Source: Propionibacterium sp.
GTDB taxonomy: Bacteria > Actinomycetota > Actinomycetes > Propionibacteriales > Propionibacteriaceae
Length of the DNA: 64,000 nt
Assembly: GCA_012839035.1 (NCBI GenBank)
Contig: DUOB01000151.1
Span: 1 to 64,000, forward strand
Direction of reading: 5' to 3'
The notes beneath the pieces are model-generated. The model was not told the origin of the DNA, made no database searches, and saw only the letters and a list, made by a program, of their open reading frames with translations. This document shows positions 1 through 64,000 of this stretch, piece after piece (position 1 is the first letter of the stretch; the number at the start of each line of letters is the position of its first letter). The position numbers were made by a program, and so were the translations under genes.

Positions 1-493
1 GGCTCTCGTGCTCGTCGCGGGATTCGGCCTGGCCTTGATCGTGCAGGCGATCATCGGGGCAGCGGGTCGGCAGGCAATTGTCCAGGATCCGGAGCCATCA
101 GCGGCCAGCGCGCCCCCCAGGGCAGAACAGGGCGCGCTGTCGACGGACAATCCGGACGTTATCCCCGGCCGGCAATTGGTCGTCCAGCCCCAGAGGTGGT
201 GTCTGGTGCGCAGCGGTGACGCCCGTGTGATCAAGTGCGCCCCCCGGACCCAGCGACTGATGCGGGTGCCCGACGAAACGAACCGCGAATGGGCGGTGCT
301 GCTGGCGCCATCCGGACCGCAGACGGCCGTGCTGCAGGCCGAACAGCGGGTCGGCTGGGTCAGCCTGCGAACGTCGCCGGTCAGTGGATCCTCCAGCCTG
401 TGGCTGGGTGTCGTGCCGAGCGAGGACCTCGCGGAGGAGCCGCGGTCGTTGCGGGGGCTCAATCCCGATGGCAGGGAAATCTGGGCCGGCTGA
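1..493 (+). CDS. Membrane-anchored protein of unknown function, 3' part
   Basis: The frame is open from base 2 and its start lies left of the window. What remains is about 163 residues: a hydrophobic stretch at the very beginning (about 20 residues, Leu/Val/Ala/Ile-rich) that should span the membrane, a Pro/Ala/Glu-rich linker, and a globular part with two cysteines about 14 residues apart. The topology suggests a single-pass protein with its C-terminal domain outside the cytoplasm. A GTG at position 8 lies inside the hydrophobic stretch and is unlikely to be the real start. I do not recognise the family. It ends about 106 bp before dnaE on the same strand, but nothing shows functional linkage. 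Confidence 0.55.
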   Translation, partial: ALVLVAGFGLALIVQAIIGAAGRQAIVQDPEPSAASAPPRAEQGALSTDNPDVIPGRQLVVQPQRWCLVRSGDARVIKCAPRTQRLMRVPDETNREWAVLLAPSGPQTAVLQAEQRVGWVSLRTSPVSGSSSLWLGVVPSEDLAEEPRSLRGLNPDGREIWAG

Positions 494-556
494 CGGGCAC
501 GACCGACGCCGGCTCGCCTCGCCGTCTCGGTCGCCCTGACGGTCGGACCCAGCGTC

Positions 557-562
557 TAGGCT
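557..562 (+). promoter_or_regulatory. Possible -10 element (TAGGCT) before dnaE
   Basis: TAGGCT, 37 bp before the dnaE ATG, is the same -10-like hexamer seen before several other genes in the window. No good -35 sits at normal spacing. A purine-rich ribosome site (GGGAGG at 583-588) lies closer to the start. Confidence 0.35.
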
Positions 563-599
563 GGGTGCTTCTGGTCGAAACGAGGGAGGTCGCGCAGGG

Positions 600-3500
600 A
601 TGTACGAGAAGGATGGCTTCGTGCACCTCCACGTGCATTCGGAATTCTCCATGCTCGACGGCGCCGCGCGGGTCCCGGACATCTTCACCCGCGCAGCCGA
701 GATGGGGATGCCCGCGATCGCAGTGACCGACCACGGGAACCTGTTCGGTGCCTACGAGTTCTACAAGAAATCCCAGGGCACAGGGGTCAAGCCGATCATC
801 GGCTTGGAGGCCTATCTGGTGCCCGGTCACGGCAAGCGTCAGGAACGCAAGCGCGTGCAATTCGGTGACGGCACCGGAGACGACGTGGCAGCCAAGGGGG
901 CGTACACCCACATGACGATGTGGGCACCCGACAACACCGCCATGCACAACCTGTTCCGGCTCAGCTCGCGGTCCTCAAAGGAGGGCTTCTTCTACAAGCC
1001 CCGCGCGGATCGGGACCTGCTCAATCAATTCGGGCGCGGCCTGATCGCGACCACCGGATGTCCTTCGGGGGAAATCCAGACCTATCTGCGCCTCGGGAAA
1101 TATCGCGAAGCGGTCGAGGCGGCGGGGGAATTCCGCGACATCTTCGGCCCCGGCAACTTCTATTGCGAAGTCATGGACCATGGGTTGGAGATCGAGACCC
1201 GCATCCGCCACGACCTGCTCCGATTGGCCAGAGAACTCAAGCTGCCGCTGGTCGCGACCAACGACTCGCACTACGTCAACCCGGAGGACGCGGAGGCCCA
1301 CGACAATCTGCTGTGCGTCGCCTCCGGCTCCCACAAGCATCAACCGGGCCGGTTCAAGTTCGACGGCAACGGCTATTACCTGAAGTCGGCCATGGAGATG
1401 CGCAAACTGTTCGCAGAGATCCCCGAGGCCTGCAACAGCACGCTCGAGATCGCCGAACGGTGCAATATCTCCTTCACGGAGGGGGAAGGGCGCTACATGC
1501 CCAAATTCCCTGTGCCCGATGGCCACACCGAGGAAACCTGGTTCGTCGAGGAAGTCCGCACTGGACTGCTGCGCCGATTCGACAACAATGTTCCCGACTA
1601 TGCGACCAAGCAGGCCGAATACGAGATCGAGGTCATCACCGCCAAGGGCTATGCAGGCTATTTCCTGGTCGTCTCGGACTTCATCCGCTGGGCCAAGCAA
1701 CAGGGGATTCGGGTTGATCCCGGTCGCGGCTCGGGCGCGGGGTCGATGTGTGCCTATGCGATGCAGATCACTGACCTCGACCCCATTCCGCACGGACTCA
1801 TCTTCGAGCGCTTTCTGAATCCTGAGCGCATGTCGATGCCGGACTTCGACATCGATTTCGACGAGCGTCGACGCGGCGAGGTCATTCACTATGTGACCGA
1901 GAAATATGGCGATGACCGCGTCTGCCAGATCGTCACTTATGGCACCATCAAGGCCAAACAGGCCGTGAAGGACTCGGCACGACTGCTCGGCAAACCGTTC
2001 TCCATGGGAGAAAAGATCACCAAGGCCATGCCGCCGGCAGTGATGGGCAAGGACATTCCCCTCAAGGATCTGTTCAATCCGGAGCACAAGCGCTTCACCG
2101 AGGGCCAGGAGTTCCGTGAGCTCTATGAATCCGATGCCGAAATCAAGGAAGTCGTCGACACCGGGATCGGCATCGAGGGCCTGAAACGCCAGTGGGGAGT
2201 GCACGCGGCCGGCGTCATCATGTCGTCCGAGCCTCTCGAGGACATCATTCCGGTGATGAAACGCGAGGCCGACGGAGCCATCATCACCCAGTTCGACTAT
2301 CCGACCTGCGAGACCCTCGGTCTGGTCAAGATGGACTTCCTGGGGTTGCGCAACCTGACGATCCTCGATGATGCCCTGGCCAACGTGAAGCTCAACCAGG
2401 GGCTCGACATCGACCTTGAGGCGCTCAGCAAGGACATGACGGATCCGGCGACCTATGAGTTGCTCGGCCGCGGTGACACCCTGGGTGTGTTCCAGCTCGA
2501 CGGTGGTGGCATGCGAAGCCTGCTGCGGCTGATGCAGCCGGACAACTTCGAGGACATCTCGGCTGCGCTCGCGCTCTATCGCCCCGGCCCCATGGGCGTC
2601 AACGCCCACACCAACTTCGCCCTGCGCAAGAACGGCAAACAGGAGCTGATTCCGCTCGACCCCCAGCTCAAGGGGAAGCTCCAGAAAGAAATGGTCGAGG
2701 CTCTCGACCCCATTCTCGGCACCACCTATGGCCTGGTGATCTATCAGGAACAGGTCATGGCGATCGCCCAGCAGCTCGCGGGCTATACGCTTGGGAACGC
2801 AGATCTGTTGCGGCGCGCCATGGGCAAGAAGAAGCGCGAAGTCCTGGACGCGGAATATGTGAACTTCGAAGCCGGAATGAAGGCCAACGGGTTCAATCCG
2901 GCCTCGATTTCGGCGCTGTGGGGCGTGCTCGTGCCCTTCTCCGACTATGCGTTCAACAAGGCCCACACGGCCGCCTATGGGCTGGTGTCCTATTGGACGG
3001 CCTATCTGAAGGCCAACTATCCCACGGAATACATGGCCGCACTCCTGACGTCGGTGAAGGACGACAAGGACAAGATGGCGATTTATCTGGGAGAGTGCCG
3101 GCACATGGGCATCAAGGTGTTGCCGCCCGATGTCAACGAGTCCGCGATCAACTTCACCCCGGTTGGCCGCGATATCCGCTTCGGCCTGTCCGCGGTCCGC
3201 AATGTCGGCGGTGCGGTGGTGGGACTGATGCTCAAGGAACGTGAAGAACTCGGCAAAGCGACGAGTTTCCACGACTTCCTGGACAAGATTCCCCTGCAGG
3301 CCTGCAACAAGCGGCTGATCGAGTCCCTCATCAAGGCGGGTGCCTTCGACTCGCTGGGCCACCCCCGACGCGCGTTGATGGAGATCTTCGAGAATGCCGT
3401 CGATCAGGTGATCGACATCAAGCGCAACCAGGCCAACGGTCAGGACGATCTGTTCGGCGCGTTCGGCGATGCGGGGGATGCACCGGCGGGGATGGCACAG

Positions 3501-4160
3501 CAGACCGTGCCCGACCTGCCGGACTGGGACAAGCAGACCAAGCTTGCCTTCGAGCGGGAAATGCTCGGGCTCTATGTGTCCGACCATCCGCTCCACGGGC
3601 TGGAGCACATTCTTGCCGCTGAGCGGGACTTGTCGATCGGCGCTCTGATCGCTGAGGACGGGCCCCGCGATACGACGCTCGCCATCGCCGGGATGATCAC
3701 CCAGATCGTGCGCAAGACCACCAAGAGTGGAGACTATATGGCGATCCTGACCGTGGAGGACCTCGAAGCGGGCATCGAGGTCGTCCTGTTTCCCCAGGCC
3801 TATGCCCTTGTCTCCACCGTCCTGGCCACGGACACCGTCGTCCGGGTCCGCGGCAGGGTCCGGGCGCGGGACGACTCCGTGACGATGCAGGCCAATGAAG
3901 TCACCCTGCCGGACATCGATCAGGGCCCGGGCAAGCCGGTCGTGATCTCGTTGCCCGCCACGCGCTGCACGGCCCCCGTGGTGACCGAATTGCGTCAGGT
4001 CCTGCGTGCCCACCCCGGGATGACCGAAGTGCACCTGCGGCTGCAGACCAATCAGAAGAGCACCCTGTGGCGCATCGACGAGCAGTTGCGGGTCACCCCG
4101 TCGCCACCGTTGATGGCCGACCTGAAGGCGCTCCTGGGGCCGTCATGTCTCAACATCTGA
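600..4160 (+). CDS. dnaE: DNA polymerase III alpha subunit
   Basis: The replicative polymerase that extends leading and lagging strands in the holoenzyme. The 1186-residue length matches actinobacterial DnaE1. The N-terminus carries the PHP-domain motif HLHVHSEFS (from about residue 9) and TDHGN. The polymerase core has PDFDIDF, with the metal-binding aspartates at residues 415 and 417, and the third catalytic aspartate in KMDFLGL at residue 579. Helix-hairpin-helix material and an OB-fold domain (AGMITQIVRK onward, about residue 1030) follow. The ATG at 600 is the only sensible start: the HxHS motif follows within ten residues and GGGAGG lies 12 nt upstream. The next gene overlaps its 3' end by 16 bp. 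Assignment is essentially certain. Confidence 0.97.
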   Translation: MYEKDGFVHLHVHSEFSMLDGAARVPDIFTRAAEMGMPAIAVTDHGNLFGAYEFYKKSQGTGVKPIIGLEAYLVPGHGKRQERKRVQFGDGTGDDVAAKGAYTHMTMWAPDNTAMHNLFRLSSRSSKEGFFYKPRADRDLLNQFGRGLIATTGCPSGEIQTYLRLGKYREAVEAAGEFRDIFGPGNFYCEVMDHGLEIETRIRHDLLRLARELKLPLVATNDSHYVNPEDAEAHDNLLCVASGSHKHQPGRFKFDGNGYYLKSAMEMRKLFAEIPEACNSTLEIAERCNISFTEGEGRYMPKFPVPDGHTEETWFVEEVRTGLLRRFDNNVPDYATKQAEYEIEVITAKGYAGYFLVVSDFIRWAKQQGIRVDPGRGSGAGSMCAYAMQITDLDPIPHGLIFERFLNPERMSMPDFDIDFDERRRGEVIHYVTEKYGDDRVCQIVTYGTIKAKQAVKDSARLLGKPFSMGEKITKAMPPAVMGKDIPLKDLFNPEHKRFTEGQEFRELYESDAEIKEVVDTGIGIEGLKRQWGVHAAGVIMSSEPLEDIIPVMKREADGAIITQFDYPTCETLGLVKMDFLGLRNLTILDDALANVKLNQGLDIDLEALSKDMTDPATYELLGRGDTLGVFQLDGGGMRSLLRLMQPDNFEDISAALALYRPGPMGVNAHTNFALRKNGKQELIPLDPQLKGKLQKEMVEALDPILGTTYGLVIYQEQVMAIAQQLAGYTLGNADLLRRAMGKKKREVLDAEYVNFEAGMKANGFNPASISALWGVLVPFSDYAFNKAHTAAYGLVSYWTAYLKANYPTEYMAALLTSVKDDKDKMAIYLGECRHMGIKVLPPDVNESAINFTPVGRDIRFGLSAVRNVGGAVVGLMLKEREELGKATSFHDFLDKIPLQACNKRLIESLIKAGAFDSLGHPRRALMEIFENAVDQVIDIKRNQANGQDDLFGAFGDAGDAPAGMAQQTVPDLPDWDKQTKLAFEREMLGLYVSDHPLHGLEHILAAERDLSIGALIAEDGPRDTTLAIAGMITQIVRKTTKSGDYMAILTVEDLEAGIEVVLFPQAYALVSTVLATDTVVRVRGRVRARDDSVTMQANEVTLPDIDQGPGKPVVISLPATRCTAPVVTELRQVLRAHPGMTEVHLRLQTNQKSTLWRIDEQLRVTPSPPLMADLKALLGPSCLNI

Positions 4161-4831
4161 ATGACGGTGAGCCGACACCACCTTCGGCCTCGAACCAGCG
4201 TGACGAACTCATGATCTCCGAGCCCCCGACCGTCCGGCACCGCAGGGGCACGGTCACGACAGGGGATCTGCCGGCCGTGACGGACCCCTCACTCGCGGCG
4301 CGACCTCCTCGGGTGAGGCGGCCGCTGTCGCGCTGGCTGGTGGCGTTCGCCATCGGCAACGTCGTCCTGGGGTGCCTGGCGGGGGTGTTGTGGTTCTTCA
4401 TCGTGCCGCTGTCGACCTATCAGGTTCTGGCCGAGGGCCAGGCCACCATCACCGAGCGGGGCCTGGCGTCCTTCGTCGCGGGCGACGCGTGGTTCGTGAT
4501 TTTAGGTTTGGTGCTCGGCATCGTGTGCGGGCTCGTTGTCTGGTCGTGGTTCTCCGGTCTGGGCTGGGTCTGTGTGCCCCTGGCTGTGCTCGGCAGCACC
4601 CTCATGGGACTCCTGTGCTGGCAGGTCGGTGCTCTGCTGGGGCCGGATCTGTTCAACCAACGGCTCGCCGAGGCAGCGCCCGGGGACGTCGTGCCGATCG
4701 ATCTGACCGTGCGGGGACCGGTCGCCCTGTTGATGTGGCCGTTCGGGGCGGTGCTGGTGCTGATGATGCTCTCCGCGCTGGTGCCCGATCCCGAGGACCC
4801 CGTGGAGGAGGAACACGATGCAACCCACTGA
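4145..4831 (+). CDS. Four-helix membrane protein (possibly DUF2567-like)
   Basis: A 228-residue protein. About 60 polar N-terminal residues rich in Pro, Thr and charged residues are followed by four hydrophobic segments (approximate residues 62-85, 115-138, 140-165 and 190-215), with an outward loop between the third and fourth. The ATG at 4145 overlaps the end of dnaE by 16 bp, suggesting translational coupling; the frame is open further upstream inside dnaE but that part is only a shadow. The layout resembles actinobacterial DUF2567 membrane proteins, which have no known function, but I recall this only loosely. Its end overlaps the next gene by 14 bp, so both are probably co-transcribed with dnaE. 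Confidence 0.65.
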   Translation: MSQHLNDGEPTPPSASNQRDELMISEPPTVRHRRGTVTTGDLPAVTDPSLAARPPRVRRPLSRWLVAFAIGNVVLGCLAGVLWFFIVPLSTYQVLAEGQATITERGLASFVAGDAWFVILGLVLGIVCGLVVWSWFSGLGWVCVPLAVLGSTLMGLLCWQVGALLGPDLFNQRLAEAAPGDVVPIDLTVRGPVALLMWPFGAVLVLMMLSALVPDPEDPVEEEHDATH

Positions 4832-5675
4832 TGTGTCGACCGCGAGCCTTGTTGCGGTCGGCGTGGTTGCGTTGTTCTGCCTCCTGGGTGCAGTGACCGT
4901 CCAGATTGTGTGGGCGCGCCGACGACGGTGGCTGTGGATCAGTTTCGGGCTGGGTGTGTTCACTTTCACCGTCACCCAGTTGCTGACGCGGATTCCACTG
5001 GTCACCGCGGTGCTGCCCGCTCTGCCGGAATGGCGAGCGCTGCTCTCCAACGCGTGGGTAGCGGCCATCGTGCTCAGTTTCAGCGCCGCCCTGTTCGAGG
5101 AAACCGGCCGGCTGATCGTGATGAGCACCCTCCTGCGCCGGAACCGGCGGACGCATGCGGACGGTGTCGCGTTCGGCCTCGGCCACGGGGGGTGGGAAGC
5201 GTTCGTGCTCATCGGGCTCAGCATGGTCAGCGTCCTGGTGCTGGGAGTGATGGCCAAGACCGGGCAGTGGGAGACGCTGACCGCGACCATGCCCGGAGAG
5301 GCTGCCGAAGCCCTGCGCGTCCAGCTGAGTGAGCTCACGGTGCCGGCTGTGGTTGCCGGCGGGCTGGAGCGGGTGTCGGCCATCGCCCTGCACATCGGCC
5401 TGAGCGTGTTGGTCCTGCTCGGTGTCGTCCGCGGCAGGCCCGGGCGTGCCTGGCTGGTGGCGCTCCTCGTTCACGGCGTCGTCAATCTGATCGCGACGGT
5501 GGCGCTGACCATCTGGGGATGGCCCTTGTTCGCCATCGAGGGCATGTTGCTGGTCGTGGGAGCCCTGTCCATTGCCTGGGTGCTCCGGGCCCGGTCGGCG
5601 TTTGCTTCAGCTCCGAGCGACGGCGGCCACGGTGGCGCCGGTGAGGGCCACGAGATCCCCCGGGCTCAGCTCTAG
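4818..5675 (+). CDS. YhfC-family intramembrane glutamic protease-like protein
   Basis: A 285-residue, highly hydrophobic protein with about seven to eight transmembrane segments. Two motifs identify the family: FEETGR near residue 95, with paired glutamates in a membrane helix, and GLGHGGWEA near residue 120. These are the hallmark of YhfC (DUF2324), related to CPBP/Abi-type intramembrane proteases. Substrate unknown. GGAGGAGG lies 5 nt before the ATG at 4818, which overlaps the preceding membrane gene. The C-terminal 22 codons overlap the end of the convergent ybaK-like gene by 69 bp, which is unusually long. Family call good, activity not shown. Confidence 0.8.
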   Translation: MQPTDVSTASLVAVGVVALFCLLGAVTVQIVWARRRRWLWISFGLGVFTFTVTQLLTRIPLVTAVLPALPEWRALLSNAWVAAIVLSFSAALFEETGRLIVMSTLLRRNRRTHADGVAFGLGHGGWEAFVLIGLSMVSVLVLGVMAKTGQWETLTATMPGEAAEALRVQLSELTVPAVVAGGLERVSAIALHIGLSVLVLLGVVRGRPGRAWLVALLVHGVVNLIATVALTIWGWPLFAIEGMLLVVGALSIAWVLRARSAFASAPSDGGHGGAGEGHEIPRAQL

Positions 5676-6095
5676 GTCAAGGCCCCTTCGGCCGGCAGAG
5701 ACGAAGATCGTCCGAAACTGCCGGGCCGAGTGGTCGAGGATCGTCGGCAACGCCCTTTTCTGACCGAGCGGCGAGATCCCACCCACCACCATGCCCGTGG
5801 CCCGTTCCGCCTCCCCGGGGTCGGCCATCGACACCTTCTTGACGCCCAGCGCGGCCGCCACCGCCTTGAGGTCGAGGGCGCCGGCCACCGGCACGATCGC
5901 CACGGCCAAGCGGGATCCCGCGTCCACGACGAGAGTCTTGAAGACGCGTTCGGGCGGGAGACCCAGCTCCCGCGCCGCTTCGGCGCCGAAACCGTCGCCG
6001 CGGGTGGTGCGCTCATCGTGGACGTACGCGTGGAGCCGATAGGGGACTCCGCGTCGGTCGAGGAGGCGCGTCGCCGGCGTACCTGCCATCATCAC
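5607..6095 (-). CDS. YbaK/EbsC-family aminoacyl-tRNA deacylase
   Basis: About 162 residues, typical for a stand-alone YbaK protein, which hydrolyses Cys-tRNA(Pro) or related mischarged tRNAs in the cytoplasm. Supporting motifs are an N-terminal TPATRLLD-like stretch, VFKTLVV, the lysine-containing LGVKKVSMAD and the signature GGISPLGQK. Three start codons lie in tandem (GTG 6095, ATG 6092, ATG 6089). The first forms a GTGA overlap with the stop of the upstream DUF554 gene, so the two are probably an operon with coupled translation. The last 69 bp are antisense to the end of the YhfC-type gene. ProX or other editing specificities within the superfamily cannot be excluded. Confidence 0.88.
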   Translation of the reverse strand: MMMAGTPATRLLDRRGVPYRLHAYVHDERTTRGDGFGAEAARELGLPPERVFKTLVVDAGSRLAVAIVPVAGALDLKAVAAALGVKKVSMADPGEAERATGMVVGGISPLGQKRALPTILDHSARQFRTIFVSAGRRGLDLELSPGDLVALTGATVAAVARS

Positions 6096-6895
6096 CCCTG
6101 GAGCCTGGACACGATTTCGACCAACACGGGAGCCACGACCAACGCGGGCAGCAGATTCCCGACCGGGAGATGGCGGATGTCCAGCAGTCGCATGCCGATC
6201 CCGAGCAACAGCAGCCCACCCGTTCCCGTCAGCGCCATCAAGTGTGGCTCGGGCAGGAAATCGCCCAGCAGGAACCCCACGAGCGTGAGGGAGCCCTGGA
6301 CCACGCCCACGACGAGAGCCGATGCCATGACACCCACCCCGAGGGATGCAGCGAACGCGATGGCAGCGAACCCGTCCAGCACGGCCTTGAGGATCAACTG
6401 GTCGGCACCATGACCCAAACCATCGGACAGCGAACCCAGGATCGTCAGGGGGCCGATGCAGAACAACAGGGAGGTGGACACGAATCCCTCGATGAATCGT
6501 TCTCTTGCCGACAGATGGGAACCGCCGGTGCCGGCTGGGGCTGCGGAGTCACTGCCCGTGTCGCCCTTGGCCTCCTTGCGGACCAGCATGGTGCGCATCC
6601 ACGCACCCAATCCCTCCAGGCGCTGCTCCAGATCCACCAGGGAGCCGACGATGCCGCCGATCAGCAGCGAACCGAGCACGATGAGGATCGGCGCCGACGT
6701 CCCCACCCGGTCACTGAGCGCTGCCGACGTCACATCCATGGTGGTCAGCGCTCCGATAAGGAGGGTGACGAGCCCCAGGGAGTCGGTGACCGTGTCGCGA
6801 GTACGCTCCGGCAACCGGTGCCCGAGAGCCATGCCTATGCCGGCACCCAGGATGATGGTGGCGACGTTGACGACGGTGCCGAAGCCGATGAACAT
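6092..6895 (-). CDS. DUF554 (YdfK-type) membrane protein
   Basis: A 267-residue integral membrane protein whose start (GTVVNVATIILGAGIG), central CIGPLTILGSLSDGL and glycine-rich helices match DUF554. Function is unknown in general; a transport role is often guessed. About seven hydrophobic segments are visible, with a charged Lys/Glu/Asp/Ser-rich loop near residues 100-130. No ribosome site precedes the ATG at 6895. Instead GACAAT ends 7 nt upstream (minus strand, 6908-6903), so the mRNA may be leaderless. It reads divergently from hisD and into ybaK with a 4-bp overlap. Confidence 0.85.
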   Translation of the reverse strand: MFIGFGTVVNVATIILGAGIGMALGHRLPERTRDTVTDSLGLVTLLIGALTTMDVTSAALSDRVGTSAPILIVLGSLLIGGIVGSLVDLEQRLEGLGAWMRTMLVRKEAKGDTGSDSAAPAGTGGSHLSARERFIEGFVSTSLLFCIGPLTILGSLSDGLGHGADQLILKAVLDGFAAIAFAASLGVGVMASALVVGVVQGSLTLVGFLLGDFLPEPHLMALTGTGGLLLLGIGMRLLDIRHLPVGNLLPALVVAPVLVEIVSRLQG

Positions 6896-6902
6896 GGTCG
6901 CG

Positions 6903-6908
6903 ATTGTC
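6903..6908 (-). promoter_or_regulatory. Possible -10 element for a leaderless DUF554 mRNA
   Basis: On the minus strand GACAAT is followed by exactly 7 nt and the ATG at 6895, with no Shine-Dalgarno sequence between. The hexamer keeps the A2 and A5-T6 positions of a -10 box. It pairs divergently with the hisD promoter 75 bp away. Confidence 0.4.
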
Positions 6909-6983
6909 GCAGTGAAAGAGGAGAGGGTCGATTCCGTTCCCGCCGTGCGGTGATATTCGGTCGGCGTTCTCGGGCAGGCTCTC

Positions 6984-6989
6984 TAGAAT
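6984..6989 (+). promoter_or_regulatory. -10 element (TAGAAT) of a leaderless hisD promoter
   Basis: TAGAAT ends 6 nt before the GTG at 6996. Transcription starting about 7 nt after the hexamer would begin at the start codon itself, and no Shine-Dalgarno sequence is present. No clear -35 is seen. This would drive hisDCBH. Confidence 0.6.
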
Positions 6990-6995
6990 CACCAC

Positions 6996-8321
6996 GTGCT
7001 TCGAATTCTTGATCTGCGAGGCCGGCTCGCTGCCGGCGAAACCCTGGACTATCAGCGCATCGTGCCGCGTGCGCCCTTCGATGTCGCGGCGGCGATGACC
7101 GCGGTCGCTCCCGTGTGCGACGCGATCGCCGAGCGAGGTGAGGAGGCCCTCCGGGAGTTTTCCGAGAAGTTCGACGGAGTTGTCCCCGAGAGCTTCCGGG
7201 TGCCCGCCGAGGCGCTCAAGGAGGCGGAGGCGCAGCTGGACCCCGAGGTGCGCGCCGCGTTCGAGGTGGCGATTGAGCGTCGTCACAAGGTTGCCGTGGC
7301 GGAGCGCGGCCAGGAAGCCATTGAGGTCGAGGTCGCCCCGGGGGCCCGCATCATCCACAAGACGATCCCGGTCAACCGGGTCGGTCTCTATGTGCCCGGT
7401 GGGTTGGCCCCACTGTCCTCCAGCGTGATCCACAACGTCGTGCCCGCCCAGGCGGCCGGGGTCCGTTCGATCGCCGTCACGTCGCCGCCCCAGGCCGAAT
7501 TCGGCGGCCTGCCGCACCCCAACATTCTCGGGCTCTGCAGCCTGCTGGGCATCGATGAGGTGTACGCCGTGGGCGGTGCCCAAGCGATCGCCATGTTCGC
7601 CCATGGCGTGGAGGGCCTCTGCAAGCCCGCCGATCTGGTGACCGGCCCCGGCAACATTTATGTCGTCGCGGCCAAACGGCTGTTGAAGGGCCGGATCGGT
7701 ATCGACTCCGAGGCCGGGCCGACGGAGATCGCGATCCTTGCCGACGACTCCGCGAACGCTGCCCACATCGCGGCCGACCTGATCTCCCAGGCCGAGCACG
7801 ACCCCTTGGCCGGGTCGGTGCTCGTCACCGACTCGCCCGAACTCGCCGATGCCGTGGAGGCCGCCCTCGAGCCACAGATCGGCCGCACGCGTCATCAGGA
7901 GCGCATCCGCACCGCGCTGACCGGGCAGCAGTCGGGGATCGTGCTGGTCGACGACATGGAGCAGGGCCTCGCCGTGGTGGACGCCTACGGTGCGGAACAC
8001 CTCGAGGTGCACACGCGCGATCAGTTCGAGCTCGCCCAGCGGGTGACGAATGCGGGCGCCATCTTCATCGGCACTTATGCGCCGGTCTCCCTCGGTGACT
8101 ATTGCGCCGGATCGACCCACGTCCTGCCGACGGCGGGCGCCGCGGCCCACTCGTCGGGACTGACCGTGCAGTCCTTCCTGCGCCACGTCCACCTCATCGA
8201 CTATTCGGCCGAGGCGCTGGCCGAGGTCCGGCACACGGTCGAGACCTTCGCCGAGGCGGAGGATCTGCCGGCGCACGGTGCGGCCGTCACCGTCCGTTTC
8301 GCCGCCGACGCGGATGCCTGA
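6996..8321 (+). CDS. hisD: Histidinol dehydrogenase
   Basis: Catalyses the last two steps of histidine synthesis, L-histidinol to L-histidine, with NAD and zinc. 441 residues, normal for the family. Diagnostic stretches include [34 protein letters not shown] and DSEAGPTE, plus the zinc- and substrate-binding region [14 protein letters not shown] near the C-terminus. The start is a GTG directly downstream of a -10 box, so the message looks leaderless. It is the first gene of hisD-hisC-hisB-hisH; the hisC ATG lies inside its last codons. Confidence 0.97.
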
Positions 8322-9423
8322 GCCGATGGCCATCACCTTGGCGGATCTGCCGCTGCGCCCCGAGCTGGTGGGGGAGGAGCCCTACGGGGCTCCGCAGCTC
8401 GACGTGCCGGTCCTGCTCAACGTCAACGAGAACCCGTACGCCCCGAGTGACCGGGTGCGCGCCGAGATCGCGGACGCGGTGGCCGAGGCAGCCACCGTCA
8501 TGAACCGCTATCCGGACCGGGAAGCGGCGGCGCTGCGTACGCGGCTCGCGGCCTATCTCGGCCACGGGCTCACAGCCGACCACATCTGGGCGGCCAACGG
8601 GTCGAACGAAGTCATGACCCACGTCCTGCAGGCGTTCGCCGGTCCGGACCGCAGCCTGCTCACGTTTGCGCCGACCTATTCGATGTATCCGGAGTACGCC
8701 CGCAACACCCACACCCGGTTCCTGGTCGAGCCGCGGTCCGCGGACTTCACCATCGATCCCGAGGTCGCGGTGGCCGCCATCGCCGAACATCAGCCGGATG
8801 TGGTCGTGGTGACCACACCGAACAATCCGACCGGCACGGTCACCGGCCTCGACACGATCAGGGCCTTGCTCGAGGCCGCGCCCGGGATCGTGGTGGTCGA
8901 TGAGGCCTACCAGGAATTCGTCACCCCCGGTGTGCCGAGCGCGCTGGAGCTGCTGGCTGACCATCCGCGGCTCGTGGTGACCCGGACGATGAGCAAGGCC
9001 TTCGCGTTCGCCGGGGGCCGGCTCGGGTATCTCGCCGCGGCGCCCGCGATCGTCGATGCCTGCCGGATCGTACGCCTGCCCTATCACCTGTCCGGCATCA
9101 CCCAGGCGGTCGCCTCGGTGGCGCTGGACAATGCGCCGGAGATGATGGCGCATGTCGCCGAGCTGCGGGCGGCCAGGGACGATCTGGTCGACTGGCTGGT
9201 CGGCATGGGCCTGCCGGTCGTGCCGTCCGAGGCCAACTTCGTGCTGTTCGGCGCTTTCCCGGACCGGCATGCCGTCTGGTCACAGCTGCTGGCGGATGGC
9301 GTGCTGATCCGCGAGACCGGACCCGCGGGCATGCTGCGGGTCTCCATGGGAACGCCGACGGAGATGGCGGCGTTCAAGACTGCCCTGATGCGCGTTCTGG
9401 ACAACGAGGAGACGACCCGATGA
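8314..9423 (+). CDS. hisC: Histidinol-phosphate aminotransferase
   Basis: PLP-dependent aminotransferase that converts imidazole-acetol phosphate to histidinol phosphate. 369 residues from the ATG at 8314; an ATG at 8326 ([11 protein letters not shown]) is an equally plausible start because neither has a clear ribosome site. Family features are [22 protein letters not shown], the DEAYQEF motif, the PLP lysine in [12 protein letters not shown] and RLGY. The gene overlaps hisD by 8 bp and hisB by an ATGA, so translation is probably coupled throughout the operon. Confidence 0.96.
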
Positions 9424-10061
9424 CCGACACCGCCCATCGCACGGCCACGGCCGAACGCAAGACCTCGGAGTCCGGTGTCCGGGTCCGGGTCAATCTGGAC
9501 GGCTCGGGGGAGTCCTCGGTCAGCACCGGAGTCGGGTTCTTCGATCACATGCTCACGTCGCTGGCCCGGCATTCGCTGATCGATCTCGACATCGAGGCGA
9601 GCGGGGACGTCTGGATCGACGCGCACCACGTCGTGGAGGACACCGCGATCGTGCTCGGCCAGGCGCTGCGGGAGGCGTTCGGTGACAAGCGCGGCATCCG
9701 CCGGTTCGGGGACGCGCTCGTGCCGCTGGACGAGGCGCTCGCCCAGTGCGTGGTGGACATCGCCGGCCGCCCGTATTGCGTGCACACCGGCGAGCCCGAG
9801 GCCCAGGCCTATGCCCTGATCGGCGGCGGCCCCTGGCCCGATGGCAGACCCGGCACGCCCTATGTCGGGTCGATGACCCGGCACATCGTCGAGACGCTCG
9901 CCTTCAACGCCGGCATCTGCGTCCATCTGACGCTGCTCGCCGGCCGGGACCCGCACCACATCGTGGAGGCCCAGATCAAGGCCCTGGCCCGGGCGCTGAG
10001 GATCGCCGTCGAGCCCGACGGCCGCATCGCCGGTGTGCCCAGCACGAAGGGCGCCCTGTGA
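9420..10061 (+). CDS. hisB: Imidazoleglycerol-phosphate dehydratase
   Basis: Manganese-dependent enzyme that dehydrates imidazoleglycerol phosphate to imidazole-acetol phosphate. 213 residues, the monofunctional form without the phosphatase domain found in enterics. The metal-binding His/Glu repeats are clear: [26 protein letters not shown] and DPHHIVEA. The ATG overlaps the hisC stop (ATGA) and the end overlaps the hisH GTG start (GTGA). Assignment is certain. Confidence 0.97.
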
Positions 10062-10678
10062 GCGTGAGCCGTCGTGTGGTCGTGCTCGACTACGGCTCCG
10101 GAAATCTCAGATCGGCATGCCGTGCCCTCGAACGGGCGGGTGCGGACGTGGTGCTGTCCTCCGACACGGCCGACACCGGCCGGGCGGACGGTCTGGTCGT
10201 GCCAGGGGTCGGCGCCTATGCCGCATGCATGGCGGGACTGCGCGGGATCGGCGGTGACGACGCCATCCGTGCCCGGGTGGCCGCCGGCCGACCCGTGCTG
10301 GGGATCTGTGTGGGTTTCCAGGTCCTTTTCGAGGAGGGCCATGAACACGGTGTGCGGTCCGCCGGCTGCGGGGTGCTGCCCGGCAGAGTTGATCGGCTCA
10401 CCGCCCGCCGGCTGCCCCACATGGGCTGGAACACGGTGGCTGCAGCGGAGGGGTCACCGCTCTTCGGCGGAGTGACGGATCAGCGGTTCTATTTCGTGCA
10501 CTCCTATGGCGTTCACGCCACGGCCGCGGATCGGACCACCTGGTGTGAACACGAGGGCGACCGTTTCGTCGCGGCGGTCGAACAGGGCTGCGTGAGCGGG
10601 ACCCAGTTCCATCCGGAGAAGTCGGGCGGCGCCGGGGGACGGTTGCTCCGGAACTGGGTCGCGACGCTCCGCGGCTGA
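10058..10678 (+). CDS. hisH: Imidazole glycerol phosphate synthase, glutaminase subunit
   Basis: Class I glutamine amidotransferase that supplies ammonia to HisF. 206 residues from the GTG at 10058, which overlaps the hisB stop; another GTG lies two codons on. The catalytic cysteine is in [13 protein letters not shown], and the His-Glu pair is in TQFHPEKSG near the C-terminus. [10 protein letters not shown] near the N-terminus is typical. In most actinobacteria hisA (priA) and hisF follow at once. Here the next plus-strand gene of the pathway, hisA, is almost 6 kb away, and hisF is not in the window. Confidence 0.96.
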
Positions 10679-10680
10679 GT

Positions 10681-10709
10681 GTCCCCGTGCGTCACCCTCC
10701 GCCGGGGAC
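10681..10709. terminator. Possible bidirectional terminator after hisH
   Basis: GTCCCCG at 10681-10687 can pair with CGGGGAC at 10703-10709 across a 15-nt loop. It lies at the convergence of hisH and the minus-strand polysialyltransferase-like gene and overlaps the last codons of the latter. There is no U-tract, as is common in high-GC actinobacteria. Confidence 0.4.
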
Positions 10710-12038
10710 TCCGCGGATGGGTCCCATGAGGCGCTCCTCGAGTCGGCGCTCGATCGCGTACGCCGACCGGGCGGCCCGGCGCAAGGTGGGCGCCAAGCGG
10801 GTCTTGAGGGTCTGCCGGCCACCCGGCAGCCCGAGCTCGCCGAGCCGGACGGGCGGGAAGAACCGGGCCTCGGCCGCGCCGTGCTCCCACAGCCAGTCAC
10901 CCGCGGCTGCGCGCCGATGAGAGAGGACTTCCGGCTGCATCACGAACCCGACCGCCTCGATCAACCGGGCCACCTCCGGCACGCTCAACCGGGCGGGGGC
11001 CTCCGGGCCCGCGACGAGTGAATCGATGATGACCAGCGGGATGCGGTTGCTGTTGGGGAACGGTTTGAGCGCGGTGAGCAGTTGTTCGGTGCCGACCCGG
11101 ACCACCGGCAGCCCATAGAGAGCCTGGGCGGTCATCAGCGCGGTGGAGAAACACCCGACCACCAGACCGATGTCCGCACGGTCGAACAGGGTCTCGGCGA
11201 GGACCGGAGCGGTGAACACCTCGACGTCCGCGTTCAGTTCGGCGGCTCGCTCCAGCATGGGTCCGGCCAGCTCGGTCGGTGCCGTCGGGTGGGGCTTGAA
11301 CACGATCCGGTCGAAGCCCCGGCCGACGGCAGCCTCGAGCATCTGCGTGTGCAGGGCTTCCTCCTGCGCGTTGGTCATCAGGCCGAGCGGTGACAGATAC
11401 TGGCCGAGCAGAAGAGCCGTCCGGCCGGTCTGCCGCGGCAGCTCGGCGGTCGCGCCCAGCCCGGCCAGCACGGCCAGGAAGGGCTCGCTGGGGATGATCT
11501 GCCGCGTCACCCCGAACTCCTCGAGCAGCAGCGGCGCCAGCCCCGGCACCAGATCGAGGTGGAGCAGCCGTTCGATGCGGGAACCCACCTCGGAGAGGAT
11601 CTTGTTGCGGGTCGGCCCATAGCTCATGAGCCCATCGGCATAGACGTCAATCGAGGCCTGCGGGAACGACCACGCGAGGGATTGGGCGGGGGAGACCTGG
11701 ATCGATTCCACCACCAGGTGCACAGGTTCGTCGCACAGGTCCCACTGCAGCCGGAAATAGCGTTCCCACAACGGCATCTCCGCCTCCGACGGCAGCCAGG
11801 CCGACGGGTGCAGGGGCGCGATGGCCGCGTTGAAGGACACGACCTGATCGAACGGCTCCGCCAACGGGGTGAAGGCCGGGCTCTCGGCCAGGTCGGCCAC
11901 CGCCTCCGGGACCGCGGCGTTGTTGCTCACCACGAGCACCCGCTTGCCGGCGTCCGGGAAGAGACCTGCGTCCAGGGCGGCTTTGAGTGTCGCCAGACCG
12001 AACAGCGTCGATACCTCGAACAGGTGGGTGCGGGTCAT
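10692..12038 (-). CDS. Alpha-2,8-polysialyltransferase-family protein
   Basis: A 448-residue protein with the layout of bacterial polysialyltransferase-like (GT38/PF07388-type) enzymes. They transfer sialic-acid-like sugars from a CMP donor to surface glycans. The three motifs expected of bacterial sialyltransferases are present: an acidic-glycine motif DVYADGLMSY (about residues 131-140), the HP motif FKPHP (about 247-251) and a Ser/Thr motif GCFSTA (about 295-300). There is no signal peptide, so it should act in the cytoplasm or at the membrane face. It is the last gene of a three-gene minus-strand operon, overlapping the upstream glycosyltransferase by 4 bp. The acceptor, sugar and linkage cannot be deduced, so polysialic acid itself is not implied. 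Confidence 0.75.
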   Translation of the reverse strand: MTRTHLFEVSTLFGLATLKAALDAGLFPDAGKRVLVVSNNAAVPEAVADLAESPAFTPLAEPFDQVVSFNAAIAPLHPSAWLPSEAEMPLWERYFRLQWDLCDEPVHLVVESIQVSPAQSLAWSFPQASIDVYADGLMSYGPTRNKILSEVGSRIERLLHLDLVPGLAPLLLEEFGVTRQIIPSEPFLAVLAGLGATAELPRQTGRTALLLGQYLSPLGLMTNAQEEALHTQMLEAAVGRGFDRIVFKPHPTAPTELAGPMLERAAELNADVEVFTAPVLAETLFDRADIGLVVGCFSTALMTAQALYGLPVVRVGTEQLLTALKPFPNSNRIPLVIIDSLVAGPEAPARLSVPEVARLIEAVGFVMQPEVLSHRRAAAGDWLWEHGAAEARFFPPVRLGELGLPGGRQTLKTRLAPTLRRAARSAYAIERRLEERLMGPIRGVPGGG

Positions 12039-13021
12039 CGGGTTCTCCGTTCACGTTCGGCAGTGTCGGCCATCAATCGGGTGAGCCGGGCCCGGCGGTC
12101 GGGGGTCAACTGCGCCAGGGTGTCATCGAGCAGTGGCTGCGGGGCGCCGGCGAGCGAGCGCCCGAGCAGGAGGCGAAAGGTTCGTCGTACCTCCGGAGCG
12201 AACCGGTCCATCCGCCCCAGGTGGTGCAGCGTCAGCTCACACCACCGCCGCACGGCCTTCGGGAGGAACCGGTCCGCAGCCGGGTCCGCGGACACGATCC
12301 GGATCACCTGCTCCATGGCCGCGACGAAATCCAGTTGGGTCGAATCGGCCAGCCGGGTCAACGAACCGGGCTGATCCCGGTGGTAATGCACCCCCGCCAG
12401 CGCCGGCACCGAGAAGGACTCCGCACCCAAGTGCAGTTGCCAGATCCACGGCCGGTCCTCCGCCGTGCGCAGCTCATCCGGGAACCGCAGCGTTCCGGCC
12501 TCCGCGAGACTGCGGTGATAGGCGCCGGCCCAGGCGTACGGATAATCCACCGACGTCCGCTGACCCACCGGCAGGATCGCCTCGCGCGGTGCGGCGATGC
12601 GTCCGTCCCGGCACCCGGCCGGCACCCTCCGCAGCACGCGGGTGCGGCCGGTCACTTCGATGTGGTCGGTTCTGATCATGGGTACGCCGAGTCCGGCGAT
12701 CGCGTCCAGCAGGGCGGGAAAATAGTCGCGGGCGACCGTGTCGTCACCGTCGAAGAACGTCAGGTAGTCCGTCTCGACCAGCTCCACACCCGCATTGCGC
12801 GCCCCGGAGAGCCCGACGTTCTGGTCGAGGCGGTGCAGCCGAGCGCGGGGAAGGCGGGGGAGTGCGGCGGCGATCACGTCGGCGGTGGCATCGGGCGAGG
12901 CATCGTCGATGAACAACAACTCGATCCGCTCATCGATGGCGCGGGTCAGGCTTGCGAGGGTGAGGGGGAGCCGGTCAGCGAGCCGATAGCAGGGGATGAC
13001 GACGGTCATGGTCGGGGTCAT
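12035..13021 (-). CDS. Family 2 glycosyltransferase
   Basis: A 328-residue GT-A-fold glycosyltransferase. The N-terminus reads VVIPCYRLADRLP, followed by IDDASPDAT, GLSGARNAG and the metal-binding FFDGDDTV (DxD-type, near residue 92). No membrane helix is visible. It is a paralogue of the upstream gene: shared blocks include the DDASPD motif, the DGDD motif, RTDHI.(V/C)TGR, the ELRTAEDRP.IW block and the HY(H/R) D..GSLT block. ATGA overlaps join it to both neighbours. It probably adds a sugar to the same glycan as the polysialyltransferase-like enzyme. Start at 13021; an internal ATG at 13009 is also possible. Confidence 0.85.
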   Translation of the reverse strand: MTPTMTVVIPCYRLADRLPLTLASLTRAIDERIELLFIDDASPDATADVIAAALPRLPRARLHRLDQNVGLSGARNAGVELVETDYLTFFDGDDTVARDYFPALLDAIAGLGVPMIRTDHIEVTGRTRVLRRVPAGCRDGRIAAPREAILPVGQRTSVDYPYAWAGAYHRSLAEAGTLRFPDELRTAEDRPWIWQLHLGAESFSVPALAGVHYHRDQPGSLTRLADSTQLDFVAAMEQVIRIVSADPAADRFLPKAVRRWCELTLHHLGRMDRFAPEVRRTFRLLLGRSLAGAPQPLLDDTLAQLTPDRRARLTRLMADTAERERRTR

Positions 13022-14025
13022 CGGGGGCCTCTGGGCAGGGGTGCGAGGGAGAGTACGCGGGCTGCCCGGCGCAGCGACTCAACCGCCTGGCGCCGGCTCT
13101 CGGGCATGGCCTTGATCACTGCGGCAAGCTCGTCGGGATCGGCGGTGTCGAGCAGACCCGCGGCCTCCACGGTGAACCGGGCCCGCAGGGCCGGGGTGAA
13201 CCGGGACCGGTGCTGCCAGTGCCACGCGAACAGGCCCGCCCAGGTGCGCAGCACCTTGGTCCGGAACCGATCCGCCTCCGGGTCCGCGGCGACGATCTCC
13301 CCGACCTGCCGCATGGATTCGGTCACGGCGAGCTGCCGGACGTCGCCGGTCTGGGTGAGCGATCCCGCGACGTCCTGCCGGTAGTGCACCCCCACCGTGC
13401 GGGCAATGGTGAATTGCGGCACCGACAGATGCAGTCGCCAGATCGACGGCCGGTCCTCGGCGGTGCGCAACTCCGGGGGATAGCAGACATATCCGGCCGT
13501 CGCGAGGCGCCGGTGATAGACACCCGACCAGGCGTGGGCGAAATCCACGGAACTGGTGCGCGCCGAGAGGATGGATTCCCGGGGCACACCGACCCGGCCG
13601 GCCCGGTTGACGTCGGGGATCCGGACGAGGACACGCTGGCGTCCGGTGCACTGGATGTGATCGGTGCGGACCCAGTCGACGCCCAACCCCAGCACCTCGT
13701 CGAGCAGCGCCGGATAGTAGCCCTTGGACACCCAGTCATCACCGTCCAGGAAGGTGAACCAATCGGTGTCGAGTTCGGCCAGGGCCGCCATCCGGGCACC
13801 GGCGAGTCCCTGGTTCTCCGGCAGGATCAGGACCCGCGCACCGGGGAGGGAGCGAGCGGCCCGGTGCAGTCGTTCCGGGGTGTCATCGGGCGAGGCATCG
13901 TCCACGAGAAGAAACGTGATGCGTGGATCGCTCGACCAGCGGAGACTGGCAAGAGCATCCTCGGCCAGGGGGCCCAACCGGAAGAAGTTCACCACCACGG
14001 TGAGCAGCGGGTGTGCAGTGGCCAT
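13018..14025 (-). CDS. Family 2 glycosyltransferase
   Basis: A 335-residue glycosyltransferase, paralogous to the next gene in the operon. GT-A motifs are LLVDDASPDDT, GLAGARMAA and TFLDGDDWV, with a conserved ELRTAEDRPSIW block further on. The start is put at the ATG at 14025 (MATAHPLLTVVVNFF) and not at upstream in-frame codons, because the -10-like hexamer TAGGGT ends exactly 7 nt before it, leaving no room for a ribosome site or a longer protein. It is the first gene of the minus-strand arm of the glycan cassette, divergent from the neuB-like gene. Confidence 0.85.
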   Translation of the reverse strand: MATAHPLLTVVVNFFRLGPLAEDALASLRWSSDPRITFLLVDDASPDDTPERLHRAARSLPGARVLILPENQGLAGARMAALAELDTDWFTFLDGDDWVSKGYYPALLDEVLGLGVDWVRTDHIQCTGRQRVLVRIPDVNRAGRVGVPRESILSARTSSVDFAHAWSGVYHRRLATAGYVCYPPELRTAEDRPSIWRLHLSVPQFTIARTVGVHYRQDVAGSLTQTGDVRQLAVTESMRQVGEIVAADPEADRFRTKVLRTWAGLFAWHWQHRSRFTPALRARFTVEAAGLLDTADPDELAAVIKAMPESRRQAVESLRRAARVLSLAPLPRGPR

Positions 14026-14032
14026 GGACGCC

Positions 14033-14038
14033 ACCCTA
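14033..14038 (-). promoter_or_regulatory. -10 element (TAGGGT) for a leaderless glycosyltransferase mRNA
   Basis: Read on the minus strand, TAGGGT is followed by 7 nt and the ATG at 14025. It fits the TANNNT pattern shared by other leaderless genes here and would drive the minus-strand operon of the glycan cassette. Confidence 0.5.
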
Positions 14039-14077
14039 GTGGGGGTCCTCCGCCGGAGGATCACGGTGGGCTACGTG

Positions 14078-14083
14078 TAGCCT
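14078..14083 (+). promoter_or_regulatory. Possible -10 element (TAGCCT) before the neuB-like gene
   Basis: TAGCCT lies 32 bp before the ATG at 14116, with a purine-rich ribosome site (GAGAGGGAAG) in between. Together with the minus-strand element at 14033-14038 it forms a compact divergent promoter region of about 90 bp that would co-regulate both arms of the cassette. Confidence 0.4.
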
Positions 14084-14115
14084 TTCGAGGCGAGCGGTCG
14101 ATGGGAGAGGGAAGC

Positions 14116-15051
14116 ATGAGCACAGGTGAGAGCAAGGTCCGGATGTTCGGCGAACGCCCCGTCGGGCCGGGCCACCCCGTCTATGTGACGGGTGAGATCG
14201 GCATCAACCACAACGGCGACCTGGACAACGCCCTGCGGCTCATCGACGCTGCCGTGCATGCGGGCGCGGACGCCGTGAAATTCCAGAAGCGCACCCCGGA
14301 GATCGCCACCCCGCGCGACCAGTGGGACATCGAGCGAGACACGCCCTGGGGCCGTATGCCCTATATCGACTATCGGCACCGGGTCGAGTTCGGTGTGGAG
14401 GAATACAGCCGCATCGACGAATACTGCAAGGCCCACAACATCGCGTGGTTCGCGTCACCGTGGGACACCGAGGCCGTTGACTTCCTCGAACAGTTCGATC
14501 TCCCCGCCCACAAGGTCGCCTCCGCATCGTTGACCGACGATGACCTCCTGCGCACGCTGCGGGCCACCGGCCGCACCGTGATCCTCTCCACGGGCATGTC
14601 GACCCCCGCCCAGATCCGGCATGCCGTCGAGGTGCTCGGCAGCGAACAGATCCTGATGTGTCACTCCACGAGCACCTATCCGGCCAAGCCGGAGGAGCTC
14701 AACCTGCGCATGATCAACACACTCAACGCCGAATACCCCAACGTGCCGATTGGTTATTCGGGTCACGAGACCGGTCTGCAGACGACGCTCGCCGCTGTGG
14801 CATTGGGCGCGGTCTTCATCGAACGCCATATCACTCTGGACCGCGCCATGTGGGGTTCGGACCAGGCCGCGTCCGTCGAACCGGGCGGCCTGGAGCGCCT
14901 CGTCCGCGACATCCGCGTGATCGAGAAGGCGCTGGGCGACGGGGTCAAGAAGGTCTATGACTCCGAGCTCGGGCCGATGAAGAAGCTCCGCCGGGTCCCG
15001 GGCGTGATCGCCGAGGGCGGCGACGACCACATCAACACCCCGCGCGTCTGA
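14116..15051 (+). CDS. NeuB-type N-acylneuraminate (nonulosonate) synthase
   Basis: The family condenses phosphoenolpyruvate with a six-carbon amino sugar to make a nine-carbon nonulosonic acid such as sialic or legionaminic acid. 311 residues. Motifs: GEIGINHNGD (about residue 26), DAVKFQKRTP, the FASPWD block, STGMSTPAQI, CHSTSTYPA, GYSGHETG and GAVFIERHITLD followed by GSDQAAS. The TIM-barrel is complete, but the protein stops soon after VPGVIAEGGDD and lacks the usual C-terminal SAF (antifreeze-like) domain of full NeuB proteins of about 340-360 residues. Good start: GAGAGGGAAG before the ATG. The sugar made is unknown; no CMP-nonulosonate synthetase or epimerase gene is in the window. 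Confidence 0.85.
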   Translation: MSTGESKVRMFGERPVGPGHPVYVTGEIGINHNGDLDNALRLIDAAVHAGADAVKFQKRTPEIATPRDQWDIERDTPWGRMPYIDYRHRVEFGVEEYSRIDEYCKAHNIAWFASPWDTEAVDFLEQFDLPAHKVASASLTDDDLLRTLRATGRTVILSTGMSTPAQIRHAVEVLGSEQILMCHSTSTYPAKPEELNLRMINTLNAEYPNVPIGYSGHETGLQTTLAAVALGAVFIERHITLDRAMWGSDQAASVEPGGLERLVRDIRVIEKALGDGVKKVYDSELGPMKKLRRVPGVIAEGGDDHINTPRV

Positions 15052-15054
15052 GCC

Positions 15055-16011
15055 GTGGGCGGCACCCTGGGCTTCGTCGAGAGTCCGGCCCAGCTGCTGA
15101 ACGTCGTGGAGTGGGGCGCCGCCACCGCGGCGGACATTCACATCGTCGTGCTGGGCCCCGGGGATCCGGGGACGAGGTTCCAACTTCACCGGCTGTCGGA
15201 GCTCGTACGCCGGGATGGCTTCCGGGTCACGTGGGCCGAGGTGCGCGGCGGGGCGCGGTCAGCAGGCGTGCTGGCGCGCTGGACCCGGCAGGTGCGGGTC
15301 GCGGACACGGTGGTCCTCGGTGATCCGTACGCCGCCTTCTCCCACCTCCTGATCTCCGCAGCCCCACCGGATCTGCGTCTCGTCGTCGTCGACGACGGCA
15401 CCGCCACCCTGCGCTATGCGGAGCAGTGGGCCGATGGCACCGAGCTGCGGCGGTGGCATGTGGCCCGGCGCACGAGCGCCCACCGGATCGTCGGCCACCG
15501 CGCCGAACGGCTCCTCGGCCGACGCAGTGATCGGGTCGAGCTGTTCAGCGCCATGCCCCTGGACACCGAGCTGCCGGTCACCCGCAACGCCTATGCCTGG
15601 GTCCGGTCCCGTTTCGGCCCGCCGCGGCTCCTCGACGGAACCGACCTGATGGGCAGCTCGCTGGTGGAGACCGGCGTGGTGGCCCCGGAGGCGTACCTCC
15701 GGGGGATCGAACGCCTCATCGCCGACCGGGCGGTGGCCCGCTATCTGCCCCACCGCCACGAGAGCCGGGAGAAACTGGTCGCGATCGAACGTCTGGGTGT
15801 ACGCATCGTGCGTCCCGACCTGCCGATGGAGGTCTTCGCCCGCAAGGGCCCGCTCGGGCACTGCATCCTGTCGTTCCCCTCGACCGTGCTGCACACGCTG
15901 CCCCTGGTCCTGGGCGACGTGCCGGTCACGATCGAGGCACTGGCCGTCGATGATGACTGGTTTGTCGCTGATGCCCGCGCCGAGGAACGGGCCTTCATCC
16001 ACGGGATCTGA
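15055..16011 (+). CDS. Putative sialyltransferase-like protein
   Basis: A 318-residue protein without signal peptide or membrane helix, starting at a GTG 3 bp after the neuB-like stop and so surely in the same operon. I do not recognise a named family with certainty, but it carries the order of motifs expected in bacterial sialyltransferases: FVESPAQLLN at the N-terminus, VVVDDGTATL (acidic-acidic-Gly, about residues 110-119), YLPHRHES (HP-like, about 230-237) and SFPSTVLH (Ser/Thr motif, about 273-280). With a NeuB-type synthase just upstream and a polysialyltransferase-like gene nearby, a CMP-nonulosonate-dependent transferase is the most economical reading. This is inference from motifs and context. 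Confidence 0.55.
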   Translation: MGGTLGFVESPAQLLNVVEWGAATAADIHIVVLGPGDPGTRFQLHRLSELVRRDGFRVTWAEVRGGARSAGVLARWTRQVRVADTVVLGDPYAAFSHLLISAAPPDLRLVVVDDGTATLRYAEQWADGTELRRWHVARRTSAHRIVGHRAERLLGRRSDRVELFSAMPLDTELPVTRNAYAWVRSRFGPPRLLDGTDLMGSSLVETGVVAPEAYLRGIERLIADRAVARYLPHRHESREKLVAIERLGVRIVRPDLPMEVFARKGPLGHCILSFPSTVLHTLPLVLGDVPVTIEALAVDDDWFVADARAEERAFIHGI

Positions 16012-16058
16012 GGACTGGCAGGCTGGGCTCCAGGATGCCGAACACGAGGAGGAATCCA

Positions 16059-16547
16059 GTGCCCGAGCCCACGATCCAGCAGTTCTATGACGATGATCTC
16101 GCCCAGTGCTTCGGTTGCGGAGTCGCCAATGCGGCCGGCCATCACTTCGGCACGCGCTGGCTGCCCGACGGCCGCACCGAGACCCGGTTCACGCCGAAGC
16201 CGGAGCACACCGCCATTCGGGGCTTCGTGTATGGCGGGATCGTCGCCAGTCTCATCGACTGCGCCGGCACCGGCAGCGCGGCGCTCGCCGCCGGCCGCGA
16301 ACGGGGCGTGGACGCCGCCACCCAGGGGGCGTTGCGTTTCGTGACCGGCACCCTTGAGGTGCGGTATGAGCACCCCACCCCCATGGGGCCCGTGCTCGTC
16401 TGCACCGGGACCATCACCGAGGTGCGCGGCCGCAAGGTCACGGTCGAACTCGTCGTTTCCGCCGACGGTGTGGACGTTGCGCGTGGGCGGGTGATCGCGC
16501 TGGAGGCTCCCGGAACGATGAGTGTTCCCCAGCCCACCGACTCGTAG
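16059..16547 (+). CDS. PaaI-type hotdog-fold thioesterase
   Basis: A 162-residue hotdog protein. FGCGVANAAGHHFG and RGFVYGGIVASLIDCAG are typical of PaaI/YiiD-like acyl-CoA thioesterases, the Asp in the second block being the usual catalytic position. The start is set at the GTG at 16059, preceded by GAGGAGG with 6-nt spacing, and not the upstream in-frame ATG at 16035, which has no ribosome site. It sits between the glycan cassette and hisA on the same strand. It may belong to neither, and could instead be linked to the acyl-group genes further downstream. Substrate unknown. Confidence 0.8.
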   Translation: MPEPTIQQFYDDDLAQCFGCGVANAAGHHFGTRWLPDGRTETRFTPKPEHTAIRGFVYGGIVASLIDCAGTGSAALAAGRERGVDAATQGALRFVTGTLEVRYEHPTPMGPVLVCTGTITEVRGRKVTVELVVSADGVDVARGRVIALEAPGTMSVPQPTDS

Positions 16548-16580
16548 GGGAATGCACCGGGGCCGTGTCGGTGACTTCGA

Positions 16581-16586
16581 TAACAT
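16581..16586 (+). promoter_or_regulatory. -10 element (TAACAT) of a leaderless hisA promoter
   Basis: TAACAT ends 6 nt before the GTG start at 16593, with no ribosome site between. It gives hisA its own promoter, needed because the glycan cassette separates it from hisDCBH. Confidence 0.55.
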
Positions 16587-16592
16587 GCCGGA

Positions 16593-17411
16593 GTGGATTC
16601 CTTGACGTTGCTGCCGGCGGTTGATGTGAAGGGCGGCCAGGCCGTCCAACTGGTCCAAGGGGTGGATGGCACCGAGAAGGTGTTCGGCGACCCCATCAAG
16701 GCGGCACGCCGCTGGCAGGACGGCGGTGCGGATTGGCTGCACGTGGTCGATCTGGATGCCGCCTTCGGCCGGGACAACAACCTTGACGTGATCCGTCGCC
16801 TGATCGAGGAGACCGACCTGCAGGTCGAACTCTCCGGCGGCATCCGCGACGATGCCAGCCTCGAGCGGGCCCTCGCCACCGGCTGCACCCGGGTCAACAT
16901 CGGGACCGCCGCGCTCGAGAACCCCGAATGGTGCGAGCAGATCATCGCCCGACACCGGGACCGGATCGCGATCAGCCTGGACGTCAAGGGGGACAAGCTC
17001 GCCGCACGGGGCTGGACCTCCGAGGGCGGCAATGTGTTCGAAACCCTGGCGCGCCTCGATGCCGCGGGCTGTCGTCGTTATGTCGTCACGGACGTGGCGT
17101 CGGACGGCATGCTGACCGGGCCCAACTATGAGGTGCTGGGCGCGATTTGTGCGCGCACCGAGAGCCCCGTCGTGGCTTCGGGGGGAATCTCCACGCTCGA
17201 GGACCTGCGTCGCTTGCGGGGCCTTGTGCCGATCGGCATCGAAGGTGCGATTGTGGGTACGGCGCTCTATGTGGGCAACTTCACCCTGGCCGAGGCGCTC
17301 GCGGTGGCGCGCGGCGACGACAGCGCCGCCCGGAACGAGGATCCGCACGGTGCCGACAGGAACGACCAGGACCAGACCGATGAGGACGAGAAGGATGAGG
17401 ATGCCAGGTGA
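16593..17411 (+). CDS. hisA: Phosphoribosyl isomerase (HisA/PriA)
   Basis: TIM-barrel isomerase of the fourth step of histidine synthesis (ProFAR to PRFAR). In actinobacteria the homologue PriA often also does the TrpF reaction of tryptophan synthesis; whether this one does cannot be told without a genome check for trpF. Catalytic Asp in [10 protein letters not shown] (about residue 10), [10 protein letters not shown], the second Asp region in [15 protein letters not shown], and ASGGIST. The barrel ends near residue 242. The remaining about 27 residues are strongly acidic and Asp/Glu/Gln-rich ([14 protein letters not shown] at the end), unlike the normal family. The stop overlaps the next gene by GTGA. 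Confidence 0.93.
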
Positions 17412-19762
17412 CACAGCAGACATTGCTCAGCGGCCAGGTTCATGACGGCCCGCTGCTCGATGGACGCCTGAAGGATCTGCTGGCGGGCAAGAAGATTGTG
17501 CTCACCGGCGTGACGGGCTTCATCGGCGAGCAGATCCTGTGGAAGATTCTCACCGAGCTGCCGGACACCACGGCGGGCGTACTCGTCCGGCGCAAGGGCT
17601 CCGCCTCCGCCCGGGACCGCATGATCCAACTGGTCAAGAAGCGGATCTTCGCGGAGGTGCGTGAAGCCGCCGGTGGGGCGGAGGAGTTGCTCGACGCGCG
17701 GGTCGAGGTGATCGAGGGCGACCTGCCGAACGTGCCGGACCTGCCCCGGGACACCGACGTGCTGATCCACTGTGCCGGCGACGTGTCGTTCGACCCGCCG
17801 ATCGACCAGGCGTTCAAGACCAACGTGCTCGGGACCAAGGCCCTGCTCGACAAGTTCCGCGAGGCCATGTCCGACGACGAGGGCGCCCTCGTGAAGGTGC
17901 CGCACTATGTGCACGTGTCGACCGCTTATACGGCCGGGCGACGCCGCGGGGCGATTCCGGAGAAGGCCCACGAACACGACGTGGACTATCAGGTCGAGAC
18001 CGAGTGGGCGCTCAAGCTGGCCGAACGGATCGAGATCGAATCGCGGAGTGCGGAGCGCCTGACCGAGCTGCGGGAACAGGCCGAGCGGGAGCACCGCCAG
18101 GCGGGCTATCTGACCACCGCGGCCGACACCGAGCGCCGCCGCAAGGAATGGGTCCACGAACAGCTCGTGCTCGCGGGCACCGAGCGTGCGCGCTCGGTGG
18201 GCTGGACCGATGTCTATACGTTCGCCAAGGCGATGGGGGAGCGCATCGTCGCGGACCTGGGGCACGACATGCGGGTCTCGATCGTGCGGCCGGCCATCGT
18301 GGAGTCCTCCCTGAAACACCCCTATCCGGGCTGGATCGAGGGCTTCAAGATGGCCGAACCGATCATCCTCGCCTACGGCAAGGGCGACCTTCCCGAGATC
18401 CCCGCGTCGCCGGACTCGGTCATCGACATCATTCCGTGCGACATGGTCGTCAACTGCATCCTCGCGGTCTGCGCCACCGTCCCCGAGGTCGGGAAACCGG
18501 AGTTCTATCACTCCAACTCCGGGGCCCGGAATCCGCTGACCTTCGCCGACATCTATCGGCACGTGCGGCGCTATTTCACCAACCATCCGTTCGACCGCGG
18601 TGACCGCGGTCAGACCAAGCTGCCGATCTGGAACTGGCCGGGCTCGGCGCAGGTGGAGCGCTTCCTCGCCACCTCCGAGGCGGCGTCCAAGTGGGCCGAC
18701 CGGGTGCTGAGCTTCGCACCGCGCTCCGCCCGCACGCGGGCGTACGCCAGGTCGCTCGACAAGGCCACGGGCCGCCTCGGGTTCCTCCGCCGCTACCTCA
18801 CCATCTATGGCGAATATCTGCGGACCGAGCTCCACTTCGTCGATGACCGTACGCTCGCGCTGCATCACTCGCTGCACCCGGACGACGTGGACGATTGGGC
18901 CTTCGATTCGGCGGCGGTGGACTGGACGGAATACATCGAGGAGATCCACTGCCCGTCCGTGACGGCTCCTGTCCGCCGGATGGACGCGGTGCGTCGACGC
19001 CGGGGCCGGACGGCCTCGACCTATCGCGATCTGAGCAGCGCGACCGCGGACCCGGCCTCGGTCGTTGCGGTGTTCGACCTCGACGGCACCGTGATGAGCG
19101 GCAACGTGGTGGAGACCTACCTGTGGGCCAAGCTGCCGGAGCTCACCACCGCAGGGAAGGCGTCCGAGATCGCATCGCTGGTCAAGGCTCTGCCGAGTTA
19201 TCTGCGCGCCGAACGGCGCGATCGCGGCACCTTCCTGCGGGCCCTGTATCGGCGCTATGAGGGTGCCGACATGGCTGCGCTCGAGCAGGCGGTTGATGAA
19301 CGCATCTCGGAACACATCCTGGATCGACTCACCCCGGACGCGGTCCGCCGCATCCGCGAGCATCGCGACCAGGGGCACACCACCGTGTTGATGACCGGCG
19401 CGATCCGTCCTCTCACTCGACCGCTGCGGCCCCTGTTCGACGTCATCGTGGCGGCAGAACTGGCTGTGGACGAGGACGGTCGCTGCAGTGGCTTCCTCAC
19501 CGGCCCGCCGATGGTGGGGGAGTCCCGACCCGCGTGGCTCAAACACTGGGCGAGTCTCAACGGGATCGATCTGGCGGAGTCCTATGCGTACGCCGACTCC
19601 CACGTGGACCTCCCCATGCTGTCGGTGGTCGGACACCCGGTCGCGGTCAACCCGGACATCGGGTTGATGCGCGCGGCCCAGAAGAATTCATGGTCAGTCG
19701 TGGAGTGGGCTGCGATGTCCCAGACCCCCCGCTGGTCGATCGCGCCCGCGAAGGAGAAGTGA
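17408..19762 (+). CDS. Fatty acyl-CoA reductase-like / HAD-IB hydrolase fusion
   Basis: A 784-residue two-domain protein. The N-terminal about 520 residues form an extended SDR of the male-sterility (NAD_binding_4) type: [11 protein letters not shown] nucleotide motif near residue 30, [18 protein letters not shown] and the catalytic YxxxK in YTFAKAMGE (about 269-273), then VRPAIVESS. Such domains reduce acyl-CoA or acyl-ACP to aldehyde or alcohol. From about residue 552 there is a HAD-IB phosphatase: [11 protein letters not shown] (motif I), LMTGAIRP (motif II) and [12 protein letters not shown] (motif IV). Members of this fusion are known in actinobacteria, but to my knowledge without a settled pathway. 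GTG start overlapping hisA by GTGA. Operon with the next two genes. Confidence 0.8.
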
Positions 19763-19763
19763 T

Positions 19764-21284
19764 ATGCACCGCCCTGGTTTCGTCCTCGAGGTCGATGACC
19801 GCACCCCACCCCTGCTGATCCCCGAAGGGGCCGGCTGCCGGCTCGAGCGTCTCCCGCAGGGGACACGGGTGGCCTATCCCGCGGAGTCCCGTCCCGGAGT
19901 CAATCCGGCACTCGCCATCGGTCGTGCCCTCAATGAACCCGTCGGGCAGGCGCCTCTCGGTGATCTCCTGCGTCCCGGCCTCAAGGTGGCGATTGTGTTC
20001 ACCGACGGTGCCCGCCCGATGCCGGCGATGGCCCGGCCCGACATCCGCACCGAGGCGCTCGAACAGATCCTGAGCCTTGCGGCCGACGCGGGCATCGATG
20101 ATGTCCGACTGGTGGCCGCCAACGGGCTGCGCCGCGCCCAGAGCGAGGAGGAGATCCGGGGGCTGGTGGGGGAGCGGGTGCACCGCTCGTTCGCCAGCGA
20201 CGGTCTCATCGGATCCCACGACGCGGAGGCGCCGGATCTGGTGGAGGTGACCTCCGGCGTATTCCTCAACCGTGCCGTGGCCGAGGCCGATCTCGTCATT
20301 GACGTCAGCGTGGTGAGCGAGATCGGGCACATCGGATGGCAGCAGCTCGCCACGGGCGTCACCGGCGCGGCCACTGCCTGGGCCCAGCTCGGACGCGGTG
20401 CCGATCAGCAGGTCCGCGACGAGGTCGCGGGGGTCCTCGCCGAGCATCTCACCGTCTGGCACCTCGAGATCGTGCTCGATCAGTCGCTCTATTCGAACTG
20501 GCTCGCGTTCCTCGGGAAGCGGGAATGGGAGTGGAATGTGCGCGACCGGATCAATGCGCTCGGCCTGCGGCGGTTGCAGTCGATCGCTCCCCATCGGGTA
20601 CGCGGGCTCCTGCTGGACCCACCCGCCGCGCCCTATGGCGTGCTCGCGGTGACCGGTGGCGATGTTGCACAGGTCGCCGACGTCAGCCGTGAGGTGCTGC
20701 TGGAGCAGCAGCGTGTCGAGATCGGTGCCGCCGCTGACGTCGTGATTGCCGGACCCGCCCCGATCACGGAACACAACCAGGGGGCGGTCATGAACCCGTT
20801 GATTGCCGCCTGGGACGTCCTCGCCCGCACGTTCGAGGCCCACACGGGCAAGCCCGCGGTGCGCGAAGGCGGGGCGATGATTCTGTTCCATCCGTTGGCG
20901 CAGGAATTCAACGCCCGGTTCCATGCCGCGTCGGCGGACTTCTTCGCCGAGGTGCTCAGCGATACGACCGATCCCGTGCGGATCCATGCCGAACACGGGG
21001 ACCGCTTCGTGTCGGACGAGTGGTACGTCAGCCTCTATCGCACCCAGAACGCCTTCCACGGCACGCATCCGCTGCAGCTGTGGGATGCGGTGCAGCCCGC
21101 GGTCGCTCATTGCGGGGACATCATCTGGGTGGGTGCGGACAGAGCCAGCGCGGAACGGCTGGGCCATCGGGCGGCGAGCACACTGGCCGACGCCCTGGAA
21201 ATTGCATCGGCGTCGGTGGGGCGCACTCCCGACATTCTGCACCTGCACACCCCGCCGGCGCTGATTGCGGACGTGACCGCATGA
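19764..21284 (+). CDS. LarA-like (DUF2088) protein of unknown reaction
   Basis: A 506-residue protein. The region from about residue 40 to 200 (VAIVFTDGARPMP, GIDDVRLVAANGLRR, ADLVIDVSVVSE) resembles the N-terminal Rossmann-like domain of the LarA/DUF2088 family, the nickel-pincer lactate racemase fold. The downstream part is long and has many His and Trp residues but I cannot map the LarA active-site histidines and lysine. It should not be called a lactate racemase. AAGGAGAAG lies 5 nt before the ATG at 19764. It follows the reductase/HAD gene by 1 bp and overlaps the PlsC-like gene by ATGA, so the three proteins probably work in one pathway. Confidence 0.65.
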   Translation: MHRPGFVLEVDDRTPPLLIPEGAGCRLERLPQGTRVAYPAESRPGVNPALAIGRALNEPVGQAPLGDLLRPGLKVAIVFTDGARPMPAMARPDIRTEALEQILSLAADAGIDDVRLVAANGLRRAQSEEEIRGLVGERVHRSFASDGLIGSHDAEAPDLVEVTSGVFLNRAVAEADLVIDVSVVSEIGHIGWQQLATGVTGAATAWAQLGRGADQQVRDEVAGVLAEHLTVWHLEIVLDQSLYSNWLAFLGKREWEWNVRDRINALGLRRLQSIAPHRVRGLLLDPPAAPYGVLAVTGGDVAQVADVSREVLLEQQRVEIGAAADVVIAGPAPITEHNQGAVMNPLIAAWDVLARTFEAHTGKPAVREGGAMILFHPLAQEFNARFHAASADFFAEVLSDTTDPVRIHAEHGDRFVSDEWYVSLYRTQNAFHGTHPLQLWDAVQPAVAHCGDIIWVGADRASAERLGHRAASTLADALEIASASVGRTPDILHLHTPPALIADVTA

Positions 21285-22159
21285 GCAGCGAGGAGTTCGA
21301 ACCACGTCAGTTGGCCCGTTGGGCCACCGGAGGTCCACGACGACGCCGACCTTTCCGCGGTCTCGTGCGCGACCTGCGACACGTTCTCGCCGGCGCCCGC
21401 TGGTCGGGTCCTGAGGACGCGCCACCGGTCAGCTCCGCCCGCCCGGTCGCAGGACCCGCACGCGGTAGCCTGCTGCGACGCCTGGCACCCGTCCTGCCCC
21501 GGGTGGCTCTCGACGGTCCGGCACCGGCCCGGCTGCCCGCGAGCCCGGTGATCTTCGTCGCCAACCATCCGACCGGGAACGCCGCGGAACTGGTGCTCGC
21601 CCGGCTGGATCCTGCCCGCCGGGCACGGACCGCCGTGGTCACCGTGCCGCGGGAGCGGGTCGGGTATTTCTCCGGTCTGGTCCGGCGCCGTGTGCAGGTC
21701 GACTTCGACGCACCGGGTGAGGATGGCGTACGCCTCGCGAACCTGCTCGGCGATGGCTGGTCGGTGCTCATCTTCCCGGAGGGGCTGCCCGCGGCCGGGG
21801 CGACGAAGCGCCCGTTCCATTCCTTTGCGGCCGTGCTCGCTGAGCAGACGGGTGTCCCGGTGGTGCCGGTGGGGATCCGCGGTGCCCGTGCCGTGCGTGC
21901 CACGCCTGGTGTGTCGCGGGTCAGCGTCCGGTTCGGTGGCCCGCTGCATGTCGGGGCGGACGCCCGCGACCAGGAGGCGGCCATCGATGGACTCATCGCC
22001 GAGGACGGAGCGACCTGGTGGGCCGTGCAGCGGTCCGACCCCGGTCAGCTGCCGGGCTCACGGACACCCGAAACGGCGCACACCTGGCGGCACGTGTGGG
22101 CTCAAACCGCGCGTCCTCGGAAGGGCGGGGTCGCGGAAACCCCGCGGATCTGGCGGTGA
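21281..22159 (+). CDS. PlsC-like acyltransferase-fold protein with altered HX4D motif
   Basis: A 292-residue protein of the 1-acylglycerol-3-phosphate acyltransferase (LPLAT) fold. The first 95 residues are basic, Arg/Pro-rich and without a clear membrane helix. VIFVANHPTGNAAEL corresponds to motif I, but the position of the catalytic Asp in HX4D is Ala. Motif III is intact (LIFPEGLP), and VPVVPVGIRGA corresponds to motif IV. Loss of the Asp suggests a changed mechanism, a different acceptor or loss of activity. ATGA overlap with the LarA-like gene. The substrate is unknown; the neighbouring reductase makes a lipid role likely. Confidence 0.7.
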   Translation: MSSEEFEPRQLARWATGGPRRRRPFRGLVRDLRHVLAGARWSGPEDAPPVSSARPVAGPARGSLLRRLAPVLPRVALDGPAPARLPASPVIFVANHPTGNAAELVLARLDPARRARTAVVTVPRERVGYFSGLVRRRVQVDFDAPGEDGVRLANLLGDGWSVLIFPEGLPAAGATKRPFHSFAAVLAEQTGVPVVPVGIRGARAVRATPGVSRVSVRFGGPLHVGADARDQEAAIDGLIAEDGATWWAVQRSDPGQLPGSRTPETAHTWRHVWAQTARPRKGGVAETPRIWR

Positions 22160-22164
22160 CCCGC

Positions 22165-22170
22165 TAGAGT
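22165..22170 (+). promoter_or_regulatory. Possible -10 element (TAGAGT) before the GNAT gene
   Basis: TAGAGT, 30 bp before the TTG start at 22201, matches the -10-like hexamers elsewhere in the window. Because it abuts the in-frame GTG at 22171, that codon cannot be the start of a message made from this promoter. This supports the TTG with its strong ribosome site GGAGGGGGG. Confidence 0.4.
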
Positions 22171-22200
22171 GTGCCACTGCTGTCTGCCGGAGGGGGGAAA

Positions 22201-23205
22201 TTGTCACACAGTCTCAATGATGTGACCCCTCTGCGGTGGCGCGCCGGGGCTGCCAAAGAACTCGTTGAAGTCCATGCCTTTTTGTCGGCGATCGCGGCAT
22301 TCGACGACACCACCCCGCGCTGGGGGCCGGAGGATCTGCCCGCCTGGTTCGAGGCGACCGGCCCGCTGGCCTCCGAACTCATGGCGCTCGGCTATGAGGG
22401 TTCGTCGATGGTCGCGGTCGGCTGGCTCACGGTCGCCGAGGCGCCGGACACGGTGCAACTGGACGGTGCGGTGCATCCTGCGTTCCGGCACCAGGGCATC
22501 GGTCGGGCGCTGATCCGTTGGCAACTGCGGCGGGCCCGCGACTGGTTCCTCGCCACGGATTCGCCGGGCCCGCTGAGGCTGGTCGCGTTCAGTGATGCCT
22601 CGATGTCCAACAAGCGTTCCCTGTTCGTCCACCAGGGTTTTCAGCCGACTCGCTGGCTGATCGACATGGTGTGCCAGTTTCCGACCGGGAGCCGGGTGGC
22701 CGAGTTCGTGGCGACCCCGGTGCTCGGTGTTCGCTTCGAGCCGTTCGGACCGCGGTGGGTGGAGCCGACCAGGAAAGCACACAACGAGGCGTTCACCGAT
22801 CGATGGGGCTCACAGGAAATCGATCCGCACACGTGGGCGGCATCGCTGGCGGGGGATCATGCGCGCCCGGATCTGTCGTGGGTCGCGGTCGACGAGTGGA
22901 ACAACGTCGTGGGCTATGCCCTGAACTCCGCCTCCGACGAGCTCGGGGGACCGGCCCTGGGCTGGACGGATCGCCTCGGAGTGCGGCCGGCACAGCGCGG
23001 CCGCAATATCGCCCGGGTGTTGTTGGCCCGCTCCCTGGATTCCTTCCGGCGGGCCGGCATGGACGCAGGCGGCGTCGGGTTGGACTCGGTCGACGGAGGC
23101 GGCACGTCGCTCTATCGGTCCCTGGGTTATGAACCCACCGACACCATCATTCAATACGAGCGGCTCGAGACTCCTGAGGAAGCACGAGCCGCACTCACAC
23201 CCTGA
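22201..23205 (+). CDS. Tandem-domain GNAT N-acetyltransferase
   Basis: A 334-residue protein with two GNAT folds. The first (to about residue 150) has the acetyl-CoA loop [14 protein letters not shown]. The second (from about 175) has [15 protein letters not shown] and [10 protein letters not shown]. Two-domain GNATs include mycothiol synthase MshD, which actinobacteria need, but the sequence is not close enough for me to claim that. Start: TTG at 22201, 3 nt after GGAGGGGGG. An in-frame GTG at 22171 abuts the -10-like element and has no ribosome site. Monocistronic or read on into yebC. Confidence 0.8.
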
Positions 23206-23224
23206 TTTCAGAAAGGCCGAGTCA

Positions 23225-23971
23225 ATGGCAGGTCATTCCAAATGGGCGACAACGAAACACAAGAAGGCGATCCTGGACGCCAAACGTGGAAAGTTGTTCG
23301 CCAAACTGGTCAAGAATGTCGAGGTCGCCGCGCGCCTCGGCGGGGGCGACCCAGCGGGCAACCCGACGCTCTATGACGCGATCCAGAAGGCCAAGAAGTC
23401 GTCGGTGCCCAACGACAACATCGACCGTGCGGTGAAGCGCGGTTCCGGAGCCGGCGCCGATGCCGTCAACTATGAGACGTTGTGGTACGAAGCGATGGCC
23501 CCCGGCGGGATCGGCGTACTCATCGAATGCCTGACCGACAACCGCAACCGCTCCGCCGCCGATGTGAAGGTCGCCATCACCCGGAACGGTGGCACGATGG
23601 CCGACATCGGTTCGGTCTCGCGGATCTATCAGCGGAAGGGTGTCATCGAGGTCGCCAAGGACCAGGACGGACGCACGGTCACCGAGGACGACCTGGTGGA
23701 GGCCACGCTCGAGGCGGGCGCCGAGGACGTCTTCGACGAGGGCGAGGGCTTCACTGTTCTCTGCGAACCCAATGACGTGGTGGAGGTCCGCAAGGCCGTG
23801 CAGGCCGCGGGACTCGACTATGAGTCCGCGGAAGTGCACATGGTCCCCGAATATGACTCGCCGGTCGATGGGGATACCGCTGAGAAGCTCGACCGTATCA
23901 TCGACGCCCTCGAAGACCTCGATGACGTGCAGAACGTCTATGACAACGCGGAGCGACCCGACGAGGACTGA
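23225..23971 (+). CDS. YebC/PmpR-family protein (translation or transcription factor)
   Basis: 248 residues, normal for the TACO1/YebC family. The start [15 protein letters not shown] is the classic N-terminus and fixes the ATG at 23225; frame further upstream is shadow. [24 protein letters not shown] and ECLTDNRNR are conserved. The family was described as transcriptional regulators and, more recently, as ribosome-associated factors relieving stalling at proline stretches. Its place just upstream of ruvCAB is common in many bacteria. GAAAGG lies 10 nt before the start. Confidence 0.95.
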
Positions 23972-24016
23972 CCGCCGGCCCGGCGTGGCAGCGTCGCCCA
24001 CCCGATGATCCCCGAC

Positions 24017-24022
24017 TAGGAT
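24017..24022 (+). promoter_or_regulatory. Possible -10 element (TAGGAT) before ruvC
   Basis: TAGGAT, 28 bp before the ruvC ATG, followed by a clear ribosome site GGGAGGT at 24041-24047. No obvious -35. Confidence 0.4.
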
Positions 24023-24050
24023 CCGAACGTCTGTTCCAACGGGAGGTCAT

Positions 24051-24671
24051 ATGCGGGTGCTCGGGATCGACCCCGGTCTGACCCGCTGTGGTTTCGCGGT
24101 CGTGGAGGGCACCCCGGGGCGTCCGCCCCATCTGTTGGGCGTCGGGGTGGTCCGGACCGATCCCGCGCTCGATGTGCCGCGTCGGTTGGTGACGATCGAG
24201 GAGAAACTGTCAGGGCTGGTGGGGCAGTGGCTGCCCGATGTGCTGGCCGTTGAACGCGTGTTCGCGCAGAACAACATGCAGACGGTGATTGCCACCGCCC
24301 AAGCCGCGGGCATCGCGATGCTGGTCGGTGCCCGACAGGCGATCCCTGTCGCCCAGTACACGCCCAGCGAGGTCAAGGCAGCCATCACCGGCAACGGCCG
24401 CGCCGGCAAGGAGCAGGTCGGTCACATGGTGGCGCGGGTGCTGCAGCTCGACGCTCCCCCCAAGCCGGCCGATGCGGCGGACGCGGTGGCCCTCGGGATC
24501 TGTCAGGTGTGGCGCGGACAGTCGAGCAACCGCATTGAGGAGGCCCTGCGCCGCGTCGAGCGCAACGGCGGTCACCACAACGGATCGCTGGAGCGGGCCG
24601 CCGAGTTGTCCCGCCGCCAGGTCGAGCGCGTGAATGCCGCCACCCGTCGAGTCGGAAGGAGACGATCGTGA
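24051..24671 (+). CDS. ruvC: Holliday junction resolvase RuvC
   Basis: Homodimeric endonuclease that cuts Holliday junctions. 206 residues, with a C-terminal extension of about 30 basic residues beyond the normal core. The catalytic acidic residues are visible: Asp in MRVLGIDPGLTRCGF (residue 7), Glu in VLAVERVFAQNN and the Asp pair in KPADAADAVALG. The Q-N region VFAQNNMQTV is typical. The stop overlaps the ruvA start in GTGA, so ruvC and ruvA are translationally coupled. Confidence 0.97.
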   Translation: MRVLGIDPGLTRCGFAVVEGTPGRPPHLLGVGVVRTDPALDVPRRLVTIEEKLSGLVGQWLPDVLAVERVFAQNNMQTVIATAQAAGIAMLVGARQAIPVAQYTPSEVKAAITGNGRAGKEQVGHMVARVLQLDAPPKPADAADAVALGICQVWRGQSSNRIEEALRRVERNGGHHNGSLERAAELSRRQVERVNAATRRVGRRRS

Positions 24672-25267
24672 TCGCCCATCTGGAGGGCACCGTGGCCGCT
24701 GTCGGCGCGACGTGGGTGGTGCTGGACCTCAACGGTTTCGGTTGTCGGGTCGAGTGCACCCCCTCGACCGCGACCAGCGTGCGCCTCGGACAGCCCGCCC
24801 ACCTGCACACCTCACTCGTGGTGCGGGAGGATTCCCTGACCCTCTATGGTTTCGCGGAAGCCGATGAACGCGACTGCTTCGACTTGGCGCAGACGGCCTC
24901 CGGGGTGGGGCCACGGATCGCACAGGCGCTCCTCGCGGTGCTGAGCCCCGATGAGTTCCGGGGCGCGATCGTGGCGGAGGACCACAAGACCCTGACGCGG
25001 GTGCCCGGCATCGGTCCCAAGGGGGCACAGAAGATCGTGCTGGAGCTGAAGGACAAGGTGCAGGCACTGGGCGCCACGACGACGCTCCCGCCGAGCACCC
25101 CAGTGGTGCCGGCCTGGCGGGAACAGGTGTCCCAGGGCCTGCAGGGGCTCGGCTGGTCGACCAAGGACGCCGAGGCCGCCTGCGACCGGGTGAGCGATCT
25201 CGCGGACACCGAATCCAATGTCGCGGTGTTGATGCGAACGGCCCTGCGTACGTTGGCCAAACGGTGA
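24668..25267 (+). CDS. ruvA: Holliday junction branch migration subunit RuvA
   Basis: Tetrameric junction-binding protein that loads RuvB. 199 residues. The order is OB-fold N-terminus (MIAHLEGTVAAVG, LYGFAEADERD), paired helix-hairpin-helix motifs (GVGPRIAQALLAVL and VPGIGPKGAQKIVLEL) and the small C-terminal RuvB-binding domain (LGWSTKDAEAA to ALRTLAK). GTG start overlapping ruvC. The gene ends 29 bp before ruvB, which has its own promoter. Confidence 0.97.
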   Translation: MIAHLEGTVAAVGATWVVLDLNGFGCRVECTPSTATSVRLGQPAHLHTSLVVREDSLTLYGFAEADERDCFDLAQTASGVGPRIAQALLAVLSPDEFRGAIVAEDHKTLTRVPGIGPKGAQKIVLELKDKVQALGATTTLPPSTPVVPAWREQVSQGLQGLGWSTKDAEAACDRVSDLADTESNVAVLMRTALRTLAKR

Positions 25268-25284
25268 CTGTCGCACCCCCGAAG

Positions 25285-25290
25285 TAGGCT
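25285..25290 (+). promoter_or_regulatory. -10 element (TAGGCT) of a leaderless ruvB promoter
   Basis: TAGGCT ends 6 nt before the ruvB GTG at 25297, without a ribosome site. It lies in the 29-bp gap after ruvA and would allow ruvB to be made independently of ruvCA. Confidence 0.55.
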
Positions 25291-25296
25291 CGCGAC

Positions 25297-26325
25297 GTGA
25301 CGAAGCACTCCCCGGTCGACCCCCACGCCTTTCCTGACGAGAAGGCGGCCGAGTCGGCGCTGCGACCAGGCTCCCTGGCGGAATTCCGCGGTCAGCCGCG
25401 AGTCGCCGACCAGCTGGGCCTCGTCCTGGCCGCAGCCAGGCACCGGGGTGGGGTGCCCGACCATGTGCTCCTGTCCGGACCGCCGGGCCTCGGCAAGACC
25501 ACCCTCGCCATGATCATCGCCACCGAGATGGGCGCCCCGCTGCGCATCTCCTCGGGCCCGGCCATCCAGCATGCCGGGGACCTGGCGGCGATCCTGTCGG
25601 GGCTGGTCGAGGGAGAGGTGTTCTTCCTCGACGAGATCCACCGCATGTCGAGGCCGGCGGAGGAGATGCTCTATCTCGCGATGGAGGACTTCCGGGTCGA
25701 CGTCATCGTGGGCAAGGGTCCCGGCGCGACAGCCATCCCCCTGGAGATCCCGCCCTTCACGCTGGTGGGTGCAACGACGCGTGCAGGCTTGTTGCCGGGT
25801 CCGTTGCGGGACAGGTTCGGTTTCACCGCGCAACTGGACTTCTATGCCACGGACGCGATCGAGCGCATCCTGATGCGGTCCGCTGTGGTGCTCGGCATCA
25901 GCATGCCGGAGGCCGCGGCTGCCGAGATCGCGCGTCGGTCGCGGGGAACTCCGCGGATCGCCAACCGTCTGCTCCGACGGGTTCGGGACTATGCCCAGGT
26001 CAAGGCCGACGGGAAGGTCACCCCGAGCCTGGCGCGAGATGCCCTGGAGCTCTATGAGGTCGATGAGCTCGGTCTCGACCGTCTCGACAGGGGCGTTCTC
26101 GAGGCCATCTGTCAGCGTTTCGGCGGTGGCCCGGTCGGGCTGTCGACGCTGGCGATCTCCGTGGGGGAGGAGGCCGAGACCGTCGAGGAGGTGGCGGAAC
26201 CGTTTCTTGTGCGCCAGGGATTCCTGATGCGTACGCAGCGCGGGCGCGTGGCCACCGATGCGGCGTGGCGGCACCTCGGCCTCACGCCACCGACCGGTGG
26301 ACAGGGCGCAACATTGTTCCCGTGA
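25297..26325 (+). CDS. ruvB: Holliday junction branch migration ATPase RuvB
   Basis: Hexameric AAA+ motor driving branch migration. 342 residues. Walker [11 protein letters not shown] (about residue 65), Walker B FFLDEIHR, sensor [17 protein letters not shown] with the arginine finger, and the C-terminal winged-helix region ([17 protein letters not shown]). The leaderless-type GTG start gives an N-terminus of ordinary family length. Confidence 0.97.
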
Positions 26326-26397
26326 TGCTCGCTGCCGGACCGCCGGGCGTCCTGGGGCGCGGGACGGGATTGACGCGAGAACAGCGGAATGCGTGGG

Positions 26398-26403
26398 TAG
26401 ACT
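26398..26403 (+). promoter_or_regulatory. Possible -10 element (TAGACT) before yajC
   Basis: TAGACT, the most frequent -10-like hexamer in the window, 48 bp before the yajC ATG. A TTGACG at 26370-26375 is 22 bp upstream, too far for a standard -35. Confidence 0.4.
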
Positions 26404-26451
26404 CCGGCAGTCAGCCCTTCACGGGATATTCAGCACAGGAATGCGGGACTC

Positions 26452-26853
26452 ATGGAACCACTGACCACCGGCCTATTGATCGCCTTGATGGTGGCCTCGT
26501 TCTATTTCCTCATCATTCGACCCAACAAGAAGCGCCAGGCCGACGCGGCCAGGCTTGCGGAGACGATGACGCCCGGGACACGGGTGATGCTCAACTCGGG
26601 CATCTATGGCACCGTCAGCGAGGTCGGTGAACGTCAGGTCAGGATCGAGATAGGCCCTGGCCAGCAGGTCCTGGTGCTGAAACAGGCAGTTCTGCAGGTG
26701 ATCACGCCCGAGTCCCAGTTCGCCGAGGATGCCGTGTTCGGCGGGACGGTCGCTCCGGGCGATGACGACCACGACGGACTGCTGGAGCGCGGCCTCCAGG
26801 ACCCGCCCGCCGATGACGTCGATCCCCGCGATGGCGAGAATCGGAAGGGCTGA
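26452..26853 (+). CDS. yajC: Preprotein translocase auxiliary subunit YajC
   Basis: Small membrane protein of the SecDF-YajC complex that assists late steps of Sec export. 133 residues. One N-terminal transmembrane helix (about residues 6-22) runs into the hallmark FYFLIIRPNKKRQ. The core MLNSGIYGTVSEV / VLKQAVLQVI is typical, followed by an acidic, Asp-rich tail. It is 3 bp upstream of secD and in one operon with secD-secF. Confidence 0.95.
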   Translation: MEPLTTGLLIALMVASFYFLIIRPNKKRQADAARLAETMTPGTRVMLNSGIYGTVSEVGERQVRIEIGPGQQVLVLKQAVLQVITPESQFAEDAVFGGTVAPGDDDHDGLLERGLQDPPADDVDPRDGENRKG

Positions 26854-26856
26854 GAC

Positions 26857-28584
26857 ATGCCGACACGGTATGGCAACCCCGCCCGCAGACTCATCGTTCT
26901 GTTCGTGGTCCTGGCAGCGATGTTCGGGATCATGGCCGCAACCAGGACGTGGACGCCCAAGCTCGGTCTCGACCTGCGTGGCGGCACCACGATCACCCTG
27001 ACCGCCAGCAACATCGTCGGCGGTGGCGCACCCTCCTCGGAGAGCTTGGAGCAGGCGCGCACGATCATCCAGCAGCGAGTGGATTCGCTCGGTGTGGGTG
27101 AGACCGAAGTGACGACATCCGGGGACCGGCAGGTCATCGTCACCGTGCCCAACGTGCAGCAGGACGAGCTCGTCCGCATGGTCGGCCAGACCGCTGTCCT
27201 GACCTTCCGTGCCGTGCACTACGTCGAGGGTGTTGCACCTCCGGTCCAACCCGAACCGGCCGAGGCCGTGCCCGGTGCCGAAGGGACCGCAGCGCCCGAA
27301 GAGGTGCCGACGGGGACCGCAGCGCCCGAAGAGGCGCCGACGCCGGCGGAAACCGAGTCGGAACCCGCGGAGGAGCCCACCACGGGAGCCAACCGTCCGG
27401 CGCCGATGCTGCCGACGGCTCCGCCTCCGCCACGCAGCCCGCGGCCGACCGAGCCGGGACAGGGACTCCCACCCGACCAGGCGATGACCTGGCAGCCGAC
27501 AGAGAACGATTTCATCGACTTCGAGGAGTTCACCTGCGGGGACGAAATCCCCGAGGTCTCCGACCAGCCGATGGTGGCCTGCGACCGGGCCGACTCGGAG
27601 AAATATCTGCTCGGCCCCGCCATGATCACCGGTGACCGACTGACCTCCGCCACGGCGGGCGTACCCCAGAATCAGCTCAACTGGGTCGTCAACCTGACGT
27701 TCGACGGTGAAGGCGCCTCCCAATTCGAGCAGGCGACGGGGGCGCTGGCTGCCAACACGGACCCCCAGAACCGTTTCGCCATCGTCCTGGACGGGCGCGT
27801 GATCTCCGCGCCGAGCGTGAGCCAGTCCATTCCGGGCGGCCGCGCCGAGATCTCCGGATCCTTCAACGAACAATCGGCGACGGAGTTGGCCAATGTGCTC
27901 AAATACGGGGCGCTCCCGCTCTCCTTCGAGGTGTCCGAGGTGTCCAACGTGTCCGCCACCCTGGGTGGTGAGCAGCTCCGAGCGGGCATCATCGCGGGCA
28001 TCATCGGTCTGGCCCTGGTGGTCGGTTACGCCATGTTCTATTACCGCGGTCTGTTCGTCGTGGTCATTCTCTCGCTGGCGGTGGCGGCGGCGTACACCTA
28101 TGCGATGACAGTGCTTCTCGGACAGTCGGTCGGGTTCGCTCTCAACCTGCCCGGCATCGCCGGCGCGATCGTTGCGATCGGCCTGACCGCGGACTCGTTC
28201 GTCATCTTCTTCGAACGGATACGGGATGAGGTACGCGAGGGCAGATCCCTGCGCTCCGCCGTCGAGGCAGGCTGGGCGCGCTCGAAATACACCATCCTGA
28301 TCTCCGATGCAGTCACGCTGCTGTCCGCCGTCGTCCTGTTCGTTCTGGCGATGGGTGGGATCAAGGGATTCGCCTTCATTCTCGGCCTCACCACGCTGCT
28401 CGACCTCGTGGTCGTGTTCTTCTTCACCAAGCCGCTCATGTCGCTGTTGGTGCGGACCAAGTTCTTCGGCGGCGGTCACAAGCTGTCCGGACTGGACAGC
28501 GGGCACCTCGGTGTGCGCACGCTGTCCGGTCGGACCCACCGTCGCACCACCCGGACGCCGATCGCGGCAGGGAAGGAGGCGTGA
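26857..28584 (+). CDS. secD: Protein translocase subunit SecD
   Basis: Proton-driven Sec component with six predicted transmembrane helices: one at residues 8-30 and five in the C-terminal third. 575 residues. KLGLDLRGGT, QQRVDSLGVGE, FAIVLDGRVISAPSV and the membrane block (YYRGLFVVVI, GLTADSFVIFFERIRDEVREG) are diagnostic. Within the periplasmic part there is a low-complexity insert of about 80 residues (about 125-205), rich in Pro, Glu and Ala, including a 30-bp tandem DNA repeat. Such inserts are known in actinobacterial SecD. The stop overlaps the secF start in TGATG. Confidence 0.96.
   Translation: MPTRYGNPARRLIVLFVVLAAMFGIMAATRTWTPKLGLDLRGGTTITLTASNIVGGGAPSSESLEQARTIIQQRVDSLGVGETEVTTSGDRQVIVTVPNVQQDELVRMVGQTAVLTFRAVHYVEGVAPPVQPEPAEAVPGAEGTAAPEEVPTGTAAPEEAPTPAETESEPAEEPTTGANRPAPMLPTAPPPPRSPRPTEPGQGLPPDQAMTWQPTENDFIDFEEFTCGDEIPEVSDQPMVACDRADSEKYLLGPAMITGDRLTSATAGVPQNQLNWVVNLTFDGEGASQFEQATGALAANTDPQNRFAIVLDGRVISAPSVSQSIPGGRAEISGSFNEQSATELANVLKYGALPLSFEVSEVSNVSATLGGEQLRAGIIAGIIGLALVVGYAMFYYRGLFVVVILSLAVAAAYTYAMTVLLGQSVGFALNLPGIAGAIVAIGLTADSFVIFFERIRDEVREGRSLRSAVEAGWARSKYTILISDAVTLLSAVVLFVLAMGGIKGFAFILGLTTLLDLVVVFFFTKPLMSLLVRTKFFGGGHKLSGLDSGHLGVRTLSGRTHRRTTRTPIAAGKEA
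27283..27342 (+). repeat. 30-bp tandem repeat, two copies, inside secD
   Basis: Two adjacent 30-bp units (27283-27312 and 27313-27342) differ at one base by eye. They encode GTAAPEEVPT and GTAAPEEAPT in the Pro/Glu-rich insert of SecD. Being in frame, copy-number change would lengthen or shorten the linker without disrupting the gene. Confidence 0.85.
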
Positions 28585-29810
28585 TGTCCGACCGGAAACT
28601 CACCGAGTCGAATCCGCCAGAGACCGACGAGTCCAACAAGGCGACGCCGGCCTCCAGGAGCATCGCCCACCGGCTGTACACCGGTGACATCTCCCTCGAC
28701 ATTGTCGGGCTCCGCAAACGGTCGTACATCATGTCCGGCATCATCATCGCGATCGCGATCGGTGCTCTGCTCCTGCGTGGGCTGTCCCTCGGCATCGAAT
28801 TCTCCGGGGGTGCGGACTTCCAGGCCCCGACCCAGGTGACGGCGCAGACCGTTGACGACATGCGAGCCGCAGTCCAGGCCTCCGGGCTGCCGGAGCTCGG
28901 GGACACGACGGTCACCACGATGGGTGAGAACACGGTCCGGGTGCAGACCCGATCATTGGACGCCCAGACCGAGGTGCCTCTCATGCGGGAGATCATCGCG
29001 GAAGAGGTTGGCGTCGATCCGGACCAGGTCGCGTACAGCCTCATCGGCGCCTCCTGGGGCAAACAGATCACCCAACAGGGCCTGATCGCGCTCGTGGTGT
29101 TCCTCGTGCTCGTGATGCTGCTGATCTGGGTCTATTTCCGCGATCTGAAGATGTCCGTAGCGGCCATCGTCGCGCTGTTGCACGACCTGGTGCTGGCGAT
29201 CGGCATCTATGCACTGATCGGCTTCACCTTCACCCCGGCCACGCTGATCGGCATGCTGACCATTCTCGGCTATTCGCTGTATGACACGGTGGTCGTCTTT
29301 GACAAGGTGCGGGAGAACATGCGCGGGCTTCACGAACAGCGCCGAGTCACCTATGCGGCGGCTGCCAACAAGGCGGTCAACCAGGTCCTCATCCGCTCGA
29401 TCAACACCACGATCATCGGTGTGCTGCCGGTCGCGGCGCTGCTGGTGGCCGGTTGGTGGTATCTCGGAACGGGTCCGTTGAAGGACCTCGGCCTGGTGCT
29501 CTTCGTGGGCATGATCGCAGGCGCCTATTCCTCGGTGCTGATCGCCGCACCGCTGCTGGTCGACATGAAGATGCGGGAACCGGCGATCCGGGAGCACACC
29601 GAATCGGTCGAGCGGGGAACCTCCGGTGTCGCGACGCGCAGGTCCGGAACCACTGCGGATTCCGCGGGCGGGTCGGTGTCGACCGTCGAACCGACGAACG
29701 AGGAACTGGACGAGGCCGGAACACGGATCGTCACGGCCGAGGCCGTGGACTGGTCGCCACCAGAGCGGCACCAGCCGCGCCGGCAGACCCGGAGCGAGCG
29801 AAAGAACTAA
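28584..29810 (+). CDS. secF: Protein translocase subunit SecF
   Basis: Partner of SecD. 408 residues from the ATG at 28584, which has GGAAGGAGG 4 nt upstream and overlaps the secD stop by one base; the in-frame GTG at 28581 is too close to that site. First helix near residues 45-65, GIEFSGGADF, then the membrane block VYFRDLKMSVAAIVALLHD, GYSLYDTVVVFDKVREN and RSINTTIIGVLPV. The cytoplasmic tail after residue about 325 is longer than usual (about 80 residues, Ser/Thr/Arg-rich) and carries no recognisable domain. Confidence 0.96.
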   Translation: MSDRKLTESNPPETDESNKATPASRSIAHRLYTGDISLDIVGLRKRSYIMSGIIIAIAIGALLLRGLSLGIEFSGGADFQAPTQVTAQTVDDMRAAVQASGLPELGDTTVTTMGENTVRVQTRSLDAQTEVPLMREIIAEEVGVDPDQVAYSLIGASWGKQITQQGLIALVVFLVLVMLLIWVYFRDLKMSVAAIVALLHDLVLAIGIYALIGFTFTPATLIGMLTILGYSLYDTVVVFDKVRENMRGLHEQRRVTYAAAANKAVNQVLIRSINTTIIGVLPVAALLVAGWWYLGTGPLKDLGLVLFVGMIAGAYSSVLIAAPLLVDMKMREPAIREHTESVERGTSGVATRRSGTTADSAGGSVSTVEPTNEELDEAGTRIVTAEAVDWSPPERHQPRRQTRSERKN

Positions 29811-29812
29811 TC

Positions 29813-30367
29813 ATGTCAGTGACCGGTTCTGCAGGTCTGGACACACTCCTGGGATTGATCTCCGATGTCCCGGACTTCCCCTCTCCGGGGGTCGTCTTCA
29901 AGGACATCACCCCGCTGCTGGCAGACCCCAAGGGCTTCCGGCTGGCAGTGGACGGCCTGACCGCGCTGGCACCGGCAGAGGTGGACATGGTCGTCGGCAT
30001 GGAAGCGCGCGGCTTCATCATGGGAGCTCCGGTGGCGGCCCAGCTCGGAGCGGGTTTCGTGCCCGTGCGCAAGCCGGGCAAGCTGCCGAGGCCCACCCTG
30101 TCGGCGACGTTCGCCCTCGAATATGGGACCGACGAGCTCATGATGCACAGGGACGCCCTCACCCCCGATATGCGGGTGCTCATCGTCGATGATGTGCTCG
30201 CCACCGGTGGCACGGTCTCCGCGACCGCTGAGCTCGTCCGGTCACTGGGTGCGGAGCTCGTCGGCGTCGTCGTGTTGCTCGAGCTCGGCTTCCTCGGCGC
30301 GCGGACACGCCTGGCGGAGGAAGGACTTGATCGGATCGACTCACTGCTCACCGTCGAAGAAGGCTGA
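29813..30367 (+). CDS. apt: Adenine phosphoribosyltransferase
   Basis: Salvages adenine with PRPP to AMP. 184 residues from the ATG at 29813, 2 bp after secF; a GTG at 29819 is the alternative. DFPSPGVVFKDITPLL, GMEARGFIMGAPVA and the PRPP-binding VLIVDDVLATGGT are all present. Location between secDF and relA is standard for actinobacteria, where purine salvage and (p)ppGpp genes are neighbours. Followed after 3 bp by a potassium channel gene. Confidence 0.96.
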   Translation: MSVTGSAGLDTLLGLISDVPDFPSPGVVFKDITPLLADPKGFRLAVDGLTALAPAEVDMVVGMEARGFIMGAPVAAQLGAGFVPVRKPGKLPRPTLSATFALEYGTDELMMHRDALTPDMRVLIVDDVLATGGTVSATAELVRSLGAELVGVVVLLELGFLGARTRLAEEGLDRIDSLLTVEEG

Positions 30368-30370
30368 CCG

Positions 30371-31492
30371 ATGAGCAGCCTCCTGCCCGATCCAGCCGGG
30401 ATCAACAGCAGCAAGATCAGCCTGGTGTCCCTGCCCAACCGGGGCACCACACCGGCCCGAGAGCTGATGTTGCGGGGGCTGGTCGGTCTGCTGCTGTTGA
30501 CGATCATCACGCTGGTTGTCTGGCTCGACCGCGGTTCCTACCGCGACAATGTCAACGGGGACGGCGTCGGTTTCATCGATGCCCTCTACTACGCGACCGT
30601 GACCATGACCACGACCGGCTATGGCGACATCACGCCGACGAGCCCGCACGCCAGGATCATCAACGCCATTGTGATCACCCCGCTGCGCATCATCTTCCTG
30701 GTTCTGTTGGTCGGCACCACCCTGGAGGTGTTGGCCACGGAAGGGCGCCGCGTACTCATCGATTCCCGTTGGAGGAAACGCATGCGCAATCACATCGTCG
30801 TGGTCGGCTATGGCACCAAGGGGCGTACTGCGGTCTCCACCCTCGCCCGCCAGGGACGTGATATTTCGAAAGTCGTCGTCATCGATGGGCGTCCGAGCGC
30901 CATCGTGGACGCCAACCTGGACGGGGTGGCGGCCATCGAAGGCGATGCGACGCGGCGGGAGGTGTTGCGCCGGGCGGAGATCACCAAGGCCCGCGAGGTC
31001 ATCATCACCCTCGACAGGGACGACTCGACGATCCTGGTCACGCTGACCGCCCGCCAGCTCAACCCCCGCGCCCACCTCGTGGTCGCCGTCCGTGAGGAGC
31101 AGAACGTCTCCCTCCTGCGCCAATCCGGTGCGGACTCCGTGGTCACCTCGTCGGACATGGTCGGTCGACTGCTGGGCATGTCAGCCTTCAGCCCCAACAT
31201 CGGCACGATGTTGGAGGACCTGTTGACGTCCGGCGAGGGGCTGGAGTTGGGGGAGCGCCAGGTCACCGCTGAAGAAGTGGGCCGGAATCCGGCCGATATC
31301 AGCGAGGAACGCGTGATCGCGGTGGTCCGCAACAAGACCCTGCGACGCTATTTTGACCCGACGGTCGCCCGGCTCGAGCCCGGGGATCAGCTCGTCGTCG
31401 TGCGGCGGAGCACCACCCCCGACGGCCGGCCCGCCAGGGACCGTGAGATTCCGGTCCGCTATGAACGCGGCGGTGCCTTGGACGACGACTGA
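30371..31492 (+). CDS. Two-TM potassium channel with RCK (TrkA-N/TrkA-C) domains
   Basis: A 373-residue membrane protein. First helix about residues 35-58, pore helix and selectivity filter TTTGYGD (about 80-86), second helix about 98-120, then a cytoplasmic TrkA-N/RCK domain starting HIVVVGYGTKGRT (about 140) with a dinucleotide-binding glycine motif, and a TrkA-C-like segment to the end. This is the MthK-type ligand-gated layout. Gating ligand unknown. It is 3 bp after apt, so probably co-transcribed with it, and is an insertion into the otherwise usual apt-relA neighbourhood. Confidence 0.92.
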   Translation: MSSLLPDPAGINSSKISLVSLPNRGTTPARELMLRGLVGLLLLTIITLVVWLDRGSYRDNVNGDGVGFIDALYYATVTMTTTGYGDITPTSPHARIINAIVITPLRIIFLVLLVGTTLEVLATEGRRVLIDSRWRKRMRNHIVVVGYGTKGRTAVSTLARQGRDISKVVVIDGRPSAIVDANLDGVAAIEGDATRREVLRRAEITKAREVIITLDRDDSTILVTLTARQLNPRAHLVVAVREEQNVSLLRQSGADSVVTSSDMVGRLLGMSAFSPNIGTMLEDLLTSGEGLELGERQVTAEEVGRNPADISEERVIAVVRNKTLRRYFDPTVARLEPGDQLVVVRRSTTPDGRPARDREIPVRYERGGALDDD

Positions 31493-31556
31493 TCCTGCAG
31501 AACGGCCAGCCGGTGGACCGATGGACACAGGGGAGCGGTTCTGCGGACTTCGTGAC

Positions 31557-31562
31557 TAGACT
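31557..31562 (+). promoter_or_regulatory. Possible -10 element (TAGACT) before relA
   Basis: TAGACT, 30 bp before the relA GTG, with a ribosome site GGCAGGAGG between. It would let the stringent-response gene be transcribed apart from apt. Confidence 0.45.
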
Positions 31563-31592
31563 GGGGAACTGCGCGGCAGGAGGTGGTGGCTG

Positions 31593-33908
31593 GTGAGTGA
31601 CTCCCAGGATCTCGGTGTGGTCGCAGCCACTCCAACGGTTCCTGATCGGCTGTCGAGCGGGCCCGAGCATCCGCGCATGTCGATGCGGCACCGCTTGGCC
31701 AGATTCGGGCGTCCTTCCCATGCCTCGGTCCTGGATCCGTTGTTCAAGGTGTTGCGCAGCAACCATCCGAAATCGGACACGGCAGTGGTGGAGCGGGCCT
31801 ATCGGACCGCTGAGCACTATCACCGTGGACAGTTGCGCAAGAGCGGCGATCCCTACATCACGCACCCTCTGGCGGTCGCGACCATTCTTGCCGAGCTGGG
31901 GCTGACCGAGTCGACGCTCTGTGCTGCGCTGTTGCACGACACGGTCGAGGACACCTCCTACACGATCGAGCAACTGTCCGCCGATTTCGGTGACGAGGTC
32001 GCGCAGCTGGTCGACGGGGTGACCAAACTTGACAAGGTCACCTATGGCGACAGCACCCAGGCGGAAACGATCCGCAAGATGGTCGTCGCGATGTCGCGGG
32101 ACATCCGCGTCCTCGTCATCAAGCTGGCCGACCGTCTGCACAATATGCGTACGCTGCACTTCCTGCGCCCGGACAAGCAGACGCGGATCGCCAACGAGAC
32201 GATCGACATCTTCGCCCCGCTGGCCCACCGTCTCGGCATGAACGCGGTCAAGTGGGAGCTCGAAGATCTCGCTTTCGCGATCCTGCACCCGAAGATCTAT
32301 GCCGAAATCGTGCAACTGGTCGCCGAGCGTGCTCCCCAGCGGGAGAAGCTCTTGGCCCAGGTGACCGAAACCGTGACCGGGGACCTGAAGGACGCGCGGA
32401 TCAGGGCCACGGTGCACGGTCGTCCGAAGCACTACTACTCGATCTATCAGAAGATGGTGGTGCGCGGCCGGGACTTCGCCGACATCTATGACCTCGTGGG
32501 GCTGCGGGTCCTGGTGGACACACCCCGGGACTGCTACGCCGCCCTGGGTGTGATGCACGTGCGCTGGAACCCGCTGCCGGGTCGCTTCAAGGACTACATC
32601 GCGGTCCCCAAGTTCAACATGTATCAATCGCTCCACACCACGGTGATCGGGCCGTCCGGCAAACCCGTGGAGCTCCAGATCCGCACGCACGACATGCATC
32701 GGCGCGCGGAGTACGGTGTCGCGGCGCACTGGAAATACAAGGAGAGTCCCACCAAGACCGCGGCGGACAAGGTGGTCAACCCGGACGGCTCCGAGTTGAC
32801 GTGGGTGCGCTCACTGACCGAATGGCAGCGTGAGGCCGACGATCCCGGTGAGTTCCTCGAGGGACTGCAATACGAGATCAAGTCCGCGGAGGTCTACGTC
32901 TACACGCCCAAGGGCGAGGTCATCACCCTGCCGGGGGGATCGACCCCCGTCGACTTCGCCTACGCCATTCACACCGAAGTGGGCCAGCGCTGCATCGGCG
33001 CCCGGGTGAACGGTCGCCTGGTTCCTCTCGAATCCCAGCTGGTCAACGGTGATGTCGTCGACATCATGACGTCCAAAGCGGAGGGGGCCGGCCCGAGCCG
33101 GGACTGGCTGGAGTTCGTCAAGAGCCCCAAGGCGCGCAACAAGATCCGGCAATACTTCTCACGTGAGCAGCGGGAGGCCACGGTCGATTCGGGCCGGGAG
33201 ATGCTTGCGAAACAGGTACGCAAGGCCGGCCTGCCCCTTCAGCGCATCATCAGTCTGGAGAACGTGACCGCGGTCGCCCACCACTATCGTCTGGCGGACG
33301 TCACTGCGCTCTATGCCGCCATCGGACGCCACCAAATCTCCGCTCAGGCGGCGGTCCAGCGGCTGATTCGCATCGCGGGAGGCACGGACGAGGCCGCCGA
33401 GGAGGTGTCGGAGCCGGCCATCGCCACCCGGAGCCGGCGTCCCAGCCGGGGCAGCGGAAACGGAACCGGCGTCGCGGTGCACGGGGACACGGATCTGTGG
33501 GTCAAGCTTGCGCGCTGCTGCACGCCGGTGCCCGGGGACGAGATCATGGGTTTCATCACTCGCGGTCAAGGGGTGTCGGTGCACCGCACCGATTGCACCA
33601 ATGCCGAAAGCTTGCGCTCCACCCCGGAGCGGCTGGTCGACGTGTCGTGGGCACCGACCGCGGAAAGCTCGTTCCTGGTGGCGGTGCAGATCGAGGGACT
33701 GGATCGCACCGGCCTCCTGCACGACATCACCAAGACCGTCTCCGAACACCATGTCAGCATCGTGTCGGCGACCATGACCACCGACAAACAGCGCGTGTTC
33801 AAGACACGCATGACCTTCGAGACGCCGGATCCGAAGCACTTGGAGGCACTCCTGCAGGCCGTGCGCCAAGTGCCCGGCGTCTTCGACGTGTTCCGGGTCA
33901 AGCAATAG
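31593..33908 (+). CDS. relA: Bifunctional (p)ppGpp synthetase/hydrolase (RelA/SpoT homologue)
   Basis: Makes and degrades the alarmone (p)ppGpp. 771 residues, as for actinobacterial Rel. Domain order: HD hydrolase ([22 protein letters not shown] near residue 115, with the HD pair), synthetase ([16 protein letters not shown], near 292; [17 protein letters not shown]), TGS ([19 protein letters not shown], near 433), a helical segment, a zinc-finger-type CC region ([12 protein letters not shown]), and a C-terminal ACT domain ([18 protein letters not shown]). The intact HD motif indicates that the hydrolase is functional. The GTG at 31593 is used because AGGAGG precedes it. Confidence 0.96.
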
Positions 33909-33930
33909 CCGAATCGGCGGCACCCGAGTT

Positions 33931-33967
33931 GACCCGCGGGCTGTCGTGTCGCAACCCCGCGGGTCAC
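33931..33967. terminator. Bidirectional hairpin terminator between relA and the DUF349 gene
   Basis: TGACCCGCGGG (33931-33941) and CCCGCGGGTCA (33957-33967) are a perfect 11-bp inverted repeat with a 15-nt loop. It lies between two convergent genes (relA ends at 33908, the minus-strand gene at 34002). No U-tract. Confidence 0.7.
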
Positions 33968-34001
33968 GCGGCGAGTACGCCGCGCGCCGCGCCGAGCATG
34001 C

Positions 34002-35246
34002 TCAGCCGGTGAAGTCCTGGACGGCCTTCTCCGCCTGCTCCAGCCAGCTGCGATAGGTGTCGGCAGCTGCGCGGTGTTCCTTGGCCTTGCGCTCGTCACC
34101 GCGGGCCTCGGCCTTGGAGGCCTTCTGCTCCAGCTGCTCGATCTGCGTCTGCAGTTTGTTGGCCGTGTCGGTTGCCCGCTGCCGGGCCTCGGGGTTGGTC
34201 CGGCGCCAATGTTCGTTCTCGACGTCGCGAAGCGCATGCTCCAGGGCGCGGACCCGATTGTCGATGGGCCGGATGGCGTCCCGGGGGACCTTGCCGATCT
34301 CGGCGAACTTGTCGAGGAATGCGCGGAACGCCTGCTTGGACGCGTTGAGGTCGGTGATCGGGAGGATCGCCTTCTCTGCCTCGTCAAGGAGCGCTTCCTT
34401 GGCCTCTTGGTTGCCCCGGAACTCCGCGTCCTGTTCACTGAGCGCGGCGCTGCGGGCGGCGAAGAACTGGTCCTGGAGCCCCCGGAAGGTCTGCCAGAGC
34501 TGCTCATCGACATCCCGGGGGGCCGGTCCGGCGGCCTTCCACCGCTGCATCAGGTCGCGGAACATCCCCGCGGTCGGACCCCATTCGGTCGACCCGGCGA
34601 TCGCCTCGGCTTCGGCGATGATCTCCTGCTTCACGCGCTTCGCCTGATCGCGCTTCTCCGCCTGCTGGGCGAACTGCGCCTTGCGGCGACGCGTATACGT
34701 GGTGCGAGCACTGGAGAAGCGGTGCCACAGCGCATCGTCGGTCTGTCGATCGATGCGGGGGAGCGCCTTCCAGCTCTCCAGGAGAGCGCGAAACCTGTTG
34801 ACCCCACCACGCCAGTCGTTGCCGGCCGCGAGGGCTTCGGCCTCTGCCACCATCTGTTCCTTCGTCGCACGGGTCTGCTCGTTCTGCTGGGCCCGTTGCG
34901 CCTTGCGTGCCTCGGCCTGTTCGGCGATCGCGCCGGTCAGGGAGTCAAGCCGATCGGCCAGTCCCGCCAGATCTCCCACCGCGTTGGCTTCGGCGATCTG
35001 CTTCTTGTGATTGGCCACTGCTTTGCGGGCCTCGTCGGGTGACATCGTGCCGGCTCGCACCCGCGCAGCCAGCAGGTCGACCTCGACCTGCAGACTTTCG
35101 AAGCGGCGGACGAAGAACGCCAGCGCTTCCTCGGGTGAAGCGTCCGGCACCTGCCCGACGGCGCGCTCCCCGTCAGCAGTCCGGACATAGACGGTTCCGT
35201 CTTCGGCGACCCGACCGAAGGCGGCGGGACCTGCAGTGTCACTCAT
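34002..35246 (-). CDS. DUF349-repeat protein
   Basis: A 414-residue soluble protein made mostly of charged alpha-helix. After an N-terminal segment (FGRVAEDGTVYVRTADGER) come repeated helical DUF349 units marked by similar WRGGVNRFRALLESWKALP, GPTAGMFRDLMQRWKAAGP and KQAFRAFLDKFAEIGKVP blocks (about residues 145, 220 and 300), then a coiled-coil-like C-terminus rich in Glu, Lys and Arg. The family is widespread next to relA and hisS in actinobacteria and has no established function. The ATG at 35246 lacks a convincing ribosome site, and CAAGAT 7 nt upstream might serve a leaderless message. Confidence 0.85.
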   Translation of the reverse strand: MSDTAGPAAFGRVAEDGTVYVRTADGERAVGQVPDASPEEALAFFVRRFESLQVEVDLLAARVRAGTMSPDEARKAVANHKKQIAEANAVGDLAGLADRLDSLTGAIAEQAEARKAQRAQQNEQTRATKEQMVAEAEALAAGNDWRGGVNRFRALLESWKALPRIDRQTDDALWHRFSSARTTYTRRRKAQFAQQAEKRDQAKRVKQEIIAEAEAIAGSTEWGPTAGMFRDLMQRWKAAGPAPRDVDEQLWQTFRGLQDQFFAARSAALSEQDAEFRGNQEAKEALLDEAEKAILPITDLNASKQAFRAFLDKFAEIGKVPRDAIRPIDNRVRALEHALRDVENEHWRRTNPEARQRATDTANKLQTQIEQLEQKASKAEARGDERKAKEHRAAADTYRSWLEQAEKAVQDFTG

Positions 35247-35615
35247 GCGGCCTATCTTGCCTCATCAATGGGCATGGCATGCACGCCGATTGCTCCGAAT
35301 CGGTGATTGCTGGCGTGTCGAGGGCTCTGCTGCAGAGCCACGCGTCCGGGGAGAAGGGCCGGCGTACCATCTCCCGACACGTGAGTTAGCTGCTTCTTCA
35401 AGGATTGCTAACGTTCCTGCGCGGACTTGCGACGGCAGCGGAAATCTCTGCGCTCGCGAGGTTTCGCCGGTCGGACGGTCTTCGTCGTCGCCGGTCTGTC
35501 ACGTGGCTGCCTGACTCCGTCCCCTCAGCGCCCATCGGCCGGGCCGGGTCAGCCCTCGGCCCGACCGGTGGGTCTCCCCGAAAATGCGCCAGGCGTCCCT
35601 GTCCGACCGGGGGAC
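35247..35615. other. Long intergenic region with three small hairpins
   Basis: About 370 bp between the divergent DUF349 and metallo-hydrolase genes, with no convincing gene. Three short inverted repeats stand out: CCGATT/AATCGG (35286-35303), GGCTCTG/CAGAGCC (35323-35339, 3-nt loop) and GTTAGC/GCTAAC (35385-35412). The second half is GC-rich and repetitive (CGGCC/GGGCC runs). It holds the promoter of each flanking gene and could encode a structured RNA or long leader, but I match no known RNA family. Confidence 0.5.
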
Positions 35616-35621
35616 TAGACT
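35616..35621 (+). promoter_or_regulatory. -10 element (TAGACT) for a leaderless metallo-hydrolase/hisS mRNA
   Basis: TAGACT ends 8 nt before the GTG at 35630 and no ribosome site intervenes. Transcription would start at or within a base or two of the start codon, and the promoter would also serve hisS. Confidence 0.6.
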
Positions 35622-35629
35622 CACCCACC

Positions 35630-36325
35630 GTGTTGATCGCATCTTTTCCAGCCGGACCCCTGCAAACCAACTGCTATGTCGTCGCTCGAGAGGCAGGCGC
35701 GGAGTGTGTGATCATCGACCCCGGCATGACCGCAGGGCCCCCTGTCGGCCAAGTGGTCACCGAACATGACCTCACACCCGTCGCCGTGCTCCTCACCCAC
35801 GGACACATCGACCATGTGTTCGCCGTGCACGAGACGACGGAGCGCTATGGGATCCCGGTCTACATCAACGATGCCGATCGGCATCTCCTCTCCCTTCGGT
35901 TCGAGCAGATCGGGATGCCGGAACTCGTCCATCTGTGCAAGGGCTACAGCGGCGGGGCCGACGGCCTGACCGAGCCCACCGACATTCGCAGCCTGCCCGT
36001 GAGCGGGACGCAGACCTATGCGGGCATCGAATTCACCCACCACCACGCGCCGGGGCACACCCCCGGCTGCACGCTGCTCGAGATGCCCTATGACGCGGCC
36101 GGCCCGCAGATCGACCGGGTGGTGTTCTCCGGTGACGTGCTCTTCGCCGGCAGCATCGGCCGGACCGACCTGCCCGGCGGTGACCCGGGGGAGATGGTCC
36201 GTTCACTGCGTGACGTCGTCCTCGCTCTTCCCGACACGGCCGCGGTGCTCTCGGGCCACGGCGGTCAGACCACCATGGGGCGCGAGCGCGCCACCAACCC
36301 CTATCTGCAGGAGAACATGCTGTGA
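35630..36325 (+). CDS. MBL-fold metallo-hydrolase (glyoxalase II-like)
   Basis: 231 residues. Metal-binding motif LTHGHIDHVF (HxHxDH, about residues 55-64), then HHAPGHTPG, FSGDVLFAGSIGRTD and GHGGQTTMGRE give the full beta-lactamase-fold hydrolase set. Similar to YcbL-type glyoxalase II proteins, which hydrolyse thioesters such as S-lactoylglutathione; in an actinobacterium the thiol is more likely mycothiol, but the substrate is not known. The GTG at 35630 (MLIASFPAGPLQTNCY) gives the family N-terminus and lies 8 nt after a -10 box. It overlaps hisS by GTGA. Confidence 0.9.
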   Translation: MLIASFPAGPLQTNCYVVAREAGAECVIIDPGMTAGPPVGQVVTEHDLTPVAVLLTHGHIDHVFAVHETTERYGIPVYINDADRHLLSLRFEQIGMPELVHLCKGYSGGADGLTEPTDIRSLPVSGTQTYAGIEFTHHHAPGHTPGCTLLEMPYDAAGPQIDRVVFSGDVLFAGSIGRTDLPGGDPGEMVRSLRDVVLALPDTAAVLSGHGGQTTMGRERATNPYLQENML

Positions 36326-37644
36326 GCCGACCCAAGCCGATCTCCGGTTATCCGGAATTCCTGCCCGCCGGGCGGATCATCGAACAACGCGCGTTGGACA
36401 TCCTGCGGTCGTCGTTCGAGTTGCACGGCTTCGGCTCGATCGAGACGCGTGTCGTCGAACCACTGGAGGTGCTGGCGCGCAAGGGCGAGATCGACAAGGA
36501 GATCTTCACCGTGCGCCGCCTGCATGCCGAGGGTGATGCGACCGATGAGATGGGGCTGCACTATGACCTGACGGTGCCGCTCGCGCGCTATGTCCTGGAG
36601 CACGCCGGCCACCTCGCGTTCCCGTTCCGGCGCTACCAGATTCAGAAGGTCTGGCGCGGCGAGCGGCCCCAGGAGGGGCGCTATCGGGAGTTCTGCCAGG
36701 CCGACATCGACATCATCGGCTCCGGGGTGCTGGCCGCCCACCACGACGTCGAGATCCCGCTGGTCGCGCTCGAGGCGTTCGAGCGCCTGCACACCGAGCT
36801 CGGCGTCCCGCCGGTGCTCATGCACGTGAACAACCGCAAGCTCTCCCAGGGCTTCTATGAGGGCCTGGGCATCGAGGACACCGCGGCCGTGCTGCAGCGG
36901 GTCGACAAGTTCGACAAGATCGGGCCCGACGCCGTGGTCGAGCTCCTCGTCAACGAGCTGGGGTTGTCCGACACGGTCGCGCGTCAGTGCGTCGCGCTGG
37001 CCGACATCCAGGCCGCGGACGCCTCGTTCGTCGACCGGGTGCGGGAGTTGGGCGTACGCTCCGAGCTTCTCGACCAGGGACTCGACGAGCTCGCCACCCT
37101 CGTCACCACCGCCGCGGCCGCCGTCCCGGGCAGGATCGTGGCGGATCTGAAGATCGCCCGCGGGCTGGACTACTACACGGGCACGGTCTATGAGACCGAG
37201 CTGGTCGGCCACGAGAAGATGGGGTCCGTCGCCTCCGGCGGGCGCTATGACGCGCTCGCCTCGGACGGCAGGACGACCTATCCCGGCGTCGGCTATTCGT
37301 TCGGCGTGACCCGGATCCTCGTGCCTCTGGTTGCCAAGGGCAAGCTCACCGTCAGCCGTTCGGTGCCGACCTGCGTGCTCGTTGCGGTCGACGCCGAGGA
37401 GACCCGTGCCGAGGCGATCGCGACCGCGCAGCAACTGCGCGCGCGGGGGATCGCGGCGGAGGTCGCGCCGAAGGCGGACCGGTTCGGCAAGCAGATCAAG
37501 TACGCCGACCGCCGCGGGATCCCGTTCGTCTGGTTCTCCTCCGGTGAGGTGAAGGACATCCGCAGCGGCGAGCAGGTCGCCGCCGATGCCGCCACCTGGT
37601 TGCCGCCGACCGAGGACCTCGCGCCGGTGGTGGGACCTGCGTGA
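36322..37644 (+). CDS. hisS: Histidyl-tRNA synthetase
   Basis: Class II synthetase that charges tRNA-His. 440 residues. Motif 2 region YQIQKVWRGERPQEGRYREFCQ-type (kept short here), the histidine A motif GLDYYTGTVYE, the motif 3 region GGRYD, and a C-terminal anticodon-binding domain starting about residue 340. The GTG start overlaps the metallo-hydrolase stop (GTGA). Its own stop overlaps a possible original GTG start of the next frame. Confidence 0.97.
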   Translation: MSRPKPISGYPEFLPAGRIIEQRALDILRSSFELHGFGSIETRVVEPLEVLARKGEIDKEIFTVRRLHAEGDATDEMGLHYDLTVPLARYVLEHAGHLAFPFRRYQIQKVWRGERPQEGRYREFCQADIDIIGSGVLAAHHDVEIPLVALEAFERLHTELGVPPVLMHVNNRKLSQGFYEGLGIEDTAAVLQRVDKFDKIGPDAVVELLVNELGLSDTVARQCVALADIQAADASFVDRVRELGVRSELLDQGLDELATLVTTAAAAVPGRIVADLKIARGLDYYTGTVYETELVGHEKMGSVASGGRYDALASDGRTTYPGVGYSFGVTRILVPLVAKGKLTVSRSVPTCVLVAVDAEETRAEAIATAQQLRARGIAAEVAPKADRFGKQIKYADRRGIPFVWFSSGEVKDIRSGEQVAADAATWLPPTEDLAPVVGPA

Positions 37645-37718
37645 TCACCGAGGACGGGCGGCTCGTCTAGCGGGTTGAGCTGCCGCCGAACCGTGGCTGG
37701 CTCCACCGGCTGCGCCAC

Positions 37719-38213
37719 GTGGTCAATCCCGTTGTCGGGGTTGGCTGCGGGCTCGCGCTGGGGGCGGCGCTGTTCCTGATTGCGGTGCAGGTGTTGTTCG
37801 GGGTAGGCCCGAGTTTGCTCGCGGTGCTGCTCGCGGTGGCCGCGGTCGTGGGCTATGGGCTGGCCCTGCTGCGCGCCCGCGCCGAAGCGCAGGCGCGGAG
37901 GGTGCAGCGGGTCGTCCTCGACGAGCACGGTGTAACCGTCGACCGGGACCGGTTCGCGTGGTCCCGGTTCACCCGCTGGCTGGAGGACGAGGCCGACTTC
38001 GTCCTGGCCTCCGGTGGAGTGCGGGGACGCCTCCTCGTGGTCCTGCCGAAAGCGGGCATCGACGAAGACGAGCAGGAGCTGCTCCGCGAAGTCCTCCACG
38101 CCAGCATCGATCCCGACGACGAGCCGCTCGAGGGCGCGTTCGTGGAGATGAACTGGGACGAGGAGCCCGCGCGGCGGATTCGGAAGCTGGTGTTGAGATC
38201 CTCACCTCACTGA
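37719..38213 (+). CDS. YcxB-like membrane protein, probably 5'-truncated
   Basis: 164 residues: two close hydrophobic segments (about residues 3-25 and 28-48), then a soluble domain (VQRVVLDEHGVTVDRDRFAWSR, WLEDEADFVLASGG, LLVVLPKAG) that resembles the C-terminal YcxB domain. The frame is open upstream to a TAG at 37668. Beyond this TAG it continues to a GTG at 37641 that overlaps the hisS stop as GTGA, exactly like the start of a coupled gene. The present start is taken as GTG 37719, which has no good ribosome site. The gene may thus have lost its first 26 codons by a nonsense mutation. Confidence 0.65.
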   Translation: MVNPVVGVGCGLALGAALFLIAVQVLFGVGPSLLAVLLAVAAVVGYGLALLRARAEAQARRVQRVVLDEHGVTVDRDRFAWSRFTRWLEDEADFVLASGGVRGRLLVVLPKAGIDEDEQELLREVLHASIDPDDEPLEGAFVEMNWDEEPARRIRKLVLRSSPH

Positions 38214-38246
38214 CCTGTGGTCACCGCCGCCACCCGTCCCTGACGC

Positions 38247-38882
38247 TCAGGTGCGTGCGAGTTCCAGCATCTCCTCGCACGACATGACGTGAGCGGTTGA
38301 GTTAGACATGATGACCAGTGTCGATTGGTGCACTTCATCGGCCGTCAGACTTCCCACTCCAGCGTCTGGGTAGTCCACGGTTCCGGTCCCGTCAGACAGA
38401 AATACCACCTTGTAGTTCCGGAACATCGCGTCCCTCGCTGTTGCGTGACAGCAGTTCTCCGTCGTGGTTCCGGCGATCACCACTGTAGTGATGCCCCACT
38501 CGCGCAGTAGCAGGTCGAGGTCGGTGGCGAAGAACCCGCTATAGCGATGCTTCTTCACCACATGGTCGCCTGGTTCTGGAGTCAAGCCGGAGTAGATCTC
38601 CGCCCCAGGGGTTCCGTCGATGAGCGCTTCGCGTTTGGCGATGGGTTCGTAGAGATCGTCGTAGAGTCCCATATCGGAACCGTCTGGCCGGTGAACGTGA
38701 GCGGTGTAGACCACCTTCATGCCGAGGTCGCGACAGTTCTGCAGGGTCTGGGCCAGGCGCGGGACCATGTCCAAGGCTTGTTGCGATTGCATGGGTGCCC
38801 TCGGAGCGACGAAATCGTTCTGCATATCCACCACGACCACTGCGGTAGCCTTCGGGTCAATCGTCTCGCATTGATACGGCAT
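38247..38882 (-). CDS. Isochorismatase-family cysteine hydrolase
   Basis: 211 residues of the isochorismatase-like fold. VVVVDMQNDFV holds the catalytic Asp, VVKKHRYSGFFATDLD holds the Lys, and VIAGTTTENCCHATARDA holds the catalytic Cys (first Cys, near residue 150). Relatives hydrolyse amides such as nicotinamide, N-carbamoylsarcosine or ureas; the substrate here is unknown. The ATG at 38882 has AGGAGG 5 nt upstream; the longer frame upstream is not supported. Divergent from an AraC-type regulator that probably controls it. The pair is lower in GC than its surroundings (about 57 percent in one 60-bp sample) and separates hisS from aspS. Confidence 0.88.
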   Translation of the reverse strand: MPYQCETIDPKATAVVVVDMQNDFVAPRAPMQSQQALDMVPRLAQTLQNCRDLGMKVVYTAHVHRPDGSDMGLYDDLYEPIAKREALIDGTPGAEIYSGLTPEPGDHVVKKHRYSGFFATDLDLLLREWGITTVVIAGTTTENCCHATARDAMFRNYKVVFLSDGTGTVDYPDAGVGSLTADEVHQSTLVIMSNSTAHVMSCEEMLELART

Positions 38883-38903
38883 CGTTGCCTCCTGTTTCGA
38901 GCG

Positions 38904-38920
38904 GTTGCCTGGCAACACTA
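38904..38920 (-). promoter_or_regulatory. Promoter and palindromic operator candidate of the hydrolase gene
   Basis: GTTGCC-T-GGCAAC (38904-38916) is a perfect 6-bp inverted repeat around a single base. On the minus strand it overlaps and directly follows the -10-like TAGTGT (38920-38915), about 33 bp before the hydrolase start. A regulator bound there would block initiation. Confidence 0.45.
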
Positions 38921-39006
38921 GGACGAGATTCAGCCACAGTGCTTTTCCGCAGGCGCCAACTTCTTTTGCTCTAAGCGCCACCGTTCATCAGAGGGGGTAG
39001 AGCTTT

Positions 39007-39963
39007 ATGGATTCCTTCGATCAGGTCAGGCCCGGTGACTCGTTCGAACGCTGGCATCACACGACCTGTCGGAACTACTCGATCACCGAGGCGCGTCCCG
39101 TCCCCGACAGAAATTTCCGGGCGAGTGTCCAGGCGCACGCTTGGGGACGGTTGGCCGTGAGTCGGATCTCCTCCCGGGTCACTGGACCCCACACCCTCAC
39201 GGTGGAGCGATATCCGGGTGATATCCGACGGGACGGGAGGGACGACTTCTTCGTGTGGGTGGGCCTCGGCGGAACCACGAGCCTCGACCAGAACGGTAAC
39301 CGCGCAACTTTGGGCCCCGGCGACCTGATGCTGATGGATCAGGCTCGGCCCTTCTCCTTGGCCTTCGGCAAGTCATCCGCGAGCCTCATGGTGATCGTGC
39401 CGCGCGCGTTGCTGCTGGCACGCTTGCCCCGCATCGAAACTGCTGCGGGCCTGAGAGTCGATGGGGGACTAGCCGGTTCACGGCTTGCGGCCTTCACTGC
39501 GGAGCATTGCTTCGAACTGAGTCGCTCCACGGACACAAATGCCGTGCCTGAGAAGACTCGCATGGCCGTGCTGGATATCCTCACGGTCGCTTTCGAACCG
39601 ACCGTGTCGCTGCCGAGGGAGTCTCGCACGGCACGTCAGCGCGAGCGGCTCAGAGCGGTCCAGCGCTTCCTGTTGAACAACCTCGACAATTCGGAACTGA
39701 CCTTGGGCATGATCGGAGCTTCGACTCACATGTCAACGAGGACCTTGTTGCGGCTCTTCAAGCTAGAAGACACCACGCCAATGGAATGGCTCTGGACTGA
39801 GCGAATTCGTGAGAGCCACAGCGCAATCACGAACGGGGCTTTCGAGCAGGTCTCCGACGTCGCCGCTGCGTTCGGTTTCAAAAATCTTTCCCACTTCAGC
39901 CGTCGTTTCAAAGACTCCTACGGGGTCACTCCGCACTCGCTCATGCCGCGTGAGGGCCAGTGA
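39007..39963 (+). CDS. AraC-family transcriptional regulator
   Basis: 318 residues. An N-terminal ligand-sensing domain of the AraC-binding-like type (about 20-190; DDFFVWVGLGG, GPGDLMLMDQ) is joined to a C-terminal AraC-type double helix-turn-helix (about 215-312; GASTHMSTRTLLRLFK, then VAAAFGFKNLSHFSRRFKDSYGVTP). The ATG at 39007 has GAGGGGGTAG upstream. Divergent from the isochorismatase-like gene, 124 bp apart, so it probably regulates that gene; inducer unknown. Base composition is lower in GC than flanking genes (one 60-bp sample 55 percent), suggesting horizontal transfer of the pair. Confidence 0.93.
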   Translation: MDSFDQVRPGDSFERWHHTTCRNYSITEARPVPDRNFRASVQAHAWGRLAVSRISSRVTGPHTLTVERYPGDIRRDGRDDFFVWVGLGGTTSLDQNGNRATLGPGDLMLMDQARPFSLAFGKSSASLMVIVPRALLLARLPRIETAAGLRVDGGLAGSRLAAFTAEHCFELSRSTDTNAVPEKTRMAVLDILTVAFEPTVSLPRESRTARQRERLRAVQRFLLNNLDNSELTLGMIGASTHMSTRTLLRLFKLEDTTPMEWLWTERIRESHSAITNGAFEQVSDVAAAFGFKNLSHFSRRFKDSYGVTPHSLMPREGQ

Positions 39964-40019
39964 GGGACCGATTGAGGAATGGGGCATCCCACGAGTTCCG
40001 CACGCGGGGCGGGCTCGAC

Positions 40020-40025
40020 TAGGCT
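40020..40025 (+). promoter_or_regulatory. Possible -10 element (TAGGCT) before aspS
   Basis: TAGGCT lies 93 bp before the aspS GTG. The leader has no recognised regulatory RNA. TTCCGC, 18 bp upstream, is a poor -35. Confidence 0.35.
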
Positions 40026-40118
40026 CGGCCGCGTTGCCGCCCGCACGGCGGCGCTTTTCAGCCTGGACCCCATACCGTCTATGTGGGGCCGTCACAAGGG
40101 AACAGAAGGGAAACGCCC

Positions 40119-41927
40119 GTGATCCGCACGCATGACGCCGGCACACTGCGCACCGAAGACATCGGCCAGACCGTCACCCTCGCCGGGTGGATCGCCAAAC
40201 GACGGGATCACGGGGGTGTCGCGTTCCTGGACCTCCGCGATGCGTCCGGCATCTGCCAGGTGGTCGTCCGCGACGAATATCTCGAGTCGGCCGGCATCCA
40301 CGACCTGCGCAACGAGTTCTGTGTGAAGGTCACCGGTGTCGTCGAGGCGCGGGACGAGGAGAACGTCAACCCCAACCTGCCGACCGGGCAGGTGGAGATC
40401 GTGATCCGCGACCTGGAGGTGCTCAACCCGTCCGCGCCGCTGCCGTTCCAGATCGACGAGCGGATCAACGTCGGCGAGGAAGCCCGCCTCAAGTATCGCT
40501 ATCTGGACCTGCGCCGCCAGGCCTCCGGAGACGTCATCCGCCTGCGGTCCAAGGTCAACGCGGCGGCGCGCAAGGTCCTGGGGGAACGCGACTTCGTCGA
40601 GATCGAGACCCCGACCCTGACCCGCTCCACCCCCGAGGGTGCGCGGGACTTCCTGGTGCCGGCGCGGCTGAGTCCGGGGAATTGGTACGCCCTGCCGCAG
40701 TCCCCGCAGCTGTTCAAGCAGCTGCTGATGGTGGGCGGGATGGAGCGCTACTACCAGATTGCGCGCTGTTATCGCGACGAGGACTTCCGCGCCGACCGTC
40801 AGCCCGAGTTCACCCAGCTCGACATCGAGATGAGCTTCGTCGACCAGGACGACGTGATCGAGCTTGGCGAGGCGATCGTGGCGGAGATCTGGAAGCTCAA
40901 GGGCGTGGAGCTGACGACCCCGTTCCCGCGCATCACCTATCGCGAGGCGATGGACAACTACGGCTCGGACAAGCCGGATCTGCGCTTCGACAACAAGCTC
41001 GTCGAGGTGACGGAGTTCTTCGCCGAGACGCCGTTCCGGGTGTTCCAGAACGACTATGTCGGCGCGGTCGTCATGCCGGGCGGCGCGTCGCAGCCGCGGC
41101 GGACGTTCGATGCCTGGCAGGAATGGGCGCGCCAGCGCGGGGCGAAGGGCCTGGCCTATGTCACGGTCGCCGAGGACGGCGAGCTCGGCGGGCCGGTCGC
41201 CAAGAACATCTCCGAAGCCGAGCGCGCGGGCCTGGCCGCCGAGGTCGGCGCCAAGCCGGGCGACTGCATCTTCTTCGCCGCCGGCAAGCGCAAGCCGTCG
41301 CAGGAGCTGCTCGGCGCCGCGCGGGTGGAGATCGCCAAGCGCACCGAGATGATCCCGGCCGACGCCTGGTCGTTCCTCTGGGTCGTCGATGCGCCGCTGT
41401 TCGAGCCGACCTCCGACGCCGTCGCTGCCGGCGACGTCGCTGTTGGCGGCGGCGCGTGGACGGCGGTGCACCATGCGTTCACCTCGCCGAAGCCGGAGTC
41501 GCTCGACACGTTCGACACCGATCCAGGCAGCGCGCTGGCGTACGCCTATGACATGGTCTGCAACGGCAACGAGATCGGCGGCGGCTCGATCCGTATCCAT
41601 CGCCGCGGCGTCCAGGAACGTGTCTTCAAGGTGATGGGCATCTCCGAGGAGGAGGCCCAGGAGAAGTTCGGCTTCCTGCTGGATGCGTTCTCGTTCGGCG
41701 CCCCGCCGCACGGTGGGATCGCGTTCGGCTGGGACCGCATCGTGTCGCTGCTGGCCGGCACCGAGTCGATCCGCGACACGATCGCGTTTCCGAAGTCCGG
41801 CGGCGGGTTCGACCCGCTGACGCAGGCCCCCGCACCGATCTCCGCCCAGCAGCGCAAGGAGGCCGGCGTGGACTTCAAGCCCGATCCCAAGAAGGACCAG
41901 GGGGAGAAGTCCGAGGCCAAGGACTGA
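40119..41927 (+). CDS. aspS: Aspartyl-tRNA synthetase
   Basis: Class II synthetase that charges tRNA-Asp; in species without AsnRS the same enzyme also charges tRNA-Asn for GatCAB. 602 residues with the bacterial GAD insert. N-terminal OB-fold ([15 protein letters not shown]), motif 2 region ([17 protein letters not shown]), and motif 3 GIAFGWDRI. The GTG at 40119 ([10 protein letters not shown]) gives the family N-terminus and follows GAAGGGAA; an upstream in-frame ATG at 40083 has no such support. The tail is short, charged and lysine-rich. Confidence 0.97.
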
Positions 41928-41963
41928 CTTTCACGTCGCCGGGGCCGCTGCTCCTGGTTCGGT

Positions 41964-43094
41964 TCAGAACAGGGCGAGAGCCAGCAGCAGCGGCACCGGG
42001 ACGGTGATGAGCAGCATCAGCACGATGTGGCGCTTCCGTTGCTGGTTCAGGACGGCCACGAACTCCCGCAGGACCGCACTGGGCCAGAAGTAGCGCGCGG
42101 TCCGGGACCCGACGGCCTGGGCGGGCAGACCGAGTTGGCGGGCGTACGTCGCCGCGCGCAAGGCATGATAATCGCTGGTCACGATCAACATCGACGCCTC
42201 GACCGGTGGTGCGAACCAGGGGAGGGGTGGCTTGGCGGGAGGACGCGGGGCGAGCTCCTGACCGCCCCGCGGTTCGGCGACGTCGGCCTCACCCGCCACT
42301 GTCTCTGTTACCGACCGGTCAGCGATCAGGGCGCGGGTGAAACGCAAGTTTTCCAGCGTGGTGCGGGACTGGTCCTCGACGAGCAGGTGCTCCTCGGGTA
42401 CGCCGCGACTGATCGCATAGTCCGCCATGGCCCGCGCCTCCGGGATGTGTTCGTCGGGACCCTGCCCACCGGACATGACCAGCAGCGGCTCACCGCCGGC
42501 CTTGCGCAGCCGCCGGTAGTGCTCGATCCCTCCGTCCACCCGACCGGCCAGCAGCGGCCCGACGGTTCGGCCGTCCCGGAGCCCCGAGCCCAGCACGATG
42601 ACGTGGCTGGCGGGCACCCGGCGAGCGATCTTTGCGTACGCCCACGCGTAGCCCACATAACTCGTGAACTCGAAACCGAGATAGGCGAGCCCGAGGACGG
42701 CCGCAAGCGCCAACGGCGTCAGAAGCGTGGCCGGGTTGATGAGGACCCCGACGCTGGCTGCCATCACGGCCGCGATGCCAAGGCCTGCGATCAGGGAGAG
42801 CAGATTGGGCAACGAGCCGCTCTCGCGTCGCACCATCGTGAATCCGTTGATCAGGAGGAACACCACGAGGACGAGGACCAGCAACGGCGCCAGCACCAGG
42901 AACAGCACGCCGCTCAGCATCAGCAGGATCCCCACGCCGGGGACAGCCAGGGTGGCTGTGAGCAGCACCAGCAGCGCGGACAGCCCGATCAGATAGGCGT
43001 TGCCCAGCCAGCGCGCGTCCCGGCGTACCCCCGCCACGGTGAGGGCAACGACAAGGACACAGAGGACGAAGCTGATCGCGAACACGCCGTCCAT
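41964..43094 (-). CDS. YdcF/SanA-family (DUF218) membrane protein
   Basis: A 376-residue protein. Five or six hydrophobic segments in the first about 155 residues, then a soluble DUF218 domain (SHVIVLGSGLRDGRTV, LLVMSGGQGPDEHIPEARAM, VPEEHLLVEDQSRTTLENL, VTSDYHALRAATYA). A final hydrophobic helix closes the chain. DUF218 proteins are linked to cell-envelope and antibiotic-resistance phenotypes, and their biochemical role is unclear. Start at the ATG at 43094 with GAGAAG just upstream; the open frame further upstream is not supported. Confidence 0.88.
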   Translation of the reverse strand: MDGVFAISFVLCVLVVALTVAGVRRDARWLGNAYLIGLSALLVLLTATLAVPGVGILLMLSGVLFLVLAPLLVLVLVVFLLINGFTMVRRESGSLPNLLSLIAGLGIAAVMAASVGVLINPATLLTPLALAAVLGLAYLGFEFTSYVGYAWAYAKIARRVPASHVIVLGSGLRDGRTVGPLLAGRVDGGIEHYRRLRKAGGEPLLVMSGGQGPDEHIPEARAMADYAISRGVPEEHLLVEDQSRTTLENLRFTRALIADRSVTETVAGEADVAEPRGGQELAPRPPAKPPLPWFAPPVEASMLIVTSDYHALRAATYARQLGLPAQAVGSRTARYFWPSAVLREFVAVLNQQRKRHIVLMLLITVPVPLLLALALF

Positions 43095-43188
43095 CTTCTC
43101 GCGGCCGCACAGCCGGATGCGACCCACGGCGCCCCGATCCCGCCCCGGATCTGCCCTGAGCACATCGCGTTCTTCAACAGGGGTCGAG

Positions 43189-43194
43189 TAGTTT
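43189..43194 (+). promoter_or_regulatory. -10 element (TAGTTT) for a leaderless small gene
   Basis: TAGTTT ends 7 nt before the GTG at 43202. No Shine-Dalgarno sequence lies between. It fits the leaderless pattern seen elsewhere in the window. Confidence 0.45.
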
Positions 43195-43201
43195 CGGTGA
43201 C

Positions 43202-43591
43202 GTGTTCGGACTGTTCAGGAAGAAGACCGCCCGCCCCCCGACACCTCCCGAGGAGGTGATGATCGAAGTCGCACCGGGCTCGGACTTCAGTGATCTGAGC
43301 ACGATCGAGCTCTGCGACCAAGCCCTCGAAGAAGGTCGCATCGAGCAGTTCCTGCTGATTGGCGAAGAGTTCGGCGGTGAAGCCACGGGTCCCAACGTCG
43401 TCCTCGGCCCCAAGGGGTCGGTGACGGCCAAGGCCCGCATCGATGACGAGATCGTTGCCGCCATCGAAGCGGGCCGAGAGGTTAACCTGACGGCGAACCT
43501 CGACTATGGAGAGAGCGCCTCGAGGGTCCCGGAGTCGGTGCGGTTCGATCTGGGCGCCCTCGGCGTACGCATCCTCAAGCTGTGGGGCTGA
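43202..43591 (+). CDS. Small soluble protein of unknown function
   Basis: 129 residues, no signal peptide or membrane helix, not recognised. The N-terminus MFGLFRKKTARPPTPPEE looks like a short basic, membrane-associating start and a proline linker. The rest is acidic (IELCDQALEEGRIEQFLLIGEE) with many Ala, Val and Glu, and ends in a hydrophobic stretch (FDLGALGVRILKLWG). The GTG lies 7 nt after a -10-like box, so the message looks leaderless, which supports it being a real gene. Monocistronic, convergent with the YbhB-like gene. Confidence 0.65.
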   Translation: MFGLFRKKTARPPTPPEEVMIEVAPGSDFSDLSTIELCDQALEEGRIEQFLLIGEEFGGEATGPNVVLGPKGSVTAKARIDDEIVAAIEAGREVNLTANLDYGESASRVPESVRFDLGALGVRILKLWG

Positions 43592-43609
43592 CCGTCACGG
43601 TACGCCTGC

Positions 43610-43624
43610 CCCGCGACCTGCGGG
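43610..43624. terminator. Weak hairpin between convergent genes
   Basis: CCCGC (43610-43614) and GCGGG (43620-43624) with loop GACCT form a small stem in the 67-bp gap between two convergent genes. No U-tract. Confidence 0.3.
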
Positions 43625-43658
43625 CTGCGCACGTGGATCCCGGTTGGTGTCCGGAAGA

Positions 43659-44192
43659 TCAGTGCCCGAACGTCGGGGCGATCCACCCACGGCCGATGGA
43701 GTGGAAGAAGAGGTTGAACCCGAGCAGCGCCGGCGTGCCCTCCGCATCCACATCCAACGTCTCCACATCCACGGCGTGCACCATGAAGAAGTAGCGGTGG
43801 TCGCCGTGCCCGTGGGGCGGGGCGGCACCCAGATAGCCGGGGAAGCCCGCGTCGTTCTTCAGCGTCAGCGCGCCCGCGGGCAGACCCGGATTGTCGGGGT
43901 CACCGGCATTGGTCGGCAGTGACGTGACATCGACCGGGATGTTGAGCACGGCCCAGTGCCACCAACCGGACTGTGTCGGGGCATCGGGGTCATAGCAGGT
44001 GACCGCGAAGGACTTGGTGCCCTCCGGGAAACCGGACCACGACAGCTGCGGAGACACGTCCTGGCCGCCCGGCACCTCCATCTTTCCCGAGCGCTGCGCC
44101 TCGGGCAGTTGCTGGCCATCGGCCACATCGGTGCTGGTGACCTCAAACCGGGGGACGTCGTTGAGCTTGGCCAGAGGGGAGTTCTCCATCAT
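43659..44192 (-). CDS. YbhB/YbcL-family (PEBP-like, Raf-kinase-inhibitor-like) protein
   Basis: 177 residues. QDVSPQLSWSGFPEGTKSFAVTCYDPDAPTQ (here in summary form), then GWWHWAVLNIPV and the GAAPPHGHGDHRYFFMVHAVD block match the phosphatidylethanolamine-binding-protein fold. Two adjacent ATGs (44192, 44189) follow AAGGA; the second has better spacing. No signal peptide is seen, so it should be cytoplasmic. Bacterial members have no firm function. Own promoter, TAGACT at 44228-44223. Confidence 0.9.
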   Translation of the reverse strand: MMENSPLAKLNDVPRFEVTSTDVADGQQLPEAQRSGKMEVPGGQDVSPQLSWSGFPEGTKSFAVTCYDPDAPTQSGWWHWAVLNIPVDVTSLPTNAGDPDNPGLPAGALTLKNDAGFPGYLGAAPPHGHGDHRYFFMVHAVDVETLDVDAEGTPALLGFNLFFHSIGRGWIAPTFGH

Positions 44193-44222
44193 CGTTCCTT
44201 CGAGTCGCCGCTGCTTTCCCCC

Positions 44223-44228
44223 AGTCTA
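44223..44228 (-). promoter_or_regulatory. -10 element (TAGACT) of the YbhB-like gene
   Basis: Minus-strand TAGACT, 30 bp before the ATG at 44192, with AAGGA closer to the start. It is divergent from the plus-strand TAGGCT at 44279-44284. Confidence 0.45.
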
Positions 44229-44278
44229 GGAACCCGGTCCGACAGGAGATGCACCCCCCGGATGTCCGGCGTGCCCTT

Positions 44279-44284
44279 TAGGCT
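44279..44284 (+). promoter_or_regulatory. Possible -10 element (TAGGCT) of the GCL-like gene
   Basis: TAGGCT, 81 bp before the GTG at 44366. This and the minus-strand element 50 bp away form a divergent promoter region. No -35. Confidence 0.35.
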
Positions 44285-44365
44285 GAGGGCTAGTTGCGAG
44301 GCAGATTTTCTGCGGAGCAGACAGACGTTGCGTCACGTTTCGCGAAGGAGATGAGGGGGCCGGTC

Positions 44366-45847
44366 GTGGGCAAGGAAGTCAGCACGGCGCGTTATACCCG
44401 GGAACAGCGACGAGATTTCCGCAGGAAGGTGCGGCGGGGCTTGGACGTTTTCGAGTTGATGCTCGCTCATCACCACTTCGAGGCGGAGCGACCGATGACC
44501 GGCCTGGAGATCGAGCTCAACCTCATCGACGCCGAGGGCGAACCGAGCTTCGACAATGCCGAGGTGCTCGAAGCGATCGGTGATCGGGACTATCAGACCG
44601 AACTTGCCCGCTACAACATCGAACTCAATTCGCCCCCGCGGCCCTTGGGCGGTGACTCGGCGCTGAGGCGGGAGGAAGAGCTGCGGGCCTCGCTGAATCG
44701 TGCGGAGGAGACCGCCAAGCGGCAGGGTTCCCATATCTGCTGCATCGGCACCCTGCCGACTCTGAGACCGGAGCACTTCAATGGGGACTGGATCTCCGAG
44801 GGGCGCCGCTACGAGGCTCTCAACGATTCGATCTTCAATGCCCGAGGCGAGGACATCGAGCTCGACATCGAAGGGCCGACGGGTGAACGGCTGCGCATGT
44901 GGGCGGATTCGATCGCGCCGGAGTCCGCGTGCACCTCGGTGCAGTTGCATCTTCAGGTGTCACCGGGGGACTTCGCGGCGTACTGGAACGCGGCCCAAGC
45001 TGTCAGCGGTCCGCAACTCGGGGTGGGTGCGAACTCTCCCTTCCTGTTCGGGAAGCGGCTGCACGCGGAGACGCGGATCGAGTTGTTCAAGCAGGCGACC
45101 GATACGCGCCCGGTCGAGTTGCGCAATCAGGGCGTACGCCCGCGGGTCTTCTTCGGCGAACGCTGGGTTACCTCGATCTTCGATCTGTTCGAGGAGAACA
45201 CCATCTATTTCCCCAGCCTGCTCGCCGAGATCAGCGATGAGGATCCGTTGGCGGTGCTGGAGGCCGGGGGTACGCCGACCCTGGCGGAGATGTGTCTCCA
45301 CAACGGCACGATCTATCGGTGGAACCGGCCGATCTATGACGTGGTCGATGGCCGCCCGCACCTGCGGGTGGAGAACCGGGTCCTGCCGGCGGGGCCGACG
45401 ATCATCGACACGATGGCCAATGCGGCGTTCTATTACGGACTCGTTCGCACGCTCGCGACGAGCGACCGGCCGATCTGGTCGAGGCTGAGCTTTTCCGCGG
45501 CCGCGCAGAACTTTGCGACGTGTGCCCGGGACGGGCTGGCCGCCGAGGTCTATTGGCCCGGGTTCGGCGAGCTGAGCGTCGACGAGTTGGTGCTGCGCCA
45601 TCTGCTCCCGCAGGCGGCTCTCGGGCTCGAGTCGTGGGGTGTCTCGCAGGACGTCATCGATCGCTATCTCACGATCATCGAACAGCGTTGCCTGACCGGC
45701 CTGACCGGAGCGGAATGGCAGGTCGCCACGGTGGAACGTTTCGAACGGGCCGGGATGGCGCGGGAGGAGGGGTTGCGGCGCATGCTGGCGCGGTATGTCG
45801 AAGGCATGCACAGCAACGAACCGGTGCACACGTGGTCCATCCCCTGA
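44366..45847 (+). CDS. Glutamate-cysteine-ligase-family protein (GCS2-like)
   Basis: 493 residues from the GTG at 44366 ([16 protein letters not shown]), the start seen in actinobacterial relatives, 6 nt after GAGGGGG; an in-frame ATG at 44351 is the alternative. [10 protein letters not shown] (about residue 45), [22 protein letters not shown] and [10 protein letters not shown] fit a carboxylate-amine ligase of the GCS2 type. The group is often annotated as glutamate-cysteine ligase, but actinobacteria that make mycothiol need not make glutathione, so the true substrate is uncertain. Followed by rarA with two hairpins between. Confidence 0.75.
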
Positions 45848-45868
45848 CGAGACCGGCCGCGAAGGCAC

Positions 45869-45897
45869 CCCGGCGCCGGGTTCCCGTGACCACGGGA
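45869..45897 (+). terminator. Two adjacent hairpins between the ligase-like gene and rarA
   Basis: CCCGGCGCCGGG (45869-45880) is a perfect palindrome. It is followed by TCCCGT/ACGGGA (45882-45897) around a 4-nt loop. They lie 22-50 bp after the ligase-like stop, a plausible intergenic terminator or attenuator before rarA. Confidence 0.4.
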
Positions 45898-45929
45898 CGA
45901 GGCGTGGGGAAACGACGGACGGGGTGGCG

Positions 45930-47300
45930 ATGACAGAAGACCTGTTCGGCAACGTCGACGACTCCGGCATGTCCCGGGGAGTGGGTGGGAGCCTGTCGCA
46001 CACCGAGCATGCGGGGGCACCACTCGCGGTCCGCCTGCGACCCCGCACGATCGACGAGATCGTCGGGCAACAGCACCTGCTGGCGCCCGGATCGCCCCTG
46101 CGGCGACTCGCCTCGGGCCAGACGGCGATGTCGGTGTTCCTGTGGGGCCCGCCCGGAGTCGGGAAGACGACGATCGCGGCCGTGGTGTCCCGGACGAACG
46201 ACGCGCGGTTCGTGGAGATCTCGGCGGTGACAGCGGGTGTGAAGGAGGTACGCGGGGTCCTCGACCAGGCGCGTCGGGATCTTGCCCGCGGGACACGGAC
46301 GGTCCTGTTCGTCGACGAGGTGCACCGGTTCTCCAAATCGCAGCAGGACGTCCTGTTGCCCGCGGTGGAGAACCGGATCGTCACCCTGATTGCCGCGACC
46401 ACGGAGAACCCGAGCTTCTCGGTGATCGCGCCACTGCTGTCCCGATCGCTGCTGTTGACCCTGCAGCCGCTGTCGGCGGAGGACATCGACACGCTCATCG
46501 ACCGGGCCCTCACCGACGAGCGGGGTGTCCGAACAGCGGCGGGGGAGGCGTACACGCTCGCCGAGGACGCCCGCGATGCACTGCGCCGGATGGCGGGCGG
46601 GGACGCCCGCCGCGTGCTCACCTATCTGGAGGAAGCGGCGGCCGGTGCCGATGCCCGCGGCTCGGCCACGATCGAACTCGACACGGTCGAACAGGCGGTG
46701 GACCGCGCAGCGGTGCGCTATGACGCGGACGGTGACCAGCACTACGACGTGATCAGCGCCTTCATCAAGTCGATGCGGGGTTCCGATGTGGACGCGTCGT
46801 TGCATTATCTGGCCCGCATGATCGAGGCGGGGGAAGATCCCCGCTTCATCGCCCGGCGGCTGGTGATCCTCGCGTCGGAGGACATCGGGATGGCCGATTC
46901 GTCGGTGTTGCAGACCTGTGTGGCCGCAGCCCAGGCGGTCCAGTTGATCGGCATGCCGGAGGCCCGGATCAATCTTGCCCACGCGACGGTGGCCTGTGCG
47001 ATGGCGCCAAAATCGAACGCCGCCTACGCGGGGTTGAACAACGCCGCCGCCGACATCAAGGCCGGCCGGATCGGCCAGGTGCCGCTCCACCTGCGTGATG
47101 CGCATTACCCGGGCGCCAAAGCGATGGGACACGGCAAGGGATATCGCTATGCCCACGACGCGGAGCACGGGGTGGCGGAACAGCAATATCTGCCGGACGA
47201 ACTCGTGGACGCCCGCTACTACCAGCCCACCGCCCACGGTGCAGAGGCGGCACTGCAACAGCGACTGGAGGCACTGCGCCGACTGCTGGGCCGGGGTTGA
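45930..47300 (+). CDS. rarA: Replication-associated recombination protein RarA (MgsA)
   Basis: AAA+ ATPase acting at stalled replication forks. 456 residues. Typical N-terminus [22 protein letters not shown], Walker [11 protein letters not shown], Walker [16 protein letters not shown], sensor [10 protein letters not shown] and a C-terminal helical tetramerisation domain ([28 protein letters not shown]). The ATG at 45930 ([11 protein letters not shown]) is chosen although the frame is open further upstream; a GTG at 45924 is possible. Confidence 0.95.
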
Positions 47301-47406
47301 GCTCCTGGGCGTTTTCCGTGGCCGGGCGGGGACTGTCGCCGATGATCGATTCCCCTCTCATGTCAGGATGGAGGGATCTGCAAGTTTCGGTCCGAAGGGA
47401 CAGCCC

Positions 47407-48147
47407 ATGTCTGCGAAGATGTCGACCATGAGGACTCACATCGTGGCCATGGGCGGCGGGGGCTTCTCCATGTCGGCGAACGGGGCAGTGACGCCCCTTG
47501 ATCGCTACATCGTCGGCCTCAGTGAGGCGAGCACCCCCCACGTCTGTTTCATCCCGACCGCGTCGGCGGATGATCCGCGCTATATCAATCAGTTCCTGAC
47601 CGCTTATGCGCCCATGGGCGTGCGCACCAGTGTGCTGACGCTGTGGCACAACGCCCGGGAGTCCATCAAGCGCGCCATGGCGGAGGCCGATGTGTTGCTG
47701 GTGGGCGGCGGATCGACGGTCAACCTGGTGGCGCTCTGGGAGGCCCACGGACTGACTCATGCCCTTCGGGACCGGTTGAAGGAGCGGGACACCGTCCTGG
47801 CGGGAATCTCCGCGGGCGCGAACGTCTGGTTCGAAGCGTGCACCACTGACTCGTTCGGTCCGGCCCTGCAGCCGTGGCATGGTGGCATGGGACTCATCAA
47901 GGGTTCCTTCTGCCCCCACTTCGACGGTGAGGAGAACCGGGCACCCGACTTCGCCAACTGGGTCGCCGAGGGACGGCTGCCGGACGGTTACGGCGCGGAC
48001 GACGGCGCCGCCATCCATGTCACCCCCAACGGTCGCAAGCGCTTCGTCGCCGAGAACCGGACCGCTCGCGTCCACCACGTCTACGGCAGCTTCACCCCGA
48101 CGACGTCCGGGGTCATCGTCGAACCGCTCAAGACCAAGATCATCTGA
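47407..48147 (+). CDS. Peptidase E-like serine hydrolase (S51 family)
   Basis: 246 residues. VAMGGGGFSM at the N-terminus, LVGGGSTVNLVALWEAHG and the nucleophile motif AGISAGANVWFE (Ser near residue 140) match the dipeptidase E / cyanophycinase-like family, cytoplasmic enzymes that cut Asp-X dipeptides. PHFDGEENR includes the usual His region. Start at the ATG at 47407, 7 nt after AAGGGA; two further ATGs follow within 25 bp. The length is close to PepE. Substrate not proven. Confidence 0.85.
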   Translation: MSAKMSTMRTHIVAMGGGGFSMSANGAVTPLDRYIVGLSEASTPHVCFIPTASADDPRYINQFLTAYAPMGVRTSVLTLWHNARESIKRAMAEADVLLVGGGSTVNLVALWEAHGLTHALRDRLKERDTVLAGISAGANVWFEACTTDSFGPALQPWHGGMGLIKGSFCPHFDGEENRAPDFANWVAEGRLPDGYGADDGAAIHVTPNGRKRFVAENRTARVHHVYGSFTPTTSGVIVEPLKTKII

Positions 48148-48168
48148 CCGGACAGCGTGTCGGTCGAC

Positions 48169-48174
48169 TACAGT
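48169..48174 (+). promoter_or_regulatory. Possible -10 element (TACAGT) before the DUF948 gene
   Basis: TACAGT lies 32 bp before the ATG at 48207, followed by the ribosome site GAGGTGAGGG. No clear -35. Confidence 0.35.
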
Positions 48175-48206
48175 GGCCCGGCAACCACTGAGGTGAGGGT
48201 TCAAAC

Positions 48207-48590
48207 ATGTCTGTTGGCGAGGTCGCCGGACTGATCGCCGCCGGCGCTCTTCTCCTGCTGGTGCTGCTGTCCGCCGTCCCCCTGCTCAAACTGGGCGGGG
48301 TGCTGGGCGAGCTGCGCCGCCAGGTGCGCGATCTGGGTGAGGAATCCGTGCCGATTCTCACCGAGCTGAAGGGCACCGTCAGCGCCACCAATCTCGAACT
48401 GGAAAAGCTGTCGATCGTGACCGAGGACGCCGCACGCGTCAGTGGCCACGCTGCGGACGTCGCGCGAAACGCGGCAGAGTTCTCCTCACTGTTCAAGGAG
48501 ACGGTGGGTGTTCCGCTGCTGAAGTTGTCGGCGGTTGGATATGGCGTGCGCCGGGCGATCGGGCCCGGACCGAAGCGGAGGAAGGCCTGA
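48207..48590 (+). CDS. DUF948 membrane-anchored coiled-coil protein
   Basis: 127 residues: one N-terminal transmembrane helix (about residues 5-28), then a long charged helix (GELRRQVRDLGEESVPILTEL, VTEDAARVSGHAADVARNA) and a basic end. This matches DUF948, common directly upstream of alaS in actinobacteria, with no known function. The stop and the ATG of the next gene overlap by one base (TGATG), so the two are coupled. Confidence 0.85.
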   Translation: MSVGEVAGLIAAGALLLLVLLSAVPLLKLGGVLGELRRQVRDLGEESVPILTELKGTVSATNLELEKLSIVTEDAARVSGHAADVARNAAEFSSLFKETVGVPLLKLSAVGYGVRRAIGPGPKRRKA

Positions 48591-48859
48591 TGAGGGCAGC
48601 GGTGTGGTTCGGGCTCGGAATTGTCACGGGCGGCTATGTGGCGCTCAAGGGCAAGGAGAAGGCCCGGGAGATTGCACACCAGGCCAGCCCCGCGCAGATG
48701 GGGCGTACGCTCGGGCGGGCCATCGGCCAACGCAAGGTCAAGGTCAGCGAGGACGTCGCGAATTTCCTGCACAACGTCGCCGACGGCGCCCGGCAGCGCG
48801 AGGACGAACTGCGCACGCAGCTGCTGATGCCCGCCGACCACCCGTCGACCAGACCCTGA
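48590..48859 (+). CDS. Small membrane-anchored protein (DUF6167-like)
   Basis: 89 residues, with a short N-terminal hydrophobic helix (VWFGLGIVTGGYVALKG), then a basic helical domain (EKAREIAHQASPAQMGRTLG, KVKVSEDVANFLHNVADG). Resembles a small protein found between DUF948 and alaS in other actinobacteria; I recall the name DUF6167 but cannot confirm it. Coupled to the DUF948 gene. Confidence 0.7.
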   Translation: MRAAVWFGLGIVTGGYVALKGKEKAREIAHQASPAQMGRTLGRAIGQRKVKVSEDVANFLHNVADGARQREDELRTQLLMPADHPSTRP

Positions 48860-48908
48860 ATCGGTCCACGGGCCGACTGGGCAGGAATGGTTCCTGTCCT
48901 GGGCGTCC

Positions 48909-48914
48909 TAGACT
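48909..48914 (+). promoter_or_regulatory. Possible -10 element (TAGACT) before alaS
   Basis: TAGACT lies 101 bp before the alaS ATG, giving a leader of about 95 nt. I see no T-box features (no conserved AGGGTGGNACCGCG-like element). Confidence 0.4.
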
Positions 48915-49015
48915 GGTGCGTCGGGCACGGCAGGGGAATATCCTCAGCCGGTCCACGTTGTCCTGATGGTGGCCCCGCCACTGTCGAACCCGATGTTCAG
49001 CCAAGGATCAGATAC

Positions 49016-51706
49016 ATGAAGACAGCCGATATCCGGCGCCGGTTCCTCGACTTCTTCGCCGCGCGCGGCCACCAGGTCGTGCCGTCGGCGCCTTTGCTCT
49101 ATCACGATCCGACCCTGCTGTTCGTCAATGCCGGCATGGTGCCGTTCAAACCCTATTTCACCGGTCAGGAGAACCCGCCGTTCGACCGGGCCGCGAGCGT
49201 CCAGAAGTGCGTGCGGACCCTCGACATCGAGGAAGTCGGCAAGACCACCCGCCACGGCACGTTCTTCCAGATGAACGGCAACTTCTCGTTCGGCGACTAT
49301 TTCAAGGCCGACGCAATCGCCTATGCCTGGGAGCTCGTCACCGCGGAGCAGCACAACGGCGGTCTCGAGTTCGATCCGGCCAAGGTCTGGGTGACCGTCC
49401 TGGGTCCCGGCCACCACCCCAACTTCCCCGACGGCGACATCGAAGCCATCAAGCTGTGGCAGAAGGTCGGCGTACCGATGGAGCGCATCCAGCAGCGCAA
49501 CCTCAAGGACAACTACTGGAACATGGGGGTCCCCGGCCCTGGCGGACCGTGCTCGGAGATCTACATCGACCGGGGCCCGGACTTCGGCCCGGACGGTGGC
49601 CCGGTGGTGGACGAGGACCGGTTCCTGGAGATCTGGAACCTCGTGTTCATGCAGAACGAGCTGTCCGCGGTGCGTGCCAAGGACGACTTCGACATCATCG
49701 CCGATCTGCCGGCCAAGAACATCGACACCGGCATGGGCCTGGAGCGGGTGGCCTATCTGCTGCAGGGCGTCGACAACATGTACGAGATCGACGAGGTCTA
49801 TCCGGTCATCGAGCGTGCCGCGGAGCTCGCGGGCAAGCGCTATGGCGCGGACCACGAGGACGACGTCCGTCTCCGGGTGGTCGCCGACCACGTCCGATCC
49901 TCGCTGATGCTGATGACCGACGGCGTCACCCCCGGCAATGAGGCCCGCGGTTATGTCCTGCGGCGTCTGCTGCGTCGCTCCATTCGCGCCATGCGCCTGC
50001 TGGGCGTCGAGGACCGCGTGCTGCCCGAGCTTCTGCCGATCAGCCGTGACCTCATGGCCACCTCCTATCCCGAGGTTGAGGAGGGCTGGGAGCGCGTCTC
50101 CGCGGGGGCGTACGCCGAAGAGGACGCCTTCCGCCGCACTCTCTCCGCCGGCACCCAGATCTTCGACGTCGCCGTGGCCGACGCCAAGGCGCAGAATCAG
50201 GGCACGCTGTCCGGTGACCGCGCGTTCCAGCTCCACGACACCTATGGCTTCCCGATCGACCTCACGCTCGAGATGGCGGCCGAGCAGGGGCTGCAGGTGG
50301 ACCGCGACCAGTTCACCGCGCTGATGGCGGAGCAGAAGGAGCGGGCCCGGGCCGACGCGCGCGCCAAGAAGGGTGGCGCACAGAGCACAGAGGCGTACAA
50401 GACGCTGCGGGCCCGGGGCGCGACCGGCTTCCGGGGGTTCCAGGAGCTGAGCGTCGATTCGAACGTGCTGGGGATCGTCCGGGACGGTGAGCTCGTCCAC
50501 TCGGCCGAACCGGGCGACGTGGTCGAGGTCGTCCTCGCGGACACCCCGTTCTATGCCGAGGCCGGCGGTCAGGACGCCGACCGCGGAACGATCGATGCGG
50601 GGGAGACCAGGCTCGACGTGATCGACGTGCAGCGCCCGATCGACGGTCTGATCGTGCACAAGGTCGAGGTCGGCAGCGGGCTGCTGGAGACCGGCTCCAG
50701 CGTGCTCGCGAACGTTGACCCCTTCCATCGGATGGGCGCCTGTCAGGCCCACTCCGCGACCCACATCGTGCACGCGGTGCTCCACGAGGTTGTCGGACCG
50801 ACCGCGGTCCAGGCAGGGTCCTACAACAAGCCCGGCTATCTGCGCTTCGACTTCAACGCCACCGCCGGGTTGAGTCAGGACCAGCGCGACGAGGTGGAGG
50901 GTCTGGCCAACGAGGCGATCCGCAACGATCTCGCGGTGACCTCCCGTGAGCTACCGCTCAGCGAGGCCAGGGAGCTCGGCGCGATGGCGATGTTCGGTGA
51001 GAAGTATCCCGACATCGTGCGCATGGTCGAGATGGGCGGTCCGTGGTCCCGGGAGCTGTGCGGTGGCACCCACGTCCAGCATTCGTCGCAGATCGGAATG
51101 TTGACCCTGCTGGGTGAGCAGTCGATCGGTTCGGGCGTACGCCGCGTCGAGGCCCTGGTCTCGACGGACGCCTTCAAGCACATGGCGGCCGAACGGACCC
51201 TGGTCAGCAATCTCACCGGGATGCTCAAGGTACGCCCGGACTCGCTCATCGAGCGCGTCGAGAAGATGATGGTCCAGCTCAAGGACGCGGAGAAGCAGAT
51301 CGCCGCCTTCAAGTCCGCCGAGGTGCTCGGCAACGCGAAGGGGCTGGCCGAGGGCGCCAAGGACATGTGGGGCGTCGGGTTCGTCGGCACCCACGTCGAG
51401 GGTGTGGGCGCGGGTGATCTGCGGACGCTCGCCCAGGAGGTTCGCAGCCGACTCGGTGACCGGGCGGGCATCGTGGCGCTGGTCGGGGGTACGCCCGAGA
51501 AGCCGGCCCTGGTCATCGCGACGAACGAGGGCGCGCGGGATCGCGGGCTCAGGGCCGGTGAGCTCGTCAAGCTCGGCACCGAGAAACTGGGCGGCAAGGG
51601 GGGCGGCAAGGACGACCTCGCCCAGGGCGGCGGCAGCGACGCCAGCGCCATCCCCGCCGCGCTCGAGGCCATCGAGTTCGAGATCGGGCGGATCGTCACA
51701 TCGTGA
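49016..51706 (+). CDS. alaS: Alanyl-tRNA synthetase
   Basis: Class II synthetase with an editing domain. 896 residues. MKTADIRRRFLDFFAARGH fixes the start at 49016. Aminoacylation core: FVNAGMVPFKPYF, KCVRTLDIEEVGKT, GTFFQMNGNFSFGDYFK. Editing domain: HSATHIVHAVLHE (metal-binding His pair) and LCGGTHVQHSSQIG (Cys, His). C-terminal DHHA1-type region (GGGSDASAIPAA) is complete. Overlaps ruvX by GTGA. Confidence 0.98.
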   Translation: MKTADIRRRFLDFFAARGHQVVPSAPLLYHDPTLLFVNAGMVPFKPYFTGQENPPFDRAASVQKCVRTLDIEEVGKTTRHGTFFQMNGNFSFGDYFKADAIAYAWELVTAEQHNGGLEFDPAKVWVTVLGPGHHPNFPDGDIEAIKLWQKVGVPMERIQQRNLKDNYWNMGVPGPGGPCSEIYIDRGPDFGPDGGPVVDEDRFLEIWNLVFMQNELSAVRAKDDFDIIADLPAKNIDTGMGLERVAYLLQGVDNMYEIDEVYPVIERAAELAGKRYGADHEDDVRLRVVADHVRSSLMLMTDGVTPGNEARGYVLRRLLRRSIRAMRLLGVEDRVLPELLPISRDLMATSYPEVEEGWERVSAGAYAEEDAFRRTLSAGTQIFDVAVADAKAQNQGTLSGDRAFQLHDTYGFPIDLTLEMAAEQGLQVDRDQFTALMAEQKERARADARAKKGGAQSTEAYKTLRARGATGFRGFQELSVDSNVLGIVRDGELVHSAEPGDVVEVVLADTPFYAEAGGQDADRGTIDAGETRLDVIDVQRPIDGLIVHKVEVGSGLLETGSSVLANVDPFHRMGACQAHSATHIVHAVLHEVVGPTAVQAGSYNKPGYLRFDFNATAGLSQDQRDEVEGLANEAIRNDLAVTSRELPLSEARELGAMAMFGEKYPDIVRMVEMGGPWSRELCGGTHVQHSSQIGMLTLLGEQSIGSGVRRVEALVSTDAFKHMAAERTLVSNLTGMLKVRPDSLIERVEKMMVQLKDAEKQIAAFKSAEVLGNAKGLAEGAKDMWGVGFVGTHVEGVGAGDLRTLAQEVRSRLGDRAGIVALVGGTPEKPALVIATNEGARDRGLRAGELVKLGTEKLGGKGGGKDDLAQGGGSDASAIPAALEAIEFEIGRIVTS

Positions 51707-52161
51707 CGGGGTTTCGGCCGGGCGTACGCCTCGCGGTGGACTGGGGCGGCGCCCGGATCGGGGTCGCGGCGTGCGACCCGGAGGGCCTGTTGGCGTACCC
51801 TCTCGAGACGGTCCCCGCCGGCAAGACCGCCGAGGGACGCGTGGCGGAACTCGTGAAGGAGCACGGGGCGATCGAGCTGATCGTCGGACTGCCCCGATCG
51901 CTCTCCGGTGGCGAAGGGCCGTCGGCGAACAAGGTCCGGAGGCACGCCAAGTCACTGTCGAAGAGGATTCGGCCGGTTCGAGTACGCTTGTTCGACGAAA
52001 GATTGACCACGGTGACCGCGGCACGAGCACTTTCCGACAGCGGGCGGCGGGCGCATCAGCAGCGTTCCGTGATCGACATGGCCGCTGCGGTGACCATCCT
52101 CGAGCATGCTCTCGACGCGGAGCGGCGCACAGGTTCGCCACCAGGTGAGCTGTTGATTTGA
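51703..52161 (+). CDS. ruvX: Holliday-junction-resolvase-like RuvX (YqgF)
   Basis: 152-residue RNase H-like-fold protein. VRLAVDWGGARIGVAACD has the first catalytic Asp, VGLPRSLSGGEGPSANKVRRHA is the typical middle block, and FDERLTTVTAA has the Asp-Glu pair. YqgF proteins act in 16S rRNA maturation in E. coli and can cut Holliday junctions in vitro in some bacteria. GTG start coupled to alaS. The usual order alaS-ruvX-mltG is kept. Confidence 0.93.
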   Translation: MTGFRPGVRLAVDWGGARIGVAACDPEGLLAYPLETVPAGKTAEGRVAELVKEHGAIELIVGLPRSLSGGEGPSANKVRRHAKSLSKRIRPVRVRLFDERLTTVTAARALSDSGRRAHQQRSVIDMAAAVTILEHALDAERRTGSPPGELLI

Positions 52162-52179
52162 GACACGGAGGGTTCAGGG

Positions 52180-53319
52180 TTGAGCGAGCTGCTGGAACCG
52201 GATCAGAAGAAGCGGCCGGACGAGGACCGCGACTGGAACGAGACGTTCCGGCACGCCAAGAGCCTCATTGCGGTGGTGCTGTCGTTGGTGGTGCTCGTCG
52301 GGGGCGCTCTGTTCACCTACAACAAGGTCGGGTCGGCGTTCACGGGGCTGTTCCTCGCCGAGGACTATCCGGGACCGGGTGAGGAAGACGTGGAGGTCGA
52401 GATCCCGCAGGGATCGACGCTCGACGAGATCGGCTCGATCCTGGTCGACTCGGATGTCATCGCCTCGACCGATGCCTTCCGCGAGGCCGCGACCGAGATT
52501 CCGAATGCGAGCCAGTTGCAGGCCGGCACCTATACGTTGCAGACGAAGATGCGCGCGCGGGACGCCCTGCAGTCGATGCTGGATGCGGGGGTGAAGGGCG
52601 GCAAGCGCTTCCTGATCCGGGAGGGCCTGCGGCTCAACGAGCAGCTCGTCGCACTCGCCGATCAGACCGACATTCCGCTTGAGGCATACGAGGAAGCGAT
52701 CAAGCACCCGGATGCCTATGGCCTGCCGGAATGGGCGGACGGGAACGCGGAGGGATACCTGTTCCCCGACACCTATGAGATGGCCGGCGACGACCCGAAC
52801 GCGGCGCTCAAGCAGATGACCGCCAACTTCAAGCGCAAGGCCGACGATGTCCAACTGGAGGCCCGCGCGGCCGATCTCAACCGGGATCCGGCCGAGCTGG
52901 TCACGATCGCATCGATCATCGAAGCAGAGGTGCGACGGCCGGAGGACCGGGCCAAGGTGGCGCGCGTGATCTACAACCGGCTCGATTCCCAGCCAACGAT
53001 GAGGTTGCAAATGGACTCGACCGTGCATTATGCGGTGGGTCACCCCCGCACGGGTGGGGTCACGACGTCGGACGAGGACCGGAAGAACCCGTCGCCCTAC
53101 AACACCTATGAGCACACCGGCCTGCCGCCGGGCCCGATCGGAGCTCCCGGTCGTTCGGCGCTCGAGGCAGCGGCCAACCCCGAGGACGGGGACTGGAAGT
53201 TCTTCGTGTCGATCAACATGGACACGGGTGAGACCGCTTTCGCCGAGACCTGGGCCGAGCACCAGGTGAACGTCCGCAAGTTCCAGGCCTGGTGTCAGGC
53301 CAATCCCGGGAAATGCTGA
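52180..53319 (+). CDS. mltG: Endolytic murein transglycosylase MltG (YceG)
   Basis: 379 residues. A cytoplasmic N-terminus, one membrane helix (about residues 28-48), a LysM-like segment (VEIPQGSTLDEIGSIL) and the YceG catalytic domain with the Glu in ASIIEAEVRR and IYNRLD...PTMRLQMDSTV blocks. It cuts nascent peptidoglycan strands outside the membrane and so sets glycan length. The start is a TTG at 52180, preceded by CGGAGGG with 7-nt spacing; an unusual codon but well supported. Confidence 0.93.
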   Translation: MSELLEPDQKKRPDEDRDWNETFRHAKSLIAVVLSLVVLVGGALFTYNKVGSAFTGLFLAEDYPGPGEEDVEVEIPQGSTLDEIGSILVDSDVIASTDAFREAATEIPNASQLQAGTYTLQTKMRARDALQSMLDAGVKGGKRFLIREGLRLNEQLVALADQTDIPLEAYEEAIKHPDAYGLPEWADGNAEGYLFPDTYEMAGDDPNAALKQMTANFKRKADDVQLEARAADLNRDPAELVTIASIIEAEVRRPEDRAKVARVIYNRLDSQPTMRLQMDSTVHYAVGHPRTGGVTTSDEDRKNPSPYNTYEHTGLPPGPIGAPGRSALEAAANPEDGDWKFFVSINMDTGETAFAETWAEHQVNVRKFQAWCQANPGKC

Positions 53320-54179
53320 GTCGTCCCGTCGGGCCTCCGGGTCCGGCGCAGACCCGGTGTGCGGTCCTGGGCTTCCCGATCGATCATTCGCTGTCCCCGG
53401 TGCTGCACAGGGCGGCGTACGCGGAACTCGGCCTCACCCATTGGTGCTACGACCGGTTTGCGGTCGATCGGGGGGAGCTGGCCGAGTTCGTGGAGTCGTG
53501 TGGCGACAAGTGGCGCGGTTTCAGCATGACGATGCCGCTGAAGGACGAAGCGCTGGGACTCGGTGAGGTGAGCCCCGAAGCCCGTTTGACTGGCGCCGCG
53601 AACACCCTGATCTTCGACGGCGACCGGATCGTCGTGCACAACACCGACATCGAGGGATTCTGGCGGCCTCTCGTGGCGCACTTCGGGGTCACCGGCCCCG
53701 CGGAGGTCCCCATCGAGTCGGCGGTCATCCTGGGCGGGGGCGCGACGGCACGCTCGGCATTCGTGGCACTCGCGACCATGGGGGTGTCGGAGGTCACCGT
53801 CTGTGCCCGTACGCGGGCCAAGGTCGAGGCCTGGGCACCGATGTTCGAGGAGACCGGCCTGCAGCCGACGATCACCGACTTCACGGATGTGCCGACATCC
53901 CAGTTGCTCATCGCGACCGCGACCAGGGGAGCGGCGGATCAGGTGGCCGCACGGGCTGCCGAAAGCCAGCAGATCGTGTTCGACGCGATCTATGACCCGT
54001 GGCCCACCGAGCTGGGGCGCGCCGCCGGCGAAGCAGGCCGGGTCGTGTTCTCGGGCCTCGACATGCTGGTCGGCCAAGCGGTCGCGCAGGTCGAGCTCAT
54101 GACGGGACGGACGGTCGCGGCGGATGTGATGATGCAGGCCGGCCGCGCGGCCCTGGGGGTGCGCGGAGAGGGCGTGTGA
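53313..54179 (+). CDS. aroE: Shikimate dehydrogenase
   Basis: NADPH-dependent reduction of 3-dehydroshikimate to shikimate. 288 residues. [17 protein letters not shown] is the shikimate-binding N-terminus (Ser pair), [10 protein letters not shown] has the catalytic Lys, NTDIEGF has Asp, and [18 protein letters not shown] is the nucleotide-binding loop. The ATG at 53313 overlaps mltG by 7 bp. First of the aroE-aroC-aroK-aroB run. Confidence 0.94.
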
Positions 54180-54361
54180 GCCGTTGCGTTTTGATGCACC
54201 GGGCGGGTCACAACACAACGGGTGCGGTCCTTTCGGCCGAGGACAGCAACAGCACCGACCGCAAACCCAGGTCAGACGTCCGCGGGACGGGGAGACTTCG
54301 CGTACGCATCTCTGCGAGAATGCCGCGAGTGCGTCGGCGCAGGACGCACAGGAGAGGAATC

Positions 54362-55558
54362 ATGCTTCGCTGGCTCACCGCAGGGGAATCGCACGGTCCC
54401 GCCCTGGTGGCGACGATCGATGGGCTGCCGGCCCACATCCGGGTCACGTCCGACGACATCGCGGGGGCGCTGGCGCGGCGCCGGCTGGGCTATGGCCGAG
54501 GCGCGCGCATGAAGTTCGAAGCCGATCAGGTCACGATCATCGGCGGCATCCGTCATGGTGAGACCCTGGGGTCGCCGATTGCCGTGCAGGTGGGGAACAC
54601 AGAGTGGCCCAAGTGGGAGACCGTGATGGCGGCCGACCCCGTGGATCCCGAAGTGCTCGCGGCCCAGGCGCGGGGTGCCAAGCTGACCCGGCCCCGGCCG
54701 GGACATGCGGACCTGGTGGGGATGCAGAAGTACGACTGGGACGAGGCCCGGCCGATCCTCGAACGCGCCTCCGCGCGCGAGACCGCGGCGCGCGTGGCCC
54801 TCGGCCGGATTGCGATGAACTTTCTCGAACAGGCCTTCGGGATCACGGTCCTGTCCCACGTGGTCGAGCTCGGCCGGGCCAAGGCTCCCGCCGGGCTGCT
54901 GCCCACGATCGAGGACCTGCCACGCATCGACGAGTCCCCGGTGCGGTGTGCCGACGAGGATGCGGCACAAGCCATGATCGCGGAGATCGAGCAGTGCCAC
55001 TCCGACGGCGACACCCTGGGCGGCGTGATGGAGGTGCTGGCCTGGGGCTGTCCGCCGGGGCTGGGCTCCCACACGATGGGGGACCGGCGCCTCGACGCGC
55101 GGCTCGCCGGTGCGCTGATGGGGATCCAGGCCATCAAGGGGGTCGAGGTCGGGGACGGTTTCGAGCTCGCCCGGTCGCGGGGTTCGGCCGCGCACGACGA
55201 GATCGTGCCGGGTTCCGAGGGGATTGCGCGAGCGGGACATCGCGCCGGTGGCACCGAGGGCGGCATGTCCACCGGTGAGGTGCTGCGGGTCCGGGCCGCG
55301 ATGAAACCGATTGCGACCGTCCCGCGGGCGCTGCGGACTCTCGATACCACCACCGGTGAAGCCGCCGTCGCGCATCATCAGCGCTCCGACGTGTGCGCGG
55401 TGCCGGCCGCCGGTGTGGTGGCGGAAGCCATGGTGGCGCTGGTGCTCGCGGAGGCTGCGTTGGAGAAGTTCGGTGGGGACTCGGTGGGAGAGACCAAGCG
55501 CAACTGTGCGGCGTACCTCGCCGACATCGCCGAGCGCGGACTGGACATCGCCCGATGA
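54362..55558 (+). CDS. aroC: Chorismate synthase
   Basis: FMN-dependent last step of the shikimate pathway, EPSP to chorismate. 398 residues. Standard start [17 protein letters not shown], then [32 protein letters not shown] and GGMSTGE. AGGAG lies before the ATG at 54362. The 182-bp gap after aroE contains no gene that I can see and no strong promoter. The stop overlaps aroK by ATGA. Confidence 0.97.
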
Positions 55559-56061
55559 CCCGGGCGATCGCCCTGATCGGTGCGCCCGGATCCGGCAAGT
55601 CGACGATCGGCCGACTGTTGGCCGGTGAGCTCGGGCGGCCGTTCGTGGACGTCGACGCGGCCATCGAGGCGGACCAACAGCTGGCGATCGCCGACATCTT
55701 CGTCACCCACGGGGAGCCCTACTTCCGTCAGCTCGAGGAAACCGCAACGATCGCTCATCTTGCTGGTGGGGGTGTGATTGCCCTGGGTGGTGGGGCGATC
55801 ATGAACGCGGACATTCGCGCTGCACTGGCCGACCACGACGTGGTGTGGCTCGAGTGCTCGATCAGCACCGCCACCAAGCGGGTCGGGATGGACACCGCCC
55901 GACCGCTGCTGCTCGGCAACGTGCGGGGGCGGTTGATCAAGCTGTTGAACGAACGTACGCCGCTCTATCGCGCCGCCGCCACGATCACCGTCACCACCGA
56001 CGACCGGGACCCGGCGGACATCGTCGCCGAGATCATGGCTGCGCTCGGCAATGCTGGCTGA
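55555..56061 (+). CDS. aroK: Shikimate kinase
   Basis: Phosphorylates shikimate at the 3-hydroxyl. 168 residues, normal. P-loop [12 protein letters not shown] (residues 8-19), FVDVDAAIE with the substrate-binding Asp, [10 protein letters not shown] and [11 protein letters not shown]. The ATG at 55555 overlaps the aroC stop; translation is coupled. Followed 39 bp later by aroB. Confidence 0.95.
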
Positions 56062-56100
56062 GAGCGGCACTGCCGCGTCTCGAAGCTGAAGGGATTGACC

Positions 56101-57186
56101 ATGTCCAACCTCGAAGTGATCCGTGTGGCCGCCGAGCGTCCCTATGAGGTGCACACACGCGCGGGGGCGCTGGAGTTGCTGCCCCGTTTGGTCGGGGACG
56201 CCGAGCGAGTGGCACTGCTGCACGCCCCTGTGCTGCGCGAGCAGGCCCTGGCGCTGGCGGAACAGCTGCCGGCGCGGGTCACGACGATCGAGCTGCCGGA
56301 CGCCGAAGCTGCAAAGACCGCCGACGTGCTCGTCGCCTGCTGGGACCGGCTCGCCGCGGAGGGCTTCACGCGCTCCGACCTCCTCATCGCACTGGGTGGC
56401 GGTGCGACGACGGATCTGGGTGGTTTCGTCGCCGCCTCCTGGTTGCGGGGGATCCGGTTCGTCACGTTGCCCTCGACGGTGCTCGGCATGGTCGACGCCG
56501 CCGTGGGCGGCAAGACCGGCATCAACATCGCGGCGGGCAAGAACTTGGTGGGGGCCTTCCACGAACCCATCGGGGTGCTGTGCGATCTGGGGCTGTTGCG
56601 GACGCTGCCCGACGCCGACCTGCGCGCCGGCATGGTCGAGGCCGTGAAATGCGGTTTCATCGCCGATCCCGTGATCCTGGATCTCGTCGAGGAGGACCCG
56701 GCCGATGCGCTGCGGGTCGAGTCGGACCGGCTCGCCGAGATCGTGCGCAGGGGAATCGCGGTGAAAGCCCGGGTCGTGAGCGCGGATCTGCGCGAGGCGA
56801 CGTCGAGCGGCGGCAAGGTCGGCCGGGAGATCCTCAACTATGGGCACACGCTCGGACACGCAGTCGAAAAGATCGAGGACTATCGGATGCGGCACGGTGA
56901 AGCCGTGGGCATCGGCATGGTCTATGTCGCCGAGCTTGCCCGCCTGCTGGGGCTCATCGACGACCAGCTCGTGGAGCGACACCGGTCGGTGCTCGACGCG
57001 CTGGGCGTGCCGGCCACTTATCACCCGGACGCCTGGCCGGACCTGCGGGATGCCATGAGCCTGGACAAGAAGACCCGGGGCTCGACATTGCGGTTCGTGG
57101 TGCTCAACGGACTCGGGAGCGCCGAGATCTGTGCGGGTCCGGGCGAGGACGTGCTGGCGGAGGCGTACGCCCGGCTCTCCCGCTGA
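56101..57186 (+). CDS. aroB: 3-Dehydroquinate synthase
   Basis: Second step of the shikimate pathway, DAHP to 3-dehydroquinate, with NAD and zinc. 361 residues. IALGGGATTDLGGFVAASWLRG, STVLGMVDAAVGGKTGIN, NLVGAFHEP and the zinc-ligand blocks MVEAVKCGFI and YGHTLGHAVEK are complete. The ATG at 56101 follows AAGGG by 7 nt; a TTG at 56095 is too close to that site. Last gene of the aro run; a hairpin terminator follows. Confidence 0.96.
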   Translation: MSNLEVIRVAAERPYEVHTRAGALELLPRLVGDAERVALLHAPVLREQALALAEQLPARVTTIELPDAEAAKTADVLVACWDRLAAEGFTRSDLLIALGGGATTDLGGFVAASWLRGIRFVTLPSTVLGMVDAAVGGKTGINIAAGKNLVGAFHEPIGVLCDLGLLRTLPDADLRAGMVEAVKCGFIADPVILDLVEEDPADALRVESDRLAEIVRRGIAVKARVVSADLREATSSGGKVGREILNYGHTLGHAVEKIEDYRMRHGEAVGIGMVYVAELARLLGLIDDQLVERHRSVLDALGVPATYHPDAWPDLRDAMSLDKKTRGSTLRFVVLNGLGSAEICAGPGEDVLAEAYARLSR

Positions 57187-57216
57187 ATCGGACTCGCGGG
57201 CAAGACGACCTCCGGT

Positions 57217-57239
57217 GTGACCCACGGAACACGGGTCAC
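57217..57239 (+). terminator. Hairpin terminator after aroB
   Basis: GTGACCC (57217-57223) and GGGTCAC (57233-57239) form a perfect 7-bp stem with a 9-nt loop, 31 bp after the aroB stop, followed by an A-rich stretch. Reasonable end of the aro operon. Confidence 0.55.
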
Positions 57240-57266
57240 GAAACAATCACAGTGCGTTTGGGTGGA

Positions 57267-57298
57267 ACCCAGGAGGGGCAACCGGATTCCTCTTGGGT
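57267..57298 (+). promoter_or_regulatory. Strong hairpin in the leader of the secreted protein gene
   Basis: ACCCAGGAGG (57267-57276) pairs with CCTCTTGGGT (57289-57298) over 10 bp with one G-U pair and a 12-nt loop. It lies 33 bp before the ATG at 57332. It could be an attenuator or an mRNA-stabilising structure for an abundant secreted protein. No known riboswitch. Confidence 0.45.
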
Positions 57299-57331
57299 GA
57301 CAGAACATCCTTCCCTGAGCCGGAGGGCACC

Positions 57332-58066
57332 ATGAAGAAGATCCTCGCCACCGCCTTCGTTGCCGGACTCGCTGCGGCCGGCCTCACCACTGCCCAGGCG
57401 TACGCCGCGCCCGGTGATGTCACGGTCGAGTACGGCTGCAACTCCGCGACGTTCACGAACAACCTCGCCCAGGAGATCAACGTGAACTACGGCACCGCCA
57501 GCTCGGGCGACGCCGTGGCGTTGCAGATCCCCGCGGGCAAGAGCGTGAAGGTCATGAGCAAGGCCAAGAACTTCGGCTACACCGCCACCACTGCCGACGG
57601 CACCGAGGCCGCCACGCTTGCCTGGCCGGGCGTGGACCTGACGGGCACGTGCAGCCGAGACGAGCTCGACGAGCAGGCGTCGCTGCTCACCGCCGAATAC
57701 GGCTGCAACTCCGCCACGTTCACCAACAGGACCGGCGGTCAGGTCGTCCTGCAATACGGCCAGCAGAACTCGGGCGACACCAACCAGGTCACGCTGTCGA
57801 ACGAAGAGTCCCAGACGATCCACAGCACCGCGGACAACTTCGGCTGGCTCGCCAAGGACAAGCAGGACGGCTACACCATCAACGTGCGGGAAGGCGGCAT
57901 CGACCTGACGGCCACGTGCACCTCGACCCAGCCGACAAAGGCTCCGGCAACCGCCCAGCAGCCGGGCAAGGCTCCGGCAACCGCCCAGCAGCCGGGCAAG
58001 GCTCCGGCGACCGCCAAGCAGCCGGTCAAGGAAAGCCGTGGCGGCCTCGCCAGGACAGGCGTGTGA
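57332..58066 (+). CDS. Secreted protein with two duplicated domains and a LARTG end
   Basis: 244 residues, not recognised. Signal peptide MKKILATAFVAGLAAAG... with probable cleavage after AYA (residue 25). The mature part holds two copies of an about 89-residue domain: YGCNSATFTN occurs at residues 34-43 and again at 123-132. Each copy has two cysteines 71 residues apart (36/107 and 125/196), suggesting one disulfide per domain. Three 10-residue KAPATA(Q/K)QP(G/V) repeats follow (203-232), then RGGLARTGV and the stop. LARTG resembles a sortase motif, but the hydrophobic helix and basic tail are missing. CGGAGGG lies before the ATG at 57332. Confidence 0.8.
   Translation: MKKILATAFVAGLAAAGLTTAQAYAAPGDVTVEYGCNSATFTNNLAQEINVNYGTASSGDAVALQIPAGKSVKVMSKAKNFGYTATTADGTEAATLAWPGVDLTGTCSRDELDEQASLLTAEYGCNSATFTNRTGGQVVLQYGQQNSGDTNQVTLSNEESQTIHSTADNFGWLAKDKQDGYTINVREGGIDLTATCTSTQPTKAPATAQQPGKAPATAQQPGKAPATAKQPVKESRGGLARTGV
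57938..58027 (+). repeat. Three 30-bp tandem repeats in the secreted protein gene
   Basis: Units at 57938-57967, 57968-57997 and 57998-58027. The first two are identical by eye; the third has a few changes. They encode KAPATAQQPG, KAPATAQQPG and KAPATAKQPV, a Pro/Ala/Gln/Lys linker likely to span the cell wall. In-frame repeats may vary in number. Confidence 0.9.
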
Positions 58067-58107
58067 CCCGAGATCGGTGACGAGATTGACGGCAGGTCTG
58101 ATCACCA

Positions 58108-58134
58108 GCGGCCGAGGGGCTTTCCTTCGGCCGC
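58108..58134. terminator. Bidirectional terminator between convergent genes
   Basis: GCGGCCGA (58108-58115) and TCGGCCGC (58127-58134) are perfect inverted repeats with an 11-nt interval, in which GG/CC can extend the stem past a bulge. Located between the secreted-protein gene and the convergent UvrA-like gene. Confidence 0.65.
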
Positions 58135-58142
58135 TTGCCGTG

Positions 58143-60389
58143 TTACCGGCGCGACAGATGCTCACCGGTCAGGGACTGGCCACCGGCGCGGACATGCTCG
58201 ATGAGGTGGGTGGGCGTACCCGAAAAGACCACCCGACCACCCTCGTGACCCGCGCCCGGGCCCATGTCGATGATCCAGTCGGCTTGGGCGATCACGTCGA
58301 GGTTGTGATCGATGACGATCACGGTGTGCCCCGCGTCCACGACCCTGTCCAGCAGCCCGATGAGGTTGTCCACGTCTGCCATGTGCAGGCCACTGGTCGG
58401 CTCGTCCAGGACGAGCACCGGTTGATCCCGGTCCTGCATCGCGAGCTTCAATCGCTGCCGCTCGCCGCCGGACAGTGAGTTGAGGCGCTGGCCGAGACGC
58501 ACGTACGAAAGCCCCACATCCACCAGCGACGTCAGCATCGGCCGGATCGTCTTCTCGGTGAAGAAGGCGTGGGCCTCCTCGATGCTCATGGCCATCACGT
58601 CCGCGATCGACTTGTCCCGGAGCTTCAGCTCCAGGACCTCCGCGGTGAACTGCCGGCCCTCACAGGTTTCGCACGGCGTCTCCACGGTCGCCATGAAACC
58701 GAGTTCATGGATGATCACGCCGAGCCCCTTGCAGTCCGGGCAGGCGCCCTGGGAGTTGGCCGAGAAGAGGGCGGGCTTGGTCCCGGTCGCCTTGGCGAAA
58801 ACTTTGCGGATCTGTTCGAGAACGCCGGTGTACGTGGCCGGGTTCGAGCGTCGAGACCCCTTGATCGCGGACTGGTCGACGAACGACACTCCGGCGCGGG
58901 GCAGACACCCGTGGATCAGCGACGACTTGCCGGACCCCGCCACCCCCGTGACCGCGACGAGCACACCGGTGGGCACGTCGACGTCCACGCCGCCGAGGTT
59001 GTTCTCCCGAGCATCCCGGATCTCGATCCAGCCGGTCGGGGTGCGGGGAGCGGCCTTGACCGGCTGGCGCTGCTCCAGGTGGTTGCCGGTCAGCGTCCCG
59101 GACGCCTTGAGCCCGGGGAAATCCCCCGCATAGACGACCTCGCCGCCGTGGGTGCCGGCGCGAGGACCCAGATCGATGATGTGGTCCGCGACCGCCATCA
59201 CCTCGGGTTTGTGTTCGACCACCAGGACGGTGTTGCCCTTGTCGCGCAGACGCTGCAACAACCCGTTCATGAGCTGCACGTCGTGCGGGTGGAGGCCGAT
59301 GGTCGGTTCGTCGAACACATAGGTGACGTCGGTGAGCGCGCTGCCGAGGTGGCGGACCATCTTGACCCGCTGGGCCTCACCGCCCGACAGGGTCGAGGCT
59401 GGCCGATCCAGGCTCAGATAGCCGAGGCCGATCGACGTGAATCCGGCGAGTTGCTCGCGGAGCTTGGCGATCAGCGGCAGCCCGCCCTCCGCGTCCTTGT
59501 CGCCGAGACCGGCCAGGAACGTGTCGAGTTGCTCGATCTCCATGCGCGTGCAGTCGTGGATCGACTTCCCGCCGAGACGGACCGCGTTGGCCTCGGCGTT
59601 GAGCCGCGAGCCGGTGCAGGTGGGGCACACGGTGAACGAGGCGATGCGCTCGACCGCCGCCTTCATCGCAGGCTTCATCGACTCGACGTCCTTGCTGAGC
59701 GCCGATTTCGTGAGCCGCGGGACGAGACCTTCATAGGTCATGTTGATCCCGTTGAGCAGGACCTTGCGCTCGGGACTGTGGAACAGCAGGGCCCGCTCAT
59801 CGGGGGAGTAGGCGGCGACCTTCTTGTCGGGGTCGAGCAGCCCGGACTCCGCGTACAGCTTCCAAGCCCAGGCCCCCGCGCCATAGCCCGGGAAATCGAT
59901 GGCGCCCTCGTTCAGCGACTTGGCAGGGTCGACCAGCGCGTCCTCGTCAATGGCCGAGACACGTCCGGCGCCACTGCACTCCGGACACATTCCCCGCGGG
60001 TCGTTGAACGAGAACCGGATCGGCGCGTGCAGCACCGGCTCGCCGAGGTGGGCGAAGATCGTGCGCAGCACCGCATAGGCGTCGGTCGCGGTGCCGACGG
60101 TGGATCGAGTGTTGGCACCCATCTGTTCCTGGCTGACCAGGATCGCGGGGGTGAGATTGCGCAGCTCGTCAGCATCTGGCTGTGGCTGTGCGGGCATGAA
60201 ATTCTGGACGAAGATGTCATAGGTCTCGTCGATGAGGCGTCGCGCTTCGGCGGCGACCGTGCCGAACACCAGTGACGACTTCCCTGAGCCGGAGACACCG
60301 GTGAAGACCGTCAGCCGCCGCTTGGGGATGTCGACATCGACGGACTTCAGATTGTTCTCGCGGGCGCCACGGACCTGGATCGATTCCAC
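58143..60389 (-). CDS. UvrA-like ABC ATPase (short, class II-type)
   Basis: 748 residues against about 950 in true UvrA. Two ABC modules: Walker A VSGSGKSSLVFG (about residue 33) with LSGGEAQRVKM, and VAGSGKSSLIHG with LSGGERQRLKL. Cys-rich zinc modules CPECSGAGR, CPTCTGSRL, CPDCKGLG and CETCEGRQF are present. The shortening fits UvrA2/DrrC-like proteins, linked to resistance to DNA-binding drugs, and not the housekeeping repair subunit. GTG start at 60389 lies 6 nt after TAGGTT (minus strand), so leaderless. The next gene upstream on this strand is a kinase, but a promoter separates them. Confidence 0.88.
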   Translation of the reverse strand: MESIQVRGARENNLKSVDVDIPKRRLTVFTGVSGSGKSSLVFGTVAAEARRLIDETYDIFVQNFMPAQPQPDADELRNLTPAILVSQEQMGANTRSTVGTATDAYAVLRTIFAHLGEPVLHAPIRFSFNDPRGMCPECSGAGRVSAIDEDALVDPAKSLNEGAIDFPGYGAGAWAWKLYAESGLLDPDKKVAAYSPDERALLFHSPERKVLLNGINMTYEGLVPRLTKSALSKDVESMKPAMKAAVERIASFTVCPTCTGSRLNAEANAVRLGGKSIHDCTRMEIEQLDTFLAGLGDKDAEGGLPLIAKLREQLAGFTSIGLGYLSLDRPASTLSGGEAQRVKMVRHLGSALTDVTYVFDEPTIGLHPHDVQLMNGLLQRLRDKGNTVLVVEHKPEVMAVADHIIDLGPRAGTHGGEVVYAGDFPGLKASGTLTGNHLEQRQPVKAAPRTPTGWIEIRDARENNLGGVDVDVPTGVLVAVTGVAGSGKSSLIHGCLPRAGVSFVDQSAIKGSRRSNPATYTGVLEQIRKVFAKATGTKPALFSANSQGACPDCKGLGVIIHELGFMATVETPCETCEGRQFTAEVLELKLRDKSIADVMAMSIEEAHAFFTEKTIRPMLTSLVDVGLSYVRLGQRLNSLSGGERQRLKLAMQDRDQPVLVLDEPTSGLHMADVDNLIGLLDRVVDAGHTVIVIDHNLDVIAQADWIIDMGPGAGHEGGRVVFSGTPTHLIEHVRAGGQSLTGEHLSRR

Positions 60390-60395
60390 CGGGAC

Positions 60396-60401
60396 AACCT
60401 A
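60396..60401 (-). promoter_or_regulatory. -10 element (TAGGTT) for a leaderless UvrA-like mRNA
   Basis: On the minus strand TAGGTT is followed by 6 nt and the GTG start at 60389. No ribosome site. Same pattern as other leaderless genes in the window. Confidence 0.55.
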
Positions 60402-60475
60402 GGCCGCCGGGAGGCCCTTCGTCACCCCCGGAGTCGAGCCGATGCACCGGTCAGATGCAGCCGGGCGGATCTGCG

Positions 60476-61357
60476 TCAGGGACGGACGTCCTGCATCGCC
60501 TTCGCGAGGGTGATGTTGCGGGTGATCGACTCGTCGTCGGCTTCGGTCAGGTCGCGGCGCTCCCGGCGAGCGTCGAGCACTGTCCACGAGATGTTGATCA
60601 TGGCGCGGACCACGACCCAGTCGCGAGCCCGTCGTTCGTCGAGCTGGGCTCCGTCGACGAGGGCATAGAAGCGGTCGCGGATGGCCTCGCCCGGTTTTCC
60701 GAACCATTCGAGTTCGTCCCATCGGTTCCACAGCATCGGGGCGACGTCATAGGCGGGGTCACCGCGATAGCCCTTGGGATCGATCACGACCCATTCCCGG
60801 GTGCGTTCGCGCCACAGCACGTTTCCGTCGTGCAGATCCCCATGCACCACATGGGTGGGGGTGCCGTCGATCAGGTCGCGGCCGGCGCGGAGCGCTTGGC
60901 TGACGAATCGTGGGGGAGCGGGCACCGCCCTGTCCAGCGACGCAAGATCGCCCAACCAGGTGGCGACGGAGTCGAACAGGGAAGGCAGTTGAGGGGCGGC
61001 TTTCCGATGGATGACCCCGCACAGTCGCGCCACTTCCGTCAGGGCGTCGTGGGTCGGTTGGTGGGTCAGCGGCTCACCGAGCCATTCGAGGAGGACTGCG
61101 CGGCGCCGGGGATCGGCCCGCAACAACTCCACGGCACCACGTCCGCGCCAGACCTGCAGCGTGGCGGACTCGCCGCGATTGGAGTCCTCTGCGACGGCGA
61201 CTTTGAGCGCGCGCCGGGTGCCGTCGGCATCAAGAACGGGTTGCACGAGCGACGCGATGCCCGCAATGGGCTCGTCAACCGGAGTCAACTGCCATTCGGC
61301 GATGAGATCGCGCAGCGTGGCGTGCAGGGCCGCGCGAGCGTCTGACGGAACTTTCAC
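60476..61357 (-). CDS. Aminoglycoside/hydroxyurea phosphotransferase-like kinase
   Basis: 293 residues. The kinase core has VVHGDLHDGNVLW (catalytic HGDxxxxN, near residue 190) and VVIDPKGYRGDPAYDVAPML (metal-binding Asp, here given in short). The order and the DPKG block match the APH(6)/hydroxyurea phosphotransferase family, whose members include streptomycin 6-phosphotransferases. Many chromosomal members have no known resistance role. GTG start at 61357, no clear ribosome site; 30 bp after the small upstream gene on the same strand. Confidence 0.82.
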   Translation of the reverse strand: MKVPSDARAALHATLRDLIAEWQLTPVDEPIAGIASLVQPVLDADGTRRALKVAVAEDSNRGESATLQVWRGRGAVELLRADPRRRAVLLEWLGEPLTHQPTHDALTEVARLCGVIHRKAAPQLPSLFDSVATWLGDLASLDRAVPAPPRFVSQALRAGRDLIDGTPTHVVHGDLHDGNVLWRERTREWVVIDPKGYRGDPAYDVAPMLWNRWDELEWFGKPGEAIRDRFYALVDGAQLDERRARDWVVVRAMINISWTVLDARRERRDLTEADDESITRNITLAKAMQDVRP

Positions 61358-61387
61358 GTGGGCGCCCCGGACCCGGGTCGGGCCCGG

Positions 61388-61630
61388 TCAGCGGTTGAGG
61401 AGACGGTCCTCCAGCGCGCGCAGGCTCATCTCCGCCTGGTCGCTGAGGTCCTTGAGGGGTTCCATCATGGCGGATACGGCAGCGGCGATGTCCTCGTTGG
61501 AGTGTTCTGCATCGGGGTGGAAGCGGTATTCCGCCTTCACGCGAGCCGCGCGCATGATGTCGAAACACTCCTCCAGCCCATAGTCACCGTCGAGGATTGC
61601 CTGGACATGCGCAGGGAGCTGAGAAGTCAT
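61388..61630 (-). CDS. Small protein of unknown function
   Basis: 80 residues, soluble, acidic and helical (ILDGDYGLEECFDIMRAAR, DIAAAVSAMMEPLKDL). No family recognised. The ATG at 61630 lies 7 nt after TACGGT (minus strand), so the message may be leaderless; that supports a real gene. Likely co-transcribed with the phosphotransferase-like gene 30 bp downstream. Confidence 0.6.
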   Translation of the reverse strand: MTSQLPAHVQAILDGDYGLEECFDIMRAARVKAEYRFHPDAEHSNEDIAAAVSAMMEPLKDLSDQAEMSLRALEDRLLNR

Positions 61631-61637
61631 GTCTTGG

Positions 61638-61643
61638 ACCGTA
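61638..61643 (-). promoter_or_regulatory. Possible -10 element (TACGGT) for a leaderless small gene
   Basis: TACGGT on the minus strand is followed by 7 nt and the ATG at 61630. It would drive the small gene and the phosphotransferase-like gene. Confidence 0.4.
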
Positions 61644-61689
61644 ACCCAAAGCCTCCGACTGTGCAGCTGGTTGTGCCGTCAGGGGGAAA

Positions 61690-62448
61690 TCACGCGTAGT
61701 ACAGCGCCAGCCGTTGGCCTTCCACCTCCCGCACGGCGAGATCCATGTCATAGATCCCGCTCAGCACACGTTCGTCGATGATGTCGGCGGGAGTGCCCAC
61801 GGCCGCGACGCGGCCGTCCTTCATGGCCACGATCCGGTCCGACCACACGGAGGCGAAGTTGATGTCGTGGATCACGACGACGATCGTCTTCTGCAGTTCG
61901 TCGGCGGCGCGGCGCAGGCGCCGCATCATCGCGCGGGCGTGCGACATGTCGAGATTGTTGAGGGGCTCGTCGAGCAGGACGTAGTCCGTGTCCTGCGCGA
62001 GCACCATGGCCACGAACGCGCGCTGCCGTTGGCCGCCGGACATCTCGTCGAGATAGCGGTCCCGCAGATCCTCGAGATCGAGATAGCCGATCGCCGCCTC
62101 CACGATGGCCCGGTCGCGCGGGCCGAGGCGGCCTCCGCAGTGCGGATAGCGGCCGAAGCCGACGAGGTCCTCGACCGTCAGCCGCACCGCGAGGTGATTG
62201 TCCTGTTTGAGCACCGACAGGACTTTCGCCAGCTCACGGGTGTCGCAGCTTGCGACGTCGAGTTCACCCACGGTCACCCGTCCGGCGTCCGTCTTGAGCA
62301 GACGGGCCACCATGCCGAGCAGGGTCGACTTCCCGGCGCCGTTCGGGCCGATGATCGACGTGACGCCGCCGACCGGGAGCTGCAGCGACACCCCATCGAC
62401 GACCACCGACGAGCCATATCGTTTCGTGACTCCAGCCACTGTGATCAT
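61690..62448 (-). CDS. Iron-chelate ABC transporter ATP-binding protein
   Basis: 252 residues. Walker A GPNGAGKSTLLGM (about residue 35), Q-loop, signature MSGGQRQRAFVAM, Walker B YVLLDEPLNNLD and H-loop VIHDINFA. The sequence and the type of its partner permeases fit the FecE/YclP class that serves siderophore importers (for example petrobactin or enterochelin-like catecholates). ATGA overlap with the upstream permease gene. The substrate-binding protein should lie right of the window. Confidence 0.9.
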   Translation of the reverse strand: MITVAGVTKRYGSSVVVDGVSLQLPVGGVTSIIGPNGAGKSTLLGMVARLLKTDAGRVTVGELDVASCDTRELAKVLSVLKQDNHLAVRLTVEDLVGFGRYPHCGGRLGPRDRAIVEAAIGYLDLEDLRDRYLDEMSGGQRQRAFVAMVLAQDTDYVLLDEPLNNLDMSHARAMMRRLRRAADELQKTIVVVIHDINFASVWSDRIVAMKDGRVAAVGTPADIIDERVLSGIYDMDLAVREVEGQRLALYYA

Positions 62449-63461
62449 CGGCGACGTCCTCCCAACAGCAGGGCGATGAACGCTATCCCGCCCACGAATT
62501 CAATGATGACGCTCAGCACGGTGCCCTGGTCGAACACATGCTCCAGCACCGCCTGACCGCCGACGAGCGTGATGATGGCCAACAGGCCGGCGCCGACGAG
62601 AGTGTGGGCATGCCGGTGGCTCCCCACCACGAGATAGGCCAGGTTGGCCACCAGCAACCCGAAGAAGGTGATCGGTCCGACCAGGGCGGTTGAGATCGAG
62701 ACCAGGATCGACACCGCGATCAGGACTCGCAGCAGAGCCCGGCGGTGGTCCACGCCCAGCCCCGTGGCCACGTCGGGACCCAGCGCGAGGACGTCCAGCG
62801 CATGCCTCGCCCGCCAGACGACCACACAGGTGCCCGTGATCAGGACGGCCGCGACCACGAGCAGGCTCGGCTGGACGGAGGTGAACGACGCGAACAGGCG
62901 GTTCTGCAGGACGAGGAAGGCGTTCGGTTCCATGATCCGCTGCAACAGGGCGGCAATTGATCGCAGCAGCGTGCCGGCCACGATGCCGATGAGCACCAAC
63001 AGGTGGACGGAGCGGCCCATCCGGGTGAGCAGGGTGGTGAACAGCGCGACCGACAGGCCCGTCATGACGACGGTGTTGATCCCGAACTGGGCGACCGGCC
63101 CGAGCGCATTCACGCCAACGACGCCGAGAAAGAAGATGCCTGCCGTCTGGAGCAGCACGAACAGTGAGTCGAAGCCCATGATCGACGGCGTCAGGATGCG
63201 GTTGGTCGTGATGGTGTGGAACAGCACGGTGGAGACGGCCACCGCGCACCCGACGAGCACGAGGGCCGCCACCTTGCGGGTGCGATAGGCGAGGACGAAG
63301 TCCAGATTGCCGCCGGAGTCGATGAGATAGTACGCAGCGATCGCGCCCAGGGCACCGAGCAGCAGGAGCAGAAGACGTACGCCCGGACGGACTCCCGGCC
63401 GGGCAGTCCTTCGGGCGGGAGGCCGGCTGGTGGGCGTGTGGGCGGTGGACAGGGCTGTCAT
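62445..63461 (-). CDS. Iron-chelate ABC transporter permease (FecCD family)
   Basis: 338 residues, about nine to ten transmembrane helices. TITTNRILTPSIMGFDSLFVLLQT (given in short) and GPITFFGLLVANLAYLVVG are typical of the second permease of YclNOP/CeuBCD-type importers. The gene overlaps both neighbours by 4 bp (ATGA), forming a tight operon. Short polar, Arg/Pro-rich N-terminus. Confidence 0.9.
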   Translation of the reverse strand: MTALSTAHTPTSRPPARRTARPGVRPGVRLLLLLLGALGAIAAYYLIDSGGNLDFVLAYRTRKVAALVLVGCAVAVSTVLFHTITTNRILTPSIMGFDSLFVLLQTAGIFFLGVVGVNALGPVAQFGINTVVMTGLSVALFTTLLTRMGRSVHLLVLIGIVAGTLLRSIAALLQRIMEPNAFLVLQNRLFASFTSVQPSLLVVAAVLITGTCVVVWRARHALDVLALGPDVATGLGVDHRRALLRVLIAVSILVSISTALVGPITFFGLLVANLAYLVVGSHRHAHTLVGAGLLAIITLVGGQAVLEHVFDQGTVLSVIIEFVGGIAFIALLLGGRRR

Positions 63462-64000
63462 CGCAGGGCCCTCCGCCGAAGGAGCAGGCTCAGGAAGAGG
63501 GCTGCGCCGATGACACCCACGATGATGCCGACCGGCAGCTCATAGGGATGATTCAGAATCCGGGCGAGGATGTCGCAGGCCAGCACGAATCCGGCACCAC
63601 CCAGGCACACGACGGGCAACGACCGCCGCAGGTTGTCGCCCATCATCATGCTGATGAGGTTCGGCACCACGAGCCCGAGGAATGGCAGCCCGCCGACGAC
63701 CACGACGCAGACCGCCGCGCTGACAGCGACGATCCCGAGACCGACGGCCATGACCGCGCGGTGGTTGATGCCGAGACCGGTGGCGTGATCCTTGCCCAGC
63801 CCGGCCAGCGTGAAGCGGTCCGCGAACACATAGGTGATGACGAGCAGCACCGCCACCACCCAGAGCAGCTCGAACCGGCCACGGATGACACCGGAGAAGT
63901 CACCGGTGAGCCACACGGTCATCGTCTGCAGCAGATCGAAGCGATAGGCGACGAACGTTGTCGCGGCGGCGATGACGCCGGAGAGCATGAGCCCGACCAG
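63458..64000 (-). CDS. Iron-chelate ABC transporter permease (FecCD family), 3' part
   Basis: Runs off the right edge; about 180 C-terminal residues are in the window. LTGDFSGVIRGRFELLW, LGLGIVAVSAAVCVVVVGGLPFLGLVVPN (in short) and HPYELPVGIIVGVIGAALFL-like ends match the first permease of the same importer (YclN/CeuB-like). Four to five hydrophobic helices are visible. The true start is outside; the ATG at 63988 is internal. ATGA overlap with the downstream permease. Confidence 0.88.
   Translation of the reverse strand: MVGLMLSGVIAAATTFVAYRFDLLQTMTVWLTGDFSGVIRGRFELLWVVAVLLVITYVFADRFTLAGLGKDHATGLGINHRAVMAVGLGIVAVSAAVCVVVVGGLPFLGLVVPNLISMMMGDNLRRSLPVVCLGGAGFVLACDILARILNHPYELPVGIIVGVIGAALFLSLLLRRRALR

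Follow-up and report, generated by a model that had tools for sequence, protein, structure and literature searches.

The 318-residue protein encoded at positions 15055 to 16011 of the window (the whole 64,000-nucleotide stretch of Propionibacterium sp. DNA analysed here), henceforth P1, is likely to be an inverting GT-B glycosyltransferase that uses a CMP-nonulosonate, as judged from its residues and a structural model. The fold, the conserved residues and the gene neighbourhood of P1 were computed in the present study. The fold, the catalytic plan and the type of locus are known ones, and what is new is a family for which the searched libraries contain no model, together with its distinct motif variant. 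It is possible, at slightly less than even chances, that P1 represents a sequence family new among glycosyltransferases, in which HP takes the form His-Arg, and is at the same time a bacterial Kdn transferase building phosphate-free teichulosonic acid in Streptomyces and relatives.

The neighbouring NeuB synthase noticed in the initial annotation is borne out by a strong domain match, and the two genes stand beside three further glycosyltransferase-like genes on the opposite strand:

15055..16011, + strand: P1, GTG start, 318 aa; predicted GT-B CMP-nonulosonate (Kdn/sialic-acid-type) transferase
14116..15051, + strand: NeuB-family nonulosonate synthase, 311 aa; PF03102 over 14128-15051, E = 1.1e-79
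13018..14064, - strand: GT2 glycosyltransferase b; PF00535, E = 5.4e-20
12035..13021, - strand: GT2 glycosyltransferase a; PF00535, E = 6.9e-25
10692..12038, - strand: PF07388 polysialyltransferase-like GT-B protein (polyST), 448 aa; E = 3.5e-29, best PDB structures 5wcn/5wc6

The stop codon of NeuB lies three bases upstream of the P1 start on the same strand, and from this adjacency we infer that the two genes are co-transcribed. NeuB likely starts at ATG 14116, the mechanical open reading frame (13210-15051) beginning far upstream, and only the NeuB domain was matched in the 311-residue product, with no SAF domain. Its score against TIGR03569 (247.8 bits) is below the cut-off of 399.65, so its sugar was left without assignment. 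The cassette is split in this genome, with polyST, the two GT2 genes, NeuB and P1 on contig C114 and the genes for a NeuA-HAD fusion and a DUF6716 protein on contig C39. The NeuA-HAD fusion, which adjoins the DUF6716 gene, is the only PF02348 cytidylyltransferase match in the genome. On C39 (L159:4747-8095) these two genes, the DUF6716 product being a putative glycosyltransferase, are convergent and overlap by about 20 bases. The polyST-GT2-GT2/NeuB-P1-thioesterase block of the window (6996-17411) sits between hisH and hisA and interrupts the run of histidine genes, and the same his flanks are present in relatives (loci L028, L030, L031, L033, L034, L036 and L038).

Linkage to NeuB extends well beyond the window. 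NeuB was found together with P1 in 113/114 loci, a set that includes some places more than once (at least L079/L029, L080/L026 and L108/L062), on the same strand in 113/113 and at most 400 bp away in 108/113. The sole locus without NeuB belongs to genome G022, in which NeuB is on another contig. Among 146 related genomes, all 22 with P1 also have NeuB, and 64 have a NeuB-family match without P1. The main streptomycete arrangement places polyST and GT2 on one strand and DUF6716, NeuA-HAD, NeuB and P1 on the other, and the cassette domains read in S. coelicoflavus (L097) identify the same genes.

The 22 P1 genomes are what remains of 23 matches obtained by searching the 146 related genomes with P1; the match in L023 (G127) was dropped as a protoporphyrinogen-oxidase-like reading frame on inspection by eye. 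When 396 genomes of the phylum were searched with a P1 profile, 14 had matches, namely the window's own genome, nine Streptomyces, two members of family f11, one of family f32 and one weak row (G374; L057/L076), the last rejected with an E-value of 0.002 over 47 positions and a tblastn search of its 17 kb that detected zero cassette genes. Scanning named genomes confirmed at least 445 P1-related stretches. The best 80 of these are almost all from Streptomyces, the other taxa among them being Kitasatospora, one Streptomycetaceae strain, Granulicoccus phenolivorans and Enemella dayhoffiae. As a single-sequence query over genome contigs, P1 returned 14 stretches of which 0 were confirmed.

P1 itself has no family that can be named, as the initial annotation had remarked of the open reading frame. 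It matched zero Pfam or NCBIfam models at E-values up to 10 and zero PDB sequences by phmmer, and PDB profile searches with three P1 alignments (A1, A2 and A3) gave chance-level rows or none. PF07922 (GT52) matched one of the 22 P1 members at an E-value of 0.0019 and not the P1 of the window, and PF07388 was not among the families matched by the 22 members or by the window protein (E up to 10). PF07922 matched 0/396 phylum genomes, a count that is no measure of absence since the control genomes also gave 0. The teichulosonic-acid type of locus, for its part, is already known in Streptomyces.

An alignment of 34 P1 members, 28-75% identical to the window protein (L068, with a long N-terminal extension, and L075, the same gene as L021, were excluded from A2), locates the putative active site as follows:

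15079..15093, + strand: ESPAQ, residues 9-13; E9, S10, P11 and Q13 invariant in 34/34 relatives
15391..15399, + strand: DDG, residues 113-115; 34/34, Asp114 the predicted general base
15742..15765, + strand: YLPHRHES, residues 230-237; His233 the predicted donor-phosphate binder
15829..15831, + strand: Glu259; 34/34, predicted to bind ribose
15880..15885, + strand: Ser276-Thr277 of FPST (residues 274-277); predicted alpha-phosphate-binding S/T motif

DDG, YLPHRHES and FPST occur in the order first described. The HP-like motif is so in part: the His is invariant at that position, but the residue after it is Arg in 34/34 members, making the motif His-Arg and not His-Pro. Y230, H233 and R234 are present in all 34 members and E236 in 33, and where GT38 has a Lys two positions ahead of the His, the P1 family has L, F or Y (n = 34). 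Glu259 lies 26-27 residues past the His and 17 ahead of the Ser in every member; position 276 is S in 34/34, and position 277 is T in 28 members and S in the other 6.

Read loosely, the order of the motifs carries little weight by itself. The loose DDG/HP-like/S-T pattern occurred in 222/5000 shuffles of P1 and in 7/88 window open reading frames of at least 250 aa. A tight pattern with polysialyltransferase-like spacing occurred in 3/5000 shuffles and in 1/88 reading frames, which is P1, in a test that is partly post hoc because its limits were set after the family had been inspected. Conservation of DDG, H, E and S across 34/34 relatives is stronger evidence than motif order. Of the 318 columns, 22 are invariant, including E9, S10, P11, Q13, D113, D114, G115, H233, R234, P257, E259 and S276, and the chance expectation of at least five of six motif positions falling among them is approximately 6e-6.

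An AlphaFold2 model of P1, built with 22 relatives, has a mean pLDDT of 92.3 and a pTM of 0.90, and confidently predicts a GT-B-type fold of two Rossmann-like domains, which matches GT38 and GT80 structures over its full length. The first reading was to be given up if the fold was not GT-B or if a clear match to an unrelated family appeared, and we found neither. With Foldseek the first PDB structure was the CDP-bound GT38 enzyme 5wcn (E = 2.9e-8, TMq 0.53), the second the GT52 enzyme NST, 2yk4 (E = 8.6e-6, TMq 0.38), and nonhydrolysing UDP-GlcNAc 2-epimerases came next, from an E-value of 1.2e-4. VIA-align placed GT38 clearly first, with 5wcn at Z 16.8 (5.2 Å over 294 residues) and 5wc6 at Z 16.7, followed by an epimerase (Z 13.2) and a GT80 sialyltransferase (Z 13.0); 2yk4 was outside the best 50 rows, which does not exclude it. 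As a positive control, the model of the neighbouring PF07388 protein polyST (pLDDT 90.6) also found the Mannheimia enzyme first, with a Foldseek E-value of 5.7e-8 and a Z of 18.5. Comparing the scores of both proteins, P1 fits the solved polysialyltransferase approximately as well as the recognized member does. A comparison of the P1 and polyST family profiles was not significant (probability 0.5%, E = 0.12), with DDG, H, E and S/T in register, so the link to sialyltransferases rests on fold and active site and not on sequence statistics. Together with the invariant catalytic motifs and the linkage to NeuB, the structural matches support the sialyltransferase-like class originally suggested.

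In the Mannheimia polysialyltransferase (PMC5517516), Glu153 is the base, within a D/E-D/E-G motif of bacterial polysialyltransferases, His291 and Ser339/Thr340 bind phosphate, Glu323 binds ribose, and Gln41 and Gln44 aid the base. The GT38 enzyme of Mannheimia haemolytica (5WCN/5WC6) and P1 share base, His and S/T, with Glu259 of P1 as the putative ribose Glu between His and S/T, in one order and at similar spacing, and on the alignment ranges of the structures (model from 1, chain from 32) Q13 of P1 probably corresponds to Gln44. Spacings from base to His, His to Glu and Glu to Ser are 138/32/16 in the Mannheimia enzyme and 118-134/26-27/17 in the P1 family, and the interval from His to Ser is 43-44 in P1 (34/34) against 48 in both the neighbouring polyST and the Mannheimia enzyme. 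P1 differs from GT38 in being shorter (318 aa), in having 12% identity with no match in sequence searches, in its His-Arg in place of His-Pro and in its missing Lys at two residues before the His. Given the absence of a literal HP and of that Lys, the cytosine contacts of P1 must differ from those of GT38. Neisseria NST (2YK4; GT52, PF07922) is the second Foldseek match, yet with a TMq of only 0.38, and the GT80 sialyltransferases (2ZWI, 2ILV) have the GT-B fold of P1 at Z 12-13, weaker than GT38 and with no sequence match.

These differences allow another reading, which we consider unlikely, in which P1, still a glycosyltransferase for this polymer, uses a different nucleotide donor, and polyST or the DUF6716 protein is the true nonulosonate transferase. 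Within the cassette it is polyST that Pfam recognizes as the polysialyltransferase, and its KPHP and GCFST are canonical, whereas P1 is without HP and the pre-His Lys; the polymer, moreover, includes other sugars, Gal and GlcNAc (PMC7831098). Against this, PF07388 is missing altogether from nine of the 22 P1 genomes, all of which have NeuB, and P1 keeps DDG, H, E and S/T. In two loci the polyST-like protein (L034:10900-12093 in G032 and L038:4652-5851 in G009) has lost both DG and HP and P1 retains all of its motifs, although both genomes have a further PF07388 match elsewhere.

A NeuC/WecB-type UDP-GlcNAc 2-epimerase supplying ManNAc to NeuB would be metabolically sensible at this position, shares the GT-B fold with P1 (Z 12-13) and, in Escherichia coli WecB (L161:2134-3264), has an HRRES that resembles the HR(R/K/H)ES of P1 and occupies the equivalent place in the fold. 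This loop likeness could reflect either shared ancestry or convergence. We regard an epimerase as very improbable nonetheless: the interval from His to Ser is 77 in WecB against 43-44 in the P1 family, P1 has FPST-V where WecB has SGGxQEE, and its DDG stands where WecB has VEAG with no acidic pair. In addition, hhalign of P1 and WecB covered only 18 columns (E = 0.63), PF02350 matched neither P1 nor its members at Pfam E-values up to 10, and the top structures for P1 are sialyltransferases. Similarly remote is a noncatalytic GT-B subunit that scaffolds or regulates polyST or the GT2 enzymes, a role in keeping with several glycosyltransferase-like proteins per cassette and with no biochemical activity of a P1 member being reported in the literature covered, but one that would not need putative catalytic residues invariant in 34/34 members down to 28% identity.

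As a nonulosonate transferase, P1 would serve a wall polymer like that of streptomycetes. In S. coelicolor, SCO4873-SCO4882 is the PhoP-controlled teichulosonic-acid region, induced under phosphate limitation (PMC13011467, which cites Ostash et al. 2014). SCO4878 is a glycosyltransferase and SCO4880 a transferase (PMC2267785), and SCO4881 is NeuB (PMC2367054), contrary to PMC8269224, in which sialic acid synthase is paired with SCO4880. The same PMC8269224 gives the SCO4882 product as hypothetical. We prefer SCO4881 as NeuB because gene order agrees with PMC2367054, and P1 then corresponds to SCO4882, which adjoins it. By gene order the streptomycete cassette corresponds to SCO4877-SCO4882, S. 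coelicolor itself lying outside the loci fetched. Compared with SCO4873-SCO4882, the genome of the window has its genes on two contigs, an extra GT2 and a location inside the his region.

Streptomyces is described as having teichulosonic acid, which contains Kdn and galactose, for its chief wall glycopolymer (PMC7831098, PMC11481543). By analogy with Streptomyces, Kdn, carried as CMP-Kdn, would be a likelier donor sugar than Neu5Ac or legionaminate, the two first put forward as CMP-sugars. Our literature search returned no paper joining polysialyltransferase, Streptomyces and glycosyltransferase; at the level of titles and abstracts, the papers returned for Kdn transferases concern fish, plant and human systems, and the match for CMP-Kdn with Streptomyces concerns an alga.

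Putting fold, residues and neighbourhood together, we infer the donor, acceptor, catalysis and polymer as follows. NeuB would make the nonulosonate, probably as a 9-phosphate, an intermediate suggested by the HAD domain on NeuA and typical of known Kdn pathways. NeuA-HAD, encoded on C39, would strip the phosphate and form the CMP-nonulosonate that P1 uses. P1 would then transfer the nonulosonic acid, most likely Kdn, to an acceptor sugar during assembly of a teichulosonic-acid-like wall polymer. In the predicted active site His233, Ser276 and Thr277 would grip the donor phosphate and stabilize the departing CMP, Glu259 would grip the ribose, and Gln13 would orient Asp114 of DDG for deprotonation of the acceptor hydroxyl. 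The product would be expected to be an alpha-linked nonulosonate. An alpha-linked product is expected of an inverting enzyme with a CMP-beta donor. The teichulosonic acid of Promicromonospora contains alpha-Kdn (PMC6801904), which is what such an enzyme would give.

For the SCO4882-type gene, this prediction specifies an enzymatic function down to catalytic residues and donor, which makes the step directly testable, and P1, which very many streptomycetes possess, becomes a candidate enzyme family for the synthesis of Kdn glycosides. The family also has more distant representatives. Nonomuraea gerenzanensis has a distant P1 copy, near which each of the five remaining cassette genes has a match, and one Streptomyces genome (G496; L069 and L071) has the complete cassette twice, the P1 of the second copy being more diverged and 41% identical to that of the window.
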